Below are positions 1 to 64,000 of a stretch of 64,000 nt of DNA, one piece after another (position 1 is the first letter of the stretch; every line of letters starts with the position of its first letter). The stretch lies in the NCBI RefSeq assembly GCF_020099395.1, contig NZ_CP083590.1, positions 3,844,001 to 3,908,000 on the forward strand, given 5' to 3'. Made by a program: the position numbers and the translations under genes. Under the pieces are notes generated by a model. That model did no database searches. It was not told where the DNA came from and was given only the letters and a program-made list of their open reading frames with translations. The stretch comes from Streptomyces mobaraensis (lineage in GTDB: Bacteria; Actinomycetota; Actinomycetes; Streptomycetales; Streptomycetaceae).

Positions 1-274
1 CGAGGAGCAGCGCGCCGGCCGGCTTCTTCGCCGGGCGGGCCTCGACCTTCACATCGGCGGGCGCGCAGGCGTCGCCCTTCTTGGCGCCCTTGCCCGCGCT
101 GTCCTCGCCCGCGGCGCCGGGCGGCGCGTCGGAGGCCGTAGCCGCCGACTTGTCGCTCTTGCCGTCACCGTCACCCTTGCCGCCGCCACCACCGCCCCCG
201 CCGCAGGCGGTGAGGGTCAGGGCGGCCGCGGCGGTGAGGGCGACGGCGGTGGTCCGCAGGAGGCGGTGGGTCAT
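1..274 (-). CDS. Secreted lipoprotein, N-terminal part only (runs off the left edge)
   Basis: An ATG on the minus strand at 274 opens a reading frame that starts with a short basic stretch and a hydrophobic Ala/Leu core, followed by a lipobox (L-T-A-C) and a glycine run. This is a lipoprotein signal for attachment to the outer face of the membrane. A Gly/Lys/Asp/Ser linker follows, then the beginning of a folded domain that starts with CAPADVKVEARPA. That start resembles the opening of DUF4232-type secreted domains, but only about 25 residues of it are visible, so the domain call is weak. The rest of the gene lies outside the window. Confidence 0.7.
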   Translation of the reverse strand, partial: MTHRLLRTTAVALTAAAALTLTACGGGGGGGGKGDGDGKSDKSAATASDAPPGAAGEDSAGKGAKKGDACAPADVKVEARPAKKPAGALLL

Positions 275-366
275 GGGTTCCCCCGGGTGGGATGTGGTGG
301 ATCGGTGGTGCGCCGCCCAACCCGCCCGCGGGAACCGCCGGTTCGCAGCCAGACCCCGACGGGGTG

Positions 367-1656
367 TCAGCCCGCCACGAAGGCGGTGAGCACCGAGGCG
401 AGCAGATGCGGGTCGTCCGCGCCGCAGAGTTCGCGGGCGGAGTGCATGGAGAGGATAGCGATGCCTATGTCGACGGTGGCGATGCCGTGCCGGGCGGCGG
501 TGATCGGGCCGATGGTGCTGCCGCAGGGGACGGAGTTGTTGGAGACGAAGTGCTGCCAGGGCACGCCGGCCCGTTCGCATGCCTCGGTGAACGCGGCCCG
601 CCCGCCGCCGTCCGTCGCGTAGCGCTGGTTGGCGTTGGTCTTGAGGATGGGGCCGCCGTTGGCGACGGGGTGGTGGCCGGGCTCGTGCCGCTCCGCGTAG
701 TTGGGGTGCACGGCGTGGCCGGTGTCGGAGGAGAAGCAGATGGTGCCGGCGAAGGCGCGCGCCCGGTCCTCGTACGCCCCGCCGCGCGCGAACACCGAGC
801 GTTCCAGGACGTTTCCGAGCAGTGGGCCCTCGGCGCCGGTGTCGGACTGGCTGCCGTTCTCCTCGTGGTCGAACGCGGCGAGGACGGGGATGTACGGCAG
901 CGATTCGGAGGTGACGGCGGCGGTCAGGGCGGCGGTGCCGGCGTGGACGGAGACGAGGTTGTCCATCCGCGGCCCGGCGAGGAGTTCGCGGTCGCGGCCG
1001 AGGTACGCCGGGGGTTCGACGCTGTGCGTCATCAGGTCCCAGCCGGTGATCTCGTCGGCGCCGACGCCCGCCTCCTCGGCGACGAAGCGGACGAGGTCGC
1101 CCTCGTGGACGTCGCCCAGGCCCCACAGCGGGGTCATGTGCCGCTGCCGGTCCAGCGTCAGGCCGTCGTTGACGGCGCGGTCCAGGTGGATGGCGAGCTG
1201 TGGGACGCGCAGCAGCGCGCGGTCGACGTGGACGAGCCGGTGCTCGCCGCCGCGCAGTGTGATCCGCCCGGAGAGGCCCAGGTCGCGGTCGAGCCAGGTG
1301 TTGAGCAGGGTGCCGCCGTAGATCTCGACGGCGATCTGGCGCCAGCCGTGCGCGCCGGTGTCGGGCCGCGGCTTGACGCGCAGGTTGGGGGAGTCGGTGT
1401 GCGCGCCGATGATGCGGAAGGGGGTGGCGGCCGTCGCGCCGTCGGGCACGTACCAGGCGATGAGCGCACCGCCGCGGATGACGAACTTGCCGCCCGCCGA
1501 CGCGTCCCACGCGTCGGTCTCCGCGAGCTGCCGGAAACCCGCCTTCTCCAGCCGGGCCGCGGCGTTGGCCACCGCGTGGTACGGCGAGGGGCTCGCCGCC
1601 AGGAAGGACATGAGGTCGTCGGTATGGCCGCGGTCGAAGCGGTGCGCAGTGCTCAT
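367..1656 (-). CDS. M18 family aspartyl/leucyl aminopeptidase
   Basis: A protein of 429 residues, the usual length for the M18 (aspartyl aminopeptidase) family of cytosolic dizinc exopeptidases. The metal ligands are in the expected order: His in GAHTDSPN near residue 86, Asp in GPRMDN, the Glu pair in FDHEENGS, Asp in SSDTGHAVHPN and a C-terminal His in LSMHSARE. The frame is open upstream to 1740, but the ATG at 1656 is preferred because it begins the conserved MSTAHRFDRGHTDDLMSFL-type N-terminus and the upstream part is low-complexity. It presumably trims peptides during protein turnover. Nothing nearby suggests an operon. Confidence 0.9.
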   Translation of the reverse strand: MSTAHRFDRGHTDDLMSFLAASPSPYHAVANAAARLEKAGFRQLAETDAWDASAGGKFVIRGGALIAWYVPDGATAATPFRIIGAHTDSPNLRVKPRPDTGAHGWRQIAVEIYGGTLLNTWLDRDLGLSGRITLRGGEHRLVHVDRALLRVPQLAIHLDRAVNDGLTLDRQRHMTPLWGLGDVHEGDLVRFVAEEAGVGADEITGWDLMTHSVEPPAYLGRDRELLAGPRMDNLVSVHAGTAALTAAVTSESLPYIPVLAAFDHEENGSQSDTGAEGPLLGNVLERSVFARGGAYEDRARAFAGTICFSSDTGHAVHPNYAERHEPGHHPVANGGPILKTNANQRYATDGGGRAAFTEACERAGVPWQHFVSNNSVPCGSTIGPITAARHGIATVDIGIAILSMHSARELCGADDPHLLASVLTAFVAG

Positions 1657-1762
1657 GGCCTCAGGATAAGGAGCGCGGCAAGGGGTGCGGCGGGAACGCG
1701 CGGAGGCCCGCTCCGGCGCGGAGCGGGCCTCGTGCGTCAAGAGGCGAGGGGCCGTCGGACGG

Positions 1763-3589
1763 TTAGAACGCGGCCTCGTCCAGCTCCATCAGCGACTGGT
1801 CGACGTTCTCGGCGAGGGTGCGCTCGACCGAGACGCCCGGCAGGACGTTCGCGGCGAAGAACTTCGCGGCGGCGATCTTGCCGGTGTAGAACGCCTTGTC
1901 CTTGGCGGCGGCGGCCGGCAGTTTCTCGGCGGCGACGGCCGCGCCGCGGAGGAGCAGGTAGCCGACGACGACGTCACCGGAGGCCATCAGCAGGCGGGTG
2001 GTGTTGAGGCCGACCTTGTAGATGGACTTGACGTCCTTCTCGGTGGCGGCGAGGTCGGTCAGCATGGTGCCGACGATCGCCTCCAGCTCACCGGCGGCCT
2101 TGGCGAGCTGCTCGCGGGCGGCGGCCAGCTCCTCGCCGCCGGCGGCCTCGGCGAGGAACTTCTTGATCTCCTCGGAGAGGGTGGTCAGCGCCTGGCCCTG
2201 GTCGCGGACGATCTTCCGGAAGAAGAAGTCCTGGCCCTGGATGGCGGTGGTGCCCTCGTAGAGGGTGTCGATCTTGGCGTCGCGGATGTACTGCTCGATC
2301 GGGTACTCCTGGAGGTACCCGGAGCCGCCGAACGTCTGGAGCGACTGCGCCAGCTGCTCGTACGACTTCTCGGATCCGTAGCCCTTGACGATCGGCAGCA
2401 GCAGGTCGTTGAGGCCGTTCAGCGCCTTGGTGTCCTCGCCGGCGGCCTCCTTGACCATGATCTCGTCCTGGACCGCGGCCGTGTAGAGGACGAGGGCGCG
2501 CATGCCCTCCGCGTACGCCTTCTGCGTCATCAGCGAGCGGCGCACGTCCGGGTGGTGCGTGATGGTGACCTTGGGGGCCGTCTTGTCCATGAAGTTGGCC
2601 AGGTCGGGACCCTGCACGCGCTCCTTGGCGTACTCCAGGGCGTTCAGGTAGCCGGTGGAGAGGGTGGCGATGGCCTTCGTGCCGACCATCATCCGCGCGA
2701 ACTCGATGATCATGAACATCTGGCGGATGCCGTCGTGCTTCTCGCCGATGAGCCAGCCCTTGGCGGGGTGCTTGTCGCCGAAGGTCATCTCGCAGGTGTT
2801 GGACGCCTTGAGGCCCATCTTGTGCTCGACGTTGGTGGCGTAGACGCCGTTGCGGTCGCCCAGCTCACCGGTCTCGAAGTCGAACTCGTACTTGGGCACG
2901 AGGAAGAGCGACAGGCCCTTGGTGCCCGGACCGGCGCCCTCGGGGCGGGCCAGCACGTAGTGGAGGATGTTGTCGGCCATGTCGTGCTCACCCGACGTGA
3001 TGAACCGCTTCACGCCGGTGATGTGCCAGGAGCCGTCCTCCTGCCGCACCGCCTTGGTGCGGCCGGCGCCCACGTCCGAACCGGCGTCCGGCTCGGTGAG
3101 GACCATGGTCGAGCCCCACTGCTTCTCGACCGCGATCTTCGCGATGTGCTTCTGCTGCTCGGTGCCCTCCGCGAACAGCACACCCGCGAAGGCCGGGCCC
3201 GAGGAGTACATCCAGACGGCCGGGTTGGAGCCGAGGATCGTCTCCGCGAAGCCCCACAGGAGGCTGCGCGGCGCGACCGTGCCGCCGATCTCCTCCGGGA
3301 TGCCCAGGCGCCACCACTCGGCGTCCATGTACGCCTGGTAGCTCTTCTTGAAGGTGTCCGGGACGGGCGCGGTGTTGGTCTCGGGGTCGAAGACCGGCGG
3401 GTTCCGGTCGGTGTCGGCGTAGGACGCGGCCAGCTCGTTCTCCGAGAGGCGGGCGATCTCCGACAGGATGTCCTTGGCGGTCTCGACGTCCATCTCCGCG
3501 AACGGGCCGGTGCCGTACAGCTTGTCGCGGCCGAGCACCTCGAAGAGGTTGAACTCGATGTCGCGGAGATTCGACTTGTAGTGGCCCAT
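1763..3589 (-). CDS. Acyl-CoA dehydrogenase, FadE5-like, with C-terminal extension
   Basis: A 608-residue FAD enzyme for the first step of fatty-acid beta-oxidation. The N-terminus ([19 protein letters not shown]) and length match the long actinobacterial FadE5-type acyl-CoA dehydrogenases, not the usual enzymes of about 380 residues. The middle has the acyl-CoA dehydrogenase FAD/substrate signature ([25 protein letters not shown]) and the C-terminal 130 residues form the extra helical domain. The ATG at 3589 is chosen over an open frame to 3733 because GGAG lies 8 bases upstream. Two TACC-type palindromes upstream suggest TetR-type control. Confidence 0.93.
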
Positions 3590-3644
3590 GACAACGGCTC
3601 CGTAAGGGGTGACGGGAGGGCGTTCCTCGTGCTTACCGAGTGCG

Positions 3645-3681
3645 TACCGATCAGTAATCTGCATGATGCTACCCACCGGTA
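3645..3681. promoter_or_regulatory. Pair of 12-bp imperfect palindromes upstream of the acyl-CoA dehydrogenase
   Basis: TACCGATCAGTA (3645-3656) and TACCCACCGGTA (3670-3681) lie 25 bp apart between the divergent dehydrogenase and SseB-domain genes. Both have the TAC...GTA dyad form seen in operators of TetR-type lipid regulators of actinobacteria. They are 56-92 bp upstream of the dehydrogenase start. The operator role is inferred from symmetry and position. Confidence 0.4.
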
Positions 3682-3731
3682 ATAAGAAGCAACCCCTGTT
3701 GGGCCAACTGTGACTGGTTACGCTTTGGCCC

Positions 3732-4184
3732 ATGTACGGCTACGACCAGAACGTGGGACAACAGGGCTACGCGCCGCCGCAGCAGCCCGGCGGCTACGGC
3801 GAGCAGCCGCTCTACCCCGAGCCGTCCCCGCCGTCGCTCGCCGACGCGGTACGGGCCTTCACCACCGGCTCGATGTCCGCCGAGGACTTCCAGGTGATCT
3901 TCGCCAACTCCAAGGTCTACTGCCCCCGCGGCGAGAACCCCGGCTTCCTCGCCCTGCACAACACCCAGCACCCGGTGATCCCGATGTTCACCTCCCTGAA
4001 GGAGCTGCGGCGCTACGCGGGCAAGGAGTCGAAGTACTTCGTCATCACCGGGGCGGAGGTGATCGATCTGCTGCCGACGGGGTACGGGTTCGTGCTCGAC
4101 ATGGAGGGGGACCACCGGATGGTGTTCGACGCGAAGGCGGTCGAGCAGATGGTGGACTTCGCGATGCGGCGGATGTACGGGTAG
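3732..4184 (+). CDS. SseB-domain protein (type III secretion SseB-like N-terminal fold)
   Basis: A 150-residue protein. Residues 1-35 are a Gly/Pro/Gln/Tyr-rich disordered leader. The remainder looks like the small SseB domain found in many Streptomyces proteins of unknown role: a repeated alpha/beta pattern with [12 protein letters not shown] and a C-terminal segment ending in a Met/Arg-rich helix. There is no signal peptide or membrane helix, so it should be cytosolic. It is divergent from the acyl-CoA dehydrogenase. No function can be assigned; the domain name does not imply a secretion system here. Confidence 0.75.
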
Positions 4185-4190
4185 GGGTTC

Positions 4191-4407
4191 GCCCCGGTCC
4201 CTCCCCCAGAGGGGGGACCCCCACTTCGCCGCTTCCTGGGGCTGACGCCCCAGACCCCCTTGTCCTCAAACGCCGGACGGGCTGACTGGTCAGCCCGTCC
4301 GGCGTTTGAGGACAGCCGCGCGGAGCGCGGTTGCGGGGGTGCGGGGGCAGCGCCCCCGCAAGAAACGGTGAAGTGGGGGTCCCCCCCTCTGGGGGAGGGT
4401 CCGGGGC
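4191..4407. repeat. Long imperfect palindrome with a perfect 25-bp core hairpin
   Basis: The core arms 4262-4286 and 4289-4313 are a perfect 25-bp inverted repeat around a two-base gap (arm begins GTCCTCAAACGCCGGACGGG). Flanking sequence is also symmetrical: GCCCCGGTCCCTCCCCCAG at 4191 matches, inverted, CTGGGGGAGGGTCCGGGGC ending at 4407, with only scattered mismatches between. The element fills the gap between two convergent genes. It would act as a bidirectional terminator, but is much longer and more ordered than needed, so it looks like a dispersed intergenic repeat. Confidence 0.85.
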
Positions 4408-4411
4408 ACCC

Positions 4412-5404
4412 TCACCCGGCGGTCGCCCGCCGGTACAGCCGCTCCACTGCGCCCCCGAAGTACGAGCTGTACGACGTCTCGTCGTCCCCGCCCTCGTCCT
4501 TCCCCCCGAGCACACCCACCACCGTCCCCAGCCCCGAATCCGCATCCACATCCGTGAGCAGCGGACTCCCGCTCGTCCCCCCGGGCAGCCCCGCACAGTC
4601 GAACCGCAGCTGCGAAGCGCTCTCCCGCCGCACCACGCTCTGGCAGGCCAGCGGCCGCTCGCCCTCCCCCGGGTAGCCGAGGACCCGGGCCGGGCGGTCC
4701 ACCGCCGGGCGGAAGGCGATGCGTTCGGCGCCCGTGACGTCCTCCACCCGTGTGTCGGTGCCGACTTGGCGCACCCGCAGGAACGCGACGTCGTGGTCCT
4801 CGTCCCGGTCGGACATCCACTCGGGGTCGACGTCGATCGAGGTCGGTACCCAGACGCCGTAGGGCGCCTCGCCGTCGTGGTAGCCGGGGGCGAAGGCGAC
4901 GTCGGTGCGGAAGCCGTTGGTGTACACGCAGTGCGCGGCGGTGACCAGCAGGTCCCGCTCCCGGCTGTGGACGACGCTCGCGGTGCAGCCGTGGCCGGGC
5001 TCGTCCTGGTCGGTGGAGAAGAGGGGCCCGATGGCGGGCGAGGGGTCCCGGGGGGCGGCCTCCAGGGGCCGGGACGGTGGGAGGGGATCCGTACGCGCCT
5101 TCCGGCCCGCGCCCCGGTCCGCCGCCCGCGCCACGGGCCGCCCCGGCGTACCGGGCTCGATCCGTACCGCCGAGGCCATCGCGTCCGCGGCCGCGTCCCC
5201 CACCCCCTCCGGCTCGGCGTAGTGCCCCGAGGACTCGCCGGCGGCGAGCGGCCCGTCGGTGGCCGCGCCGCGGGTCGCCACCAGTACGCCCAGCAGGGCC
5301 AGGGCCAGCACGGTGGCGAAGAGGACGGTGTACCCGGCCTTGCCGGGGCCGGGCCGGGGTCCGGGGCTCGCTCCCGTTCCGGTCCGGGCGGATCTGGCAC
5401 GCAT
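4412..5404 (-). CDS. Membrane-anchored trypsin-like serine protease (S1 family)
   Basis: A 330-residue protein with one N-terminal membrane helix (about 25-43), a variable linker to about 120 and a chymotrypsin-fold domain. The catalytic triad is complete: His158 in TAAHC, Asp205 in DHDVAFLRV and Ser278 in GGTSGSP. A Cys pair (140/159) brackets the His loop as in secreted S1 enzymes. The active site should face the cell exterior. This compact type resembles glutamyl endopeptidase/V8-like proteases of actinobacteria. The natural substrate is unknown. Confidence 0.88.
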   Translation of the reverse strand: MRARSARTGTGASPGPRPGPGKAGYTVLFATVLALALLGVLVATRGAATDGPLAAGESSGHYAEPEGVGDAAADAMASAVRIEPGTPGRPVARAADRGAGRKARTDPLPPSRPLEAAPRDPSPAIGPLFSTDQDEPGHGCTASVVHSRERDLLVTAAHCVYTNGFRTDVAFAPGYHDGEAPYGVWVPTSIDVDPEWMSDRDEDHDVAFLRVRQVGTDTRVEDVTGAERIAFRPAVDRPARVLGYPGEGERPLACQSVVRRESASQLRFDCAGLPGGTSGSPLLTDVDADSGLGTVVGVLGGKDEGGDDETSYSSYFGGAVERLYRRATAG

Positions 5405-5445
5405 TGATCAAGTGTCCCAGGAGACAGGCCGGGAACACCCACTCC

Positions 5446-5474
5446 TTGCAGGTTGTTCAGGCTTCAACTAAATT
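5446..5474 (+). promoter_or_regulatory. Candidate vegetative promoter for the pirin gene
   Basis: TTGCAG (5446-5451), a 17-bp spacer and TAAATT (5469-5474) resemble a principal-sigma promoter, 41 bp before the pirin start. It lies in the short divergent gap with the S1 protease gene. Inferred from sequence only. Confidence 0.4.
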
Positions 5475-5514
5475 GGAGGCAACCCGGGGGACGGAACGTC
5501 CGAAGGAGGGCGAC

Positions 5515-6462
5515 ATGCCTGCTGTAACTGCGGAGAACCCGCTGACCCTGCCGCGCGTGACGGCACCCGTGGGCCCCGCGGCCCGCCCGGTGCTGGCGGT
5601 GTCCACCGCGCCCGCCGGGTTCGAGGGCGAGGGCTTCCCGGTCCGCCGGGCCTTCGCCGGCATCGACTACCGGCACCTCGACCCGTTCATCATGATGGAC
5701 CAGATGGGCGAGGTGGACTACGCGGCCGGGGAGCCGAAGGGCACCCCCTGGCACCCGCACCGCGGCTTCGAGACGGTCACGTACATCATCGACGGCACCT
5801 TCGTGCACCAGGACTCGCACGGCGGCGGTGGCGTGATCACCGACGGCGACACCCAGTGGATGACCGCCGGCTCCGGACTGCTGCACATCGAGACGCCGCC
5901 CGAGGAACTGGTGGTCTCCGGCGGGCTGTTCCACGGCCTCCAGCTGTGGGTCAACCTGCCGGCCAAGGACAAGATGATCGCGCCCAAGTACCAGGACATC
6001 CGCGGCGGCAACGTCAGGCTGCTCGCCTCGGAGGACGGCGGCGCGCTGGTCCGGCTGATCGCCGGGGACGTCGCGGGCCACGCCGGCCCGGGCGCCACGC
6101 ACACCCCGATCACGATGATCCACGCCTCGCTCAGCCCCGGCGCCCGCCTGGTGCTGCCCTGGCGGCCCGACTTCAACGCGCTGGCCTACGGGCTGGCCGG
6201 GCACGGCACGGCCGGCACAGAGCGGCGGCCGTTCCGCAGCGGGCAGGCGGTGGTCTTCGGGGCCGGGGACGCGCTGGTGGTCCAGGCCGGGGACGTCCAG
6301 GACTCCCGGAGCGAGCGGTTCGAGGTGGTGCTGCTCGGCGGGCTGCCGCTGCGCGAGCCGATGATGCACTACGGCCCGTTCGTCATGAACACCCACGCCG
6401 AACTCGCCCAGGCCTTCGACGACTTCAAGGCCGGGCGGCTGGGGACGATCCCCGCGTCCTGA
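5515..6462 (+). CDS. Pirin family protein
   Basis: A 315-residue bicupin. The iron-binding set of the pirin N-terminal cupin is intact: His80 and His82 in WHPHRGFET, His124 and Glu126 in LLHIETP. Bacterial pirins are Fe-dependent proteins; some act as quercetin 2,3-dioxygenases, others bind metabolic enzymes such as pyruvate dehydrogenase in Streptomyces. The ATG at 5515 follows a strong GGAGG. The downstream C-terminal cupin is complete (ends MHYGPFVMNT then a helical tail). Which of the known pirin roles applies cannot be told from sequence. Confidence 0.92.
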   Translation: MPAVTAENPLTLPRVTAPVGPAARPVLAVSTAPAGFEGEGFPVRRAFAGIDYRHLDPFIMMDQMGEVDYAAGEPKGTPWHPHRGFETVTYIIDGTFVHQDSHGGGGVITDGDTQWMTAGSGLLHIETPPEELVVSGGLFHGLQLWVNLPAKDKMIAPKYQDIRGGNVRLLASEDGGALVRLIAGDVAGHAGPGATHTPITMIHASLSPGARLVLPWRPDFNALAYGLAGHGTAGTERRPFRSGQAVVFGAGDALVVQAGDVQDSRSERFEVVLLGGLPLREPMMHYGPFVMNTHAELAQAFDDFKAGRLGTIPAS

Positions 6463-6630
6463 CAGCGCCGCCGGGCTCGCCGATGACCGGTCCATTCATC
6501 CGGTGAATCACTCCAACGAGTGAAGGCGGTCGGTGTTCCCCTCACCCGGCGCGGGGGAAGAAATCGGGCCCGCCCCTCCCGCGCGGGCCCGGCCCCTCCG
6601 GGTCCACCGGAGGGGCGCTCCGGACGCGGT

Positions 6631-6662
6631 GGGGGCTCACCCGGTTCAGGGGGTGAGCCCCC
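6631..6662. terminator. Hairpin between convergent pirin and phosphatase genes
   Basis: Perfect 12-bp arms (GGGGGCTCACCC 6631-6642; GGGTGAGCCCCC 6651-6662) with an 8-base loop in the gap between two converging genes. It probably works in both directions. Confidence 0.7.
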
Positions 6663-6710
6663 ACCGCCCATGCTCCGGCGTGTCACCCCACCGCCCCGCA
6701 CCCCGGCGCG

Positions 6711-8855
6711 TCAGGTGATCGCCGCCAGCTCGTCCGGCGACGGCCGCCCCGCCTCGTACAGCTCGAACCAGATGTTCTTGCCCTCGCCCCGCGGGTCCAC
6801 CCCCCAGGCCCCGGCGAGCAGCTCCATCAGCACCAGCCCGCGCCCCGACGAGGCCATCTCGCCGGGGTGGCGCCGGTGCGGCAGCTCGTCGCTGGTGTCC
6901 GCGACGTCCACCCGCACCCGCCGGTGCCCGCGCTCCCCGGACACGGACGCCCTCAGCAGCGCGTCGCCGTCCGTGTGCACCAGCACGTTGGTGAGCATCT
7001 CGGAGACCATGAGCACCGCCGAGTCGGTCTGGTCCGGGTCCGGCCAGTCGTGCATCAGGTCCCGCACCTGCTGCCGGGCCTCCGCGATGCGCTCCGGCTC
7101 GGCCTGGGCGATGCTCATCACCGTGCGCCGCGGCGGCGGCTCCGCGGCCCGCGCGGCGGCGGGGGCCGGTGCCTCGCGGCGGAGCAGGAGCAGCGCGATG
7201 TCGTCCTCCCGCCGGTCCACCAGCGGCCCGGTCGTGTAGTGCGAGGACGGGCCGTGGACGGCCTGGACGAGGGCGTCCGCCAGGGTCTCCAGGAACTCCG
7301 GGTCGTCCGCCGCCTGCTCGCCCTCGATGACCTCCCGCAGCCGCGACCAGCCGGTCTCCAGGTCGTGCCCGCCGGTCTCGATCAGGCCGTCGGTGCAGAC
7401 CAGCATGGTCTCGCCGGGTTCCAGGAGCAGCCGGGTGGTGGGGTAGTCGGTGTCCGGGTCGATGCCCAGCGGCAGCCCGCCGGCCGTGGCGCGGACCAGC
7501 ATGGTGCCGTCGGCCATCCGGATCGCCGGGTCCGGGTGGCCGGCCCGGGCGATGACCAGCAGCCCGGTCGCCGGGTCCACCTCGATGTAGAGGCAGGTGG
7601 CGAAGCGCGGGTCCGGGGGGACGCCGTCGTCGACGCCGGACAGGCCGCTCTCGTTGATGCCGGACAGGAAGCGGGAGGCGCGGGAGAGGACGGCGTCCGG
7701 GTGGTGCCCCTCGGAGGCGTAGGCGCGCAGCGCGATCCGCAGCTGGCCCATCAGCCCGGCGGCCCGGACGTCGTGCCCCTGGACGTCCCCGATGACCAGC
7801 GCGAGCCGGCCGGAGGGCAGCGGGATCATGTCGTACCAGTCGCCGCCCACCTCCAGGCCGCCGCCGGTCGGCACGTAGCGGGCCGCCACGGTCATCCCGG
7901 GGATGTCCGGCTGGACGGTCGGCATCATCGAGCGCTGGAGGCCGGCGGAGAGCTCCTTCTCCGACTCGTGGACGCTCGCCCGGCTCAGCGCCTGCGCCAG
8001 CATCCGGGCGACCGTGGTGAGCACCGACCGCTCGTCCGGGGTGAAGGCCACCGGCACGCTGAACCCGGCCATCCAGGCGCCGATCGTCTGCCCGGCGTTG
8101 ATCAGCGGCAGGAACGCCCAGGACTTCCGGCCGAACCGGGCCACCAGCGGCCAGACCTGCGGGAAGCGGCGGGCGTAGTCCTCGGGGGAGGGGATGTAGA
8201 TGGCCCGGCCGGTGCGGACGACCTCGGGCGCCGGGTGGTTGCCGTCCAGCGGTATCTCCAGGAACGCCGAGACGTCCTCCAGCGCGTAGCCGTGGTGGCC
8301 GATCAGCGTCACCCGGCCGCCGTCGGTGCCGAAGACCGCCAGCGCCGACGGCTCGAACCCCGGCATCGACAGGCCCGCCGCCACCCGCAGCACCTCGGCG
8401 GTGGACCGGGCCTCCGCCAGCGCCCGGCCCGCGTCCAGCAGGAACGCCTCCCGGTTGCGGCGCCAGTCGCCGGTGACGGTCGTCCGGGCGGGCGAGGTGC
8501 CGGGGTGCGGCGCCGGGACCTCCTCCAGGATGCCGACGAGCGACCGGGGGCCGCCGTGGGCCGACTGGCGGGTGCGGGCGCGGACCGTGCGGCGTACCCG
8601 GCCGGCCTCGTCCACCACCCGGATGCGGGCCTCGGCGAGCGCGTCCTCCGCGACGGCCACGCTGATGATGCCCTGGAACTCCACCCAGTCCACCGCGTGG
8701 AAGCGGGCGCGCGCGGCCGACTCCGACAGCTCCGTCCGTTCGGCGGGCAGCCCCAGCAGCCGGGCGGCCTCGGCGTCGAAGGTGACGCGTCCCGTGGCCC
8801 CGTCCCAGTGCCACAGGCCGGTCGCGACGGCGGCCAGCACGTCCTCGGTGCGCAT
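6711..8855 (-). CDS. PAS-GAF-SpoIIE phosphatase fused to an RsbW-like ATPase domain
   Basis: A 714-residue multidomain signalling protein. Residues 1-115 are PAS-like, about 150-295 a GAF sensor, about 310-530 a PP2C/SpoIIE phosphatase (GGDWYDMIPLPSGRLALVIGDVQGHD, with metal-binding Asp residues, and CTDGLIETGG), and about 555-705 a HATPase_c domain of the anti-sigma kinase type. Such proteins act in partner-switching control of stress sigma factors: the phosphatase removes phosphate from an anti-anti-sigma factor, while the kinase-like domain can add it. No sigma or anti-anti-sigma gene lies next to it, so its partner is encoded elsewhere. It starts at 8855, divergent from aspS. Confidence 0.92.
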   Translation of the reverse strand: MRTEDVLAAVATGLWHWDGATGRVTFDAEAARLLGLPAERTELSESAARARFHAVDWVEFQGIISVAVAEDALAEARIRVVDEAGRVRRTVRARTRQSAHGGPRSLVGILEEVPAPHPGTSPARTTVTGDWRRNREAFLLDAGRALAEARSTAEVLRVAAGLSMPGFEPSALAVFGTDGGRVTLIGHHGYALEDVSAFLEIPLDGNHPAPEVVRTGRAIYIPSPEDYARRFPQVWPLVARFGRKSWAFLPLINAGQTIGAWMAGFSVPVAFTPDERSVLTTVARMLAQALSRASVHESEKELSAGLQRSMMPTVQPDIPGMTVAARYVPTGGGLEVGGDWYDMIPLPSGRLALVIGDVQGHDVRAAGLMGQLRIALRAYASEGHHPDAVLSRASRFLSGINESGLSGVDDGVPPDPRFATCLYIEVDPATGLLVIARAGHPDPAIRMADGTMLVRATAGGLPLGIDPDTDYPTTRLLLEPGETMLVCTDGLIETGGHDLETGWSRLREVIEGEQAADDPEFLETLADALVQAVHGPSSHYTTGPLVDRREDDIALLLLRREAPAPAAARAAEPPPRRTVMSIAQAEPERIAEARQQVRDLMHDWPDPDQTDSAVLMVSEMLTNVLVHTDGDALLRASVSGERGHRRVRVDVADTSDELPHRRHPGEMASSGRGLVLMELLAGAWGVDPRGEGKNIWFELYEAGRPSPDELAAIT

Positions 8856-9006
8856 TGCCCCACTTTATGCGGGTTCGCTCGGTGCAGACCACCGATGGCG
8901 GGTGGGGCAGTACCCTTGCTCAGTGCTGTATGCACGCTAACCCAGTGCGGCGAGCCAGTGCAGCGCGCCCCTCGAACCACGCCTTCGACCACGACTTGGA
9001 TGAACG

Positions 9007-10773
9007 ATGCATCGTTACCGGTCCCACACCTGCGGCGAGCTCCGTGCGGCTGACGTCGACACCGACGTGCGCCTGAGTGGCTGGCTGCACAATCGGCGCG
9101 ACCTGGGCGGCATCCTCTTCATCGATCTCCGCGACCACCACGGTCTCGTGCAGCTCGTCGCCCGCCCCGGCACCCCCGCCAACGAGGCGCTGGGCCGGCT
9201 CACCAAGGAGACCGTCGTCCGTATCGACGGTCGCGTCATGAGCCGCGGCGCCGAGAACGTCAACCCCGACCTGCCCACCGGCGAGATCGAGGTCGAGGTC
9301 ACCGAGGTCGAGGTGCTCGGCGCCGCCGAGCCGCTGCCCTTCACGATCAACACCGAGGACGGCGTCAACGAGGAGCGCCGCCTGGAGTACCGCTTCCTCG
9401 ACCTGCGCCGCGAGCGCATGCACCGCAACATCATGCTGCGCGGCGCCGTCATCCGGGCCATCCGCGAGAAGATGACCGCGCAGGGCTTCAACGAGCTCGC
9501 CACCCCGATCCTGTCCGCCACCTCCCCCGAGGGCGCGCGCGACTTCCTGGTGCCGTCCCGGCTGCACGCCGGCAAGTTCTACGCCCTGCCGCAGGCGCCG
9601 CAGCAGTTCAAGCAGCTGCTGATGATCGCGGGCTTCGACCGCTACTTCCAGATCGCGCCCTGCTTCCGCGACGAGGACGCCCGCGCCGACCGCTCGCCGG
9701 GCGAGTTCTACCAGCTCGACATGGAGATGTCCTTCGTCGAGCAGGAGGACGTCTTCCAGGTGATCGAGAAGGTCATGACCGAGCTCTTCGAGGAGTTCGG
9801 CAACGGCCGCCACGTCACCTCGCCGTTCCCGCGCATCCCGTTCCGCGAGGCGATGCTCAAGTACGGCTCCGACAAGCCGGACCTGCGCGCCAAGCTGGAA
9901 CTGGTGGACATCTCCGACGTCTTCGAGGGCTCGGAGTTCAAGGCGTTCGCCGGCAAGCACGTGCGCGCCCTCGCGGTGCCGTCCGTGCAGGACCAGCCGC
10001 GCAAGTTCTTCGACGGCCTCGGCGAGTTCGCCGTCGAGCAGGGCGCCAAGGGCCTGGCCTGGGTCCGCGTCGGCGAGGACGGGACGCTGTCCGGCCCGAT
10101 CGCCAAGTTCCTCACCGAGGAGAACGTCAAGGTCCTCACCGAGCGGCTCGGCCTGGCCGCCGGCCACGCCGTCTTCTTCGGCGCGGGCGAGTTCGACGAG
10201 GTCAGTAAGATCATGGGCGCGGTCCGCGTCGAGGCCGCCAAGCGGGCCGGCCAGTTCGAGGAGAACGTCTTCCGGTTCTGCTGGATCGTCGACTTCCCGA
10301 TGTTCGAGAAGGACGAGGAGACCGGCAAGATCGAGTTCTCCCACAACCCGTTCTCCATGCCTCAGGGCGGCCTCGAGGCCCTGGAGACGATGGACCCGCT
10401 GGACATCCTCGCCTGGCAGTACGACATCGTCTGCAACGGCGTCGAGCTCTCCTCCGGCGCCATCCGGAACCACGAGCCCGAGGTCATGTACAAGGCGTTC
10501 GGGATCGCCGGCTACTCCCAGGAGGAGGTCGAGCGCGAGTTCGGCGGCATGCTCCGCGCGTTCAAGTTCGGCGCCCCGCCGCACGGCGGCATCGCCCCGG
10601 GCGTCGACCGCATCGTGATGCTGCTGGCCGACGAGCCCAACATCCGCGAGACCATCGCCTTCCCGCTCAACGGCAACGCCCAGGACCTGCTGATGGGCGC
10701 CCCGAGCGAGGTCGACGAGTCCCGGCTGAAGGAACTCCACCTGTCGCTGCGCAAGCCGCCGACGGTGAAGTAA
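9007..10773 (+). CDS. aspS: Aspartyl-tRNA synthetase
   Basis: A 588-residue class II synthetase that charges tRNA-Asp. An N-terminal OB-fold anticodon domain ([19 protein letters not shown]) is followed by class II motif 2 ([19 protein letters not shown]), the bacterial GAD insertion and motif 3 ([21 protein letters not shown]). The length is typical of bacterial enzymes. No T-box leader or other attenuator was recognised in the 150 bp upstream. A GC-rich hairpin follows the stop. Confidence 0.98.
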
Positions 10774-10794
10774 CCGCGAGAGCCGTACGACGAG

Positions 10795-10820
10795 GGGCCC
10801 GGCGCCGATGTGCCGGGCCC
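10795..10820 (+). terminator. Terminator of aspS
   Basis: GGGCCCGGC (10795-10803) and GCCGGGCCC (10812-10820) form a 9-bp stem with an 8-base loop, followed by TT, 21 bp after the aspS stop codon. Confidence 0.8.
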
Positions 10821-10856
10821 TTCCGCGTTGCCCTTCCGGTACCGGCGCTCCGGTGG

Positions 10857-10910
10857 CCGGAGTGGCCGGGGCGTCCGGAGTGACCAGGACGTCCGGAGTG
10901 GCCGGGGCGG
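10857..10910. repeat. Three tandem 18-bp repeats
   Basis: Units at 10857-10874, 10875-10892 and 10893-10910 all begin CCGGAGTG; units 1 and 3 differ only in the last base, unit 2 at three positions. They lie between the aspS terminator and the end of the pseudo-receiver gene. No function is evident. Confidence 0.85.
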
Positions 10911-10941
10911 CCCCCACCCCCGTGGGGAGCCGTCGGCCGGC

Positions 10942-11316
10942 TCACACCAGCACACCGAGCTCGGGCAGCGGCTCCGGCGGGCAGCAGCCGGCCGCGGCGT
11001 GCACCGCCCGGCCCAGCCGTCGCGGGGTGACCCGGTGCATCGGGAGGACGGTCCGCGCGCCGTACTCCCACACCGCCATCAGCTCCGCGTCGCCGAGCCC
11101 GTCGGCCACCACCAGCAGCGGCGCCCAGTTTCCGGCGCTCCGCCGGCGCAGTTCGCCCGCGGCGTCGCGGTCGTGCCGCCCGAGCAGCAGGATCTGCACC
11201 GCCGCGCCGCTCCTCACCACCCGGAGGGCGGGCAGGGTCCGCAGGTCGCGGACGAGGCGGGCGCGGCCCACCTCGTCGGAGGCGTGCACGCTCACGGTGA
11301 TTCGGTCATCCAACAC
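10942..11316 (-). CDS. Orphan pseudo-receiver domain protein
   Basis: A 124-residue protein with the five-strand rhythm of a response-regulator receiver (ITVSVHASDE...; VQILLLGRHD; APLLVVADGL; GARTVLPMHRVTPRRLGRAVHAAA). The pattern matches the N-terminal half of Streptomyces LuxR-type regulators with atypical receivers. The phospho-acceptor region is not convincing and the DNA-binding HTH is absent: the frame stops right after the last receiver helix. It may be a stand-alone decoy or the remains of a larger regulator. No cognate kinase is adjacent. Confidence 0.6.
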   Translation of the reverse strand: MLDDRITVSVHASDEVGRARLVRDLRTLPALRVVRSGAAVQILLLGRHDRDAAGELRRRSAGNWAPLLVVADGLGDAELMAVWEYGARTVLPMHRVTPRRLGRAVHAAAGCCPPEPLPELGVLV

Positions 11317-11424
11317 TGGTCCGGTCTTCCTTCGGTCTCCCCCACGGCCAACACCCCACAGCCTGGCGCGCTCCGCTCAACGAACGATTGCCGAACGATC
11401 AACGCGCGTTGACCGGAGACGGGA

Positions 11425-11455
11425 CAGGGCCCGGAACCTGTGGTTCCGGGCCCTG
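11425..11455 (-). terminator. Terminator of metG
   Basis: Perfect 14-bp arms (CAGGGCCCGGAACC 11425-11438; GGTTCCGGGCCCTG 11442-11455) with a 3-base loop, 25 bp beyond the metG stop. Confidence 0.8.
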
Positions 11456-11479
11456 CGGCGTACGGGTTCGAGGAGCGGG

Positions 11480-13198
11480 TCAGGCCGCCTCGTCGCCCCC
11501 GCCGAAGCGCTCGCGGTAGGACTCCAGGTCCTCCTCCGTGATCTTCGCGAAGAGCACCGGCGGCACGGTGAACGCCGTACCGGCCGGGACGGACGACAGC
11601 GAACGGGCCTCGTCCTGCGTCACCCAGGTCCGGTCGTCGCCGGTGAGGGCGAACGCCGAGCGCATCGCGGCGGCCGTCGCCGGGATGAACGGCTCGGAGA
11701 CCACCGCGTACAGGTGGATCAGGTTCATCGCCGTGCGCAGCGTCAGCGCCGCCGCGTCCGGGTCGGTCTTGATCTCCAGCCAGGGGGCCTTGGTCTCCAG
11801 GTAGGAGTTGCCCGCGCTCCACAGGGCGCGCAGCGCCTGCGCCGCCTTGCGGAACTGCATCTCCTCCATGTGGCCCTCGTACTCGGCGAGCAGCCGCGCG
11901 ACCTCCCGGCCCAGCTCCGTCTCGGCCGCGCCCGCCTCGCTGCCGGCCGGCACCTCGTCGCCGAACCGCTTCCGGGAGAAGGACAGGACGCGGTTGACGA
12001 AGTTGCCCAGCACGTCCGCGAGATCCTTGTTGACCGTCGCGGAGAACAGCTCCCAGCTGAACGAGGTGTCGTCCGACTCGGGGGCGTTGGCCATCATGAA
12101 GTAGCGCCAGTAGTCGGCCGGCAGGATCTCCAGCGCGTCGTGCGTGAAGACGCCGCGCCGCTGGGAGGTGGAGAACTTGCCGCCGTAGTAGTTCAGCCAG
12201 TTGAACGCCTTGACGTAGTCGACCCGCTTCCACGGCTCACGGGTGCCGATCTCCGTCGCCGGGAACATCACCGTGTGGAACGGGACGTTGTCCTTGCCCA
12301 TGAACTGCGTGTAGCGGACGTCCGTCGCCTCGTACCACCACGACTTCCAGTCGCGCTCCGCCGGCAGCTCGTCGGCCCACTCCTTGGTGGCGCCGATGTA
12401 CTCGACCGGGGCGTCGAACCAGACGTAGAAGACCTTGCCCTCGGCCGCCAGCTCCGGCCAGGTGTCGGCCGGGACCGGGACGCCCCAGTCCAGGTCGCGG
12501 GTGATCGCCCGGTCGTGCAGGCCCTCGGTCAGCCACTTGCGGGCGATCGACGAGGCGAGGACCGGCCAGTCCTTGCCCTGCTCGTCGATCCACGCCTCGA
12601 CCTCGCCCTGCAGCTTGGACTGGAGCAGGAACAGGTGCTTGGTCTCCCGCACCTCCAGGTCGCTGCTGCCGCTGATCGCCGAGCGGGCGTCGATCAGGTC
12701 CGTGGGGTCCAGCACGCGCGTGCAGTTCTCGCACTGGTCGCCGCGCGCCTTGTCGTAGCCGCAGTGCGGGCAGGTGCCCACGATGTAGCGGTCGGGCAGG
12801 AAGCGCGCGTCCGCCAGCGAGTACACCTGGCGGATCGCGCGCTCCTCGATGAACCCGTTCTTCTGCAGCTGCCGCGCGAAGTGCTGGGTGATCTCGCGGT
12901 TCTGCGCGGACGAGCTGCGGCCGAAGTAGTCGAAGGAGAGGCCGAACCCGTCGTAGATCGCCTTCTGCGCCTCGTGCTGCTGGGCGCAGTACGCGTCGAC
13001 CGGCAGGCCGGCCTCCTTCGCGGCCAGTTCGGCCGGGGTGCCGTGCTCGTCGGTGGCGCAGATGTAGAGCGTCTCGCGCCCGGTCTGGCGCAGGTAGCGC
13101 GCGTAGACGTCCGCCGGGAGCATGGACCCCACCATGTTGCCCAGGTGCTTGATCCCGTTGATGTACGGAAGGGCGCTGGTGATGAGGTGTCGAGCCAT
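11480..13198 (-). CDS. metG: Methionyl-tRNA synthetase, type 1 (four-cysteine zinc) form
   Basis: A 572-residue class I synthetase. The HIGH equivalent is HLGN in [13 protein letters not shown], the zinc knuckle has CPHC and CENC about 13 residues apart, and the KMSKS position reads KFSTS ([13 protein letters not shown]). The alpha-helical anticodon domain follows; the C-terminal EMAP/tRNA-binding domain of E. coli MetG is absent. The frame is open to 13258, but the ATG at 13198 has GGGAG upstream and starts the conserved [11 protein letters not shown]. It should charge initiator and elongator tRNA-Met. The variant KMSKS loop is worth noting. Confidence 0.95.
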
Positions 13199-13373
13199 GC
13201 CGGCTGCTCCCTGGTCGGTGCTCGGGTACGGAGCCTGTGACCCTGTGTCCACAGGCACCTTTAGCGTATCCGAGTACCAGGCGGCGGCAGCGCGGCATTA
13301 TGGACGGCCCCGTGCCGGGCGCGCGGGCGGAGCGCGCCGTCCGGGGGGCCGGGGCGGGAGACACCGCGCGGGG

Positions 13374-13697
13374 TCACCGACTCCGGCCGCGCTCCCCGGC
13401 GTTGCCGCCCGCGTCCGCCCCGCCGCCGGCCCGGCCCCCTGTCCGGCCGCCAGTCCGGCCGTCAGCCCGGCCCCCGGCCCGTCCGCGGCCCGCCGCACCG
13501 GCCTGGGGCTGCGCCGGAACCAGGGCTTCCGCCTCGGCGTCGGAGGGGAACCGGATGGCCGACGGCGGACAGGACCACTCGATCCCGCCGCGCGGCGGCC
13601 GTAGCTGAACGTAACCGGCGTGGGTGTCCATGACCTGCCCGAGCCGGCCGGTGCGGATGTCGACGACGTAGCTGCCGAGGGGGAATTCATCGTTCAC
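13374..13697 (-). CDS. Small conserved-type protein with an SH3-like N-terminus and Arg/Gly tail
   Basis: A 107-residue protein. Residues 1-55 (PLGSYVVDIRTGRLGQVMD...YVQLRPPRGGIEWSCPP) have the short beta-strand pattern of small SH3-like barrels common in Streptomyces proteins of unknown function. Residues 70-107 are a low-complexity Gly/Arg/Ala/Asp tail encoded by GC-rich repeats. The start at 13697 has AGGA about 9 bases upstream. The function is unknown, and the tail may vary in length between strains. Confidence 0.6.
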   Translation of the reverse strand: MNDEFPLGSYVVDIRTGRLGQVMDTHAGYVQLRPPRGGIEWSCPPSAIRFPSDAEAEALVPAQPQAGAAGRGRAGGRADGRTGGRTGGRAGGGADAGGNAGERGRSR

Positions 13698-13837
13698 ATT
13701 CCTACGATGCCCACTTCAACGGCTTCTGATCGGCGAGAGGCGGAGTACGGAGGGTGATCTGTCCGGGCGTCGTGCTTACGCGGTGCGATCGATGAGGTGG
13801 TTACTCTCTGTCGCCCCAATTGCCGGATTCCCCGGTT

Positions 13838-13874
13838 CCGGGGGCCGTCCCCGTCCGGCTGGGACGGCCCCCGG
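13838..13874 (-). terminator. Terminator of the vWA gene
   Basis: Perfect 14-bp arms (CCGGGGGCCGTCCC 13838-13851; GGGACGGCCCCCGG 13861-13874) with a 9-base loop, 39 bp beyond the stop of the vWA gene. Confidence 0.8.
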
Positions 13875-13912
13875 GTGGGATCGGCAAGGGGACGAGGGGC
13901 GCCGGGCCAGGG

Positions 13913-15169
13913 TCAGCGGGTGCGCTGCCGGATGACGCGGGCCTCGCGGGCCTCCTCCAGCCAGGCGGGGAAGCCGGCCGTCAGCTCTTCGTAGAGCAGG
14001 TCGTCGGCGAGACCCTTGGGGTCGCGGCCCGCGTGGAAGAAGCCCGCGTTGTCCACCGCGCGGCGCTCCGGCACGGGCAGCGCGTCCAGCTTGCGCAGGA
14101 AGTCGAAGCCCTTGCCCTCGGGGTCGCCGAAGGCCACGAACTGCCAGTAGATCGGCAGCTTCGCGGCCTCGCAGAGGGCCTTCTCGGCGGCGGACTTGCT
14201 GTAGGGGCCGCCGTCCGTCTGGAAGACGACGAACGCCGGGTCGGTGGCGCCGGACTTCTTGTAGTGCTTGATCACTTCCCGCATGGCGAGGTGGTAGTTG
14301 GTGCGGCCCATGTGCCCGAGGGAGGAGTGCAGTTCCTCGATGCGGCCCGCGTAGTCGGTGAGGTCGAGCTCGGCGACGCCGTCGACCTCGGTGGAGAAGA
14401 AGACGACGGGGACGGTCCCGTCGTCGTCGAGGTGCGCCGAGAGGCCGAGCACCTGCTCGGCGAGGCGCTGCACGCTGCCGTTCTTGTAGTACTCGCGCAT
14501 CGAGCCGGAGCGGTCGAGGACGAGGTAGACGGCGGCCCGCTGTCCGGCGAGGCCGCGTTTGCGCAGCGAGACGCCCGCCGATTTGTAGAGGCTGACCAGG
14601 CCGGGGGCGGAGCTCTTGACCTTCTCCAGGCTGATGGCGGAACCGCGCTCGCCCTCGGCGGGGGCGGGGCTCGGGGCGGCGGGCGCGACCGGTGCCGTCG
14701 GGGCCGCCACGGCCGCCGGGGCCGCGGCCGCCGCCGTCATCGCCGGCGAGGGCTCCGGCTCGGGGCCCGGCGCCGGCTCGGGCACCGGGTTGGGGTCCGG
14801 GGTGGGGACGGGCTCCGGCTGCGGTACGGGTTTGGGCTCGGGCATCGGCGTCGGGGCGGGCTCCGGGTCCGGCACCGGGTCGGGGCGCGGGCCCGGGGTG
14901 GGCGGCCCGGGGACGGGGTGCAGCGGGCCGGGGTCGGGGACCCGGTCGGTGGTGGTCTGGGCGGGGACGGACGCCGGGACCTTGGAACCCTTGGACGCCT
15001 TGGGGGCCGTTCGGGCCGCGGACGTCGTGGCGGCTGGGGCCGACGCCTCGGCTGCGACCGGGGCCGGCTCCGGCGCGGGGGCGGTGCTCTGCTGGGGGAG
15101 GCCCGGCGTTCCGTCGTCACCCGTCTTCGACCGGCCGAACGCGTTCCGCAGCAGGCTGCGAATTCCCAT
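13913..15169 (-). CDS. TerF-like von Willebrand factor A protein with Pro-rich linker
   Basis: A 418-residue protein. A short basic N-terminus (MGIRSLLRNAFGRSKTG) leads into about 120 residues of Pro/Glu/Asp-rich linker (roughly 60-185), then a vWA domain with a good MIDAS metal site (DRSGSM; TNYHLAM; FQTDGG). The start of that domain (SAISLEKVKSSAPGLVSLYKSAGV) resembles the vWA module at the C-terminus of TerF tellurium/stress proteins. Such modules bind metal and partner proteins in Ter-type stress complexes. No terD, terZ or related genes are near, so it works with partners encoded elsewhere. Confidence 0.82.
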   Translation of the reverse strand: MGIRSLLRNAFGRSKTGDDGTPGLPQQSTAPAPEPAPVAAEASAPAATTSAARTAPKASKGSKVPASVPAQTTTDRVPDPGPLHPVPGPPTPGPRPDPVPDPEPAPTPMPEPKPVPQPEPVPTPDPNPVPEPAPGPEPEPSPAMTAAAAAPAAVAAPTAPVAPAAPSPAPAEGERGSAISLEKVKSSAPGLVSLYKSAGVSLRKRGLAGQRAAVYLVLDRSGSMREYYKNGSVQRLAEQVLGLSAHLDDDGTVPVVFFSTEVDGVAELDLTDYAGRIEELHSSLGHMGRTNYHLAMREVIKHYKKSGATDPAFVVFQTDGGPYSKSAAEKALCEAAKLPIYWQFVAFGDPEGKGFDFLRKLDALPVPERRAVDNAGFFHAGRDPKGLADDLLYEELTAGFPAWLEEAREARVIRQRTR

Positions 15170-15345
15170 GAGGAGAAATCCTTACCTTTGTCTGGAATGT
15201 ACCTACTGTGCGACTCCGGTAAGGCTAGCTCTAACGCCTCGTCAGTAACGTGCTCCTCGCTGGTCCCGATTACACCGGGTCCGGGACCGGGTCTGGTCCG
15301 GTGTGCGCCGGGTCCTTGTCCAGCCACCGGAGCGCTGCCTTTCGT

Positions 15346-16713
15346 CTACCCCGGATCCGGGATCCAATCGCCGTGCGCCCCGACCGGCACCCGCACCGGC
15401 AGGTGCACCCGGGCGACGGGCCCCGCCGCCAGGTCCTGGGCGGCCAGCACCAGCAGGTCGGTGGCCCCGCGCTCCGGCTCGAAGGCGTAGGCCAGCACCC
15501 ACCCGTCGTCCTCCGCCGCCCCGGGCGCCGCCGGGACGAACACGCCCTCGCCGACGTCGCCGCCCGGCGGCACGGGGTACTCGTCGCACGTCCCGCGCTC
15601 CAGGTCGTACTTGAGCAGCCCGACGCCGAACCCGGCCCGGTCCTCGCCCAGCGGCTCGCGCACCGCGTACCCGTAGCGGTGCTCCCGGGTCGGCCGGCGC
15701 GGGTCGATCCGCGGGAACTCCACCGCGCGGTCGTCCAGCCGGAGCCGCCGCACGGTCCGCGCGGCCGGGTCCACGGTCCAGCGCTCCAGGTGGGCGGGCT
15801 GCTTGTCCAGGCCCTTGCGGGTGCCGTCGAACAGCCGCTCGTAGCGGGCGAGATGGACGGTGATCAGCCCGTCCCGCTCGTAGGCGTTCATGGCGTGGTA
15901 GACGAAGCACGGCTCCAGCTCCAGCCAGCGCACGTCCCGGGCGGTGCCCTCCCGGGGGAGCACCCCGAGCCGGGCCGGGCGGTCCGGGTCCCAGCCGAAG
16001 GCGGTCACCGAGAGGCCGGGGCCGAGGGTGAAGGCGACCGGCAGGTCGTAGAGCAGGACGTGGTGCTCGGTGAGCGAGAAGTCGTGCATCATCGGCCGGC
16101 CCGTCACCGGCACCTCGACGTGCCGGCGGATCCGGCCGTCCGTCCCGGCGACCAGGTACTGCACGTACGGCCAGGCCGGGCAGTAGGCGACGGCGTGCAG
16201 TTCGCCGGTGGCCGGGTCGAGGACCGTGTGCGCGGCCAGTCCGCCGGGCAGCGTGCCGTGGAAGTCGAACGGCCCCACCGTGTCCAGCTCGGAGTCCAGC
16301 TCGTAGGGGAGCGCCCCGCCCTCGACCAGGGTCAGCAGATGCCCGGCGAACCGGCGGACGTGGGTGTTGGGCGCGAAGTCCACCAGGTGCCGGGGCCCGT
16401 GCAGCACCTTCTCGCCCAGCCGCCGGGCCACCGCGTCGGAGCGCACCCAGCGGTTGCGGTACCAGGCGGCCCGCCCGTCCCGCAGCCGGACGCCGTGCAC
16501 CATGCCCTCCCCGGAGAACCAGTGGTGGGCGGCCGGATCGTCCACCTGGAGCGGGTTCGGCCCGTTGCGCAGGTAGCGGCCGCGCAGCGCATCTGGCAGC
16601 CGGCCGGTCACCGGGAGGTCGAGGGCCGTGATCTCCTCGCGCACCGGCTCGAACAAGCCACTGAGCCAGGGGTTCGCCCCCGAGGTGACCGCCCTGGCGG
16701 CGTCGTTCGGCAT
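15346..16713 (-). CDS. Carotenoid oxygenase family protein (RPE65/CCD type)
   Basis: A 455-residue seven-bladed propeller oxygenase. The His ligands for the single iron lie in LAAHTVLDP, MMHDFSLTEHH, CFVYHAMNAYE and, near the end, VGAHGDWIPDPG, which is the family pattern. Such enzymes cleave conjugated double bonds of carotenoids, apocarotenoids or stilbenes. No carotenoid synthesis genes are adjacent, so the substrate is unknown. The frame is open to 17001, but the ATG at 16713 has a strong GGAGG upstream and begins the conserved region. Confidence 0.9.
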   Translation of the reverse strand: MPNDAARAVTSGANPWLSGLFEPVREEITALDLPVTGRLPDALRGRYLRNGPNPLQVDDPAAHHWFSGEGMVHGVRLRDGRAAWYRNRWVRSDAVARRLGEKVLHGPRHLVDFAPNTHVRRFAGHLLTLVEGGALPYELDSELDTVGPFDFHGTLPGGLAAHTVLDPATGELHAVAYCPAWPYVQYLVAGTDGRIRRHVEVPVTGRPMMHDFSLTEHHVLLYDLPVAFTLGPGLSVTAFGWDPDRPARLGVLPREGTARDVRWLELEPCFVYHAMNAYERDGLITVHLARYERLFDGTRKGLDKQPAHLERWTVDPAARTVRRLRLDDRAVEFPRIDPRRPTREHRYGYAVREPLGEDRAGFGVGLLKYDLERGTCDEYPVPPGGDVGEGVFVPAAPGAAEDDGWVLAYAFEPERGATDLLVLAAQDLAAGPVARVHLPVRVPVGAHGDWIPDPG

Positions 16714-17030
16714 GCCCTCCACCTCCACCGGTGTCCCGGCCCGCCCCCGCGGAACCTTTCTCCACCATCCGGCGGAAGGCGGCGTTCGGCCAGACCGCGC
16801 CGGTGTTCCCGGCAGGTGCCCGGGGCCGTCCGGGCGTCCCTTCCCCCGCGGGAACCCCCGGGAGAGCCGGGGACTCGAACGGGAAACGGGCAGGAAACGG
16901 GCGGGGAAGGGCCGAGGAAGAAACAGGGGGCAGGGCAACCCTGCCGGGCCTTTCTCGCCTCTTATCCGATGAACGCGGCAGAACCGAACGTGAGTACCCA
17001 CGGAAACCGGAGGCAGGGAGTGAGCACCGC

Positions 17031-18428
17031 ATGGGCCTGACCAGCAGGTCGCTGATGTACACGGTGGCGTTCGCCGCCGTGTTGTGTGTGGCTCTCATGG
17101 TGTGGATCTGGCCGCGGCTCTCCGGGCGGGGACCGCTGCCCGTCCTCGGCCGGCTCGGCGCCATCCTGCTCACGCAGCTGTCGATCATGGCCGCGGTGCT
17201 GCTGGTGGTCAACTCCAGCGTCGGCTTCTTCGGCACCTGGAACCAGCTGCTGGGCCGCGTCGACAAGGCCCCCGTCAACGTGACGCAGATGAACAGCGGG
17301 ACCGGCCCCCGCGCCTCGGTCAGCGAGACGAAGGACGGCCTGATCCAGCCCACCGGCGGCGAGCGGGTCGAGAAGTTCGCCGGGTACCCCAAGGGCCCCG
17401 AGGACAAGGTGGGCGCCGTCCGCTCGGTCCGCGTCATCGGCAAGCGGACCCTGGCCGTCAACTCCGCGTACGTCTACCTGCCGCCCGAGTACTTTCAGAA
17501 GCAGTACGAGCGCGCCCACTTCCCCGTCATGGTCGTCGTCAGCGGCTACCCGGGCGGCCGGGTCAGCCTCGCCCGCAACCTCCAGGTCCCGCTGAACGCG
17601 GCCCGCCTCCTGGAGGAGAAGAAGATGGCCCCTACGGTCATCGTGATGATCAGCCCGACCATCGCCCAGCCCCGCGACACCGAGTGCGTCGACGTACCGG
17701 ACGGCCCGCAGGCCGAGACCTTCCTGACCAAGGACCTCCCCGACGCGCTGCGCAGCACCTACCGCGTCGGCCAGGACGCCACCGCCTGGGGCATCATGGG
17801 CTACTCCACCGGCGGCACCTGCGCCCTCCAGCTCGCCATGCGTGCCCCTGACGTCTATCCGGTGGCCGCCTCCCTCTCCGGGGACCTCTCGGTCAAGAAC
17901 GACATCGCCACCGGCGACCTCTTCGGCGGCGGCGAGAAGGGCAAGCAGCGCAAGCGCGAGCACGACCTGATGTGGCGCCTCCGCAACCTCCCGGCCCCGC
18001 CCGTCTCCCTGCTCCTCGCGACCAGCCGCAAGGGCGAGAAGAACTTCCACGACACCGAGGAGTTCCTGCGCCTGGCCAACGAGAAGAAGCTCCGCACCGC
18101 GACGATCGTCCTGCCCGAGGGCAGCCACCAGTTCTCCACCTGGCGCCGGGAGATCGGGCCGGTGATGGAGTGGATGAGCAAGGAGCTCACGTTCCCGCAG
18201 GACACGGAGGGCGGGAAGAAGTCGGGCGAGAAGAAGAAGCAGGACGAGAAGAAGCAGGACGAGAAGCGGCAGGAGGACGACGGGAAGGCCGACGACAAGG
18301 GCGGGGCCGGGAACGCCGACGACGGCAAGGACGCCGAGGTGAAGGACGACGGCAAGGCCGACGGAGACGCCGGCCCGCAGCGGCAGGGCGACGACCGGCC
18401 GGACGAGGAGGAGGGCGAGCGGGGCTGA
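17031..18428 (+). CDS. Membrane-anchored esterase (alpha/beta hydrolase, esterase D/antigen 85-like)
   Basis: A 465-residue protein. Two N-terminal membrane helices (about 5-27 and 40-62) are followed by an extracytoplasmic alpha/beta hydrolase of the putative-esterase type. The nucleophile elbow is GYSTGG and the likely catalytic His is in GSHQFSTW. Residues from about 385 form a very charged, repetitive Lys/Glu/Asp tail that looks disordered. It converges with and is paralogous to the esterase at 18517-19590. It may act on cell-envelope lipids or glycolipids, but no substrate is indicated. Confidence 0.85.
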   Translation: MGLTSRSLMYTVAFAAVLCVALMVWIWPRLSGRGPLPVLGRLGAILLTQLSIMAAVLLVVNSSVGFFGTWNQLLGRVDKAPVNVTQMNSGTGPRASVSETKDGLIQPTGGERVEKFAGYPKGPEDKVGAVRSVRVIGKRTLAVNSAYVYLPPEYFQKQYERAHFPVMVVVSGYPGGRVSLARNLQVPLNAARLLEEKKMAPTVIVMISPTIAQPRDTECVDVPDGPQAETFLTKDLPDALRSTYRVGQDATAWGIMGYSTGGTCALQLAMRAPDVYPVAASLSGDLSVKNDIATGDLFGGGEKGKQRKREHDLMWRLRNLPAPPVSLLLATSRKGEKNFHDTEEFLRLANEKKLRTATIVLPEGSHQFSTWRREIGPVMEWMSKELTFPQDTEGGKKSGEKKKQDEKKQDEKRQEDDGKADDKGGAGNADDGKDAEVKDDGKADGDAGPQRQGDDRPDEEEGERG

Positions 18429-18516
18429 CGCCCTCGCCACCGCCACGGCGTACCCCGGCCCGGCGCCATACGCCGTACCGCCGTACCCGCCGCTGCCCTC
18501 CCGCGGCCCCCGGGCC

Positions 18517-19590
18517 TCAGCGCGCCGGCGGTCCGCCCGGGAGTTGCTGGGCGAGCCAGGCGAAGGCCTCCGGGTAGAGCGCCGACCAGGTGCGGTAGTT
18601 GTGGCCCCCCTTGTCGAGCAGCATCGTCTTCAGCCGGACCCGGCTGCTCGCCGCCTCCCGCTGGAACTCCTCGATGTAGGCGGGCGGACTGTCGCGGTCC
18701 TGGCGCGAGGTCGCGAGGAAGAGGGACACATCGGCCTTCGTGTGGCCGACGAGCCAGGTGGGGCTGTTGCGCTGCCGCAGGGCGGGGTCGGCGAGGGCGC
18801 CGCCGTCGCCGTTGAGCGGGTCGGGGTCGAGGGCCGCGCCGGCGGCGAAGACCCGGGGGAACTGCAGCGGCAGCTTCGCCGCGCAGAAGCCGCCGGTTGA
18901 GATCCCCAGCAGCCCCCACGACCTGGGCTGCGGCGCCGCCCGGAAGTGCCGCCGGACGAGCTCGGGGACGTCCCGGGCGAGCCATGTCGCGACCTTCCGC
19001 CCGGACGCGTCGGAGCAGTCGGTGTCCCGCCCGCCGGGGTTGATGACCGGCACGGCGAGGATGAACGGGCGGGTCCGCCCCTCGGCGAGCAGCTTCCGGT
19101 AGGACCGGGGCATCCGGCCCTGGTCGATCCACGACTGCGGCGTCCCCGGCACCCCGTGCAGCAGCATCACGACGGGGAACGTGGCGCGGCGGTAGCGGGG
19201 ATCGTCGTACTCCGGCGGGGTCCAGACCAGGACCTGGCCCGACAGGGCGGACCGGGTGCCGTGGAAGTACGTCTCCCGCATGCCGTGGTCGTCCTCGGCG
19301 AACTGGGCGTGCTCGGCGGGCGGCCCCTGCATGGCGACGGGCCCGGCCCCGTCCGTGCGGCCCAGCAGGTCGTCCCAGGAGGCGTAGAGGCCGTAACTGG
19401 TGTTGATCCAGGTGGCCACTGTGCAGATCGCGGTGAGCTGACATACGACGATCAACAGCACGCGGGCCGCCCAGCGCACCGCTCCGGGCCCAGGGATCCT
19501 CGCCCAGAACAGCAGCGTGGCCAGGACGGACAGCACCGTGACGGCGACGAGCAGGGCGAAGAAGGCGGTTCCGGTGAGGCTGAGAGTCAT
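18517..19590 (-). CDS. Membrane-anchored esterase, paralogue of the convergent neighbour
   Basis: A 357-residue protein with the same plan as 17031-18428: two N-terminal membrane helices, a short linker with a matching SYGLYASWDDLLGRTD motif (neighbour: GFFGTWNQLLGRVD), then an esterase domain with nucleophile elbow GISTGG and His in KGGHNYRTW. It lacks the charged tail. The ATG at 19590 is chosen because the preceding frame is not conserved-looking and GGGAG lies upstream. The pair probably arose by duplication and inversion. The substrate is unknown. Confidence 0.85.
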   Translation of the reverse strand: MTLSLTGTAFFALLVAVTVLSVLATLLFWARIPGPGAVRWAARVLLIVVCQLTAICTVATWINTSYGLYASWDDLLGRTDGAGPVAMQGPPAEHAQFAEDDHGMRETYFHGTRSALSGQVLVWTPPEYDDPRYRRATFPVVMLLHGVPGTPQSWIDQGRMPRSYRKLLAEGRTRPFILAVPVINPGGRDTDCSDASGRKVATWLARDVPELVRRHFRAAPQPRSWGLLGISTGGFCAAKLPLQFPRVFAAGAALDPDPLNGDGGALADPALRQRNSPTWLVGHTKADVSLFLATSRQDRDSPPAYIEEFQREAASSRVRLKTMLLDKGGHNYRTWSALYPEAFAWLAQQLPGGPPAR

Positions 19591-19858
19591 CCCGCTGTGA
19601 TCTCCCTCGGTCGGGCCGCCCACAGGCGACGGCACGGCAGACCATAACGACAGAACGTGCGGGTATCGGGCGGAACGGAGGACGAGAACCCGGATGGGTC
19701 CGGTGGCCCAAACGGTCATATGTCCGGCGCGTGGGCAACCGGAGGGGCAACCTCAAGTCCTGCTCAGACTTTCGATGCATCCGTAGTGTCGCCCTCCCAT
19801 CACGAGTAGTTTCCTGGTCAGGGCGGTCCGAATCACCGGCTGTTGTCTGGGAGGCGTG

Positions 19859-19957
19859 ATGGAATCCATGACGCGCAAGGAAAGAAAGACCGTTGTCGTT
19901 CTGGCCCTCATAGTGATCGCGATCGTTTGCTACATGATCGGCAACATTCAGCCCTGA
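19859..19957 (+). CDS. Small single-span membrane protein, 32 residues
   Basis: An ATG preceded by GGGAGG opens a 33-codon frame: a charged head (MTRKERKTVV), then a hydrophobic helix rich in Val, Ile, Leu and Ala, and a short polar end (IGNIQP). Base composition is lower in G+C than the flanks. The good ribosome site and the helix suggest a genuine small membrane protein, not a chance frame. No function is known. Confidence 0.6.
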   Translation: MESMTRKERKTVVVLALIVIAIVCYMIGNIQP

Positions 19958-20543
19958 CCCTCGACTTCGACCCTCGACTTCGACGCGCGACTCCGTACCT
20001 CGGATCTGAACACCCGTTCCGTTCCTCGGCGCCGGCCGTCGGGCCGCATCCCCGTCCGATCGCCCGTCCCGCCGCCGCGGGCCGGTCCGCGCGCCCCGGC
20101 CGCACACCCCGCGCCGCCTCCGCCCGCCGTGAACTCCTTTCCGTAGCGGCCGAATCGTCTCCGGCCCGTCGCAACCCGCCCCGCCACGTGTGGATTTCGG
20201 CCCACGCGTGCCGGGAGCCGCGACGGGCCGCCGGCGCGCCCGGCCGCCGCCGGTCGCGGACATGGCGCGGTTCCGTACCAACCGGTCGGTGTCCGACGGT
20301 TCTTCACGCGCCGGGCACCAGACACGGCCCGCCGTACATGGCCGGTTCACCGTCGCGCCGGGCGCCCTCGGCTGCGTAGGCTCGACCCGCGCCCTCCCCG
20401 GGCGGGTCCGCGCTTGCCGGGCGACTTACGATACGTACGCGTCGGTTTCCTTCGGGGAGCGCGTCAAGGCGTCGGACGACACGGTCATGCGCCGCCCCGT
20501 CGTCGGCCGCGCGGTGGGCGGGCTATCGATTCGGAGGCAGACC
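19958..20543. other. 586-bp gap with two candidate GBL-receptor operators
   Basis: No convincing gene is seen here. The left end has a 13-bp tandem duplication (CCCTCGACTTCGA). Two sites resemble autoregulatory elements of gamma-butyrolactone receptors: CAACCGGTCGGTG at 20279-20291, and the imperfect palindrome ATACGTACGCGTCGGTTT at 20431-20448, about 100 bp before the receptor gene. Both contain GTCGGT, part of the half-site known for ArpA. The role is inferred. Confidence 0.45.
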
Positions 20544-21245
20544 GTGGCAAAGCAGGACCGCGCGATCAGAACGCGCCGGACGATCCTGGAAGCGGCCGCG
20601 GCGGTGTTCGACGAACGGGGCTACGACGCGGCGACCATCACCGAGATCCTGACGCGGGCCGAGGTGACGAAGGGCGCGCTCTACTTCCACTTCGCCTCCA
20701 AGGAAGATCTCGCCCTGGCCGTCATAGACGCCCAGCTGACCGAGTCGCCGGCCACCCTTGAGCCGCTGGTGACGTCGAGGATGCAGCAACTCGTCGACAT
20801 GGGCCTGGTCTTCGCCCACCGCCTCCGGACGGACCCGCTGCTGCGCGGCAGCGTCCGGCTCACCCTGGAGCACGGCTCGACCTCGCTCAACCGCAGCGGC
20901 CCGTTCCACGGCTGGAGCCAGGTGCACAGCCGCGTCCTCACCGAGGGCAAGGAGCGCGGCGAGGTGCTGCCGCACGTGGTGCCCGCCGACACGGCGGAGC
21001 TGATCGTCGGCGCCTACGCCGGCATCAACATCATGTCCCAGGTCGTGACCGGCCGCGCCGACCTGGAACGCCGCGCCATCTCGCTGTACGAGCATGTGAT
21101 GCCGAGCGTCGCCGTGCCCTCCGTGCTGGCCCGCCTCGACATCGCCCCCGGCCGGGGCGCCCGGGCCCTGGCCGAGGCCGAGCGGCTGCGCGCGGACGAG
21201 ACCACCGGGCCGGCGCCGACCCCTGCCCCCGTCGGGGTCGGCTGA
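20544..21245 (+). CDS. Gamma-butyrolactone receptor-like TetR regulator (ArpA/ScbR family)
   Basis: A 233-residue TetR protein. The HTH (TITEILTRAEVTKGALYFHFASKEDLA) and the ligand domain (FHGWSQVHSRVL; GEVLPHVVPADTAELIVGAYAGINIMSQVVTGR; VMPSVAVPSVLARLDI) follow the pattern of GBL receptors, which repress antibiotic and developmental genes until a butyrolactone signal binds. The GTG start at 20544 follows GGAGG. No afsA-type synthase gene is adjacent, so it could equally be a pseudo-receptor that answers other ligands. A candidate operator lies 96-113 bp upstream, consistent with autoregulation. Confidence 0.85.
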   Translation: MAKQDRAIRTRRTILEAAAAVFDERGYDAATITEILTRAEVTKGALYFHFASKEDLALAVIDAQLTESPATLEPLVTSRMQQLVDMGLVFAHRLRTDPLLRGSVRLTLEHGSTSLNRSGPFHGWSQVHSRVLTEGKERGEVLPHVVPADTAELIVGAYAGINIMSQVVTGRADLERRAISLYEHVMPSVAVPSVLARLDIAPGRGARALAEAERLRADETTGPAPTPAPVGVG

Positions 21246-21297
21246 CCGGATCCCGGATCCCGGATCTGTGAGGGGCGCATGCCCCCTACGGGTCCCC

Positions 21298-21334
21298 GCC
21301 CCTTACGGCCCGGCCACCCCGGGCCGTAAGGGGC
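21298..21334. terminator. Bidirectional terminator between two TetR genes
   Basis: Perfect 16-bp arms (GCCCCTTACGGCCCGG 21298-21313; CCGGGCCGTAAGGGGC 21319-21334) with a 5-base loop between convergent genes. Confidence 0.85.
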
Positions 21335-21382
21335 GCCTACGCGGCCGCTCCCCTGGTTCGGGCCGTCGGGCGGTACGGGACG

Positions 21383-21973
21383 TCAGGCGGTCGCCGCGGC
21401 CGGACCGGGAGCCGTCGTGTCCAGGATTTCCAGGGCGACGGTCAGCGCGGCGAGCCGCCGCTCCTCGGGGTCGCCCGCCAGGTCGTCCAGGGCCAGGGCC
21501 CCGAAGTGGACGGTGAGCAGGGCGCTGGCACAGCGCACCCGGGTGGCCAGGTCGTCGGCGCCCGAGTGGACCAGCCGGGAGAGCCGGGTGACCCGCTCTC
21601 TGAGCCGGGCCCCGATGTCCAGGGTCCGCAGCGACGCCTGGTTCTCCTGCAGGATGCGGAACACCGGCACCGCCTCCCGCAGCTTCTCGCTGTAGCGGCA
21701 GAGGAGTTCGCGCTTCGTCTCCAGCGTGGGCGGCCGGCCCTCGCCCCAGTCGATCAGCTCGTCCACGGGCGCCCCCACCTGGTCCGAGATGGCGACGAGG
21801 ATGTCCTCCTTCGTCTTGAAGTGGTAGTACAGCGCCGCCTTGGTGACTCCGAGCCGTTCGGCGATCTCCCGCAGGGAGGTTTTCTCGTAGCCCCGGGTGA
21901 CGAAGAGGTCGAGCGCGGTCCGCTGGATGCGCTCACGGGTGTCGCTCCTGCGCGTGTGGGGGGTGCTGCCCAT
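21383..21973 (-). CDS. TetR family transcriptional regulator
   Basis: A 196-residue repressor. The N-terminal HTH is classical (TRERIQRTALDLFVTRGYEKTSLREIAERLGVTKAALYYHFKTKEDIL, residues about 10-57) and the C-terminal ligand-binding domain is all-helical. The ATG at 21973 is preferred over 22066 because the extra upstream residues are Arg-rich and unconserved-looking. It is divergent, across a 518-bp gap, from the AccE gene, which is a plausible but unproven target. The ligand is unknown. Confidence 0.88.
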   Translation of the reverse strand: MGSTPHTRRSDTRERIQRTALDLFVTRGYEKTSLREIAERLGVTKAALYYHFKTKEDILVAISDQVGAPVDELIDWGEGRPPTLETKRELLCRYSEKLREAVPVFRILQENQASLRTLDIGARLRERVTRLSRLVHSGADDLATRVRCASALLTVHFGALALDDLAGDPEERRLAALTVALEILDTTAPGPAAATA

Positions 21974-22491
21974 GTGGTCCCTGCTCTCCTTCGTTCCGCT
22001 GTGCCCGTACTTCCGTCGTCGGAGCGTCTCCCCGCGGCGGCGTCCGCCCGTGGGGAGAGAGATCATGGCTCAGGAAACCATCGGCTCCCGGGCCGCCTAC
22101 CCTGCCGACGGCCGCCCATGGGTGCGCCTGCCCCGCCCCCGGCGGGACGGCGCCGGGCCGCGTGGCCCCTCGGTCCGGGGCAGCGTTCGCCGGGACCGGC
22201 CTCCCGGACCCTTGTGGGAGCCCCCTCGGCGGCTCTGCGGCTGCTCTTCGGCCGCTCTCCGACCGCTGTCCGACCGTTCTTCGGGCGGGCCGCCGGCGGC
22301 CCGGCCGCGGTCCGGCGGCGGACGGCCGGCGGAACGGTTCATCCGGATGCGCGAACCGCCCGGCGCTCCCGCCGTCACCCGTTCGGAGGTACCGGGGTTC
22401 CTCCCCGCCGCCGGTGGGAGCACGGTGGAAGAACCGGACACTCGCGGCGCCGCCGCACGGACGTCCGGTGCGCCGAGGGAGTGGAACGGCT
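21974..22491. other. 518-bp divergent intergenic region
   Basis: A frame beginning ATG at 22065 (GGGGAGAGAGATC upstream) stays open into the next gene, but soon turns into low-complexity Arg/Pro/Ser codons, so it is not called. The stretch 22228-22320 is rich in CCGACCG-type repeats. It should hold the promoters of the TetR and AccE genes, but none could be placed. Confidence 0.4.
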
Positions 22492-22728
22492 ATGACCGAC
22501 ATGTTCGTGAGGGTCGAGAAGGGCGTCGCGGGCGAGGAGGAACTCGCCGCCGTGACCACCGTGCTCCTCGCCTGCGCCGCCACGGGCTGCGACGCCGGCC
22601 CCGAGCCCGAGCCCGTCCTCGGGGCCGGGCCCGCCCCCGAGGTCTCCGAGTACGGCCTGTCGTGCACCCCGGCCCGCTGGCGGCCGACGGGATTCACCGC
22701 CCCCACGAGCTGGCAGGGCTGGGCCTGA
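22492..22728 (+). CDS. Acyl-CoA carboxylase epsilon subunit
   Basis: A 78-residue protein. The N-terminal VRVEKGVAGEEELAAVTTVLL and the C-terminal WRPTGFTAPTSWQG are the two conserved blocks of the small epsilon subunits (AccE/PccE) that stimulate actinobacterial acetyl/propionyl-CoA carboxylases. The linker between them is Glu/Pro/Gly-rich, as usual. These genes normally sit beside a carboxyltransferase beta gene (accB/pccB); none is present here, so it is an orphan. A second in-frame ATG lies four codons in. Confidence 0.85.
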   Translation: MTDMFVRVEKGVAGEEELAAVTTVLLACAATGCDAGPEPEPVLGAGPAPEVSEYGLSCTPARWRPTGFTAPTSWQGWA

Positions 22729-22999
22729 CCGGCGAACGCCCCATTCCCCCTTTCCTTTGCGTCACGGAAATCACATCGTCAGGCACCCGGGAAATCATGA
22801 CGGGCGCCCTGAACGAATGCCCGGAAAACGTCCGCGAGGACCAGCCTTTTTTCGTACCGGAAGCGTCCCGCCTCTTTACCCTTCCGATCCCGTGCGCTCA
22901 CTGGCTCGAATGAGTGAAACCCCGGAACCTCTCCTTCCGGTCGAAGTTATCCAGATCGCTTTCTCAGTGGGGGCGCTACACGATCGAAAGGCTATGGAC

Positions 23000-23404
23000 G
23001 TGCTCAAGAAGGTACTCGCCACGACCGCACTGACGGTCTCCACGGTCGGAGCCATCAGCGGCCCCGCGATGGCCGTGGGTCACGACTCGCAGGACATCGC
23101 CAACGCGAACGGCGCGAAGACCGGTTACGGCAACACCAAGACCGGGGGCAAGGAAAGCCCGCAGATGAGCCTGATCCAGGGCACGCTGAACAAGCCGTGC
23201 ATCGGCTTGGGCCGGGCCAACATCCAGAACATCGTGGCCCTCATCAACATCGGGCTCCAGGACATCCCGGTCCTCTCGTCGGAGCAGGAGCAGCAGTGCA
23301 CCGACAACTCGTCCATCAACGACGGCGATGACCCGCTGTCGCACCTGCTCGACGACATCCCGATCATCTCGGGCAACGGCTCGGCCAACGGCCGGCTCTG
23401 GTAA
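23000..23404 (+). CDS. Rodlin (aerial surface protein)
   Basis: A 134-residue secreted protein. A signal peptide ending near AMA-V precedes a mature domain with rodlin signatures: GNT...SPQMSLIQGTLNKPCIGL, NIGLQDIPVLSSEQEQQCTDNSS and DGDDPLSHLL. Rodlins form, with chaplins, the rodlet layer on aerial hyphae and spores. The GTG at 23000 is preferred to ATG 22994 because AAAGG then sits 8 bases upstream and the protein begins MLKKV like its paralogue (MIKKV). CGGAAC-16 bp-AGTTAT near 22924 loosely resembles a sigma-BldN promoter, a weak inference. Confidence 0.93.
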   Translation: MLKKVLATTALTVSTVGAISGPAMAVGHDSQDIANANGAKTGYGNTKTGGKESPQMSLIQGTLNKPCIGLGRANIQNIVALINIGLQDIPVLSSEQEQQCTDNSSINDGDDPLSHLLDDIPIISGNGSANGRLW

Positions 23405-23421
23405 GTACGAGCACGGGATTC

Positions 23422-23458
23422 CCCCCTGCTGCGGGTGTGCGGGCCCCGCGGCAGGGGG
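23422..23458 (+). terminator. Terminator of the first rodlin gene
   Basis: A 13-bp stem with one G-U pair (CCCCCTGCTGCGG 23422-23434; CCGCGGCAGGGGG 23446-23458) followed by TTTCCGTTTT: a textbook terminator by Streptomyces standards. Confidence 0.85.
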
Positions 23459-23654
23459 TTTCCGTTTTCCGGGCGGCGGTACGGCTCAGGGTGCCGGTGA
23501 AAACGGGCCGGGCGCGTGGGGGAAAAGCCGTGTACCGCAGCGCCGGCCGTGGGCCGAATGACGGAGGCCCGAATGAATGAAGCCCGAAACTTCCCCCACT
23601 GCGCCGAGTTAGGCAAGTAGCGCTCGTTTAATCGACCAGAGCGAAGGAACCACT

Positions 23655-24056
23655 GTGATCAAGAAGGTAGTGGCCACGGCCGCCCTGACGGCGTCGGCAG
23701 TCGGCGGCTCCGTCGGCCCCGCCCTGGCAGACGGACCCCGCAGCCAGGACGTCGCCAATGGCAACCAGGCCGTCCAGATGTACGGAAACACTTACACCGG
23801 CGGTTACATGAGCCCCCAGATGGGTCTCATCAACGGCTCGTTCAACAAGCCGTGTATCGCCATCGGAAGGCTGAACCTCCAGGACATCGTCGGCCTGGTG
23901 AACATCGGCCTGCAGGACATTCCGATCCTGTCCTCGGAGCAGCAGCAGATGTGCACCGAGAACTCGACGATCAACGACGGCGACGACCCGCTGTCCCACT
24001 TCCTGGACAACGTCCCGATCCTGTCGTTCAACGCCGACCACAACCGCTCCCACTGA
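23655..24056 (+). CDS. Rodlin, second tandem copy
   Basis: A 133-residue secreted rodlin. The GTG start has AAGGA 8 bases upstream. Signal peptide MIKKVVATAALTASAVGG... ends near ALAD. The mature part repeats the plan of the first copy (SPQMGLINGSFNKPCIAIG; NIGLQDIPILSSEQQQMCTENSTINDGDDPLSHFLDN), with the two Cys conserved. The copies are clearly diverged and lie head to tail, each with its own terminator, so they may be independently expressed. No chaplin gene lies between them. Confidence 0.93.
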   Translation: MIKKVVATAALTASAVGGSVGPALADGPRSQDVANGNQAVQMYGNTYTGGYMSPQMGLINGSFNKPCIAIGRLNLQDIVGLVNIGLQDIPILSSEQQQMCTENSTINDGDDPLSHFLDNVPILSFNADHNRSH

Positions 24057-24075
24057 TCCGTCGGCAGCACGGCGA

Positions 24076-24104
24076 AGCCGCCCCCGGCCCTCCCGGGGGC
24101 GGCT
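24076..24104 (+). terminator. Terminator of the second rodlin gene
   Basis: Perfect 12-bp arms (AGCCGCCCCCGG 24076-24087; CCGGGGGCGGCT 24093-24104) with a 5-base loop, 20 bp after the stop. Confidence 0.8.
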
Positions 24105-24201
24105 CCCGCGCGCCCGGGGCGCCCCTCGGGGGCCGGCGCGCATCTGACGGACTCTCCCGGCACGGCTAGGAGCCCGCCCGGCTCCGGCCGACAGTTCTCG
24201 C

Positions 24202-25672
24202 ATGCCGCCGTCAGCCACCGCACGCGCCGCGGGACCACCTCGTGCCACCGCTCCCGCGTTCGCCCTGCTGGGCGCCGTCCAGGTTGTCCTGATCCTCGCC
24301 ATCACGATGCTCTCCCCGGCCCTGCCGGCCGTCCAGCGCGACCTGGGTCTCTCCGGGGCCGGGCTGACCCTGGTCAGCGCCGCCTACGGGCTGTCCTTCA
24401 GCGGCCTGCTGCTGCTCGGCGGCCGGCTGGCCGACCTCTACGGACGCCGCCGGCTGCTCGTCGCCGGCGTCGCCGTCTTCGGGGCGGCCTCCGCGGCGGC
24501 GGCCTTCGCCCCCGGTTTCGGCACGCTCCTGGCGACCCGGTTCGTCCAGGGCGCCGGCGCGGCCCTCGCGGCGCCCTCCGCCATGACACTCGTCCGGTCC
24601 CTGTACCCGGACGCGGCGCGGCGCGCCCGCGCCCTGGCCGTCTGGGGCGGGCTGGGCGGCTTCGGGGCGACGGCGGGCACGCTGTTCTCGGGCGCCGTGA
24701 CCACCTGGGCGTCCTGGCGGTGGACGTTCGCCGTCCCGGCCGCCGTCTCGCTGTGCGTCGTCCTCGCCGCGCCGCGCGTGCTGCCCGCGGGCCCGGCGCC
24801 GGTCCGGGTCCGGCTGGACGTGCCGGGGGGCGGTCCTGGTGACGGCCGGGCTGTCGGTGCTGAGCCACGGCCTGGTCGAGGCGGGCGAACGGGCGTGGGG
24901 CACGCCGCGGGTGTGGGCTCCGGTCGTCGCCGGGCTGCTGCTGCTCGTCGCCTTCGTCGTGGTGGAACTGCGCGTCCAGAAACCGCTGTTGCCACTGGGG
25001 TTCCTGGTGTCGCGGCGGCGGGCGGCGGCCCTGGGAGCGATCCTGGTCGGCTCCGCCGGGATGTCCGCGATCTTCTTCTTCCTCTCCCTGTACCTCCAGG
25101 AGGTGCGCTCCGCCTCGCCGTTGCTGACCTCCGCGGCCTTTCTGCCCTTCGGCGCCGCGCAGCTGGCGGCGGGCCCGCTCGCGGCGCGGGCCGTCCGGAA
25201 CCGGGGGGCGCGGTCCGTCACGGCGGGCGGACTCGTGCTCTGCGCGGGCGGGTTGCTGCTGCTCGGCCGGCTCGGCGCGGACACCCCGTACCTCGGCGGC
25301 ACCCTGGCCGGGCTGCTCCTCTTCCCCGTCGGCATCGCCTGCGTCTTCTCCGGGGCGACGGTCGCCGCCCTGGAGGGGGTGCGGGACGACCGGGCCGGGC
25401 TCGCCGGCGGCGTCGTCAATACCGTCATGGAAGTCGGGCCGACGGTCGGTCTGGCCGCCCTGGTGACCCTCGCGGCCACCCGCGCGGACCGCCTGCGGCA
25501 CGGCGGAACGGCCGCGGCCGAGGCCGTGTCGGCCGGGTACGGGTACGGGCTGACGGTGGCCGCGGCGGTGTGCGCGGGCGGGGCGGCGCTCGTCGCGTAC
25601 GCGCTGAAGCGGGTCGGGCCGGACGGGGAGCGCGACGGCGGGGGAGGCGGTGGGGCCGGTCCCGTCCCCTGA
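24202..25672 (+). pseudogene. MFS drug transporter (DHA2-like), frame broken in a G6 run
   Basis: The two halves of one transporter lie in different frames. The first frame (24202 to about 24825) gives helices 1-6 with the MFS motif [12 protein letters not shown] and the drug-antiporter region; the second (about 24827 to 25672) gives the remaining helices from [14 protein letters not shown] onward. They join perfectly if one G is removed from the G6 run at 24825-24830 ([12 protein letters not shown]), giving about 489 residues, the usual size of a 14-helix DHA2 exporter. Either a sequencing error or a real frameshift. It would export drugs or metabolites by proton antiport. No strong ribosome site precedes the ATG. 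Confidence 0.85.
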
Positions 25673-25755
25673 CCGCCGTCCGCCGTAGTGACCGCACGGT
25701 CCGCCGTATTGACCACCAGCACCGTTTCACCACTGGAAACCGAGGAGTTCTCGTC

Positions 25756-26577
25756 ATGAGCCATCCGTCCCTGCCCGGTACGGCATCCACCGCCCGGCCC
25801 TCCCGCACGCCCGCCGAGTCCCAACGGTTCGCCGGGAAAGTGGCGTTGGTGACCGGCGGCGGGAGGAACATCGGCCGGGAGGCCGCGCTGACCTTCGCCC
25901 GCGGTGGCGCCACCGTGGTCGTGGCCGGTCCCACCCCGGCCGACCTGGAGGAGACCGTCCGGCTGATCGAGGCCGCCGGCGGCCGGGGCTCCGCCGTGGT
26001 CGCGGACGTCACCCGGGCCGCCGACGCGGCGGCCATGGTGGCCGCGGCCGTGGAGCGCCACGGCGGCCTGCACATCGCCTTCAACAACGCCGGCGTCTTC
26101 GGCAGGCCGGCTCCGGTGGCCGAACAGGACGAGGACGCGTGGGCGTCCGTCCTCGCGGTCAACACCACCGGCGTCTGGCTCTCCATGAAGTACGAGATCG
26201 CGCACATGCGCGCCCACGGCGGCGGCGCCATCGTCAACTCCGCCTCCAACATCGGCTTCCACGCCCGCCGGCCGGGCCTGGGCGCCTACGCCGCGTCCAA
26301 GGCCGCGGTGTCGGTCCTCACCCGGACCGCCGCGCGCGAGTACATAGCCGAGGGCGTGCGCATCAACGCGGTGAGCCCGGGCGGCACGGACACGCCGATG
26401 TCCTTCCGGCCCGGCGAGACGGCCGAGGAGCGCGACGCGCGGGTACGGGCCGTGGTGCCGATCGGACGGGTCGCGGAGATCCGGGAGATCACCGCCGCGG
26501 TGGCGTGGCTGGCCTCGGACGAGGCGGCGTTCGTGGTCGGACACGACCTGGTGGTGGACGGGGGCGCGAGCGCGTAG
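25756..26577 (+). CDS. Short-chain dehydrogenase/reductase (SDR)
   Basis: A 273-residue classical SDR oxidoreductase. The cofactor motif TGGGRNIG, the NNAG motif, the catalytic Ser in NSAS and the Tyr-Lys pair in YAASK are all present, and SPGGTDTPM follows as in the family. GAGGAG lies 9 bases before the ATG. The lack of an Asp after beta-2 (VVVAGP) leaves cofactor preference open. It follows the MFS gene by 83 bp in the same direction and may be co-transcribed. Substrate unknown. Confidence 0.92.
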
Positions 26578-26671
26578 CAGCGTGCGGGGGGCCGTGGGTC
26601 GCGGTGTGGGGTGCGCGGCCGGATAATCCGGGTGATGACGAACTCGCCGCCCACCCCCCCCGACGCCGGCC

Positions 26672-27454
26672 GTGCCCTCCGTGCCGTCCACGCCGTCCGA
26701 CCGGGTGGAGGACCCGCGCCTCGGCGCGCTCCTCGCCGGGACGCGGCGGCGGCTGCTCGACGACGTCTCCGACGTGGGCGCCGCGTTCCCGCTCGTCCTG
26801 GCCGGCGGGCTCGCGGCGCGGTTTCACGGCCTGTCGCGGGGATCCGGCCGTCCCGGGGAACCTCACCCCGAGCCCGGACCGGGTCTCGACTTCGCCACCG
26901 ACACCCAGACGCCCATGGCCGACGTCCTGGCGACGGTGCGGACCGGGCTGGAGGCCCGCGGATGGCGGGTGCGGGACGCGGCGGCGGACCCGCTCGCCGC
27001 GCGGTTCACCGCCACGGACTCCCTGAACGACGAGGAGTGCGAGGTCGGGATCGCCAAGGAGACGCTGTGGCGCCCGCCGGCCCGCAGCGGAGCCGTACGC
27101 GTCCTCGCGGTGGAGGACGTGGTGGGGACGAAGGTCCGGGCGCTGGCCGACCGGGGGCTCGCGCGCGACCTCGTCGACGTCCACGCCGCGTCGGACCGCT
27201 GGTCGCGCGTCGAACTGGAGGAACTCGGGCGCCGGCACGCCCGGGACCCCTTCGACCTCGCCGATCTGAAGGCGCGGCTGGAGGGGCTGGACTGGCGCGG
27301 GGACGCCGAGTTCAGCGCGTGCGGGCTGGACGAGGCGGGCACGGAGGCGGTGCGGCGCTGGGCGCAGTTCTGGGCCGACGACATCGGCGAGCGGCTCGCG
27401 GAGGAGGCTCCTTACGAGGAGGAGCCCTCGGAGGAGGACTCTTCGGAGGAGTAG
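26672..27454 (+). CDS. AbiEii/AbiGii-type nucleotidyltransferase, solitary
   Basis: A 260-residue protein of the AbiEii-like nucleotidyltransferase fold: FPLVLAGGLAARFHGLSR then GLDFATD (active-site G-G and Asp region), a conserved VLAVEDVVGTKVRALADRGLARDLVDV block and a Glu/Ser-rich tail. In type IV toxin-antitoxin systems AbiEii partners with AbiEi, but no AbiEi gene is adjacent, so a toxin role is not supported here. The real start may be ATG 26635: its frame joins this one if one C is dropped from the C8 run at 26654-26661, with no stop between. Confidence 0.75.
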   Translation: MPSVPSTPSDRVEDPRLGALLAGTRRRLLDDVSDVGAAFPLVLAGGLAARFHGLSRGSGRPGEPHPEPGPGLDFATDTQTPMADVLATVRTGLEARGWRVRDAAADPLAARFTATDSLNDEECEVGIAKETLWRPPARSGAVRVLAVEDVVGTKVRALADRGLARDLVDVHAASDRWSRVELEELGRRHARDPFDLADLKARLEGLDWRGDAEFSACGLDEAGTEAVRRWAQFWADDIGERLAEEAPYEEEPSEEDSSEE

Positions 27455-27517
27455 GCCCAAGAGGGATGGGCCCCGGATGAGTAGGCCATCGGGCGCCGGA
27501 CGGATCCGAACGGCCCG

Positions 27518-29357
27518 TCACTCCCGGCGCGCGTAGTCCGGCAGTTCCTCCCAGACGTCGGTGTCCGACCGGTAGAGGTACTGGGGGCGGTCCTTGATCG
27601 CGGTGGTGCGGAAGGGCCGGCCGCGGTCGTCGATGCGCAGGGTGCCGTGCCGGTCGCCGCTGCTCCACTCCAGTTCCAGGTACCACTGCACGTCGTGGCC
27701 GGAGGTGTGAGCGACCACGTCCAGGACCTGAGGGTCGGTGGCGGACGTCTTGTACGGGAAGTCCGTCGCCGGGATGCGGATGTCCCCCTGCCGGCCTGCC
27801 ACCGGCCGGGCGCGCGGGTTGTCGCGGTCCAGGTCGATGTCGAGCGTGGCCGGTGTGACACCGCTGCCGCAGCCGTCCGCCATCACATAGGCCGACCAGG
27901 CCAGCGGCGCCGTGCGTCCGACCACCCGCACATGGAGCGCGCGCAGCACGACCGCCTGCCGGGACGCGCCCTGGACGGCCAGTTCGAGCTGCATCCGCCC
28001 ACCGGGCACCGCGCGCAGCGCGCTCACCCAGCCCCGCGCGTTCCCGTCCGGCGGGGGCGGCGGCACTTCGGCCGGCGTGCGGCCCGTGACGAACACCTGG
28101 TCGCACCGGTCGATCACGGCGTACGGGCTGGTGGTCACCCTCACGGGCATACCGGAGGGCGCGTCGGGGGCGGGTGCGCCGGTCCCGGGGGGCGTCGGCC
28201 CCGGGGACGCCTGCCCGGGGAACGCCGACTCGCGCGCGGCGTCCGACGGGTTGCCCTGCGGGCCGCCCGGGGCGGGGGCGCCGCTCGGGAAGGAAGGGAC
28301 CAGTGGGACGGCCGTGGCGTCCGGGCCGGACAGTCCGGGCGGGCTCGGGACCGGCGCAGTGGGGGCGTAGCCCGGCCCTCCGGGGCGTCGGTCCACCGAG
28401 AGGCCCCGGTCCGCCCGGCCCGTCGGCGTTCCGCCGGCGCTCGCGTCCGCGCGTGAGCCGGGTTTGGTGGCGGCGTAGCTGGCGACGACGGCCGCCGGGA
28501 CCGCGACGGCCACGGCCGCCGCGATCAGGGCGCGCCGGACGCGCTTCCGGGAGCCGCACGGGGCGGTGCCCGGCCGTGCGGAGGCCGCTCTCGGGCGACG
28601 GGCTCCGATCGCCTGGCGGAGCCGGCCCGGAGCGGGAGGTTTCGGCGGGGCCGGGGTGGTGGGTTCTTGGTCGGGGGCGGCGCTCGGTGCGGATGCGAGG
28701 TCCGTTACGGGCGCCGTTTCGGGCGCCGTTTCGGGCGCCGATATGGGTGCCGTTTCGGAAACGGCCGGTTTCGGCCCCTCCGGGGGTGTGGCCGCCGGAG
28801 CGGGGGCCGCGGCCGGGGTTTCGGCCGGTTCCCCGGCGGTCGGTACCGGTGCCCGTGCCGGTGCCGGTACGGGTGCCGGTGTCGGGGGCGCGACCGGGCC
28901 GGCGTCGGCGGCGGACCGCCGGTCCTCCCGGGTCCCCCCCGGGCGCCTGCGTCTCCCGCGGTTCCTGGGCCTTTCGCGGTGTCCGCGCCTTCCGGGATGC
29001 CTGTGCCGCCTGCGCCTCGGGGGGCGTCTCCGCCTCGGGGTGCCGGTCCTCGTCGCCGGCCTCGCCCGCACTGCTGACGGGTGCCGCGTCCGTGGTCGCC
29101 TGCGCCTTCCGGCGCCGGGCGTCGTCCGCGATGATCCAGCGGCGGTGCAACTCGACGAGCTCGTCCGGGGCGGCGCCGCAGAGCCGGGCGAAGCGCTCGA
29201 CGGGGGCGTACTCCGTGGGCACGGCGACGCCGTGGCAGTACCGGTGAAGGGTGGACGTGCTCATGTGCAGCCGCTTGGCCAGGGCTCCGTAACTCTGTCC
29301 CGAACGGCCCTTCAGCTCCCGCAAACGGGCCGCGAACTCGGCTATCCCCTCGGACAT
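27518..29357 (-). pseudogene. XRE-family membrane regulator, frame broken in a C7 run
   Basis: The N-terminal frame starts at 29357 with an XRE HTH (RSGQSYGALAKRLHMSTSTLHRYCHG). The C-terminal frame, ending at 27518, gives a Pro/Ala linker, one membrane helix (RALIAAAVAVAVPAAVVASYAA) and an extracytoplasmic beta-rich domain of about 200 residues. Dropping one base from the C7 run at 28934-28940 joins TQAPGG to TREDRRSAADAG, giving about 612 residues. HTH-membrane-sensor proteins of this kind are common in Streptomyces. The break is a sequencing error or a real loss of function. GGGAAGAG precedes the start. Confidence 0.8.
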
Positions 29358-29543
29358 ACAGGCTCTTCCCGTCCCATATCCGCGTTCCAGGGCGCGGCAT
29401 CTTCCCAGGTCGGACTATATGCAGCCGTTCCGGCTTCCCCAAGCGTGCGACACGCCTTGCCGCCGGAACGCGCCACGGCACAGGCTGTCGGCACAGACCG
29501 CGGCCCGTACGAACCGCCGGGCGCGGTCGGAACAGGAGCTGCC

Positions 29544-29648
29544 GTGCGGATCAGAGTCCGCCTCCGTTTCGAACTCGTCGACGTCGTGGCTCTGGGAGTG
29601 CTGGTCGCGTCCGTCCTGATGGTCGTGACGCTCCTGCGCCACCTTTGA
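29544..29648 (+). CDS. Small single-span membrane protein, 34 residues
   Basis: A GTG with AGGAG six bases upstream opens a 35-codon frame: basic N-terminus (MRIRVRLRFE), then a membrane helix (LVDVVALGVLVASVLMVVTLL) and a short RHL end. It is divergent from the XRE membrane regulator and 94 bp before a secreted protein. The ribosome site and charge pattern support it; the function is unknown. Confidence 0.55.
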   Translation: MRIRVRLRFELVDVVALGVLVASVLMVVTLLRHL

Positions 29649-29742
29649 GTGCGTCACCTGGGTAAGGCGTCGCCTATACGCATTTCGTGACGGCACATCA
29701 GCAACCAACAAAAACGTCTGTCCCGACAACAGGAGCCTTGCC

Positions 29743-30270
29743 ATGCGTATTTCGCGCCTCGCCGCCTCCGCCCTCCTCTCGGTCGCCACCCTCGCACTCG
29801 CCGCCGGGACGAGCCAGGCCGCGCCGGCGGCCCGTCCGGGCGCGGCGCCCGTGACCGCCGCGTGTTCCGTGGCTCATGCCACATTGACCGTGCGGAACGT
29901 GTCCCGCCCGATCAACCACCAGCTCCTCATCCTCACCAACACCGGCAACACCAAGTGCAACGCCTACGCCCACCCGTACCTCGGCTTCGACGACGACCAG
30001 TCGGTGACCGGCGTCGTGGAGGACAGCAAGCCGCAGGCGGTGGTCACCCTCGCGCCGGGTGAGTCCGCGTACGCCGGAATAGCGCTGTCCGCGGCCGACG
30101 GCAGTGCCCGCCACGGCCGTTGGGCGCGTGCCGTCCGGGTCGGCCTCGGCAACGGGTCGGGTCCGGCGGGGGAGTCGGCGAGGGTCGCGCTGCCCGCCGG
30201 TACGTGGATCGACGATTCGGTCGCCGTCACCTACTGGCAGACGGATCCCGCCGACGCGCTCGTCTGGTGA
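29743..30270 (+). CDS. Secreted DUF4232-type protein
   Basis: A 175-residue exported protein. A Sec signal peptide (MRISRLAASALLSVATLALAA...SQA) is followed by a beta-sandwich with the DUF4232 pattern: CSVAHATLTVRNVSR, HQLLILTNTGNTKCNAYAHPYLGF and a late WARAVRV...VTYWQTDPADALVW. Two Cys could form a disulfide. AGGAG lies 9 bases before the ATG. Proteins of this class are abundant and uncharacterised in Streptomyces. Confidence 0.85.
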   Translation: MRISRLAASALLSVATLALAAGTSQAAPAARPGAAPVTAACSVAHATLTVRNVSRPINHQLLILTNTGNTKCNAYAHPYLGFDDDQSVTGVVEDSKPQAVVTLAPGESAYAGIALSAADGSARHGRWARAVRVGLGNGSGPAGESARVALPAGTWIDDSVAVTYWQTDPADALVW

Positions 30271-30388
30271 CCCGGGGCCCTCACAGGGTCCCGCCGGGCG
30301 AGCGGACTCGTACGTGCGGCCGTGGGCCCTCGTGCCCGGCCGTCGATCGGCGCGGCCGGGCGCGGGGCGGGCCGCGGAGTCCGTCCCG

Positions 30389-30727
30389 TCAGCTCGGGTC
30401 CGGGTGGCTTCCGCCCCGCCGGAGTTCCTCGTTGAGGCGGAGGGCCTCTTCCAGCTGGTCCTCCAGGGTGAGGATGCGGCAGGCCGCCTCGACCGGCGTC
30501 CCCTGGTCGACGAGCTCGCGGGCGCGGGCGGCGGCGCGCAGCTGCCGGCGCGAATAGCGGCGGTGGCCGCCGCCCGACCGCAGTGGGGTGATGAGCCGCG
30601 CCTCGCCGAGCGCGCGGAGGAACGCGGGGGTGGTGCCGAGCATCTCCGCGGCGCGCCCCATCGTGTAGGCGGGGTAATCGTCGTCGTCGAGGTTGTCGGC
30701 GGCGTTCGGACGGGCCTCCGGAGCCAT
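30389..30727 (-). CDS. MerR-type HTH regulator
   Basis: A 112-residue protein: an acidic N-terminus (about 1-18) then a MerR winged helix (YTMGRAAEMLGTTPAFLRALGEARLITPLRSGGGHRRYSRRQL, residues about 19-62) and a short coiled coil that ends without a ligand-binding domain. GAAGGG precedes the ATG at 30727. It is divergent from the cold-shock gene across a 568-bp gap and might regulate it; that is inference. Confidence 0.88.
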   Translation of the reverse strand: MAPEARPNAADNLDDDDYPAYTMGRAAEMLGTTPAFLRALGEARLITPLRSGGGHRRYSRRQLRAAARARELVDQGTPVEAACRILTLEDQLEEALRLNEELRRGGSHPDPS

Positions 30728-31295
30728 GCACACCCTTCGTCGGGGCCTCGGAGGGGCGACGGGCCGTGCGTGCCCGGGCCCCACGGGTGGGTCGTCGCCG
30801 TCGGCCCGGTGAACGGTGCCGGCCGGCCGCCGCCTGTTCGGCGGGGTGCGCCTGCCGGACGGCGTCGCGCCACGCGCGGACCCTATCGAACGGAGGGGTC
30901 GGGCAGCATGTCTGTCGTCGCCACGATAGCTTTCGGCGCCCGGCCGGGCGAGCCGCGGGCCGGGCCGGGCCGGTGAGCAGGCCGGGGTGGCGATCGTACG
31001 CCGCATAACGCGATACATATTTCTCATTCCGCCGTAACAGAATCCCGAATAGCTCCACCCCTGCTTTTTTCCCGCCGTTCCGAACGGGTGGAAAATTCCC
31101 TCCGCAGGGTGGGGTGTGCCGTGCTACCGTCGACATCAGTTGCAGTTGTGGTTCCCGAAAACCCAGACGCGCCTCCCGGCTCTCCGGCCGGAGCGGGCGC
31201 TCGGCGTGACCGGGTCTCTCCGTACGGGGAAATCATCGCGGCGACGCGAGGCTCGCGCAGTGCGGGTCCAGAGCATTCCCTGAGGGAGAAACATC
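30728..31295. other. 568-bp gap between MerR and cold-shock genes
   Basis: The half next to the MerR gene is GC-rich with GGCCGGGC-type repeats (30938-30975). A distinctly AT-richer block (31005-31100) probably holds promoters. A 22-codon ATG frame at 30908 has a purine-rich leader but is not called. The cold-shock gene probably has a long untranslated leader here, which is typical of such genes. Confidence 0.4.
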
Positions 31296-31499
31296 ATGGC
31301 TTCCGGCACCGTCAAGTGGTTCAACGCGGAAAAGGGCTTCGGCTTCATCGAGCAGGACGGCGGCGGCGCCGACGTGTTCGCCCACTACTCGAACATCGCC
31401 ACCCAGGGCTTCCGTGAGCTCCAGGAGGGCCAGAAGGTCACGTTCGACGTGACCCAGGGCCAGAAGGGCCCCCAGGCGGAGAACATCGTTCCCGCCTGA
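31296..31499 (+). CDS. Cold-shock protein, CspA family
   Basis: A 67-residue single-domain RNA chaperone. Both nucleic-acid motifs are present: RNP1 KGFGFIEQ and RNP2 VFAHYS. The start [18 protein letters not shown] is canonical, with GGGAG upstream. It binds single-stranded RNA and DNA and helps translation in the cold or during growth. A strong terminator follows directly. Confidence 0.97.
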
Positions 31500-31514
31500 T
31501 CGCGAACCTTCGAC

Positions 31515-31548
31515 GCCGGTCCCCGCATCCTCGGATGCGGGGGCCGGC
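31515..31548 (+). terminator. Terminator of the cold-shock gene
   Basis: A 16-bp stem with one G-U pair (GCCGGTCCCCGCATCC 31515-31530; GGATGCGGGGGCCGGC 31533-31548) followed by GTTTCGCTGTTTT. Confidence 0.88.
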
Positions 31549-31826
31549 GTTTCGCTGTTTTCCGGCGCTTTCTCGTACGGGCGTCGGCGATAGGGCGGAC
31601 AGGTCGCGCCGCCGACGTATTTTCCCGACGCCCGGTCGTTACCGAGCGGACGCACGGCGTTCGGAAATCCGTCGGTTTCACGCCGCTTTCACCGGCGTTT
31701 ACGAGCGGGCGTACGATCAGCCACCCAGCGCCGCGACGCCGCGGCTGCTGCCCTGATCGCCTCCTCACGGTGTCCTCACGGTGCCGCCGGAACGGCAGGG
31801 TGGGGACATCCCCACCACCGGGGTCG

Positions 31827-31861
31827 ACCGTTCGGTGGACGGGAAGTACAACCGGTCGGTG
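31827..31861 (+). promoter_or_regulatory. Two ACCG-NN-CGGT palindromes upstream of the MMPL operon
   Basis: ACCGTTCGGTG (31827-31837) and ACCGGTCGGTG (31851-31861) are spaced 24 bp apart and end 53 bp before the transporter start. The second lies in a 13-mer (CAACCGGTCGGTG) identical to one upstream of the GBL-receptor gene at 20279. The rest of the 400-bp gap after the cold-shock terminator shows no gene. The candidate binder is the downstream response regulator or the GBL receptor. Confidence 0.45.
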
Positions 31862-31914
31862 CTGTCGCGGGCGGACCCCGTTCGACCAGGCTTTTCCGTA
31901 TGAGAGAGCTACCT

Positions 31915-34104
31915 GTGCGCGCCGCTCGATGGAGCGCTCTGCACCCCTGGCGCGCGATCGCCGGATGGCTGGCGTTCGTGGTGCTGTGCCTGGGCGTCGG
32001 CATCGCGGTCGGGACGAACAGCGCGACCACGGAGGACTACCGGGTCGGCGAGGCGGGCCGTGCCGAGGCGATGGCGGCCGAAGGCCATCTGGAACGCAGG
32101 CCCACCGAGCAGGTGTTGATATCGGCCAGGGCCGGCGCCCTGGACCGGGCGGCCGCCGACGCCGCCGCGCGGGACGTCGCGGCCCGGATGGCGAAGCTGC
32201 CCGAGGTCGAGAAGGCCGCCGCCCCGCGCGCCGCGAAGGACGGCCGGGCGCTCGTGGTCGAAGTGACCATGAAGGGCTCGGAACTGGACGCCCAGAAGCA
32301 CGTCGATCCGCTGCGGGAGCAGACGGAGGCGGTGCAGAGGGGCAACCCGCGGCTGCTGGTCGAGGAGACCGGGCACCCCTCCGTCAGCAAGGGCGTCGAC
32401 GGGCAGCGGGACAGCGACCTGGCACTCTCCGAGAAGATCACCCTTCCGGTCACCCTGATCACGCTGTTCATCGCGTTCGGTTCGCTGATCACGGCGCTGG
32501 TGCCCGTGCTGCTGGCGCTCTCGTCGATCGCCGCGGCGATGGGGCTGTCGATGATCGCCTCGCACGTCTCGCCCGACGCGGGGGTCGGCAACAACGTCAT
32601 CCTGCTCATCGGCCTCGCGGTCGGCGTCGACTACACCCTCTTCTACCTCAAGCGGGAACGGGAGGAACGCGAGCGCTCCGGCGGCCGGATCGGCCCCGAG
32701 GCGCTGGTGGAGCTGGCCGCCGCGACGTCGGGGCGGGCGGTCGTGGTCGCGGGGCTCGCGGTCGTCGTCTCCACGGCGACGCTGTACCTGGCCTCCGACG
32801 TCATCTTCTCCTCGCTGGCCACCGGAACCGTCCTCGTCGTCCTGGTCGCCGTGGCCAGTTCGCTGACTGTGCTGCCCGCCCTGCTCGTCACGATCGGGCA
32901 GCGGGCCCAGCGCCGCGCGGCGCGCCGGGCACGCCCGTCCCGCCGGCCGCGGAAGTCCGGCACCGGCCGGGTGTGGGCCGTCCTGATGCGGCCCGCGAGC
33001 AAGCACCCCGCGATCACCCTGGTCGTCTCGACGCTGGCCATGCTCGCCCTCGCCGCCCCGGTGGCCGGGCTGAAGCTGACCGAGATGAGCCAGGACACCC
33101 ACTCGCGCGCCATCCCCGCCATGCGGACCTACGACCGGCTGAACGAGGCGTTCCCCGAGCTGCGGGTCACCCACCAGGTCGTCGTCCGCGCGGCGGCGGG
33201 CCGCGCCGGCGAGGTGGCGGACAGCCTCCGGGAGCTGGGCCGCCGCGCGCGGGCCGACCGGCTGTTCACCGGTGAGCCGCGGCTCCGGACCTCGGCCGAC
33301 CACCGGATCAGCGTGCTGAGCCTGTCCGTTCCCCACCTGGGCAACTCCGACGAGGCGCGGGAGTCGCTCGCCCACCTCCGGGACGACTACGTGCCCGGGA
33401 CGGTCGGCCGGATCCCGGGCGCCGAGACGGGGGTGACCGGGGACGTCGCGCGGTACGCCGACTATCCGGCACACCAGAGGGACAAACTGCCGCTGGTCAT
33501 CGGGGCGCTGCTGGCCGTCACCTTCGTCATGACGCTGCTGGCGTTCCGCTCGGTGGTGCTCGGGCTGGTGGGCGTCGTCCTCAACCTGCTGTCCGCCGCG
33601 GCGGCGCTGGGGCTGCTGGTGCTGGTGTTCCAGGGCGAGTGGGCCGAGGGACTGCTGGACTTCCACTCCACCGGGACGATCGGATCGCGGGTGCCGCTGT
33701 TCCTGTTCGTGATCCTCTTCGGACTCTCCATGGACTACCAGGTGTTCGTGGTGAGCCGGATCAGGGAGGCAGCACTGCGCGGTGTGCCCACCCGCAAGGC
33801 GGTGCTCGACGGCATCGGCAGCTCGGCGAGCGTGGTCACCAGCGCCGCGGTGGTGATGGTGACGGTCTTCGCCAGCTTCGTCTTCCTGCACCTGATCGAG
33901 ATGAAGCAGATCGGCTTCGTCCTGGCGGCGGCCGTCCTGCTGGACGCGTTCATCATCCGGATCATGATCCTGCCGTCGGTCATGCTGCTGCTCGGCAAGG
34001 CGAGCTGGTGGCCTTCACGCGGGATGCGGCGGGCGCAGGAGGCTCCGCCGCGGGGTGGGGCGGCCGCCGTCGTACCGGTCGGCCCACCGATCGACGTACG
34101 TTGA
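31915..34104 (+). CDS. MMPL/RND-type membrane transporter
   Basis: A protein of about 729 residues with the MMPL plan: helix 1, a periplasmic-type loop, helices 2-6 (GNNVILLIGLAVGVDYTLFYLKREREER), a second loop, then helices 7-12 (FVILFGLSMDYQVFVVSRIREA). The paired D-Y motifs in helices 4 and 10 are the family's proton-relay signature. Such proteins move lipids, siderophores or drugs outward. GTG 31915 has a purine-rich GAGAGAG upstream; ATG 31900 is in frame but lacks a ribosome site. It is the first gene of an operon with a two-component system. Confidence 0.93.
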   Translation: MRAARWSALHPWRAIAGWLAFVVLCLGVGIAVGTNSATTEDYRVGEAGRAEAMAAEGHLERRPTEQVLISARAGALDRAAADAAARDVAARMAKLPEVEKAAAPRAAKDGRALVVEVTMKGSELDAQKHVDPLREQTEAVQRGNPRLLVEETGHPSVSKGVDGQRDSDLALSEKITLPVTLITLFIAFGSLITALVPVLLALSSIAAAMGLSMIASHVSPDAGVGNNVILLIGLAVGVDYTLFYLKREREERERSGGRIGPEALVELAAATSGRAVVVAGLAVVVSTATLYLASDVIFSSLATGTVLVVLVAVASSLTVLPALLVTIGQRAQRRAARRARPSRRPRKSGTGRVWAVLMRPASKHPAITLVVSTLAMLALAAPVAGLKLTEMSQDTHSRAIPAMRTYDRLNEAFPELRVTHQVVVRAAAGRAGEVADSLRELGRRARADRLFTGEPRLRTSADHRISVLSLSVPHLGNSDEARESLAHLRDDYVPGTVGRIPGAETGVTGDVARYADYPAHQRDKLPLVIGALLAVTFVMTLLAFRSVVLGLVGVVLNLLSAAAALGLLVLVFQGEWAEGLLDFHSTGTIGSRVPLFLFVILFGLSMDYQVFVVSRIREAALRGVPTRKAVLDGIGSSASVVTSAAVVMVTVFASFVFLHLIEMKQIGFVLAAAVLLDAFIIRIMILPSVMLLLGKASWWPSRGMRRAQEAPPRGGAAAVVPVGPPIDVR

Positions 34105-34109
34105 TCCCC

Positions 34110-35408
34110 ATGAATCTCTGGTCGAGGATCGGCAGTCGCGGGGCGGGGACCGGCGACGGTGAGGACTCCGCCCACGGCCCGGTCCCCGGCCATCCCGCCG
34201 ACCCGTTCCGGGGCAGGACGCTCGGCCAGTGGAACAGGATCTGCCAGGTGCTGTTCGGCGCGATGGCCGTCGGGCTCGTCCTGACGGACCGCGGCGGCGG
34301 GACGCGGTACGGGGTGCTGGTGCTGCTCGGCTGCATCGTGCTCGGCTACACGGTCCTCGACCGGTTCCCGGACAACCCCGTGCTCCGGCCGCACACCTAC
34401 CTGTGGATGCTCGGCCTCGGCATCGGCGGCCTCTCCTACCTGCGGAGCGGCTACGCGGCGCTGTTCATCGTGGCGCTGCCGCACTTCTGGCTCTTCGGCA
34501 GGACCCCGCGCACCTCCGTGGTCTTCACCGGGCTCGCCACCGTCTCGTCCCTCACCGGGAGTTGGCTGCGGCAGGGCTGGAGCGCGGAGTTTCTCAGCGA
34601 GACCCTCGTCTCCACGCTCGTCGTGGTCGCCGCCAGCGTCCTGATGGGCCTGTGGGTGCACTCCGTCGTCGAGCAGAGCCGCGAACGGGCGCGGCTGATC
34701 GCCGAGTTGGGGGAGACGCAGCTCAAACTGTCCGAGGCGTACCAGCGCCAGGGGGCCACGGAGGAGCGGGAGCGCATGGCGCGGGAGATCCACGACACGC
34801 TGGCGCAGGGGTTCGCGTCGATCGTCGTCCTCGCGGAAGCCGCGCGGGCCGGCCTCGATACCGATACGGAGCGGAGCGCCCAGCAGCTGCGTTCGATCGA
34901 GAGCACGGCGCGCGAGAACCTCGCCGAGGCGCGCGTCCTGGTCGGCTCGGCGCACCCGAGCCAGGTGGCCGCGGGCTCGGTGGCCCGGACCCTGCGCCGG
35001 ACGCTGGACCGGTTCACCGAGGACACCGGGCTCACGGTCGACGCCGACCTGGCCGACATCGTGTGCGACCAGCCCACCAGGATCGCGCTGCTGCGGTGTA
35101 CGCAGGAGTCGCTGGCCAACGTCCGCAAGCACGCGGCGGCTTCCACGGTCGGCGTCGTCCTCGCACGGCAGCCGTTCGGCGTCGAGCTGGAGATCACCGA
35201 CGACGGGCGTGGCTTCGTGGTCGGCCGGTCGCGGGGGTTCGGGCTCGACGGGATGCGCAAGCGGCTCGCCGAACTGGGCGGCCGGCTCACCGTCACCAGC
35301 TCGGTCGGCGAGGGCACGCGCGTCCTGGCGGTGATTCCTCTGGATCCCGTGGAGCCCACGGATCCGGTGGGTCCCGTGGGTCCCACGGAGAGCGGGGTGG
35401 CGGCATGA
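34110..35408 (+). CDS. Sensor histidine kinase, NarL-type (HisKA_3)
   Basis: A 432-residue kinase. Five or so membrane helices span 45-185, followed by a coiled linker, the dimerisation/phospho-acceptor helix (EERERMAREIHDTLAQGF, phospho-His near 228) and a HATPase domain with the N-box QESLANVRKHA and G-box DDGRGF. The C-terminus is a Pro/Val/Gly repeat. It begins 5 bp after the transporter stop and overlaps the regulator gene by ATGA. The lack of a large extracellular domain suggests sensing within the membrane. Confidence 0.95.
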   Translation: MNLWSRIGSRGAGTGDGEDSAHGPVPGHPADPFRGRTLGQWNRICQVLFGAMAVGLVLTDRGGGTRYGVLVLLGCIVLGYTVLDRFPDNPVLRPHTYLWMLGLGIGGLSYLRSGYAALFIVALPHFWLFGRTPRTSVVFTGLATVSSLTGSWLRQGWSAEFLSETLVSTLVVVAASVLMGLWVHSVVEQSRERARLIAELGETQLKLSEAYQRQGATEERERMAREIHDTLAQGFASIVVLAEAARAGLDTDTERSAQQLRSIESTARENLAEARVLVGSAHPSQVAAGSVARTLRRTLDRFTEDTGLTVDADLADIVCDQPTRIALLRCTQESLANVRKHAAASTVGVVLARQPFGVELEITDDGRGFVVGRSRGFGLDGMRKRLAELGGRLTVTSSVGEGTRVLAVIPLDPVEPTDPVGPVGPTESGVAA

Positions 35409-36046
35409 CGAGCGGGAAGCTCCGCGTCGTCGTGGTGGACGACCACGCGGTCATGCGCGCGGGCGTCATCGCCCTGCTGGCCTCGGAGCCCAGCATCGAG
35501 ATCATCGGCGAGGCCGCCGACGGTCGTCAGGCGCTCGAACTCGTCGACCGGTACGAGCCCGACGTCGCCCTGGTCGACCTGCGGATGCCCGTCCTCGACG
35601 GCGTCGCCACCACCACCGAGATCGTCGCCCGGCATCCACGGACCCGGGTCCTGATCCTGACGACGTACGACACCGACGCCGAGATCGAACGCGGGGTGGA
35701 GGCCGGCGCCATCGGCTACCTGCTCAAGGACACCACCCGCGACCAGCTCGTCGACGCGATCCACTCGGCGTCGCGCGGCGAGACCGTCCTCGCCCCGCGC
35801 GTGGCCGCGAAGCTCGTCGCCCGGATGCGGCAGCCCGCCGAGGTGCCGTTGACGGCGCGGGAGGTGGACGTGCTGAACGCGGTCGCCGACGGGCTCACCA
35901 ACGCCGAGATCGGCGCCCGGCTGGTCATCGCGGAGGCCACGGTGAAGACGCACCTGCTGCGGCTCTTCGCCAAGCTCGACGTGAACGACAGGACGCGTGC
36001 CGTGGTCGTCGCCATGGAACGCGGCTTGCTCCGCCGGCCCTCGTAG
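35405..36046 (+). CDS. Response regulator, NarL/FixJ family
   Basis: A 213-residue regulator with a receiver (acidic pair Asp12/Asp13, phospho-acceptor Asp58 in VDLRMP, Thr in ILTTYD, Lys in LLKD) and a LuxR-type HTH (LTAREVDVLNAVADGLTNAEIGARLVIAEATVKTHLLRLFAKL). The start codon overlaps the kinase stop (ATGA), so the two are translationally coupled. It probably controls the MMPL operon itself. Confidence 0.96.
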   Translation: MTSGKLRVVVVDDHAVMRAGVIALLASEPSIEIIGEAADGRQALELVDRYEPDVALVDLRMPVLDGVATTTEIVARHPRTRVLILTTYDTDAEIERGVEAGAIGYLLKDTTRDQLVDAIHSASRGETVLAPRVAAKLVARMRQPAEVPLTAREVDVLNAVADGLTNAEIGARLVIAEATVKTHLLRLFAKLDVNDRTRAVVVAMERGLLRRPS

Positions 36047-36096
36047 CGCGGGACGCGGTGGTCGCGCCTCCGTAGCGCGGGACGAGGTGGTCGCGC
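36042..36096. repeat. Tandem 26-bp duplication across the regulator stop codon
   Basis: CGTAGCGCGGGACG-type units at 36042-36067 and 36071-36096 differ at one base and are 29 bp apart. The first includes the TAG stop of the response regulator gene. It looks like a recent slip duplication. Confidence 0.8.
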
Positions 36097-36116
36097 TCCC
36101 CGGGGCCTCAGGCTGT

Positions 36117-36350
36117 TCAGGCGGTTCCGGCGGGGTCGTGGCTGATCAGGTCCCCCGGCTGGCACCGGAGGACCTCGCAGATCTTCGACAGGGTCGAGAA
36201 GCGGATGGCCTTGGCCCGCCCGTTCTTGAGCACGGACAGGTTGACGACGGTGATGCCCACGTGCGCGGACAGCTCGGTGAGCGTCATGCCGCGCTCGGCG
36301 AGGAGCCGGTCGAGGTGGATCCGGATCGCGTGGGGTTCCTCTTCGGCCAT
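36117..36350 (-). CDS. Small XRE/Cro-type regulator (YozG-like)
   Basis: A 77-residue stand-alone HTH protein (IRIHLDRLLAERGMTLTELSAHVGITVVNLSVLKNGRAKAIRFSTLSKICEVLRCQPGDLI). This is the compact regulator that normally accompanies DUF2975 membrane proteins, whose gene lies 25 bp upstream in the same direction. It probably represses the pair by binding the AT-rich inverted repeats at 36976-37023. Confidence 0.9.
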   Translation of the reverse strand: MAEEEPHAIRIHLDRLLAERGMTLTELSAHVGITVVNLSVLKNGRAKAIRFSTLSKICEVLRCQPGDLISHDPAGTA

Positions 36351-36375
36351 CAGGCGGCCGCTTCCGGTTCGGGCA

Positions 36376-36963
36376 TCAGATGGTCCCTTCGAGATCCTCT
36401 CGCATGCGCACGCCCTCGCGCATGATCCTCCCCATGATGACGGCCGCGAGGCCGGCGAGGACGAGGACCTGTGGACCGGAGACCGTCGGTCCGGAGCCCA
36501 CGACCGGCGCCATGCTGGCGACGAGCCAGGAGTGGGACCAGCCGGCGACCAGCCCGGCCAGGGGCGTGCCCACGGTGACGGTCCAACCAAGGACGGAGAG
36601 CCGGCGCGACACCGTTTCGGTGAACGGCCCCCGCTCCACGACGGCCTTGAGCAGCCGGGAGAACAGCAGCAGCGCGAGGGAGCCGAACAGCTGCCAGGGC
36701 AGCCCGCTCCCCAGGTCGGCGGCGCGCTGCCCCGTGGAGGGGCTGTCCTGGCAGAGCCGCGCGGCACTGCTGGAGGCCGTCACGCCGTCGCCGACCGGCA
36801 GGCCGTCCGCCGCCAGCGGGGCGTTGGCCCAGAAGCCCGTCTCCGCGCAGACCGCCCCGTCGTCGAGCAGGTGGGTCACCCCCACACCGAGGAAAGTGAG
36901 CCCGCAGAGCACCGCCAGCGCAAAGGTCACCGAGGCCAGGGCCCTCGTGAGTCGCGTGTTCAT
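36376..36963 (-). CDS. DUF2975 membrane protein
   Basis: A 195-residue protein with four membrane helices (about 8-30, 90-110, 125-147, 155-175 by hydrophobicity) and a Cys-containing loop between helices 1 and 2. The size and neighbour match DUF2975. ATG 36963 has GGGGTGG upstream; GTG 36972 is an in-frame alternative. Such pairs are widespread small membrane-protein/repressor modules of unknown function. Confidence 0.82.
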   Translation of the reverse strand: MNTRLTRALASVTFALAVLCGLTFLGVGVTHLLDDGAVCAETGFWANAPLAADGLPVGDGVTASSSAARLCQDSPSTGQRAADLGSGLPWQLFGSLALLLFSRLLKAVVERGPFTETVSRRLSVLGWTVTVGTPLAGLVAGWSHSWLVASMAPVVGSGPTVSGPQVLVLAGLAAVIMGRIMREGVRMREDLEGTI

Positions 36964-36975
36964 CTCATCCACCCC

Positions 36976-37023
36976 ATCGATTTTCGATAAGCCGCAGCGT
37001 AGGTGGCATATCGATAATCGACA
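36976..37023 (-). promoter_or_regulatory. AT-rich inverted repeats upstream of the DUF2975/XRE pair
   Basis: ATCGATTTTCGATAA (36976-36990) and TATCGATAATCGACA (37009-37023) are inverted copies of one 15-bp sequence, conspicuously AT-rich in this genome, starting 13 bp before the DUF2975 gene. A likely operator and promoter region for the XRE protein; inferred. Confidence 0.55.
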
Positions 37024-37113
37024 AGTCGGGGGCGGGTGAAGGACGACGGGAGCGCGCCCCCGGGCCGTCGCTCCGGGGGCGCGGCGAAGACCGGCGCCAT
37101 CGCGGACCCGGAC

Positions 37114-38193
37114 TCAGCCCAGCAGTTCGCGCGCGGCCAGCGCGGTGCCCTCGACGCGTGCCCGGACCTTGGCGAAGGCGGTGTCCCGGGAGGTGGAGGT
37201 GTCGTCGGAGAAGGGCGAGAAACCGCAGTCGTCACAGGTGCCGAGACGGTCGGCGGGCAGATGGCGGGCGGCGGTCAGGACGCGGTCGCGGACCTGCTCG
37301 GGGGTCTCGACGCGAGGGTCGATCGGGTCGATGACGCCGACGAACACCTGGGCGTGCGCGGGGAGATGGGCCGCCAGGACGGCCAGGACCTTCTCCGGAT
37401 CGGGCTCGCTCGCGAGCTGGAGGTAGAAGGCGCCGGCCGCGAGCCGGAGCAGCCGGGGCAGCAGCGCCGCGTAGTCGACGTCGAGGCTGTGGGTGGAGTC
37501 CTGGTCACCACCGGGGCAGGTGTGGACGCCGATCCGCGACCGCTCGGCGTCCGAAAAACGTTCAAGGACCCGGTTGTTGAGCGCGACGAAGTCGTCCAGC
37601 AGGCTGCCGCTCGGATCGAGCTTCAACGCGAGGCGGGCCTCGGTGAAGTCGAGCTGGACGCGGTGCGCGCCGGCGTCCAGGCAGCCACGGATGTCCGCCT
37701 CGGCCTCGGCGGTGAGGTCGTCGAGGAAGGCTTCGCGGGGGTAACCGTCGATGCCGTCGGGCGGGTAGAGCAGGCTGAGCGCCGAGGGAGCGATGACGGC
37801 CTGTTTGACGGGTACCGTCGCGTGCGGGAGGGCGGCGCGCAGGTAGCGGTCGGCGTGGACGGCGTAGCGCAGCGGCCCGGCGGTCAGCCGGGGCAGCTGC
37901 CGCTGGTGGCCGTCGGCGAAGGGGATGACGACCCCGTCGGGTGCCAGCCCGTCCAGGCCGGTCAGGGGGTAGGTGGCGAAGCTGGGCTTGGACTGCTCGC
38001 CGTCGGTGACGACGGGGGAGCCGGCCTCCTCCAGGCGGCGCACGGTGTCGGCGACCGCGCGGTCCTCGGCGGCCGCGAGTTCGTCGTCACCGACGCGGCC
38101 CGCGGCGTGGTCCGTCAGGGCCGCCAGCAGCTCGGGCGGGCGGGGGAGGCTGCCGATGGGCTCGGTGGGAATTCCGGTGGACGCGGTGGTCAA
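37114..38193 (-). CDS. Cobalamin-independent methionine synthase-like (MetE C-terminal type)
   Basis: A 359-residue TIM-barrel enzyme related to the catalytic half of MetE. The zinc ligands are present: His and Cys in GVHTCPGG, Glu in LASEPDPEKV and Cys in TCDDCGF. Short stand-alone members transfer methyl or alkyl groups between thiols and various donors; the true substrate cannot be read from sequence. The start is TTG at 38193: it overlaps the preceding stop (TTGA) and has GGAG 8 bases upstream; no other start codon fits. It is translationally coupled to the secreted protein at 38190-38771. Confidence 0.85.
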   Translation of the reverse strand: MTTASTGIPTEPIGSLPRPPELLAALTDHAAGRVGDDELAAAEDRAVADTVRRLEEAGSPVVTDGEQSKPSFATYPLTGLDGLAPDGVVIPFADGHQRQLPRLTAGPLRYAVHADRYLRAALPHATVPVKQAVIAPSALSLLYPPDGIDGYPREAFLDDLTAEAEADIRGCLDAGAHRVQLDFTEARLALKLDPSGSLLDDFVALNNRVLERFSDAERSRIGVHTCPGGDQDSTHSLDVDYAALLPRLLRLAAGAFYLQLASEPDPEKVLAVLAAHLPAHAQVFVGVIDPIDPRVETPEQVRDRVLTAARHLPADRLGTCDDCGFSPFSDDTSTSRDTAFAKVRARVEGTALAARELLG

Positions 38194-38771
38194 GACCCGA
38201 TCTCCAAGCGTGCGTCGCCGCTGTTTCCCCGGATCCCCGAGGAGAGGCATTCGGTGGGCAGTTGACGGGGGAGCGCGAGCAGGACCGACCGCCGGGCCGG
38301 CTGTCCCTCGCCGCGCCCCTTGACGACCCGGCCCGTCAGCGTGACCGTGAGGATGCCGGCGACGCGGACGGCGGAGCCGTGGTCGTAGGAGACGACCGAC
38401 CACTTCCCGTCGGCGTACCGCACCTTTTCCATGGCGCGGGGGCTGTTCAGCGTGGTGCAGGAGGCGTCCGGCGACAGCGCTTCGAGGAAGCCCGTGGCCG
38501 GCAGTTCCCGGCCGGACGCCTGCGTGCACGTGTACTCGGCCGTCGTACGGACGCGGGTCGTCCGCGGCTGGAGCGCCAGCGGCGGGTCGTACGTACTCTC
38601 GCTGGGCCCCTCGCAGGAGACGCTCCCGCCGTGGTCTCCGTGGTCTCCGTGTTTCCCGTGGTCTCCGTGTCTCCCGTCGCCGGCGTGACCGGCCGGGGCC
38701 GAGACCACCGACGAGACCACCAACGCCAGGGAACCGAGCGCCACTGCCGCCCCGCGCCGTCCGCCGAACAT
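38190..38771 (-). CDS. Secreted protein with a His/Asp/Gly-rich segment
   Basis: A 193-residue exported protein. A Sec signal peptide (GAAVALGSLALVVSSVVSAPAGHA) precedes a repetitive G-D-H-G segment (about 30-50) able to bind metal, then a domain of about 140 residues with four Cys that could form two disulfides. The domain was not recognised. GGAGG lies upstream of the ATG. Its stop overlaps the TTG start of the zinc-dependent MetE-like gene. The His-rich segment next to a zinc enzyme hints at metal supply, but this is speculation. Confidence 0.75.
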   Translation of the reverse strand: MFGGRRGAAVALGSLALVVSSVVSAPAGHAGDGRHGDHGKHGDHGDHGGSVSCEGPSESTYDPPLALQPRTTRVRTTAEYTCTQASGRELPATGFLEALSPDASCTTLNSPRAMEKVRYADGKWSVVSYDHGSAVRVAGILTVTLTGRVVKGRGEGQPARRSVLLALPRQLPTECLSSGIRGNSGDARLEIGS

Positions 38772-38999
38772 ATGCCCTCCAGGGATTCCGGTCCGCTGCC
38801 AGCCCCTCCCTACCCCGCGTGGCCGCTGCCGCCCCCGGCTCTTCGCGGCGCGCCGACCGCGTGCGTCCGCCGCGCGCGCGGGACACGCACCCCGTGCACC
38901 GGAAGGCCGGCCTGGGCCTCCGTCCGGAGGGGTATGACAGCCGAACCGGACCGCAGTGCTCACGGCCGAGCGCCCCGGCGTTCGACGGAAGGGATGCCG

Positions 39000-39515
39000 A
39001 TGGACCAGACAGCAGCGCAGAGGCTCGTCTTCGCCATGCTGGACGCGGACGGGGACGGAGTCGTCTCCCGGGACGAGTACCTGGCGCGCACCACGAACGC
39101 GGCCCTGGCGGCGGGGCGCGAGCAGGACGACCCCCTCGTCGTCACCGCGCGCACGCTCGGCGCGCGGGCGTGGGCGTCGATGGACGCCGACGGCGACGGA
39201 CGGATGACGTTCGACGAGTACGCGGCCTGGGCGGGTGCCGAGGCGTTCGACACCGTCTGCGCTCCGGTCCTCGGCGCCCTCTTCGACCTCGCCGACACCG
39301 ACGGGGACGGCACCCTCGACCTCGCCGCGTTCACGGCCTTCCGCACGGCGCTGAACAATCCGGCCGAGAACGCCGCGGCGGCGTTCGCGGCCCTCGACCC
39401 CGGAGGCACCGGCCGCGTCCGCCGCGCCGACTACATCGCGTCCATCCGCTCCCACGTCACCGGTGAGGACTCCCCGATGGGCGAGGCGCTGTACGGCGGG
39501 GTGCCGGTGGGGTAG
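39000..39515 (+). CDS. EF-hand calcium-binding protein (calerythrin-like)
   Basis: A 171-residue four-EF-hand protein. Loops 1 (residues 15-26, DADGDGVVSRDE) and 2 (62-73, DADGDGRMTFDE) are canonical; loop 3 (99-110) lacks the terminal Glu; loop 4 (133-144, DPGGTGRVRRAD) is degenerate and probably cannot bind calcium. The architecture matches the calerythrin-like proteins of actinomycetes, which buffer calcium or act as switches. ATG 39000 is preferred to 38994 because GAAGGG is then correctly spaced. Confidence 0.93.
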   Translation: MDQTAAQRLVFAMLDADGDGVVSRDEYLARTTNAALAAGREQDDPLVVTARTLGARAWASMDADGDGRMTFDEYAAWAGAEAFDTVCAPVLGALFDLADTDGDGTLDLAAFTAFRTALNNPAENAAAAFAALDPGGTGRVRRADYIASIRSHVTGEDSPMGEALYGGVPVG

Positions 39516-39605
39516 CGCGTACGCCGCCGGTGCCGTCCGGGTCAGGGCGGCGGCCACGAACCGGGCGCCGGTCAGGGACGGCAGCCGGCGCGTGCCGGAC
39601 GACCG

Positions 39606-39864
39606 TCACATGGACAGGTACTCCTTCACCTCCCACGGGTGGCCCGCGGGATGGACGCTCGAAGAAGCACGCGTGAGCGTACAGAGTGTGCAGCCCGCGC
39701 TGCGCGGGCTCCATGAGGACGGCACCGCAGCGGCGGACGCGAGCCAGGATGTCGCTGTAGCGTGCTCCGTCAACGATGATCCCCAAGTGCGGCAGAGGTG
39801 CGCCGGAGTCCTCCTCCCCGAGCTTCGTCCACCGCGCGTTCGGCCGGCGAGGCCTGAACAACAA
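39606..39864 (-). pseudogene. Glyoxalase/VOC-domain remnant beside the AICE left end
   Basis: Two frames together give the C-terminal half of a VOC protein: PHLGIIVDGARYSDILARVRRCGAVLMEP...TLYAHACFFE in one frame, and PAGHPWEVKEYLSM in another, with the shift near 39655. The N-terminal half is missing, replaced by the terminator and attL. This is a decayed gene at the tRNA-Gly insertion site, probably truncated by an earlier integration or excision. Confidence 0.65.
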
Positions 39865-39896
39865 GAAACCCCGGACCGACTAGTCCAGGGTTTCTT
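39863..39896 (-). terminator. Terminator left of attL (original tRNA-Gly terminator)
   Basis: Arms AAGAAACCCCGGAC (39863-39876) and GTCCAGGGTTTCTT (39883-39896) pair with one mismatch or wobble, 6-base loop. It lies 3 bp from attL, where the tRNA 3' end would be before integration. Confidence 0.7.
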
Positions 39897-39899
39897 TGA

Positions 39900-39943
39900 A
39901 AGAGCGGGCGACGAGAATCGAACTCGCGCTCTGAGCTTGGGAA
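39900..39943 (-). repeat. attL: 44-bp direct repeat, displaced 3' half of tRNA-Gly
   Basis: Identical over 44 bp to 58177-58220. It contains the tRNA 3' half from the anticodon loop to the acceptor end, but lacks the 5' half, so it is not a functional gene. Confidence 0.95.
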
Positions 39944-40121
39944 TCACAAGGCGCAGCGGTTGCATTGCCGCTATGTCCTGCACGATGTTCTACTTGATCG
40001 GCTGATCAGGCTCAGTGGTTTGCCTGCTGGTGACCGCTGCTCGCTGCCTCATCTGGCATGAGTGTGGCACGACTGACTGTCGCTGCCTGCTGTGGCAACG
40101 AGCTCCTAGGGGCGGTCGTGT

Positions 40122-41498
40122 TCATGTCCCTCGCGTTTGTGTGCTGAGGATAACCTCATATGCTAGAAATCGCACGAGCTCGATATCGGGACCTAGCGCT
40201 TCAGCTTCGTGGCTCTGTGGAAGCAGGGCGGGCATGTTCCCGTATTTAGGATCGTCTTTCGCGTGGACGATGCGGTTCCTGATTCTATATACGCGATCAG
40301 CTACCTGGTGAGATAGTGGCGTTTGTCTATTGTCTGGGTTTATGTTGTCCGACACCCCTCCGATGGGGCCATTCTTTGTAAAATGCTTGCCCCAGTTGTT
40401 TTCGCCGAAGAAATCGTGCAGTTTGCTACCTCGGACAAACTCTTCGAGCAGGATTCTCAGTTGGTTCGCCTCGGAGGCAATTGCTGTTTTCTCGCCGAGT
40501 GACAGGAGTCTCATAAGGTATTTATCCTGGCGTCTATCGAAGCAGGGGTCGGATAGCTCCAATTCGAGTTGACGGAGAGCGCTTCTCCTGCCGGCCACCG
40601 GGAAGAAGTTTTCTAGGACCTGGTAGTAGGAGAGAAAGGCCAGAGGTGGATTCCCTGACGCGCTCCCTGCAAATCGGAAGAGTACAGAGATCTCTGGTTC
40701 GATCCTAGTCTCCGGAAACCGAACGATCTGTGCGGGTTGCTCGCGGGTCCTCGGCATCCTGCGCTCTGCTTGGCTCGGCCATGTGACGGGTCTTAGATTT
40801 ATGTGGTTACGTACGTCCAGTTCGTATAGAAGTGAGTTGATTAGCGGCTCTGCTTTAGATTCAAGCTGCTCCAGGGTTGTGCCCTGGTTGAAGCAAATTC
40901 GAATAGAAAGCACAAACCTGGGGATTTCGCGCACTCCGACGTTGCACAATGCGTGACATGTGAGTGACGGCCCTGATATTTGTATGCAAGCGTCATCTCC
41001 GTGTAGGCCTATCCTTGCCTTCCGTTCGCCTGTGCTGTACGGGGGGAAATCGAGTGAGGGTAGGTTGTGGAAGCTTTGTGTTCGGTGACATTCTTTGTCT
41101 ATATCGTTTGAGATCAGCCTTTCGAATGTTCGGAGTGTGTAACTCATCGGCATTGATGCCGTGTGGTTGGGGCGCACTAGTACTTCGATGTAGCCTTCTT
41201 TTGGGACGGCTATGCCCACCCATTTTTCGCAGTGCCTGGCGCCCTTCTCCAATTGTGTTAGAATTTCTTTAGAGTAGTTCCTGGGGATGTGAATCTCTCT
41301 ACTGGCAACCCCGTTCCACCTTGTGTTTGGCGTGAATATTAGGGAATCGCCTTTGATGTGGCGAAACCCGACGCCGCGGGCTGCGAGTTCTCTAATTATT
41401 CGAGCTTCGGAGGGCGTTTCTTCCGGGTTTGTCTGGACGTCGGGGCCATCCTCCGTGTCCGCGTCCGCCCAGTCCTCGTCACTGTCTTGATTGGTCAT
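40122..41498 (-). CDS. HEPN-motif protein, candidate abortive-infection RNase (low G+C cargo)
   Basis: A 458-residue protein. The C-terminal third has the look of a HEPN helical bundle: FLSYYQVLENFF near 280, then the catalytic-type motif RNRIVH (Arg407 to His412, the R-N-x-x-x-H form of HEPN RNases) in VYRIRNRIVHAKDD. The N-terminal two thirds, mixed alpha/beta, are unrecognised. The plan (large N-terminal sensor, C-terminal HEPN) recalls ApeA-like defence proteins. G+C is strikingly low (29 of 60 bases in 40321-40380) with AAA, ATA and CTA codons rare in Streptomyces, so it is recently acquired. The defence role is inference. Confidence 0.7.
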   Translation of the reverse strand: MTNQDSDEDWADADTEDGPDVQTNPEETPSEARIIRELAARGVGFRHIKGDSLIFTPNTRWNGVASREIHIPRNYSKEILTQLEKGARHCEKWVGIAVPKEGYIEVLVRPNHTASMPMSYTLRTFERLISNDIDKECHRTQSFHNLPSLDFPPYSTGERKARIGLHGDDACIQISGPSLTCHALCNVGVREIPRFVLSIRICFNQGTTLEQLESKAEPLINSLLYELDVRNHINLRPVTWPSQAERRMPRTREQPAQIVRFPETRIEPEISVLFRFAGSASGNPPLAFLSYYQVLENFFPVAGRRSALRQLELELSDPCFDRRQDKYLMRLLSLGEKTAIASEANQLRILLEEFVRGSKLHDFFGENNWGKHFTKNGPIGGVSDNINPDNRQTPLSHQVADRVYRIRNRIVHAKDDPKYGNMPALLPQSHEAEALGPDIELVRFLAYEVILSTQTRGT

Positions 41499-41720
41499 CG
41501 GCCCCCCTGCCAGTTCGATGGGTAATCAGAGAGGCAAGGGTAGCCGTGCCTGCCGGGTAACGGGGCGATATTCCGTAGAATCTGAGGCGTGAGGGTGGCC
41601 GTATCGTAGTCGCGGCCCTCTGGTATCCGTCTTCCGACCCCGCGGAGCAGGCTTGGGTTGCAAGGTGGGATGGAGCATGCCACTTTGCGGGGTATCGCAG
41701 ACGGTGCTGGTCCCCAGGCG

Positions 41721-42275
41721 TCACCCTTCTGTGCGTGACGGGGGCAGCAGTAGATCCCTTTCCGGGTGGCTGTCGCCCGTGACGCGGCCTTGGACACCGA
41801 GGTCTTCGCGAGCTGCCTCGTGGAACGCGTTGATGGCCCTGAAGGTGGCGCGGTGGAGTGCTCGCCACTCTTCCAGGGTGCCGGTGGTTTCGCCTGTGGC
41901 CTGCCAGTCGATTTTGAGGGCGATGGCGTTGAGGTCGTGGGCTGCTTCGACGACATCGTCGCCGCCCAGGAGCATCACGCGTTCGAAGGCGCGGCCGCGG
42001 AGGCGGCCGGCCTCGGACATCTCCGCTCGAAGCTCCTGCTCCGGCTGGCAGCTGGGGCGTATTCCCTCGCGGTGGTCGTAGAGGTGGACGGCGAGGAAGA
42101 TGCAGGAGCGCATCTGGTCGATGTAGTTCGCGTAGGCGTCCAGCTTCTTGGCGTCCCAGCGGGTTTGGAGAGTCTGGCGGTGCCGTTGCTTTTCCATCCT
42201 GTGGTTGGCCAGGTGGGTGGTCACCGCGCCCATGAGCACTGCAGCGATCGTCACAAGCTGTTCGCTGAACTCCAC
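41721..42275 (-). CDS. Small N-anchored membrane protein of the AICE, unknown function
   Basis: A 184-residue protein. An N-terminal membrane helix (QLVTIAAVLMGAVTTHLA) is followed by a soluble helical domain (residues about 30-170) with many charged residues, probably cytoplasmic. GTG 42275 is chosen because a G-rich site sits about 9 bases upstream and the helix then comes at the very N-terminus; ATG 42356 is possible. Its orientation and position next to the HEPN gene are compatible with a joint defence or accessory module, but nothing proves it. Confidence 0.55.
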   Translation of the reverse strand: MEFSEQLVTIAAVLMGAVTTHLANHRMEKQRHRQTLQTRWDAKKLDAYANYIDQMRSCIFLAVHLYDHREGIRPSCQPEQELRAEMSEAGRLRGRAFERVMLLGGDDVVEAAHDLNAIALKIDWQATGETTGTLEEWRALHRATFRAINAFHEAAREDLGVQGRVTGDSHPERDLLLPPSRTEG

Positions 42276-42470
42276 CGTGCTGGCCCCCTGGGAAGTCGTT
42301 CGGACGACTTTGAGGATCGCAGGAACCGGGGGAGCAGATTGTGGTTGGGGTGACAAACGGCTGGAACACGGCGCGGGGTTGGTGTCCGTAGGGTGACCTG
42401 GGCCCTGGTCGGGTGACTGTGACAGCGTGACCGGTGTGACACCCCCCGGCTGTTTCAGCTGTTCACGTCC

Positions 42471-43442
42471 TCATAGAGGCAGCACGTCCGCGTCGACGGG
42501 TGACAGCACGACGTCTGTCTGGGCAGTGATCGGCTTTCGGATTCGGACAGGGGCGGTCGGACGGCGCAGCATCACCGGGTAGTCCTCCGGCATGTACGAG
42601 TTCACGACGTCGTATGGGTGAAGGCCGTGGTGGAAGAACGGGGCCAGGACGTCGTCGGCTGTTCGTCCGCCGGCCGCCAGGCGGGCCGGGCTGATCTCGA
42701 CGACGAGCTCGCAGTCCGGGCGTTGGTGGTGCAGGAGTTCGGCGAGGCTGTCCAGCACCGTGCCCTCGGCTCCCTCCACGTCCACCTTGATGATTCGGGC
42801 TCGTTCGAGCTCCGCGGCCGAGACGGCGTCCGCCAGGGGGAGGCCGGGGACGGTCAGCCGGCTCTCGTGGTGCTCCGGTTTGACCGTGGTCGTGGCGCCG
42901 AGGTTGCCGGTGTGGGGGACGTAGAGGATTACGTCGCCCCGGGAAGCGGTGATGGCGGCGCGGACGGGGCGGACGTTCTCGCAGTGGTTCAGGGCGGCGT
43001 TCGCCTGCAGTTCGGCGTGGAGCGCCGGCGCTGGCTCGATGGCCACCACGACGCCGTCTGGGCCGACGAGCCGTGAGGCCATGGTGGTGTAGTAGCCGAC
43101 GTTCGCCCCGATATCGAGGAAGCCGTCACCCGGCTTCAGGCGTGAAGCGATGAAGGCGGAGATCACCGGCTCCCAGCACCCGGACGTGTAGAGCGACCTC
43201 ATGATGAGGTCCTCCGTCGTGCGGATTCGGATGCGACATCCGTATCGGGTGGTGACCGTCTTGGCCGTGGCCGGGTTTTTTCGGAGTCCGACGTCGAGCC
43301 ATTCCCGTAGGAGCGCTCGCTTCAGCGTGGTGCCCGGGCCGTATCGCACGTAGCAGCGAGCTGCTGTCAGCAAAGGTCGCCACGGCGGTGGAATCAAGTG
43401 GGTCTCGGACGGTGGGCGGCGCTTTCCTGCGGAAGGGGCCAT
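42471..43442 (-). CDS. FkbM family methyltransferase
   Basis: A 323-residue SAM-dependent methyltransferase. Motif I is FLDIGANVGYYTT (residues about 108-120), followed by VVAIEPAP, and the FkbM hallmark KVDVEGAEG. FkbM enzymes methylate hydroxyl groups of sugars, glycans or polyketides. In this setting, as AICE cargo, a role in altering a surface glycan is possible; the GT2 enzyme at 46676 is in the same element. No polyketide genes are near. Confidence 0.88.
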   Translation of the reverse strand: MAPSAGKRRPPSETHLIPPPWRPLLTAARCYVRYGPGTTLKRALLREWLDVGLRKNPATAKTVTTRYGCRIRIRTTEDLIMRSLYTSGCWEPVISAFIASRLKPGDGFLDIGANVGYYTTMASRLVGPDGVVVAIEPAPALHAELQANAALNHCENVRPVRAAITASRGDVILYVPHTGNLGATTTVKPEHHESRLTVPGLPLADAVSAAELERARIIKVDVEGAEGTVLDSLAELLHHQRPDCELVVEISPARLAAGGRTADDVLAPFFHHGLHPYDVVNSYMPEDYPVMLRRPTAPVRIRKPITAQTDVVLSPVDADVLPL

Positions 43443-43609
43443 GCGCGCGACCGTACGGTGCCAAGCCGTTCAGAGACAGGGGCCGGTCGGTGCAAGAAGC
43501 GGGGGCACGGGACGCCAGGCCGGCTTCCGTGCCGCGGCACCGGCACGCGGCCGCGCAAGCCGGGCGGGCCGACTCCGTGTGGAGTCGTCCCGCCCGTCGT
43601 GATCCGTCC

Positions 43610-44212
43610 CTACCTGCCTGTGGGCCTTTGAGCCACGGGGCTGAGGGTGAAGGTCTCGGACGCCATCATCGTGAAGGTGCTGTCACCCGTTGATGCGGCG
43701 TGCCGCACGAACCAGGAGTGGGCGCGCCTGGCGCTCGGAGTGCTCCCCGGCTGCTTCTCGCCGCAGTCCTCGCACGTTCCCCGGAAGCGGTCGGGGCCTG
43801 CGGCGTGAGCCGTCAGCTCCCAGTGCTCCTCGTCCGCAGGAGCGAGCGAGGGCCTTTCCTCCGGTCCCTCGTGCGCTCGGGCAGTCAGGCGTACTCCCCG
43901 GCTGACGGCCACCCGGAGGACATCGCGCAGCGCAGCCGCCAAAGGCTCGACGATGTAGTGCATCCCCTCTGGCCCGCCATCGGGGCGGTTCGTCATCTCC
44001 TCCACGTGGTTCAGCAGGACATCCGCCAGGGCCAGTTGTTCCTCCTCGACCATGTCGGCCATACGCCCGAGGAAGCTGCCGTGGTCGCCTCCGACCAGGT
44101 AGAGCGGCTTGTTCTCGAACCCGGTCCAAGGCAGCAGCCGGAGTTCGGCCCCGGCGCCGTGGTCCCTCGGTGAGTCGGTTCTAATCGGCATCGACATCGC
44201 TGGTTCCGTCAT
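43610..44212 (-). CDS. AICE protein of unknown function with a Cys pair
   Basis: A 200-residue protein. A central helical part (about 30-120) is followed by a region with CEDCGEKQPG, one half of a zinc-ribbon-like site, and a short beta-rich end (DSTFTMMASETFTLSP). No known domain was recognised. ATG 44212 has AGGAGG six bases upstream, inside the end of the GntR gene, so the two overlap by 32 bp and belong to one operon. Confidence 0.65.
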   Translation of the reverse strand: MTEPAMSMPIRTDSPRDHGAGAELRLLPWTGFENKPLYLVGGDHGSFLGRMADMVEEEQLALADVLLNHVEEMTNRPDGGPEGMHYIVEPLAAALRDVLRVAVSRGVRLTARAHEGPEERPSLAPADEEHWELTAHAAGPDRFRGTCEDCGEKQPGSTPSARRAHSWFVRHAASTGDSTFTMMASETFTLSPVAQRPTGR

Positions 44213-44954
44213 CGGTTGCCTCCTCATCCGGAATGGGCGCGAGCGTGGTGAACATGGCTTCGGACCGTTCGCCGCGGAGGACCAGGTGCGCGGCCTCCAC
44301 CACCCGGCCCGTGGCGTCGGTGGAGACGCGTTCGATGGACAGGACCGGCGTCCTGATGGTGATCTGCAAGAGGTTCGCTTCTTCCGTCGTCGCGAGGCGG
44401 GCCGTCAGGCGTTGCGCGCTGGCCTCCACCTGCACGCCGGCCTTGACGAGAAGCCGCCGGACGTCCTCCCCCCACGGGGAGCGGACCACTTGGATTTCCC
44501 GTAGGTCCCTGTACGCCACGGACTGGGGTACGTAGACGTGGGCCACGCTGTGCGGGGTCTCCCCCTCCCGGTTGAGGTATTGGTATTTGGCCACCGAGGA
44601 GCCTGGTGACACGCCCAAGAGGACGGAGAGTTCCGTGCTTGCCTTGATGTTGGTGGCACTGAGGGTCGTACGGACTACGCGTTGTGCGGCGGTGTCCGCC
44701 TGCTCCGTGTGGTCGCCAGGGGAGTACCGGATGGGCGGCCTCGGGCGGGTCACGTAGGTGCCGCTGCCGTGGCGCCTCTTCAGGAGGCCCTCGGCCTGGA
44801 GCACCTCCAACGCGTCCCGGAGCGTGGGCCTGCCGACCTCGAAAGCCGCAGCGAGGGCCTCCTCCGAGGGGAGGCGTTCGCCGATCCTGTACGTACCGGA
44901 GCGGATGCGGTGGCGCAGCTCGTCGACGATTGCCTGATAGCGAAGGGACAACAT
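44181..44954 (-). CDS. GntR/UTRA regulator (KorSA-like)
   Basis: A 257-residue regulator. The N-terminal winged helix is classical GntR (YRIGERLPSEEALAAAFEVGRPTLRDALEVLQAEGLLKRRHGSGTYV) and the C-terminal half is a UTRA ligand domain. In pSAM2 the homologous KorSA represses transfer and replication activation. Its ATG overlaps the stop of the 68-residue gene upstream (TGATG). It is one of three GntR/UTRA genes in the element. Confidence 0.88.
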   Translation of the reverse strand: MLSLRYQAIVDELRHRIRSGTYRIGERLPSEEALAAAFEVGRPTLRDALEVLQAEGLLKRRHGSGTYVTRPRPPIRYSPGDHTEQADTAAQRVVRTTLSATNIKASTELSVLLGVSPGSSVAKYQYLNREGETPHSVAHVYVPQSVAYRDLREIQVVRSPWGEDVRRLLVKAGVQVEASAQRLTARLATTEEANLLQITIRTPVLSIERVSTDATGRVVEAAHLVLRGERSEAMFTTLAPIPDEEATDDGTSDVDAD

Positions 44955-45160
44955 CACCACTTCCTCAAGGCACGCATCGCGAACAAACGGGTCCCCCGGC
45001 GGAAGACGAAGGCTTCGCCGGAGCCGAAATAGACGCGTCGGCCGCCACCGGGCACGTCGACGAGGTCCCGCACCTTGAACTGTTTGCTGCCGATCTCTAT
45101 GAGGTCTCCGCGCCGTACCGTCGCCGCGGTGACTTCCAGGAGCGTGTACACGGTGTTCAC
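44954..45160 (-). CDS. Small SH3-like AICE protein, 68 residues
   Basis: A beta-rich 68-residue protein (TAATVRRGDLIEIGSKQFKVRDLVDVPGGGRRVYFGSGEAFVF) with the strand pattern of a small SH3-like barrel. The GTG start overlaps the stop of the preceding 34-codon gene (GTGA), and its own stop overlaps the GntR start (TGATG). Tight coupling supports a real gene. Function unknown; possibly nucleic-acid binding. Confidence 0.7.
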   Translation of the reverse strand: MNTVYTLLEVTAATVRRGDLIEIGSKQFKVRDLVDVPGGGRRVYFGSGEAFVFRRGTRLFAMRALRKW

Positions 45161-45261
45161 GTGGCGCCCCTCTCGGTGCCGCGCGCCTTGCCGTGGAGGG
45201 CGGGCACGTAGGCGAAGGAGCGGTGCGGCCAGCCGACCGACTGATGGTTGGGCGGCGTCAT
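45157..45261 (-). CDS. 34-residue AICE micro-protein
   Basis: An ATG with GGAGG seven bases upstream opens a 35-codon frame with no signal or membrane helix, rich in Pro, His, Gly and Arg. Its start overlaps the upstream stop (ATGA) and its stop overlaps the next start (GTGA). The double overlap and strong ribosome site argue that it is translated. It may be a real peptide or a coupling device. Confidence 0.55.
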   Translation of the reverse strand: MTPPNHQSVGWPHRSFAYVPALHGKARGTERGAT

Positions 45262-45566
45262 CGGCATGCCTCCGGCGCGTTGTCGCACCGGGCCGCCAGC
45301 AACGTGGCCCGGTAGCGCTTCGACCAGGGCTGGGCGCCGCCGAGCGTGGTCGGCAGCATGGGACGGGCGAGGACGGCCTCCCGCGTGCAGGGCCGCGCGA
45401 GGGCGGTCGCAGCCTGAGACGGTTCTCGCGGCGGGAGGCCCGCCGGAGCGTTTCCCTGCTCCTCGGCCGGACCGGCCGGGCGGTGGCCCGGAGTTCCGGC
45501 GGAGCCGGACGGCGGTAACAGCCGTTGCCGCGCCCGTGCGAAGGCGGCGCGAAGTCGTTCAAGCAC
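45258..45566 (-). CDS. Basic AICE protein of unknown function
   Basis: A 102-residue Arg/Ala/Pro-rich protein (MLERLRAAFARARQRLLPP...). The GTG has AAGGAG seven bases upstream, and the stop overlaps the next gene's ATG. Composition is low-complexity and no domain is recognised, so support rests on the ribosome site and overlaps. Confidence 0.5.
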   Translation of the reverse strand: MLERLRAAFARARQRLLPPSGSAGTPGHRPAGPAEEQGNAPAGLPPREPSQAATALARPCTREAVLARPMLPTTLGGAQPWSKRYRATLLAARCDNAPEACR

Positions 45567-45577
45567 CTGTCAGCTCC

Positions 45578-45883
45578 TTACGGCTGATCGCGGTGGGGGC
45601 CCCGGGCGGTCTTCGCCGCCGGACGGGGGTTCTTGAGGACGGCGGCCCAGGCGACGAGGCCGCGCGGGCTGCTGGCGAGGCCGAACCAGTCGGCCGTTCC
45701 GAGCAGCGTCAGGAGTTCCTGCCAGGACTGGCGCGAATGCGACGCCGAGTCCGGGACCTTCATCTCGATGAGCGTGTGGTTGCTGCGGTCCCTCTTGCGG
45801 GGTGTGAGGCCGGCCGCGGCGAAGCGGCGTACGAGCGCTTCGGCACGAGCTTCGGGTGAGGGCACAAGGCGGTCCTCCGTCAC
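45578..45883 (-). CDS. AICE protein of unknown function, first gene of the leftward operon
   Basis: A 101-residue protein with a mixed alpha/beta pattern (SPEARAEALVRRFAAAGLTPRKRDRSNHTLIEMKVP... then SWQELLTLLGTADWFGLASS). No family was recognised. GTG 45883 lacks a clear ribosome site, so the mRNA may be leaderless. It heads the run of overlapping leftward genes and is divergent from the GntR gene at 45946; the shared 62-bp gap holds ACTAG-type repeats. Confidence 0.6.
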   Translation of the reverse strand: MTEDRLVPSPEARAEALVRRFAAAGLTPRKRDRSNHTLIEMKVPDSASHSRQSWQELLTLLGTADWFGLASSPRGLVAWAAVLKNPRPAAKTARGPHRDQP

Positions 45884-45912
45884 AGCGAAGTTACACGGCG
45901 TGATGCTGGTTA

Positions 45913-45936
45913 ACTAGGTTAGAGCTAGTGGACTAG
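45913..45936. promoter_or_regulatory. ACTAG/CTAGT operator-like repeats in a divergent promoter
   Basis: ACTAG (45913-45917), CTAGT (45925-45929) and ACTAG (45932-45936) lie in the 62-bp gap between divergent genes. The first two form an inverted repeat with a 7-bp spacer. A likely binding site for the adjacent GntR regulator; inferred. Confidence 0.45.
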
Positions 45937-45945
45937 ATTTCCAAC

Positions 45946-46686
45946 ATGCGTGAGCAGCCGCCTTACCTCCGCATCGCCGACGTGCTTCGGCAGCGGATCG
46001 CGGATCAGGAGTGGACGCCCGGGGCGCGTCTTCCGTCCCGTGCCCAGATTGCCCAGGAATGCGGCGTCGGCGAGAACGTCGTCCGCCGGGCGCAGGAACT
46101 TCTGATCTCCCAGGGTGTTCTGGAGGGGCGTGCGGGCTCGGGCACGTACGTGGCGAAGCCGAGGGAGCGGGCGCGGCTACTGCGCTCGGGGTGGCGGGAC
46201 GGGCAACCCGGTGACGGCCTCGGGCTCGGCCCACGAGCCACCTGGGAAAGTCACAGCGAGGCGAAGGTGCCGGCTCCGGGCCCCATCGCGGCCCGCCTGG
46301 CGGTCGACGTCGGCGAGCTGTGCGTGCGCACCGACTACGAGTTCATGGTCGACGGCCGGCCCGCCCAGCTCATGACCAGCTGGGAGCCCTACTCCCTCAC
46401 CGGCGGCACCATCGTCGTGCTGCCCGAGGGCGGGCCGCTGGCGGGCAAGGGTGTGCCCGCCCGCATGGCCGAGATCGGGATCACCGTCAGCCACGCCGAG
46501 GAAGGGGTGGAGGCGGGGCAGGCCACCGCCGAGGAGGCGAACCTCCTCGGCGTGCAGCGCGGGTCCCTCGTCACCCGCGTCCGGCGGACGTACTACGGCG
46601 ACGACGGGCGTCCGGTGGAGACCGCCGACATCGTCGTCCCGGTGTCGGTCGGCGAGATCGTGTACGAGGTGCCGGTCAACCCGTGA
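45946..46686 (+). CDS. GntR/UTRA regulator, second copy
   Basis: A 246-residue GntR regulator with winged helix (WTPGARLPSRAQIAQECGVGENVVRRAQELLISQGVLEGRAGSGTYV) and a UTRA domain (TDYEFMVDGRPAQLMTSWEPYSLT...). It is the only rightward gene in this block. No ribosome site is evident before the ATG. Its end overlaps that of the convergent GT2 gene by 11 bp. It may control its own divergent promoter. Confidence 0.85.
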   Translation: MREQPPYLRIADVLRQRIADQEWTPGARLPSRAQIAQECGVGENVVRRAQELLISQGVLEGRAGSGTYVAKPRERARLLRSGWRDGQPGDGLGLGPRATWESHSEAKVPAPGPIAARLAVDVGELCVRTDYEFMVDGRPAQLMTSWEPYSLTGGTIVVLPEGGPLAGKGVPARMAEIGITVSHAEEGVEAGQATAEEANLLGVQRGSLVTRVRRTYYGDDGRPVETADIVVPVSVGEIVYEVPVNP

Positions 46687-47443
46687 TCGGGTAGCGCCAG
46701 TTCGAGTACGCCAGGGCTCGTGCGCGGGCCTCGATGACGGCCATGCGGGCGTCGCGTTCGCCGGCGTCGGTGTGGGTCGCCTGGCTCGTGGCCTGTCCGG
46801 GCCACTTGCGGTAGAGCAGGCCGACTTCGCGCGTGAAGTAGCCGCGGGCCACGCTGTTGAGGGCGAGCAGGAGCCCGGTGTCCTCGGACGCCGGCAGCGC
46901 CATCCAGCCGCCGAGGGCGAGCAGCAGATCATGGCGGATGAACAGGGTCGCCGGGTGAACCTGGGCGCGGTAGTTGTGCGTCCGCCAGTGTTCCAGCACC
47001 TCGCCGCGCTCGATCGGCCCCTCGTCCGGGTCCTGGTCGAAGCCGAACGTCGAGCCGTCGGGGAGCAGGTCCAGTACGCGGGACGTCGTCCACCCGAGGG
47101 TGGGGTCGCCTTCGAGCACGGCCAGGTCGCGGGCGAGGGTGCCCGGCGTCAACTGGTCGTCGGCGTCCAGCACCTTCACGTACTCGCCGTCCGCGTGCGC
47201 CAGGGCCATCATCCGGGCGACGCCCGGACCGCCCGGCCGGCCCTGCTTGAAGGTGACGCGGGAGTCGTCCGGTATGTGCGGGGCCACCGCGTCGGTCGTG
47301 CCGTCCTCCTGGATCACCCAGTGCCACTCCCAGCCGTCCGGGAGCTCCTGCGCGCACAGCGACTTGTAGGCGTCCGCCAGGTAGGGAGCGGCGGGTGCGT
47401 GGACGGCCGTAATGATGACGAGCCGGCGCACGGCGGTCACCAC
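46676..47443 (-). CDS. Family 2 glycosyltransferase
   Basis: A 255-residue GT2 enzyme of the GT-A fold: N-terminal nucleotide-sugar strand (RLVIITAVHAP), the metal-binding DADD motif in VKVLDADDQLTPG, and a later acceptor region (GGWMALPASEDTGLLLAL). There is no membrane helix, so it acts in the cytoplasm. It may add a sugar to a lipid- or protein-linked acceptor. The start overlaps the GntR stop (GTGGTGA), so the two are coupled; a start at 47431 is also possible. Confidence 0.85.
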   Translation of the reverse strand: MVTAVRRLVIITAVHAPAAPYLADAYKSLCAQELPDGWEWHWVIQEDGTTDAVAPHIPDDSRVTFKQGRPGGPGVARMMALAHADGEYVKVLDADDQLTPGTLARDLAVLEGDPTLGWTTSRVLDLLPDGSTFGFDQDPDEGPIERGEVLEHWRTHNYRAQVHPATLFIRHDLLLALGGWMALPASEDTGLLLALNSVARGYFTREVGLLYRKWPGQATSQATHTDAGERDARMAVIEARARALAYSNWRYPITG

Positions 47444-48225
47444 CTTTCCAGGGGAGTGGTGAAGAGCATTTCCGTGCGGTCGCCGGGCAGGACGACGTCG
47501 GAGATCTCAACGGGGCGGTCGTCGACGTCGATCGACGTCTTCCGGAGGACCAGGACGGCGGTCCCGGGCGGGAGGTCGAGTTCCTCCGCCTCCTCCGCGG
47601 TCGGGGGGCGTGCCGTGACGCGTTCCTCCATGCGCCCGAGCTCGATGCCCACCGTGAACAGCTGGTTCTGGGTGCCGCCAGGCCAGGGCTCGTTCGCCGC
47701 GTCCAGCAAGGCCGGGTTCGCCGCCACCATGTCGCGGACGAGGTAGGAGGTCACGAGGGTGAAGGGAGCGCTCTCGGCCCGGTAGCGGGTGCGGTAGGTG
47801 CGTTCCAGGAGGGTCGTCCCCTCGGAGACGCCGAACGCCTCCGCGAGCTCCTTGTCGGCCGGGATCTCGCGGTACGCCGCGTGAAACTCCAGGTCGGGGA
47901 GCTCCAGGCCGGTGTCGTGCTCGGTGGCTCCGGTCTCCGCGCGCTTCTCCTCCGGCTCGCGGACCCGGTCCTTCTCCCACTGGTGGCGGAGGTTCGAGCG
48001 CTGCACCAACGTGCGGGGGCGACGGACGAAGTTGCCCCGGCCGTGCTCCTTGTCGATCAGCCCCTCGGCCTGGAGAAGGCGGAGCGCGTCCCGGACGGTC
48101 GGGACGCTCCGGCGGTAGTGCTCGGCGAGTTTGGCCTCCGAGGGCAGCCGGTCGCCGGGGGCGAGTTCACCTGCGCGGATGGACTGGCGGAGGTCGTCCG
48201 CGATGCGCTCGTACGCCTTGGCCAT
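47437..48225 (-). CDS. GntR/UTRA regulator, third copy, beside the main control region
   Basis: A 262-residue GntR protein: winged helix (LAPGDRLPSEAKLAEHYRRSVPTVRDALRLLQAEGLIDKEHGRGNFV), a charged linker (about 75-110) and UTRA domain (FTLVTSYLVRDMV...). It is divergent from the rightward transfer operon, across a 332-bp gap with palindromes and a strong promoter. By position it is the best candidate for the KorSA-type master repressor of this element. Confidence 0.88.
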   Translation of the reverse strand: MAKAYERIADDLRQSIRAGELAPGDRLPSEAKLAEHYRRSVPTVRDALRLLQAEGLIDKEHGRGNFVRRPRTLVQRSNLRHQWEKDRVREPEEKRAETGATEHDTGLELPDLEFHAAYREIPADKELAEAFGVSEGTTLLERTYRTRYRAESAPFTLVTSYLVRDMVAANPALLDAANEPWPGGTQNQLFTVGIELGRMEERVTARPPTAEEAEELDLPPGTAVLVLRKTSIDVDDRPVEISDVVLPGDRTEMLFTTPLERW

Positions 48226-48264
48226 TGGTGCTCACCCATCCCGTCGTGCGATGGCCCTCAGCAT

Positions 48265-48359
48265 ACGAGTCATCAAGAGGTCTTGACGAGTCAGTGGCCG
48301 TCCGCCATAGTCAACGCAACTCATAAAGAGGAGTTCTCCTCAAGATCTCCTTATGAGTT
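48265..48359 (+). promoter_or_regulatory. AICE control region: strong promoter with overlapping palindromes
   Basis: TTGACG (48283-48288), 17-bp spacer and CATAGT (48306-48311) form a good principal-sigma promoter reading right. The palindrome TCAAGAGGTCTTGA (48273-48286) overlaps its -35 box and is flanked by direct repeats ACGAGTCA (48265-48272, 48286-48293). Downstream of the -10, AACTCATAA (48318-48326) and TTATGAGTT (48351-48359) form a 9-bp inverted repeat. This layout fits repression by the adjacent GntR protein. Confidence 0.65.
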
Positions 48360-48557
48360 GCTCCGCCTTGGTGACGGCTGCGTCGCGGCTCGCGCATCAG
48401 GGCGACGAGTGATCCCCTTCGGGGCCGTCACCAGCGGAGGCGGTGCCGGAGGGGCGCGTCTCCCCGGTGTTCCTGCCGGCGAGCCGCGGTGGAACCGCAC
48501 CGGTGCGGCACGTACCGCCCTCCGGTTTCCGGCCTCTGATCCCATGGGGGGACCCAG

Positions 48558-48941
48558 ATGAAGCGCGCGATCAAGCTCGCGATCGGTGACGTCGTCCGTG
48601 ACCGCGACAGCAAGACGCTCGGCACGGTGTCCGGCATCGCCGCCCAGCCGACCGGCAACCTCGTGGCCCTGCAGGTCACCGGCGGCGTCCGGCTCGTCGA
48701 GCCGAAGGACGTCGAAATGGTGGCCCGCCGGTCCGAGCCGATGACGACCAGGCGGGCCGTGGGGGCCGTGACCGCCTTCGTCCTCGCCCTGCTCGTCGCG
48801 TACCTCGGCGGCAACACCGCCCACAGGCTCGGCGCGGACTGGCTCGTCGTCGGCCTGACGAGCCTCGGCGGCTACATGGCCGTGTCGTACCTCTACGGGT
48901 TCGTGCTCCGCCTCGTGCGGCCCCGGCGGTTCCGCGTCTGA
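48558..48941 (+). CDS. Small AICE membrane protein with an SH3-like head
   Basis: A 127-residue protein. Residues 1-60 are beta-rich (IGDVVRDRDSKTLGTVSGIAAQPTGNLVALQVTGGVRLVEPKDVEMV), like a small SH3-type barrel; two membrane helices follow (about 70-88 and 95-115) with a basic C-terminus. A G-rich site precedes the ATG. First gene of the rightward transfer operon. Its role could be in plasmid-type spread, as in Spd proteins, but that is inference. Confidence 0.65.
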   Translation: MKRAIKLAIGDVVRDRDSKTLGTVSGIAAQPTGNLVALQVTGGVRLVEPKDVEMVARRSEPMTTRRAVGAVTAFVLALLVAYLGGNTAHRLGADWLVVGLTSLGGYMAVSYLYGFVLRLVRPRRFRV

Positions 48942-48954
48942 CAGCCCAACTCGG

Positions 48955-48998
48955 GCCGGCGCGGTGATCGACGGGTCAACGGAGGCTCACCGCCCGGC
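48955..48998 (+). ncRNA. Structured leader A with conserved loop
   Basis: A stem GCGGTGA/TCACCGC (48961-48967, 48987-48993) extended by GCCGG/CCGGC encloses a loop that begins with TCGACGGGTCAA (48968-48979). The same 12-base loop sits on a different stem before the prim-pol gene at 54716-54757. It ends 31 bp before the start of the 49030 gene. Candidate cis-regulatory RNA. Confidence 0.5.
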
Positions 48999-49029
48999 TC
49001 TCCATCCCACCGACGGCGCAGGAGAGACG

Positions 49030-49335
49030 ATGCGTTCGTACGTAGAAGACCAGCAGGTCAACGAGGTTTTACGGGTACAAGGCCGGGCGTTCTCCGGGAG
49101 CCGGCCGTCCCCGGCGGGCTTCAGGGAGCTTTTCCACGGCGTCCCGGGCGAGACCGCCGAGGAGCGGGCGGCCCGCCTGGCGGTGGCCGAGTCCGTCCTC
49201 ACGGAACTCCTGGAGCTGGGTGAGACGGACGAGGTCGCGGCGGAGGACGCCTTGTACGCCGCCCACCTCAACAGCACCGCGCTGTGGAGGGTGAAGATCG
49301 ACGCGTGGCCGAGCTGGGCCAAGAGGGCGGCGTGA
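49030..49335 (+). CDS. AICE protein of unknown function, 101 residues
   Basis: A soluble, largely helical 101-residue protein. GGAGAG lies just upstream of the ATG and its stop overlaps the DUF2637 start (TGATG). It contains a block rich in Glu and Ala (ETAEERAARLAVAESVLTEL) and ends with WRVKIDAWPSWAKRAA. No domain was recognised. It follows structured leader A. Confidence 0.65.
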   Translation: MRSYVEDQQVNEVLRVQGRAFSGSRPSPAGFRELFHGVPGETAEERAARLAVAESVLTELLELGETDEVAAEDALYAAHLNSTALWRVKIDAWPSWAKRAA

Positions 49336-50567
49336 TGATCGCGTCCCTGCCCTCCTGGGCTCCCGCCGCCGGCTCCGCGGCCGTCGTCCCGGCCGTCTGG
49401 CTGATGTGGCGGGGGCTGCGCGGTCGGCGAGCCGGCCGGAAGCGCGGTTCGGCCGCCGTGGTCGTGGCCGCGCTGGCCGCAGCCGGCTGTACGGCCTACA
49501 GCGCCGACACCAGCTGGCGGTTCGCCGCCGACTACCTTGACATGGGGAGCGCGACCGAGCGGGCGGCGATGTTTGCGGCCGCGGAGCTCGCCCTCTTCGC
49601 CACCGCGCTCATGGCCCGGCAGAATCTGAACGGGCCTACCGGAGCGCCCGGTGCCCCCGGACTGCTCGTCTGGGTGATCACCGGAGTGCAGGTCATCCCG
49701 GCGTACGCCGAATCCGGCGCGGTCGGCGGGACCGTACGGGCCTTCGTCGGTCCGGTCATGGCCGCGATGCTGTGGCACCTGGCGATGGGTATCGAGCTCC
49801 GCCACCGCCGGCCGGAAGCGAAGTCCCACGGTCTTGTCGCGGTGCTGGGCAAGGAACTGCGGGAACGGCTCCTCTCGCACCTCGGCGTCGCCGAGCGGAA
49901 CCGCGACGCGGCGCAGATCACCCGCGACCGGGCCACCGCGCGGGCGGTCGCACTCGCCGCCCGCCTGGCCGACACGGCACCGGAAAAGCGCGCGACGCGG
50001 CGCGGCCGACGGCTCAACCGGCGGCTAGCGGTGGCGGTGGCGCGGGCGTCCGTGGGCGTTGACGCCGGGCAACGGCGCCGGCTGCTCGAACAGCTCGCCG
50101 CCCGGCGGCACGCGGCGGGGCTGGCCACCGTCGAACTCCCTTCGCCGTGGGCCGACTCCGCGCCGGACCCCGCCGCGTCGGCCCTGGCCGCCCAGGTGCG
50201 CGACCAGATGCGCCAGGCGACGGAAGCGATCCGCCGGCAGGGGTACCCGCATCTGCCCCGAACCACGGAAGTCTCCGCTGATCAGGGGGTGAACGGCTCG
50301 GACCGTTCACCTGAACGCCCCGAGGGCCCCGCGGGAGACGAGCCGACCGCGAAGTTGAGCACCGCCGACGCTCAAGCGGTCATCGAGAACGGTTGGGCCG
50401 CCGGCCTCAGCGTCCGCGAGACGGCGAAGCGGGCCACCCGCGCGCCCAGCTACGTACACGGCGTTTTCGTGAAGCTCGACACCGAGCGCGGGCGGCGGCC
50501 GGGGGCCGGGCAGCTCGCCCTGGTGAACGGCCAGGGGGAAGCCCTGCCCGACGCGGCCGACTCCTGA
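49335..50567 (+). CDS. DUF2637/SpdB-like membrane protein of the transfer module
   Basis: A 410-residue protein. Four membrane helices fill residues 10-155, matching the DUF2637 module of Streptomyces plasmid and AICE proteins. A cytoplasmic Arg-rich helical region (165-300) and a C-terminal HTH-like segment (STADAQAVIENGWAAGLSVRETAKRATRAPSYVHGVFVKL) follow. Such proteins are thought to support intramycelial spread of the element together with TraB. Coupled to the previous gene by TGATG. Confidence 0.8.
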   Translation: MIASLPSWAPAAGSAAVVPAVWLMWRGLRGRRAGRKRGSAAVVVAALAAAGCTAYSADTSWRFAADYLDMGSATERAAMFAAAELALFATALMARQNLNGPTGAPGAPGLLVWVITGVQVIPAYAESGAVGGTVRAFVGPVMAAMLWHLAMGIELRHRRPEAKSHGLVAVLGKELRERLLSHLGVAERNRDAAQITRDRATARAVALAARLADTAPEKRATRRGRRLNRRLAVAVARASVGVDAGQRRRLLEQLAARRHAAGLATVELPSPWADSAPDPAASALAAQVRDQMRQATEAIRRQGYPHLPRTTEVSADQGVNGSDRSPERPEGPAGDEPTAKLSTADAQAVIENGWAAGLSVRETAKRATRAPSYVHGVFVKLDTERGRRPGAGQLALVNGQGEALPDAADS

Positions 50568-50646
50568 TCCCCTCCTGCACGCGGAAATCCGGGTCCGGCC
50601 ATGCCCTTTGACGGGCTGCGCCGGGCCCCACAAGGAAGGACTGGCA

Positions 50647-52779
50647 GTGCAACACGAGAAGGACGACGGTCGAGACCAGCGCACCGGCGACGAAGGAACG
50701 GTGCACCACCTCAACGACGTCCGCGCCGCCCGCTCACAGGCGGTCACGCAGGACCCCGACACCACGGTCATGGTCGACGGTCCGGCCCCGGCGGCTTCCG
50801 GCTTCATGGCACGGATCACCGGCGCCAAGCGCCGCCCGATCGTCCCGTCGTGGATGCGCGACCGGGCGGAGCTGAAGACCGCCGCGACCTGGGCCGCCGG
50901 CCACTACGGCCACGTCGCCGCGTACCACCTCTGGCGCTCCCCGGTGTACGCCGCGCGCCTCACCCTGCAGGCACCGCGCGGCGCCGCCCGCTTCGTCGGC
51001 GGGGCGATGCGGTGGGTGTCCGACGCTGAAGGGGAGCCGGTCCGGCTCGCCGCGGTGCGGCGGGAGGACGTCGGCGAGTACCTCAAGCTCTGCCGGCAGC
51101 GGGACGGCCGGGTGCGGCTGCGGACGCTCGTCGCCGTCCTGGCCTCGCTCGTCGGCCTGGGGGCCGCGCTGGCCTTGTACGTGCTGGCCCCCGGCTGGCT
51201 CCAGGCCGTTTCCCTCGGTGCCTTGGCGCTGGCGCTCGGCCACTTCGGCACCCCGGCGGACGCCCCGGTGATCACCCGCGCCGTGGAGACGCCGAAGACG
51301 CAGAAGCTCACCAGTGACATCGTGCTGCGGGCCCTCGGCGCTCTGGGCATCTCGGCCATCGGCCAGGCGCAGAGCAAGGGACAGGACGGCTTCGTCTTCA
51401 CGGCCCCCATCACACGGGACGGCCCCGGCTGGCGGGCCGAGGGCGACTTGCCGTACGGCGTGACCGTCACGGACGTGATCGACCGCCGCGACCGGCTCGC
51501 GTCCGGTCTCCGCCGGCCGCTCGGCTGCGTCTGGCCCGAAGCCGTTCCGGAGGAGCACACCGGCCGGCTCGTGCTGTGGGTCGGCGACCAGGACATGTCG
51601 AAGGCCAAGAAGCCGGCGTGGCCGCTGCTGAAGGGCGGCGCCGTCGACCTGTTCAAGCCGGCTCCCTACGGCACGGACCAGCGCGGACGTTGGGTCGACG
51701 TCACCCTGATGTACATCTCGGGGATCATCGGCGCCATCCCGCGCATGGGCAAGACGTTCCTCCTCCGGCTGCTCATGCTCGTCGCCGCCCTGGACCCGCG
51801 CGCCACCCTGCACGCCTTCGACCTCAAGGGCACCGGCGACCTCGGCCCGCTGGAGCGCGTCGCCCACAGCTACCGCGCCGGCGACGAAGACGAGGACATC
51901 GACTACGCCCTGGCCGTGCTCCGCGGCGTCCGGGAGGAACTGCGCCGCCGGGCGAAGGTGATCCGCAACCTGCCGCGCGACCTCTGCCCCGAGTCCAAGG
52001 TCACCAGCGAGCTGGCCGACAACAAGTCCCTGGGCCTGCACCCGATCGTGATCGGCGCGGACGAGTGCCAGGTGTGGTTCGAGCACCCCAAGCACGGCAA
52101 GGAGTTCGAGGAGATCTGCACGGACCTGGTGAAGCGGGGGCCCGCGCTCGGGATCACCCTCCTCCTCGCCACCCAGCGGCCCGACGCGCGGTCCCTGCCC
52201 ACCGGGATCTCAGCGAACGCCTCCAACCGGTGGTGCCTCAAGGTCATGGGGCAGTTGGAGAACGACATGGTGCTGGGTACCTCCGCGTACAAGCGGGGCG
52301 TCCGGGCGACGATGTTCGCGTGGGGTGACAAGGGCATCCACTACTTCGTCGGCGAAGGCGCCGACGCCCGGATCGTCGGCGCGGCGAACATCGACGCCCC
52401 GACGGCCGACGCGGTGGTGGCCCGCGCGTACGCGCTGCGGGAGGCGGCGGGCACCCTCACCGGCCACGCCCTCGGCGCGGACCCCGTCGCCGAAGCCGTC
52501 GCCTCGTTCGACCTGCTCCGCGACATCCTCGCCGTCGTCCCCGCGAACGAGCCGAAGGTCTGGAACGAGACGGTCGTCGGCCGCCTGGAGGAGCTGCGAC
52601 CCGACGTCTACGTCGGCTGGGCCGCCGAGCAACTGACCGCCGCGCTCAAGCCCTTCGGGATCGAGACCGTCCAGATCGGCCGGCGCCTCAACGGCAAGGT
52701 CGTCAACCGGCGCGGCATCGTCCGGGCCGACATCGCCGAAACCGTCGCCGACCGTGACGGAAGGCAGGAAGCGGGATGA
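50647..52779 (+). CDS. traB: FtsK/SpoIIIE-type conjugal translocase (TraB/TraSA)
   Basis: A 710-residue AAA+ motor that moves double-stranded DNA between hyphae. Two membrane helices lie near 165-200; the motor has Walker A GAIPRMGKT (residues 362-370) and Walker B region HPIVIGADECQ, followed by the LLLATQRPDA sensor typical of FtsK-like ATPases. The C-terminal winged-helix region (about 640-710) should recognise the clt DNA repeats. GTG 50647 has AAGGA upstream. The likely recognition repeats begin 17 bp after the stop. Confidence 0.93.
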   Translation: MQHEKDDGRDQRTGDEGTVHHLNDVRAARSQAVTQDPDTTVMVDGPAPAASGFMARITGAKRRPIVPSWMRDRAELKTAATWAAGHYGHVAAYHLWRSPVYAARLTLQAPRGAARFVGGAMRWVSDAEGEPVRLAAVRREDVGEYLKLCRQRDGRVRLRTLVAVLASLVGLGAALALYVLAPGWLQAVSLGALALALGHFGTPADAPVITRAVETPKTQKLTSDIVLRALGALGISAIGQAQSKGQDGFVFTAPITRDGPGWRAEGDLPYGVTVTDVIDRRDRLASGLRRPLGCVWPEAVPEEHTGRLVLWVGDQDMSKAKKPAWPLLKGGAVDLFKPAPYGTDQRGRWVDVTLMYISGIIGAIPRMGKTFLLRLLMLVAALDPRATLHAFDLKGTGDLGPLERVAHSYRAGDEDEDIDYALAVLRGVREELRRRAKVIRNLPRDLCPESKVTSELADNKSLGLHPIVIGADECQVWFEHPKHGKEFEEICTDLVKRGPALGITLLLATQRPDARSLPTGISANASNRWCLKVMGQLENDMVLGTSAYKRGVRATMFAWGDKGIHYFVGEGADARIVGAANIDAPTADAVVARAYALREAAGTLTGHALGADPVAEAVASFDLLRDILAVVPANEPKVWNETVVGRLEELRPDVYVGWAAEQLTAALKPFGIETVQIGRRLNGKVVNRRGIVRADIAETVADRDGRQEAG

Positions 52780-52795
52780 CCGCCGGGGCCGCCGG

Positions 52796-52878
52796 CGCTA
52801 GCAGCGCACCCCGCTAACGTTAGCGGCCCCGCTAGCACCCAGAACCCGCTGTGACCTGGCCGCTAGCGGTTAGCGGCC
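52796..52878. repeat. Cluster of CGCTA half-sites after traB, candidate clt
   Basis: Seven CGCTA/TAGCG half-sites in 83 bp, including perfect palindromes CCGCTAACGTTAGCGG (52811-52826) and CCGCTAGCGG (52860-52869). In Streptomyces conjugative plasmids the transfer locus clt is a set of short repeats beside tra that TraB binds. Position and repetition fit; the motif itself differs from the published TRS sequence. Confidence 0.6.
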
Positions 52879-52918
52879 CTCCCCGAGCACGTCCGTGAAC
52901 CGGCCCGGGAGGCCCCTG

Positions 52919-53170
52919 ATGAGCTCCGCCCTCTCCGCTATACCCGCCCTGCTCCTCATCACGCTGTGCTACGCCGTGCTCTGCGCCGTCAGCCCCCTCG
53001 GCACCTGCCGGAAGTGCCACGGCTTCGGCTTTCAGGTCCGGAAGAACCGCCGCGGCCGGATCTCGCGCGGTCGCGACTGCCGCCGCTGCCGCGGCCACGG
53101 CAAGCGCGTCCGCGTCGGTCGCCACCTCTACAACCTCGCCTCGCGGGTCCACCGCGACGGCACCCGCTGA
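52919..53170 (+). CDS. Small membrane protein with a DnaJ-like zinc ribbon
   Basis: An 83-residue protein: one membrane helix (about 5-27), then two C-x2-C knuckles (CRKCHGFGF and CRRCRGHGKR) about 20 residues apart, with the Gly-x-Gly pattern of DnaJ zinc fingers, and a basic tail. GGGAGG sits before the ATG. It is likely part of the spread/transfer set; exact role unknown. Confidence 0.75.
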   Translation: MSSALSAIPALLLITLCYAVLCAVSPLGTCRKCHGFGFQVRKNRRGRISRGRDCRRCRGHGKRVRVGRHLYNLASRVHRDGTR

Positions 53171-53187
53171 CCCCGAAGGAGCCCACC

Positions 53188-53382
53188 GTGTTCGTGTCGA
53201 TCTCCGCTCTCGCGCTGTTCGGCGTGCTCCTGGCCCTGCTCCTCCGCTTCAAGGCCCTGGGCATCGGCGCCGCCGTGGTGGCCGTCCTCTTCGGCTTCTA
53301 CCTCTCCCGGACCGGCGCGGCCGGCTCCATCGACCAGATCATGACCGCCCTGAGCGGCGCGGTCCGCGACTTCGGCAAGTGA
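53188..53382 (+). CDS. Small two-helix membrane protein (Spd-like)
   Basis: A 64-residue protein of two hydrophobic helices (SISALALFGVLLALLL and GIGAAVVAVLFGFYL) with a short polar tail. AAGGAG lies six bases before the GTG. Proteins of this type recur after traB in AICEs and Streptomyces plasmids, where they are regarded as spread (Spd) functions. Confidence 0.75.
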   Translation: MFVSISALALFGVLLALLLRFKALGIGAAVVAVLFGFYLSRTGAAGSIDQIMTALSGAVRDFGK

Positions 53383-53407
53383 CCGACCAACCCACAAGGA
53401 GACGACC

Positions 53408-53644
53408 ATGTGCGAGTGCCGGACCACCGTCCCCCGCATCTCCCTGATGGCCGCCGCGGAACTCCGCGACGTCCTCAGCGCCCTCGAACGCGGTAAGGGG
53501 CCGGTCGCCATCGCCGCCCTGATGGCCATCGATCCCGAGTCCTGGCAGGCGATCGAGCACCGCCTCGCCGCGGTCGGCGGCGACCTCCGCGCCCTGCTGG
53601 ACGCGGCCGGCGAGGGCGACACCCGCCGGTACGCCCTCCGCTGA
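53408..53644 (+). CDS. Small soluble AICE protein, 78 residues
   Basis: A 78-residue, mostly helical protein with a strong ribosome site (AAGGAGACGACC before ATG). MAAAELRDVLSALERG and DPESWQAIEHRLAAVGGDLRALLDAA suggest two or three amphipathic helices. No family was recognised. Part of the rightward operon. Confidence 0.7.
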   Translation: MCECRTTVPRISLMAAAELRDVLSALERGKGPVAIAALMAIDPESWQAIEHRLAAVGGDLRALLDAAGEGDTRRYALR

Positions 53645-53739
53645 CGGCCCCCCCCGTGCGGCCTCAACTCCCCTTCACCGGAGGTGAGGCCGTGCGGAGG
53701 ACCGGACAGACCGGCCCGAACGAGCAGGGAGGACTTTTC

Positions 53740-54360
53740 GTGACCAAGCCTGCTGTTGCCTGGTTCCAGAGCCTGACCGAAAGCGTCTTCGCCCTCGGCG
53801 CGGCGGCTAGGGAACTGCGCATGGCCAACGACGCGGCCCGCGTCGCCGCCTGGAGCGTCGACCCGCACCGCTTGCTCCCCGTCGACGGTGAGCTGAACGT
53901 CCCCGGGGCGCCCTTCTTCCGCCCGCACGAAGCGGCTGTGTGTGAGCTGGCCAATGTCTACCGACAGCTGGAGAACCGCACGAAGCGGATGTATGAGAAC
54001 ACTGCCCTCGCCTACGCCCATGGTGCGGCTGCGGCGGCGCTGGCCGTACTCCGGGGCGAACGCCCGTACCACGCCGAACTGCGGCGCGAGGAAGGCCAGT
54101 ACGTGCTGCCGGCCACTGGGCTGCCCAACCCGACCGGCCTCCTGGGTGGGTGGAACGGCGGCCCCCGACTCGTCGGGCTGCGCCGCGTGCTCCTCCAGCG
54201 CCAGGACGAGGCGGACGCGGCTCGTGCGGAACGTCACTGTGCGGCCGACGAGTTCACGGTGCACCTGGCCGACGCCGCATACGCCTTCGGCGAGCAGGCC
54301 GAGAGCGCCCTCCACTTCGCCTTGATGACCACGAGCAGGGACGACGAGGAGACCTGGTGA
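53740..54360 (+). CDS. AICE protein of unknown function, helical
   Basis: A 206-residue protein. Helical N-terminal and C-terminal parts flank a Gly/Pro-rich middle (GLPNPTGLLGGWNGGPRLVGL). GTG 53740 has GGAGG seven bases upstream and is chosen over upstream starts. A hairpin (CGGCCTCA/TGAGGCCG) lies in the leader. Its stop overlaps the next gene by GTGA, so the pair is coupled. No known domain. Confidence 0.65.
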   Translation: MTKPAVAWFQSLTESVFALGAAARELRMANDAARVAAWSVDPHRLLPVDGELNVPGAPFFRPHEAAVCELANVYRQLENRTKRMYENTALAYAHGAAAAALAVLRGERPYHAELRREEGQYVLPATGLPNPTGLLGGWNGGPRLVGLRRVLLQRQDEADAARAERHCAADEFTVHLADAAYAFGEQAESALHFALMTTSRDDEETW

Positions 54361-54704
54361 CCACCCCGGAAGCGCCCACCCCCGACCCCGCCACGGCGTA
54401 CGCGGAGGCCCCCAGCATCATCGCCGAGATCGGCTGGGTGGCGAGGCAGCGGGGCTCGCAGCCGGACCGTGAGTTCTGGCTCCGCAAGGCCGCCGTGTTC
54501 GACCGCATCGCGCTCAAGGAGGCGGCGAGCTACGCCCCGGAGGTGGCGGCGCCGGCGATCGAGGCCGCCGCCGACGCGGCGCTCCAGCTGGTGCGCTACG
54601 ACGCCACGCACGAGGGGCTGAGCCCGAGGGGCTTCGAACTGGTCACCGCGGACGACCACCGCGAGCACGTCCGCCGCGCCTACCTGGCCTGGAGCCGTTC
54701 GTAG
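54357..54704 (+). CDS. AICE protein of unknown function, coupled to the previous gene
   Basis: A 115-residue helical, acidic protein (TTPEAPTPDPATAYAEAPSIIAEIGWVARQRG...). The GTG start overlaps the preceding stop (GTGA). No domain or membrane helix. It precedes the replication genes and might be an accessory to them. Confidence 0.65.
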   Translation: MTTPEAPTPDPATAYAEAPSIIAEIGWVARQRGSQPDREFWLRKAAVFDRIALKEAASYAPEVAAPAIEAAADAALQLVRYDATHEGLSPRGFELVTADDHREHVRRAYLAWSRS

Positions 54705-54715
54705 GTCTGCGAATC

Positions 54716-54757
54716 CCGGGGCAGCGGTCGACGGGTCAAGGACGCCCGCTGCCCCGG
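54716..54757 (+). ncRNA. Structured leader B with conserved loop
   Basis: A perfect 11-bp stem (CCGGGGCAGCG 54716-54726; CGCTGCCCCGG 54747-54757) encloses TCGACGGGTCAA (54728-54739), the same loop as leader A. Both are followed by a CATCCCA-containing stretch and CAGGAG. It ends 38 bp before the prim-pol start. Candidate cis-regulatory RNA. Confidence 0.5.
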
Positions 54758-54795
54758 CCTCCCATCCCAACCAAGACACAGGAGGTGTCACCAGC

Positions 54796-55686
54796 ATGCC
54801 TCAGAACAGCTCTCGTCCGCTGCTGGACGCCGCTCTTGCGGCGGCCGAGCGCGGCTGGAGGGTCTTCCCGATCCGGCACGGCGGCAAGTGCCCGGCGGTG
54901 CGAGCGTGGGAGCGGCGCGCGACGACCGATGTCACGCGCATCTCCCGCTGCTGGACCGCGTCCCCCTTCAACGTCGGCATCGCCACCGGCCCGTCGAAGC
55001 TGGTCGTGATCGACCTGGACGTGCCCAAGCACGGCCAGGACCTTCCGCCCGCCGGAACGCCGCCGAAGGTGACCACCGGCGCGGACGCGCTGTCCCATCT
55101 CGCGGCAGAGCACGGGCAGCCGTTCCCCGCCGACACCCACACCGTCCGGACGGCCGGCGGCGGAACCCACCTCTACTTCGCCGCACCGCAGAGCGTCGAG
55201 CTGCGCAACACCGCGGGCGCGCTTGGATGGAAGATCGACACCCGGGCGGCAGGCGGCTGCGTCGTCGGCGCCGGCAGCACCGTCAACGGCAAGCCGTACA
55301 CCCGCGTCGTCGACATCGACCCGGCCCCGCTGCCGCACTGGCTGCTCGACCTCCTCCGACCGGCGACCCTCCCCCCGCAGAAGCCGGTGACCGTGTCGCT
55401 CGGCTTCGACCGCCGCAGCGGCTACCTCAAGGCGGCCGTGAATGGGGAGCTGGCCAAGGTCGCCAACTCCCCGGCACACGGCCACAACAACACCCTCTAC
55501 CTCGCGGCCGTCGCCCTCGGGCAGCTCGTCGCCGGGGGAGAACTGAGCGCCGCCGACGTGACCGAGTGGCTGGCGGCGGCCGCGCTCCGCGTCGGCCAGG
55601 GCGACCGCGAGGCCCGGCGCACGATCGCCTCGGGCCTGAAGGCCGGCGCCCGCCGTCCGCGAACCGTGGCGAGGAGGGCGGCATGA
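54796..55686 (+). CDS. Bifunctional DNA primase/polymerase (prim-pol), AICE replication protein
   Basis: A 296-residue prim-pol of the archaeo-eukaryotic primase superfamily. The catalytic acids are Asp73 and Asp75 (VVIDLDVPKHG) and the conserved His lies in GGGTHLYF. A short C-terminal helical domain follows. In AICEs lacking a rolling-circle RepSA, this enzyme with a RepA-like ATPase starts replication of the excised circle. The ATG has AGGAGG upstream and its stop overlaps the next start (ATGA). Confidence 0.92.
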   Translation: MPQNSSRPLLDAALAAAERGWRVFPIRHGGKCPAVRAWERRATTDVTRISRCWTASPFNVGIATGPSKLVVIDLDVPKHGQDLPPAGTPPKVTTGADALSHLAAEHGQPFPADTHTVRTAGGGTHLYFAAPQSVELRNTAGALGWKIDTRAAGGCVVGAGSTVNGKPYTRVVDIDPAPLPHWLLDLLRPATLPPQKPVTVSLGFDRRSGYLKAAVNGELAKVANSPAHGHNNTLYLAAVALGQLVAGGELSAADVTEWLAAAALRVGQGDREARRTIASGLKAGARRPRTVARRAA

Positions 55687-56693
55687 CCGAGCCCCTGCCG
55701 CACCTCTACTCCACCACCCACGCGGAGCCGCAGCCCCTCCAACCCGCCCAGCAGCGCATCCGCACCGCCTGGACGGCGGACGAGCTGATGGCGGCAGAGT
55801 TCCCCGAGCCGCGCTGGGCGGTGCCAGGGATCATCTCCGAGGGCGTGAACCTCCTCGCCGGTCCGCCGAAGGTCGGCAAGTCCTGGCTGTCCCTGGGCCT
55901 GGCCCTCTCCGTCGCCGCCGGCGGCCAGGCGATGGACACGGTCCCGGTGGAGGGCGGCCCGGTGCTCTACCTCGCCCTGGAGGACACCCCGCGCCGGCTC
56001 CAGACGCGCATGCGGAAGATCCTCGGCGGCGAGCCGGCGCCGGCCGCGCTGACGCTGGCCACCTCCTGCCCGCCGCTCCCGCAGGGCGGCAACGAGGCCA
56101 TCGCCCAGTGGGTGGAGCGCAACCCCGACGCCCGGATGGTGATCGTGGACGTCTTCGCGAAAATGCGCGGCCCGTCCGCCCCGGGCACCTCCGCCTACGA
56201 CGCCGATTACGCCGCGGTCGGCCACGCCAAGCGGATCGCGGACCACTACGGCATCGCCATGGTCCTGGTCCACCACGTCCGCAAGGCCGGCTCCGACGAC
56301 TTCCTCGCCGAGGTCTCCGGCACCAACGGCCTGGCCGGCGCCGCCGACGCCACCCTCGTCCTCAAGCGCTCCCGCGGCCAGGCCGACGGCGTCCTCCACG
56401 TCACCGGCCGCGACGTCGACGAAGCCGAGTACGCCCTCCGCTTCCACGCCGAGGCCGGCGCCTGGCAACTCCTCGAAGGCCCCGCCGCAGCCCACACCAT
56501 CGGCGACACTCGCGCCACCGTCCTCCGCTACGTCCGCGACCACCCCGGCGCCAAACCGAAGCAGATCGCCGAGGGCACCGGCCTCGACCCCGCCCTCGTC
56601 CGACAAACCTGCTCGCGGATGGCCAACGACGTCCAACTGATCCGAGACGCCGGCGGCTACGCCGTGCCGTCGGCGGATGGGGGACAGGCATGA
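55683..56693 (+). CDS. RepA-like AAA ATPase/helicase (AAA_25)
   Basis: A 336-residue RecA-fold ATPase. Walker A is GPPKVGKS (residues 60-67), Walker B is in RMVIVDVFAKMRG, and HHVRKAGSDDF is the sensor region. The last 70 residues are a winged-helix-like segment (VRDHPGAKPKQIAEGTGLDPALVRQTCSRM). It resembles the hexameric helicase RepA of RSF1010 and partners with the prim-pol upstream. Coupled on both sides by ATGA. Confidence 0.9.
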   Translation: MTEPLPHLYSTTHAEPQPLQPAQQRIRTAWTADELMAAEFPEPRWAVPGIISEGVNLLAGPPKVGKSWLSLGLALSVAAGGQAMDTVPVEGGPVLYLALEDTPRRLQTRMRKILGGEPAPAALTLATSCPPLPQGGNEAIAQWVERNPDARMVIVDVFAKMRGPSAPGTSAYDADYAAVGHAKRIADHYGIAMVLVHHVRKAGSDDFLAEVSGTNGLAGAADATLVLKRSRGQADGVLHVTGRDVDEAEYALRFHAEAGAWQLLEGPAAAHTIGDTRATVLRYVRDHPGAKPKQIAEGTGLDPALVRQTCSRMANDVQLIRDAGGYAVPSADGGQA

Positions 56694-56956
56694 CGAGTCA
56701 CAGCAGTCACAGTGTCACAGCACAAGAGCGGAAGGAGAGCTACAAGGTGGCGGAACGCCTGCTGACTGTTGCAGAGGTAGCCGAATGGCTTGGCACGACC
56801 GAGCGGTTCCCGCGCCGTCTGATCGCCGAGCGGCGGGTGACCTTCGTCAAGGTCGGCAAGCACGTCCGTATCCCGGAGAGCGCCCTGACGGCGTTCATCG
56901 AGAGCAATACCGTCCAGCCCGTGCGCCGCCGGCCGCGCTACGGGAGGGCTGCCTGA
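56690..56956 (+). CDS. xis: Excisionase (helix-turn-helix, MerR-like)
   Basis: An 88-residue DNA-binding protein: LLTVAEVAEWLGTTERFPRRLIAERRVTFVKVGKHVRIPESALTAFI is the excisionase HTH. It bends attachment-site DNA and turns the integrase towards excision. The start overlaps the RepA stop (ATGA) and its stop overlaps the integrase start (TGATG), so replication, excision and integration are one operon. Confidence 0.9.
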   Translation: MTSHSSHSVTAQERKESYKVAERLLTVAEVAEWLGTTERFPRRLIAERRVTFVKVGKHVRIPESALTAFIESNTVQPVRRRPRYGRAA

Positions 56957-58125
56957 TGCCCAACAACAAGGGAAAGCGGCGCAGGTTCGGGGCGATCCGG
57001 AAGCTGCCGTCCGGGCGGTTCCAAGCCCGTTATCCGGGGCCCGACGGTGTGATGCGTCCCGCTCCGCAGACGTTCGAGACCATGGGCGACGCTGACGACT
57101 GGTTGGCCGAGCAACAGGTCTCGATCCGTCGGGGTGCTTGGACAGATCCCGAAGCCGGGAAGGTCAATTTCGAGGATTACGCGCGGAAGTGGGTGGACGA
57201 ACGGGAGCTCGCTGCCACCACAGACGAGCTGTACCGTCGGCTCTTGCGGTTGCACATCCTGCCCACCTTCGGCGAGCTGGACCTCGACGAGATCGTCGCG
57301 CCGGTTGTGAGGACTTGGCGGGCCGAGCGCAAGGCAGCGACCGGTTCCACGACCGTGGCCAAGTCGTACCGGCTGCTCAAGGCCATCCTGGAGACGGCGG
57401 TCGACGACGAGCTGATCCGCCGGAACCCCTGCCGGATCAAGGGGGCGGGCAAGGAGTCGGCGAAGGAGCGATCGGTGGCCACCGTGGCCCAGGTCGACGC
57501 ACTTGCCGACGCGGTCGGGCCGCGATGGCGCCTGATGGTCTACCTCGCCGCTTACGGGCCTGCCCGCCCGGAGGAACAGGCGGCGATGCGGCGGCCGGAC
57601 GTGGTGATGGAGCCCTTGGGGGTGTGGGTGCGCACGGCCGAGCCCGAGTTGACCACGGGGCGGCGGGCTCCGGGCGACACGAAGTCCACAGCAGGCAAGC
57701 GGTTCATCACACTGCCCGCGTTCCTGGAGAAGGAGGTGCGAAGGCACCTCGCCTGGTACACGGAGAAGGCCCCTGAGGGACTGCTGTTCGTAGGCGAACG
57801 CGGCAAGCCGTTCCGGAGGTCCACGTTCGGGCGGAAGTGGCGCAGGGCGCGCGCGGCGGTGGGATTGCCGGACGACTTCCGCTTCTACGACCTCCGACAC
57901 ACCGGGCACACGCTGTCGACCCAGTCCGGAGCGACGCTCAAGGACACCATGGTCCGCGCCGGCCAGTCTTCGGAGAAGGCAGCGATGATCTACCAGCACT
58001 CCAACCACGAACGGCAGCGCGAGGTAGCGGCTGGCATCGACGCCCGGGTCCGGGATGAGCGGCGGAAGGCTCAGGACCGGCCGGGTGATCAAGGTTCTGG
58101 CATGGATCTGGCACATGGCGACTGA
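56956..58125 (+). CDS. int: Tyrosine recombinase (AICE integrase)
   Basis: A 389-residue integrase with an N-terminal AP2-like arm-binding part, SAM-like core-binding domain (about 65-170) and catalytic domain. Active-site residues: Arg in ARPEEQ, Lys in the GKRFITLP region, Arg in YDLRHTGHT, and nucleophile Tyr in MIYQHSN. The first His of the HxxR box is Tyr, and the later GH motif reads AGQSS (His to Gln). It recombines the tRNA-Gly core. It ends 51 bp from attR. Confidence 0.95.
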   Translation: MPNNKGKRRRFGAIRKLPSGRFQARYPGPDGVMRPAPQTFETMGDADDWLAEQQVSIRRGAWTDPEAGKVNFEDYARKWVDERELAATTDELYRRLLRLHILPTFGELDLDEIVAPVVRTWRAERKAATGSTTVAKSYRLLKAILETAVDDELIRRNPCRIKGAGKESAKERSVATVAQVDALADAVGPRWRLMVYLAAYGPARPEEQAAMRRPDVVMEPLGVWVRTAEPELTTGRRAPGDTKSTAGKRFITLPAFLEKEVRRHLAWYTEKAPEGLLFVGERGKPFRRSTFGRKWRRARAAVGLPDDFRFYDLRHTGHTLSTQSGATLKDTMVRAGQSSEKAAMIYQHSNHERQREVAAGIDARVRDERRKAQDRPGDQGSGMDLAHGD

Positions 58126-58143
58126 GCCGGTCTAGACAACGAC

Positions 58144-58172
58144 GAAGGCCCAGGTCACTGACCTGGGCCTTC
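58144..58172. terminator. Terminator between int and the tRNA, supplied by the AICE
   Basis: Perfect 12-bp arms (GAAGGCCCAGGT 58144-58155; ACCTGGGCCTTC 58161-58172) with a 5-base loop, between the int stop and attR. It can end both the integrase mRNA and the tRNA transcript. Confidence 0.85.
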
Positions 58173-58176
58173 CTTC

Positions 58177-58220
58177 AAGAGCGGGCGACGAGAATCGAAC
58201 TCGCGCTCTGAGCTTGGGAA
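58177..58220 (-). repeat. attR: 44-bp direct repeat inside the intact tRNA-Gly gene
   Basis: Identical to 39900-39943. It covers the anticodon loop to the 3' end of the tRNA plus three bases beyond, so the gene stays functional after integration. Confidence 0.95.
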
Positions 58221-58250
58221 GCTCATGTTCTACCATTAAACTACGCCCGC
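58180..58250 (-). tRNA. tRNA-Gly (anticodon CCC)
   Basis: A 71-base cloverleaf: acceptor stem GCGGGCG/CGCCCGC, discriminator U (as expected for Gly), anticodon stem TGAGC/GCTCA with loop TTCCCAA, anticodon CCC, and T-arm GAGTTCGATTCTC. No CCA is encoded. It is the integration target of the AICE and remains complete. Confidence 0.95.
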
Positions 58251-58508
58251 GAGGACGCCCCGTCAGGGCGTCGCATCGTCGCACACTCTACCCCATTCGA
58301 GCCCCTCGGCGCACGTGCCGCAGGGGGCTTTTTCGTTTGCGGGGGTGGTGTGGAAGGGGTGGGGACGGGGGCGTGGGGTGCGGGAGTTGGGGCGTACCGT
58401 GGGGCGCGGTGGTCGGCCCTGGGGGTGGTGGGAGTGCCGCGTACGAGTGCGTCCCATACATCCCCTAATGTGGCTTTTGTCTTTCACGTCCATGGGGAAA
58501 GGGACTCG

Positions 58509-58673
58509 ATGGAGCGCACCGTCGTCCGTTGTGCCGAGGGGCACGTGTTCAGCACCGCTTCGTTCCCGATGCAGAACCTCGGTCCCGGCCGGATCGGTCC
58601 CGGCCGTCTGCTGCGCTGTCCGCGCTGCGCGCGGCTGCGGCACTCGGTGCCGGTGGGGCAGCAGAAGCGGTGA
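58509..58673 (+). CDS. Small zinc-ribbon protein, 54 residues
   Basis: A 54-residue protein with Cys/His in CAEGH and CPRCARLRH, a likely single zinc site, and a Gly/Pro-rich middle (NLGPGRIGPGRL). AAAGGG precedes the ATG. The 258 bp between the tRNA and this gene hold no other feature. Function unknown. Confidence 0.75.
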   Translation: MERTVVRCAEGHVFSTASFPMQNLGPGRIGPGRLLRCPRCARLRHSVPVGQQKR

Positions 58674-58695
58674 TCGCCGCGCGGTGAGCGGCAAC

Positions 58696-58726
58696 GCGGG
58701 CCCGGTCCGGTCAGGACCGGGCCCGC
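58696..58726 (+). terminator. Terminator between the zinc-ribbon gene and dcd
   Basis: Perfect 13-bp arms (GCGGGCCCGGTCC 58696-58708; GGACCGGGCCCGC 58714-58726) with a 5-base loop, then GTCGTCCTTCTTCT. Confidence 0.85.
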
Positions 58727-58757
58727 GTCGTCCTTCTTCTCCGCGTATCCTCGACCC

Positions 58758-59333
58758 GTGCTTCTCTCAGACAAGGACATCCGGACCGAGATCGACGCCG
58801 GCCGGGTGCGGATCGATCCGTACGACGCATCGATGGTGCAGCCGTCGAGTATCGATGTGCGCCTCGACCGCTACTTCCGGGTGTTCGAGAACCACCGGTA
58901 CCCGCACATCGACCCCGCCGTGGAGCAGGCGGACCTCACCCGTGAGGTGGTGCCGGAGGGGGACGAGGCGTTCATCCTGCACCCCGGCGAGTTCGTGCTG
59001 GCCTCGACGTACGAGGTCATCACGCTGCCCGGGGACATCGCCTCGCGGCTGGAGGGCAAGTCCAGCCTGGGCCGGCTCGGCCTGCTGACGCACTCGACCG
59101 CGGGTTTCATCGACCCGGGGTTCTCCGGCCATGTGACGCTGGAGCTGTCGAACATGGCGACGCTCCCGATCAAGCTCTGGCCGGGCATGAAGATCGGGCA
59201 GCTGTGCATGTTCCGGCTGACGTCGCCGGTCGAGCACCCGTACGGGTCCGCGAAGCACGGTTCCCGCTACCAGGGCCAGCGCGGTCCGACGCCGTCGCGG
59301 TCCTTCCAGAATTTCCATCGCACGCAGGTCTGA
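58758..59333 (+). CDS. dcd: dCTP deaminase
   Basis: A 191-residue trimeric enzyme converting dCTP to dUTP for thymidylate synthesis. Signatures: [21 protein letters not shown] and the nucleotide loop [13 protein letters not shown]. No ribosome site precedes the GTG. TATCCT ends eight bases before it, so the mRNA may be leaderless, starting at or next to the GTG. Confidence 0.96.
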
Positions 59334-59381
59334 CCGCGCGGTCGCGCAGGTCCGACGACCAGGGAACAGGGCGAAGAGCAA

Positions 59382-59879
59382 GTGAGTGACATCCGCGAGA
59401 ACCTGACCTACCCGATCTTCGGGCAGGCCATCCGGGAGCTGGCCCAGACCGTCGCGGACGACGGCTACGAGCCCGACATCATCCTGTCCATCGCGCGCGG
59501 CGGCGTCTTCGTCGCCGGCGGCCTCGCCTACGCGCTGGACTGCAAGAACATCCACCTGGTGAACGTCGAGTTCTACACCGGCGTGGGGTCGACGCTCGAG
59601 ATGCCGGTCATGCTGTCGCCCGTCCCGAACGCGATCGACTTCTCCAACAAGAAGGTCCTGATCGCGGACGACGTCGCGGACACCGGCAAGACGCTCAAGC
59701 TCGTCCACGACTTCTGCCTGGAGCACGTCGCCGAGGTCCGCAGCGCGGTGATCTACGAGAAGTCGCACTCGCTGGTGAAGTGCGAGTACGTCTGGAAGCG
59801 CACCGACGAGTGGATCAACTTCCCGTGGAGCGTCGAGCCGCCGGTGGTGCGGCGCGAGGGCCAGGTCCTCGACGCGTGA
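59382..59879 (+). CDS. Phosphoribosyltransferase family protein
   Basis: A 165-residue type I PRTase. The PRPP-binding loop is VLIADDVADTGKTL and an early ILSIARGG loop fits the pyrophosphate site. It is of the purine (xanthine/hypoxanthine) salvage type by size and loop, but the hood region does not identify the base. It follows dcd by 48 bp, both concerned with nucleotides, and is probably co-transcribed. Confidence 0.88.
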   Translation: MSDIRENLTYPIFGQAIRELAQTVADDGYEPDIILSIARGGVFVAGGLAYALDCKNIHLVNVEFYTGVGSTLEMPVMLSPVPNAIDFSNKKVLIADDVADTGKTLKLVHDFCLEHVAEVRSAVIYEKSHSLVKCEYVWKRTDEWINFPWSVEPPVVRREGQVLDA

Positions 59880-59886
59880 TCTGACG

Positions 59887-59951
59887 GCCCGGTACGGCGC
59901 GAAGGCCCCGGCTCCTGTGCGAGGAGCCGGGGCCTTCGCGCCGTACCGGGC
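59887..59951. terminator. Very long bidirectional terminator (30-bp perfect stem)
   Basis: Arms 59887-59916 and 59922-59951 are a perfect 30-bp inverted repeat (begins GCCCGGTACGGCGCGAAGGC) with loop GTGCG, between convergent genes. Confidence 0.92.
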
Positions 59952-59958
59952 GGCGTGG

Positions 59959-61248
59959 TTACAGCGTGCCCAGCTTGATGATCGAGAGCAGGGCGACCAG
60001 CTGGATCGCCGACGCGCCCAGCGCCTTCGGCCAGGGCAGGTCGTGCGACTTGCTCACCATCGAGGTGAAGAGGTAGCCGGCCAGCAGCCAGGTGGCCCAG
60101 CCGAGGAGCTGTACGACCGGGTTGTCGCCGCCCAGGAACACCGCGAGGAGCAGCCGCGGGGCGTCCGTGATCGACATGATGAGCATGGACAGGCCGATGG
60201 TCGGCTGCCACAGCCCGTCGCCGCCCAGCTGCCGGGCCAGGGTGTGGGTCACCGCACCGAGGATCAGCCCGGAGACGAGGACGATCACACCGGCGATCAG
60301 GACCAGCGGGATGCTGTTGGCGAACGTCGCGTTGAGCACGTCCGAGCGGGCCTTGTCGAAACCGAAGACCGCGAGCAGGCCGTAGATGAAGGTGACGAGC
60401 AGCGCGGGGACCCACATCGGGTGGTCGCGCATCCGCCAGAAGGTGGCGGACGGGCGCAGCACCAGGCCGGTCAGCAGGTCCTTCCAGTGCAGCTTGGGGC
60501 CGGGCGGGGGGCCGTTGTACGTCTGGGCGTCGCCGTAGCCGTCGTCGCGGTACCCGCCCTCGCCGTGCCCGTCGTCGTATCCGCCGTCGTAGGAGCCGTC
60601 CCCGTAGGGGGCGTTGCCGCCCTGGGGCGGGTACGCGTCCGGGGCCTCCCCGAGGCCGAACTGCTGGGTGCTGCCCTGCTGCGGGTACGGCTGCGGGGGG
60701 CGGTGGCCCTGACCGTGGCCCTGGCCCTGGCCCTGGCCCTGGTTCTGGCCCTGCCCCGGGTAGGGGTGGCCGCCCGGGGTGCCGTGTCCGCCGTGCCCGC
60801 CGTGCCCGCCGTGCCCGCCGTGCCCGCCGTGCCCGCCGTGCCCGCCGTGCCCGCCGTGCCCGCCGTGCCCGCCGTGCCCGCCGTGCCCGCCGGGGCCGGC
60901 GTGCCCGCCGTAGGCCGGTCCCCCGTAGGTCTGTTGCCCGCCGTAGGACGGCCCCGGGCCCTGCGGGGGCCGGTGGTGCGTGGGCTCACCGCCGAAGTAC
61001 TCCGGCTCGTCCCCGCCGGCGGCCGGTCCGCCCTGCCACTGCCGCCCGTCCCAGCCGCCGCCGGCGGCGCCGGGGGCGTGTCCGGGCGCCCCGCCGGGCG
61101 CGCCGGCCGGGCCGGGCCCGTAGGGGGCACCGCCGCCCGGACCGCCGTACGGGGCCCCGTATGGGGCCTGCTGCCCGGGGTGTCCTGCTTGTCGTGCGGC
61201 GTTGCCCTCTTCCGAGTCCCGTCCGCGTCCCATCCTGAATCCAGCCAC
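59959..61248 (-). CDS. Yip1-family membrane protein with a long Gly/His-rich N-terminus
   Basis: A 429-residue protein. Residues 1-240 are disordered Gly/Pro/Tyr/Gln/His sequence, including about twelve G-H-G repeats and a Q-G run; residues 245-425 contain five membrane helices of the Yip1 type (PKLHWKDLLTGLVLRPSATFWRMRDHPMW begins the domain). The function in bacteria is unclear. The GTG at 61248 (AGFRMGRGRD) is preferred to ATG 61329, as it starts the charged N-terminus; the ribosome site is poor and TACGTT nearby might give a leaderless mRNA. Confidence 0.8.
   Translation of the reverse strand: MAGFRMGRGRDSEEGNAARQAGHPGQQAPYGAPYGGPGGGAPYGPGPAGAPGGAPGHAPGAAGGGWDGRQWQGGPAAGGDEPEYFGGEPTHHRPPQGPGPSYGGQQTYGGPAYGGHAGPGGHGGHGGHGGHGGHGGHGGHGGHGGHGGHGGHGGHGTPGGHPYPGQGQNQGQGQGQGHGQGHRPPQPYPQQGSTQQFGLGEAPDAYPPQGGNAPYGDGSYDGGYDDGHGEGGYRDDGYGDAQTYNGPPPGPKLHWKDLLTGLVLRPSATFWRMRDHPMWVPALLVTFIYGLLAVFGFDKARSDVLNATFANSIPLVLIAGVIVLVSGLILGAVTHTLARQLGGDGLWQPTIGLSMLIMSITDAPRLLLAVFLGGDNPVVQLLGWATWLLAGYLFTSMVSKSHDLPWPKALGASAIQLVALLSIIKLGTL
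60782..60889. repeat. 9-bp minisatellite in the Yip1-family gene
   Basis: Eleven perfect tandem copies of CCGTGCCCG (60791-60889) preceded by one variant (CCGTGTCCG, 60782-60790). On the minus strand it encodes the G-H-G repeats. The unit is a multiple of three, so copy changes keep the frame. Confidence 0.95.
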
Positions 61249-61451
61249 GCCTTCGAACGTACCCGCTCCCGGGGAGCGGTGGTGCGGGGGTGGGGGCGCA
61301 GGGGCTTCCTTGCTGCTGAGCTGTGACATCCCCTAGGGGAGAGGCCCGGGAGAAGTAGGGGAAGGAGCGGTTTACGGGGCTGCGGTACGGGTGTGGGACG
61401 GGTTGGGGCGGAACCTGGAAGCGTCGCGCCGGGTGGACTCCGGGCGTCCGT

Positions 61452-62042
61452 TCAGTGCCCGCCGCGCGGTTCCGTGCAGCCATCGCCGCCGCCCTCCACG
61501 TAGTGGCCGTGGACATCCGCCCGGACCCGCGACCGGTCGACGGTTCCCTCCACGCAGACCTCGGGGAGGGCGACCGTGTAGGCGGTCCCCTCGCCGAGTG
61601 GGGTGAGGGTCAGGGCGTCCGGCCGGTAGCCGAGGTCCCGCAGCGCCGGACCGACGGCCCGCGGCCCGGTGGTCCTCGCCGTCCGCAGCCTCTCCAGGGC
61701 GCCCCGGACGCGGGCCGCCTGGGCGTCGCCCTCGTGCCGCTGCGCGGCGGAGAGCGGGGCGGTGGCCCGGTAGGCGTGGTTCTCGGCGTAGTGCGGCGGG
61801 CCGTCGCCGGGGACGCCGTCTCTGGGAACGCCGTCCCCGGGAACGGCCGGAGCCGGGGGTTCCGTCGTCGGGGCGGCCGCGGGAGGCGTCGGCGGTGCCG
61901 AGGCGGCCGGAGGGGACGCCGGACCGGGCACGCCCGCCGCGTCGTCCGTGCTCTCGCCGCCGCACGCGGTGAGGGCGCCGGCCGCGCAGAGCAGGGCCGT
62001 GAGGGGCGGTGCGAGGCGGCGGAGGCGCGGGTGAACGGTCAT
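61452..62042 (-). CDS. Secreted lipoprotein, unknown function
   Basis: A 196-residue lipoprotein: signal peptide with lipobox (LTAC, Cys near 27), a Pro/Ala/Thr-rich linker (about 35-85) and a helical-plus-beta domain (SAAQRHEGDAQAARVRGALERLR...YTVALPEVCVEGTVDRSRVRADVHGHYVEGGGDGC) with two Cys that may pair. Similar proteins are common in Streptomyces without known function. It is separate from the Yip1 gene by 203 bp. Confidence 0.8.
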   Translation of the reverse strand: MTVHPRLRRLAPPLTALLCAAGALTACGGESTDDAAGVPGPASPPAASAPPTPPAAAPTTEPPAPAVPGDGVPRDGVPGDGPPHYAENHAYRATAPLSAAQRHEGDAQAARVRGALERLRTARTTGPRAVGPALRDLGYRPDALTLTPLGEGTAYTVALPEVCVEGTVDRSRVRADVHGHYVEGGGDGCTEPRGGH

Positions 62043-62149
62043 GGGAACGAGTGTTCCTGTCCGGGTGCGGCCGTGTCCTGAGTACGCGTACTCGGAAGAC
62101 GGCGGCTATCGAGGCGGTTCCGGAGCAGCCGCCTCCGATCCCACTCCGC

Positions 62150-62650
62150 TCACGCCGCGCCGCGTGCCGCCGCGACGTTGTCGATCATCCGCCGGAGCAC
62201 CCGCAGCGCCCCCACGTACTCCTCGTCCGTGACGCCCTCGTGGATCTCCGCCCGCATCCGGTCGACCAGCTCCTTGGCACGGGCCTTGGCGGCCCGCCCG
62301 GCGTCCGTCAGCCGGAGCGCACCCTGCTCGTCGGCCGTCAGCCAGCCGCGGGCGAGGAGGCTGTCGGCCGCCCGTGCGATCTCCTCCGGCGCGACGCCGA
62401 TCGTGCCGGCGAGCCGTGCCACGAGCTCGTCGCGGGTCCGTCCGGCGGGGCCGGCGCCCGCGACCTGGTTGAGGATCCACCACTGGGGCTGGGTGATGTC
62501 GACACCGGCCATCCCGTCGCGGATGTGCCGGATGACGGCGTCGTGGGCCACGCCGCTCCAGTAGCCGATGGGCTGGGCGGCGAGCGCGGCGAAGTCGTCG
62601 GGGACGTTCGGGTCGGCGGGGCGCGGGCCGATGGGCTGATGCGTCGTCAT
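62150..62650 (-). CDS. MarR-family transcriptional regulator
   Basis: A 166-residue winged-helix protein. The core (DITQPQWWILNQVAGAGPAGRTRDELVARLAGTIGVAPEEIARAADSLLARGWL) has the MarR helix arrangement, with long N- and C-terminal helices for dimerisation. The ATG at 62650 lies 52 bp from the end of the next gene. The ligand and targets are unknown. Confidence 0.85.
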   Translation of the reverse strand: MTTHQPIGPRPADPNVPDDFAALAAQPIGYWSGVAHDAVIRHIRDGMAGVDITQPQWWILNQVAGAGPAGRTRDELVARLAGTIGVAPEEIARAADSLLARGWLTADEQGALRLTDAGRAAKARAKELVDRMRAEIHEGVTDEEYVGALRVLRRMIDNVAAARGAA

Positions 62651-62702
62651 GAGCCTGACGCTAGAACCTCGACCGAGGTTGAGATCAAGGGAGTGGCACG
62701 CG

Positions 62703-63257
62703 TTACGAGTGGTAACGCGGAAACTCGGAGGTGTCGACGGTCCACTCGCCCACGGGAACCTTCTCCCCGAACGCGTACTCGTGACGACCGCGGTAGCACC
62801 GCTGCCCGTCGGATCCCGGCCCGGGATCGGACATGACCGTCACGGTGCCCGTCCGCGGGTCGATCAGCAGGTAGAGGGGGATGCCCAGGGCCGGATAGTC
62901 GCGCGCCTTCTGCGCGTAGTCGTTCGCATGGTTGGACGGGGAGACGACTTCGGCGGCGAGCTCCAGGTCCCTGGGGCGGAACGGGCCGGGCGTGTCCATG
63001 GCCGGCTCGGGCAGGACGACGAGGTCCGGCCGACGGAGGATGCCGAGCTCCGGGTCCTCCACGTCTCCGCCGGTGTGGGCCACGAGATCGTCCGGAAGCT
63101 GCCGGTCGAGCTGCCGGCGCAGCCGCATGGCCACGAGCTCGTGTGTGCCGGACGGGCTCATCATCATGACGATGGTGCCGTCCGAGATCTCGACCTTGCC
63201 CGCGTCGGGCAGGGCGGACAGCTCGTCGGCGATGGCGCGCATGCGGGCGTAGTCCAT
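62703..63257 (-). CDS. Uma2-family (DUF820) putative endonuclease
   Basis: A 184-residue protein of the PD-(D/E)xK-fold Uma2 family. Catalytic-type residues: PDLVVLPE, then LAAEVVSPSN and the Lys in YAQKARDYPALGIPLYLLIDP. ATG 63257 is preferred to 63299 because AGGAG lies seven bases before it. Uma2 proteins are abundant in Streptomyces and cyanobacteria; activity is rarely shown. Confidence 0.88.
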   Translation of the reverse strand: MDYARMRAIADELSALPDAGKVEISDGTIVMMMSPSGTHELVAMRLRRQLDRQLPDDLVAHTGGDVEDPELGILRRPDLVVLPEPAMDTPGPFRPRDLELAAEVVSPSNHANDYAQKARDYPALGIPLYLLIDPRTGTVTVMSDPGPGSDGQRCYRGRHEYAFGEKVPVGEWTVDTSEFPRYHS

Positions 63258-63316
63258 GGCTATCTCCTGCTCGGTCCGGGCGAGCGCTGACGGAGTCATC
63301 GTCCCACGCCCCACTG

Positions 63317-63359
63317 ACGACGGCCGGGCCCCGCGAAGTCCGCGGGGCCCGGCCGTCGT
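63317..63359 (-). terminator. Terminator of the Fe-S protein gene
   Basis: Perfect 19-bp arms (63317-63335 and 63341-63359; begins ACGACGGCCGGGCCCCGCG) with a 5-base loop, 17 bp beyond the stop of the Fe-S protein gene. Confidence 0.9.
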
Positions 63360-63375
63360 CACCGTACGACCGGCG

Positions 63376-64000
63376 CTACTTCACCGGCTCCGGGTCCGGT
63401 TCCGGCGCGGCGGCCGTCTCGCCGTCGCCCCCCGGCTCCACCGGCGTCTTCACCGACTCCAGCAGCAGCTGGGCGACGTCCACGACCTGGATGGACTCCT
63501 TGGCCTTGCCGTCGTTCTTCTTGCCGTTGACCGAGTCGGTCAGCATGACGAGGCAGAAGGGGCAGGCGGTGGAGACGATGTCCGGGTTGAGGGACAGCGC
63601 CTCGTCCACGCGCTCGTTGTTGATGCGCTTGCCGATGCGCTCCTCCATCCACATGCGCGCGCCGCCGGCGCCGCAGCAGAAGCCGCGCTCCTTGTGGCGG
63701 TGCATCTCCTCGTTCCGCAGACCCGGCACCTTGGCGATGATCTCGCGCGGCGGCGTGTAGACCTTGTTGTGGCGGCCCAGGTAGCACGGGTCGTGGTAGG
63801 TGATCAGGCCCTCGACCGGGGTGACGGGGACCAGCTTCCCCTCGTCCACGAGGTGCTGGAGCAGCTGCGTGTGGTGGATGACCTCGTACTCGCCGCCCAG
63901 CTGCGGGTACTCGTTGGCGATCGTGTTGAAGCAGTGCGGGCAGGTCGCGACGATCTTCTTCTTGGACTTCTCGACCTTGACGCCCTCCTCCGCGTCCTCA
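63376..64000 (-). CDS. CCG-domain (Fe-S)-binding oxidoreductase, C-terminal part
   Basis: The last 207 residues of a larger protein running off the right edge. Two cysteine-rich CCG elements are visible: CPHCFNT ... HDPCYLGRHN ... CCGAGG ... ACPFC, as in heterodisulfide reductase subunit B and GlpC-like proteins. In actinobacteria a protein of this kind, FadF-type, is a membrane Fe-S reductase linked to beta-oxidation and the quinone pool. The missing N-terminal part should hold membrane helices and 4Fe-4S motifs. The end is an acidic Pro/Glu tail. Confidence 0.9.
   Translation of the reverse strand, partial: EDAEEGVKVEKSKKKIVATCPHCFNTIANEYPQLGGEYEVIHHTQLLQHLVDEGKLVPVTPVEGLITYHDPCYLGRHNKVYTPPREIIAKVPGLRNEEMHRHKERGFCCGAGGARMWMEERIGKRINNERVDEALSLNPDIVSTACPFCLVMLTDSVNGKKNDGKAKESIQVVDVAQLLLESVKTPVEPGGDGETAAAPEPDPEPVK

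Follow-up and report, generated by a model that had tools for sequence, protein, structure and literature searches.

Matching hairpin loops before the replication and transfer genes of Streptomyces mobile elements suggest control by a shared complementary RNA

Mobile elements of Streptomyces appear often to carry a hairpin before the replication gene and another ahead of the gene that opens the transfer region. Judged from their sequences, the loops of these hairpins usually match within an element and differ between elements, as identity tags would that can be exchanged for one another. This pattern suggests that copying and spread may be controlled together by a small complementary RNA. In the part of PMC3218068 that deals with it, the control of AICEs is described through the transcription regulators Pra and KorSA. 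A loop-coded RNA layer, if real, would show how AICEs link their transfer to replication and by what means related elements might distinguish themselves from one another, and the loops could yield an orthogonal set of regulators for Streptomyces; being tag-like, they make predictions open to reporter tests.

The leaders of the element

The carrier of the hairpins is an AICE-like element within the window, as we term the whole 64,000-nucleotide stretch of Streptomyces mobaraensis DNA that was analysed. A tyrosine integrase gene (56677–58125, PF00589) adjoins a tRNA-Gly (CCC) gene on the reverse strand (58179–58250), the presumed attachment site, and the element also has a replication gene, an FtsK/TraB-like gene and a GntR regulator. 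The forward strand, which bears the integrase and all the features that follow, encodes a 101-residue ORF (MRSYV..., 49030–49335), first after leader 1 and without a match in Pfam or NCBIfam; the FtsK/TraB-like transfer ATPase of 710 residues (50647–52779), whose matches fall below curated cut-offs; the Prim-Pol of 296 residues (54796–55686; PF09250, E 7.1e-45); and an AAA_25/RadA-like ATPase (55686–56693, start putative). At the gathering score Rfam recognizes only a tRNA in the window, and at E ≤ 5 it gives two matches within 48700–55000, neither covering the hairpins.

The hairpin of leader 1 (48961–48993) pairs GCGGTGA (48961–48967) with TCACCGC (48987–48993) around the loop TCGACGGGTCAACGGAGGC; that of leader 2 (54716–54757) pairs CCGGGGCAGCGG (54716–54727) with CCGCTGCCCCGG (54746–54757) around TCGACGGGTCAAGGACGC, and begins 11 nt 3′ of the stop codon of an upstream open frame (54702–54704). 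A preliminary description of this DNA had pointed to an identical 12-base loop on stems that differ and yet still pair, and reading the arms bears this out. The core, TCGACGGGTCAA, occupies 48968–48979 and 54728–54739, identical at 12 of 12 positions between leaders whose arms are different. These are its only two copies among the 7,668,063 bases (two contigs) of the genome, in which the reversed sequence does not occur at all. With up to two mismatches the window holds six copies against 7.71 expected, which is chance level, so that what counts is exactness, position and context.

The preliminary description was equally right that a CATCCCA stretch and CAGGAG follow both hairpins. The leader 1 linker (48994–49024) contains CTCTCCATCCCA, with CATCCCA at 49003–49009 and the Shine–Dalgarno sequence CAGGAG at 49019–49024; the leader 2 linker CCTCCCATCCCA (54758–54785) has CATCCCA at 54763–54769 and AGGAGG at 54780–54785 (CAGGAGG from 54779). 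Gene starts follow, as described: the ATG of the 101-residue ORF at 49030 and that of prim-pol at 54796. Each linker could pair with its own Shine–Dalgarno region, CTCTCC with GGAGAG in leader 1 and CCTCC with GGAGG in leader 2. A third hairpin (50591–50628; arms 50591–50599 and 50620–50628) precedes the GTG at 50647; its loop, CATGCCCTTTGACGGGCTGC, is different, and the loops of leader 3 vary independently of those of leaders 1 and 2. In single-sequence folding against shuffles neither leader 1 nor leader 2 is outstanding (z −1.10 and −1.37).

Conservation of the hairpin

Is the pairing of the stems conserved? Compared across elements, as the preliminary description had suggested, the leaders have a covarying 13-bp stem: 79 leaders contain 112 compensated cells against 27.3 (sd 4.6) after shuffling, and 54 leaders contain 71 against 18.3 (sd 3.9). 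Double changes occur at 11 of the 13 pairs. This supports what is probably a functional hairpin with compensatory stems. The stem is mostly 12–15 bp and the loop 15–20 nt, and the hairpins lie directly 5′ of the Shine–Dalgarno sequences of several different genes. Model R1 matches leader 1 at 48955–49023 (42.4 bits, E 2.6e-7), a sequence itself in the training set, and leader 2 at 54715–54783 (60.2 bits, E 9e-12), the matching leader of element L017 being in that set.

Linker and Shine–Dalgarno sequence can pair over at least 5 nt in 21 of 36 leaders 2 (6.7 expected from shuffles) and in 14 of 39 leaders 1 (8.3 expected). We rejected this pairing as the core of the system: it is not universal, L048 and L051 having no CTCC. 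A GGG/CCC pseudoknot between loop and linker was dropped as well, as other loop types have no GGG.

Among relatives the exact loop is rare and the hairpin is not. A hairpin precedes prim-pol at 28 of the 29 other prim-pol loci that were read (L019–L047). The loop-plus-CATCCCA pattern was found in the prim-pol leader of one of 391 other genomes of the genus scanned (G105), and a contig scan with prim-pol confirmed the exact loop in a single relative, L017 of Streptomyces huiliensis. Ten of the 13 places matched by the exact loop in the genus search have no such leader, as judged by eye, and a viral contig with the loop but no hairpin (L003) was taken as a chance match. The preliminary description had called a conserved loop on compensatory stems the hallmark of a functional RNA, to be doubted if the loop were absent from related AICEs. 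Stem covariation and loop matching within elements sustain the first idea; the exact loop is nonetheless missing from nearly all relatives, because each element has its own loop, usually common to its two leaders.

Loop matching within elements

Of the 40 elements in which a loop type could be assigned to each of the two leaders, 39 carry the same type in both, the types having been defined only after the loops were seen; in the first sample, moreover, the leaders 1 of L062, L063, L066, L074, L075 and L082, and partly of L052 and L056, were located via the loop itself. The exception is L063, where the relative of the first gene has the loop CGTCTCCTCAAAGG and prim-pol has ACTCCCCAGCAAGG. On rechecking, its loop-matched hairpin proved not to precede the first-gene relative, the ACTCCCCAGCAAGG loop standing before a neighbouring gene, and we counted it as a mismatch. 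For 31 elements, a set that leaves out loop-located leaders, the window and L017, loop similarity within elements is 0.845 against 0.431 when permuted, and that of the arms 0.518 against 0.415. Even loop variants are matched kilobases apart: the two leaders of L106 have CTGTCACC, those of L126 CTCTCGAAA and those of L070 GGGCCA. In L082 both leaders carry the reverse-complement loop, an inversion that is neutral for RNA–RNA pairing.

Matching does not extend to all elements. In a second sample, for which visual inspection supplied leader 2 of L088, L094, L122 and L126, overlooked by the routine, and L089 and L120 were completed by model, loops are unmatched in five of the 15 elements with a first-gene relative, and all five have a second type of prim-pol. 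Loops likewise differ in six elements of this type with two model-found leaders (L087, L091, L100, L101, L108 and L109). The typed first leader of L113 lies before another gene, an identical hairpin preceding the first-gene relative. Genome G227 has two elements with an identical prim-pol leader loop (L076 and L105); as a gauge of incompatibility such co-resident pairs are too few, and they were read by eye.

Possible readers of the loop

What, then, might read the loop? We regard it as an evenly balanced proposition that an antisense RNA does so and controls the replication and transfer genes together; co-regulation by the leaders, put forward in the preliminary description, would be the natural reading. 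The leader hairpin would expose its loop for a complementary RNA to pair with, an RNA most likely transcribed opposite the prim-pol leader and itself folded as the complementary hairpin. Its cis target would be the prim-pol mRNA; the gene that opens the transfer region would be reached in trans, since its mRNA displays the same loop; and loop–loop kissing would repress, or gate, translation at the nearby Shine–Dalgarno sequences. That the antisense RNA exists, its start site, whether control is positive or negative, and any consequence resembling incompatibility are all what we infer from the patterns described here.

The mispairs in the stems favour a fold of the antisense strand at prim-pol. 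Prim-pol stems are nearly pure Watson–Crick (325 of 332 and 236 of 244 pairs), and their mispairs in the mRNA are 14 A·C and one G·U; an A·C in the mRNA is a wobble in the complementary strand. Leader 1 stems lean the opposite way, with 24 G·U and 10 A·C (Fisher's test gives 3.4e-5 when cells are counted and 0.006 for distinct events, the counts being small and related sequences not independent). A further prim-pol sample has 10 A·C and two G·U, and counting in a fixed register gives 26 G·U and 13 A·C for leader 1 and none and six for leader 2. Four-fold sites in prim-pol lean to A, which weakens 14 of 15 A·C from p 0.0005 to 0.006, and the prim-pol arms hold 15 G·T pairs outside the stem limits of the main count. 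A first count (52 G·U, 18 A·C) was replaced, its choice of stems having admitted G·U and not A·C.

YUNR occurs in 34 of 39 antisense loops (23.7 expected), and also in 26 sense loops (16.9 expected). Across the fetched regions of 44 elements, complements of the loop elsewhere gave 34 9-mer matches against 67 and 52 for reversed controls, no excess, so the leader's own opposite strand must supply the complement. Several results speak against antisense reading: the second element group with its unshared loops, the mismatch in L063, the independent loops of leader 3, the two elements of G227 with one and the same prim-pol loop, and the scores for antisense sigma-70-type promoters, which are not clearly above controls, at five of 41 windows (controls three and two) for leader 1 and four of 44 (controls none and four) for leader 2. 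More tentatively, the leaders might belong to a widespread, unnamed actinobacterial system in which one RNA opposite the prim-pol leader would govern replication in cis and transfer in trans via the shared kissing loop, loop diversification creating many incompatibility groups, occasionally by the flipping of both loops.

Could a protein encoded by the element read the loops instead? The N protein of phage lambda recognizes the boxB of both nutL and nutR, and the loop is common within a phage and different between phages. Here too two leaders share a loop that differs between elements while stems vary, and the leaders precede the first genes of gene blocks, as would suit an RNA-binding protein acting on translation or transcription elongation. 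Yet our hairpins, with stems mostly of 12–15 bp and loops of 15–20 nt, adjoin Shine–Dalgarno sequences. Moreover, of the conserved proteins of the elements that were tested, among them prim-pol, the helicase and the TraB-like ATPase, none tracks the loop at the whole-protein level: prim-pols 95% identical have different loops and others only 43–44% identical have the same one, and so it is with TraB-like proteins (96–97% and 46%). In the seed ORF families listed, with relatives in at least 30 of 40 elements and many of them frames opposite real genes, members at 70–100% top identity have different loops and diverged members the same one, although a handful of residues that set specificity might go unnoticed in such comparisons. 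Neither the reverse-complement loops of L082 nor the antisense-side wobble bias at prim-pol would be expected, and we consider a protein reader unlikely.

It is distinctly improbable, in our estimate, that the hairpins act as DNA, serving Prim-Pol, the helicase or the transfer ATPase as single-stranded sites for priming or recognition. Such a site would suit a hairpin directly before prim-pol, prim-pol stems almost as purely paired as a DNA palindrome, and the tolerance of loop inversion. In the archaeal plasmid pRN1, indeed, a stem-loop immediately 5′ of the prim-pol gene serves as origin. Unlike that case, several copies here stand just before the Shine–Dalgarno sequences of different genes; the proteins concerned do not follow the loop, and DNA would not be expected to have wobble biases that run in opposite directions in leader 1 and leader 2.

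A shade less probable again is that the loops match through recent duplication or gene conversion of leaders, the hairpins merely stabilizing or separating mRNAs. Arms (0.534 against 0.397) and linkers (0.522 against 0.362) are also more alike within than across elements. Loop similarity nevertheless lies far above that of the arms in the cleanest set, the 22 elements with distinct leader-2 hairpins (0.814 against 0.532; permuted 0.455 and 0.450), and the window's identical core sits on different arms. Intrinsic terminators or attenuators between genes are highly improbable: a GC-rich hairpin does lie 2–25 nt past the open-frame stop codon in all 44 distinct prim-pol leaders, but no T-run follows the stem, the next Shine–Dalgarno sequence is just beyond it, and the loops of terminators need not match.

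Relation to known systems

For antisense reading, too, there are precedents. FinP controls the transfer of F-like plasmids by acting as an antisense RNA on one leader, that of traJ, and needs FinO; it resembles our proposal in the loop-specific control of a transfer-gene leader and differs in that a single leader is involved. In the I-complex and IncFII plasmids (RNAI/Inc-RepZ, CopA–CopT), as here, the leader hairpin of the replication gene directly follows an upstream open frame, and the loop sets specificity, as we propose for our leaders. Unlike in those plasmids, the same loop here also marks a transfer-region leader several kilobases away, the hosts are Actinobacteria and the antisense RNA is a proposed one. 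Where PMC10724649 treats an antisense-controlled hairpin, effects came from loop nucleotides only, and stem mutations had no significant effect. The CGCCAA loop common among our leaders has as its complement UUGGCG, the motif in the title of Asano 1998, which PMC10724649 cites.

The two hairpins in the window

The AICE-like element in the window carries GntR-type genes, a tyrosine integrase and a tRNA-Gly, along with ORFs of 127 and 101 amino acids (the latter at 49030), an FtsK/TraB-like ATPase (50647; its matches lie below curated cut-offs), several small ORFs, Prim-Pol (54796) and an AAA_25/RadA-like ATPase. The preliminary description of two hairpins sharing a 12-base loop is borne out: TCGACGGGTCAA occurs at 48968 and 54728, nowhere else in the genome (7,668,063 bases), and both times as a hairpin loop directly 5′ of a Shine–Dalgarno sequence. 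Neither hairpin matches an Rfam family, and no description of these leaders was found in the titles and abstracts searched, mostly of papers outside subscription.

A further strong hairpin (17 pairs, loop CCTTCACC, then CCGGACAGACCGGCCCGAACGA) lies at 53656–53740, ahead of an ORF starting near 53740; among 217 loci its motif recurs, besides copies of the window's own locus, only in L017 and L087. An imperfect inverted repeat, AACTCATAAAGAG...CTCCTTATGAGTT (48315–48362), flanked by the GntR gene on the minus strand and the ORF at 48558, is possibly the operator of the regulator. A palindrome resembling it in sequence occupies about the corresponding place in element L070.

A widespread family of leaders

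How common are such hairpins? A prim-pol protein search of the genus (E ≤ 1e-15) was positive for 214 of 392 genomes, counting the window's own. Read by eye, 28 of the 29 loci besides the window (30 returned) have a GC-rich hairpin 5′ of prim-pol, L042 being the sole one without. Among the prim-pol matches listed we drew 40 regions of about 20 kb surrounding prim-pol genes (first sample), 40 more regions (second sample) and 60 short upstream regions. Hairpins precede at least three genes. Leader 1 belongs to an MRTY...-type small ORF, leader 2 to prim-pol and leader 3 to the FtsK/TraB-like gene; some elements have hairpins before additional genes too (L055, L058, L063, L066, L067, L071, L081, L113).

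We aligned by sequence 54 leaders, hand-picked from 79 distinct ones (near-duplicates, the inverted leaders of L082 and several weak-stem first leaders were omitted). The 13-bp stem is paired in 87.3% of cells versus 77.1% shuffled, falling to 36–51% when the partner is shifted by 1–3 columns; double changes affect 11 of 13 pairs, with 71 compensated cells versus 18.3 shuffled (s.d. 3.9). The corresponding values for all 79 leaders are 89.7% versus 76.4%, 11 of 13, and 112 versus 27.3 (s.d. 4.6). Having selected the leaders as hairpins inflates the paired percentage; better evidence for the stem comes from the double changes. Of the conserved loop on compensatory stems proposed in the preliminary description, the stems do covary and loops usually match within an element, but loops differ between elements. 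We regard it as almost certain that the hairpins are functional RNA.

A model built from the alignment gave 142 matches in 78 sources (E ≤ 0.05, training sequences included). Across the class it matched 21 of 296 genomes and 5 of 114 genera; outside Streptomyces, the matches in G445, G506 and G661 are leader-like by eye and the other three are not. A leader also precedes the FtsK gene of Streptomyces plasmid NZ_CP109423.1, and the Nonomuraea relative L218, searched with the model, gave no match. L136, L139 and L146, which come from a different family within the class, carry related leaders whose loops are of the GTCTCGCCAAAG type; the two leaders of L146 are separated by 275 bases and have almost identical loops.

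Matching of loops within elements

The loops of leaders 1 and 2 are usually alike inside one element and unlike between elements. In 32 first-sample elements their similarity is 0.863 versus 0.392 permuted (s.d. 0.046), and in the 21 with distinct leader-2 hairpins 0.830 versus 0.409 (5′ half of the loop 0.913 versus 0.420, arms 0.549 versus 0.433, linkers 0.510 versus 0.347), although the loop served to locate several of these first leaders and to select the window. With loop-located leaders and the window removed, L063 corrected and the second sample added, 31 elements give 0.845 versus 0.431 (s.d. 0.041; 0 of 20,000 permutations) for loops and 0.518 versus 0.415 for arms; for the 22 whose leader-2 hairpins are distinct, the values are 0.814 versus 0.455 (0 of 20,000) and 0.532 versus 0.450 (58 of 20,000).

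Leaders of the second sample were located through proteins, a first-gene relative lying on the prim-pol strand in 15 of 40 regions. Loops match in ten (L088, L089, L094, L103, L106, L113, L120, L122, L124, L126). The five mismatching (L090, L092, L107, L111, L112) are all of the second prim-pol type, with a stem of approximately GAGGGCGGCCCC and a different first-gene leader. With these five set aside, the perfect match of the ten has probability 4e-5 under label permutation (3e-4 for the eight scored at first).

Over both samples, loops are equal in 39 of 40 elements with both leaders typed, a count corrected for L048, mistyped automatically through stem overlap yet matching, and L063, automatically called equal yet mismatching. 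In L063, the exception of the first sample (14328–14398, 14609–14679), the first-gene relative has a leader loop unlike that of prim-pol, and the prim-pol loop is found instead in the leader of a neighbouring gene. Six second-type elements with two model-found leaders have loops unlike each other, and leader 3 loops form separate classes, independent of leaders 1 and 2. We conclude that a leader-hairpin family with loop-coded identity is real and widespread.

Loops may also be inverted. Both leaders of L082 (4977–5044, 11880–11949), with otherwise normal stems, carry GGTCTTTGCCGAGAGA or GGTCTTTTGCCGAGAGA, approximately what the common loop CTCTCGCCAAAGACC gives when reverse-complemented; in leader 3 of L062 and L070, GCTGCTTTGGCGGGTAG stands in much the same relation to a loop common there. 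Among multi-element genomes inspected by eye, G227 is an exception in holding two elements (L076, L105) that share their prim-pol leader loop.

What reads the loop?

We consider it an even chance that the loops are read by an antisense RNA. Might a protein bind them instead? Prim-pol proteins are 95% identical despite different loops and 43–44% despite the same loop; the corresponding identities are 96–97% and 46% for TraB-like proteins, 96% and 84% for helicases (27 of 44 elements), and 95% and 36% for first genes, the 95% different-loop pair being of neighbouring loop types D and D′ in one comparison and of types B and T′ in another. Of 700 seed ORFs, 90 are represented in 30 or more of the 40 elements; for those listed (location duplicates omitted; many of the frames lie opposite genuine genes), the best match that has a different loop is 70–100% identical. 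Because near-identical proteins accompany different loops and diverged ones the same loop, no conserved protein compared here follows the loop at whole-protein level, though specificity could still hinge on a few residues.

Which strand, then, folds? Each A·C pair in mRNA corresponds to G·U in the opposite strand, and we scored both alike. Prim-pol leader stems hold 14 A·C versus 1 G·U (26 + 20 distinct hairpins, the 20 second-type ones picked by eye for having a hairpin), with 15 G·T pairs in the arms falling beyond the stem limits of this count; leader 1 stems hold 24 G·U versus 10 A·C (35 distinct, five weak ones skipped). Fisher's test gives p = 3.4e-5 for cells and 0.006 for distinct position/pair events. 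Fourfold sites favour A; with 0.61 taken as the expectation, p = 0.006 for the first prim-pol set. The 60 further prim-pol regions yield 38 distinct hairpins (three inside coding sequence; 18 regions have none of sufficient score) with 10 A·C versus 2 G·U, or 7 versus 0 without the single over-extended stem of L181; at least one A·C hairpin (L175) repeats the first set. Opposite wobble signs in the same elements are not explained by mutation bias alone. They point to the complementary strand as the probable folded RNA at prim-pol and to leader 1 as a putative mRNA target, and are the most direct hint, itself indirect, of a possible antisense RNA here.

An antisense promoter scan at the leaders was negative, and complementary 9-mers elsewhere in the elements show no excess (34 versus 67 and 52 in reversed controls). 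Excerpts of PMC8410849, consulted alongside excerpts of PMC3218068, PMC8388888 and PMC10724649, give a high antisense index for S. ambofaciens islands and mobile elements and contain nothing on these leaders.

In all 44 distinct prim-pol leaders, and in 8 of 41 first leaders, the hairpin lies 2–25 nt, mostly 4–6 nt, beyond the end of an open frame of 60 codons or more, counted from stop to stop; frames of such length are frequent by chance in DNA this GC-rich. The prim-pol arrangement resembles that of rep genes under antisense control, with their coupled leaders. The bases from stop to hairpin (often TAGNTACGCC; e.g. L053, L054, L091) recur even across prim-pol types. In the second type (L101, L184 and similar) the Shine–Dalgarno sequence lies inside a small possible hairpin, CTGGAGACATCCAG, directly 5′ of the ATG.
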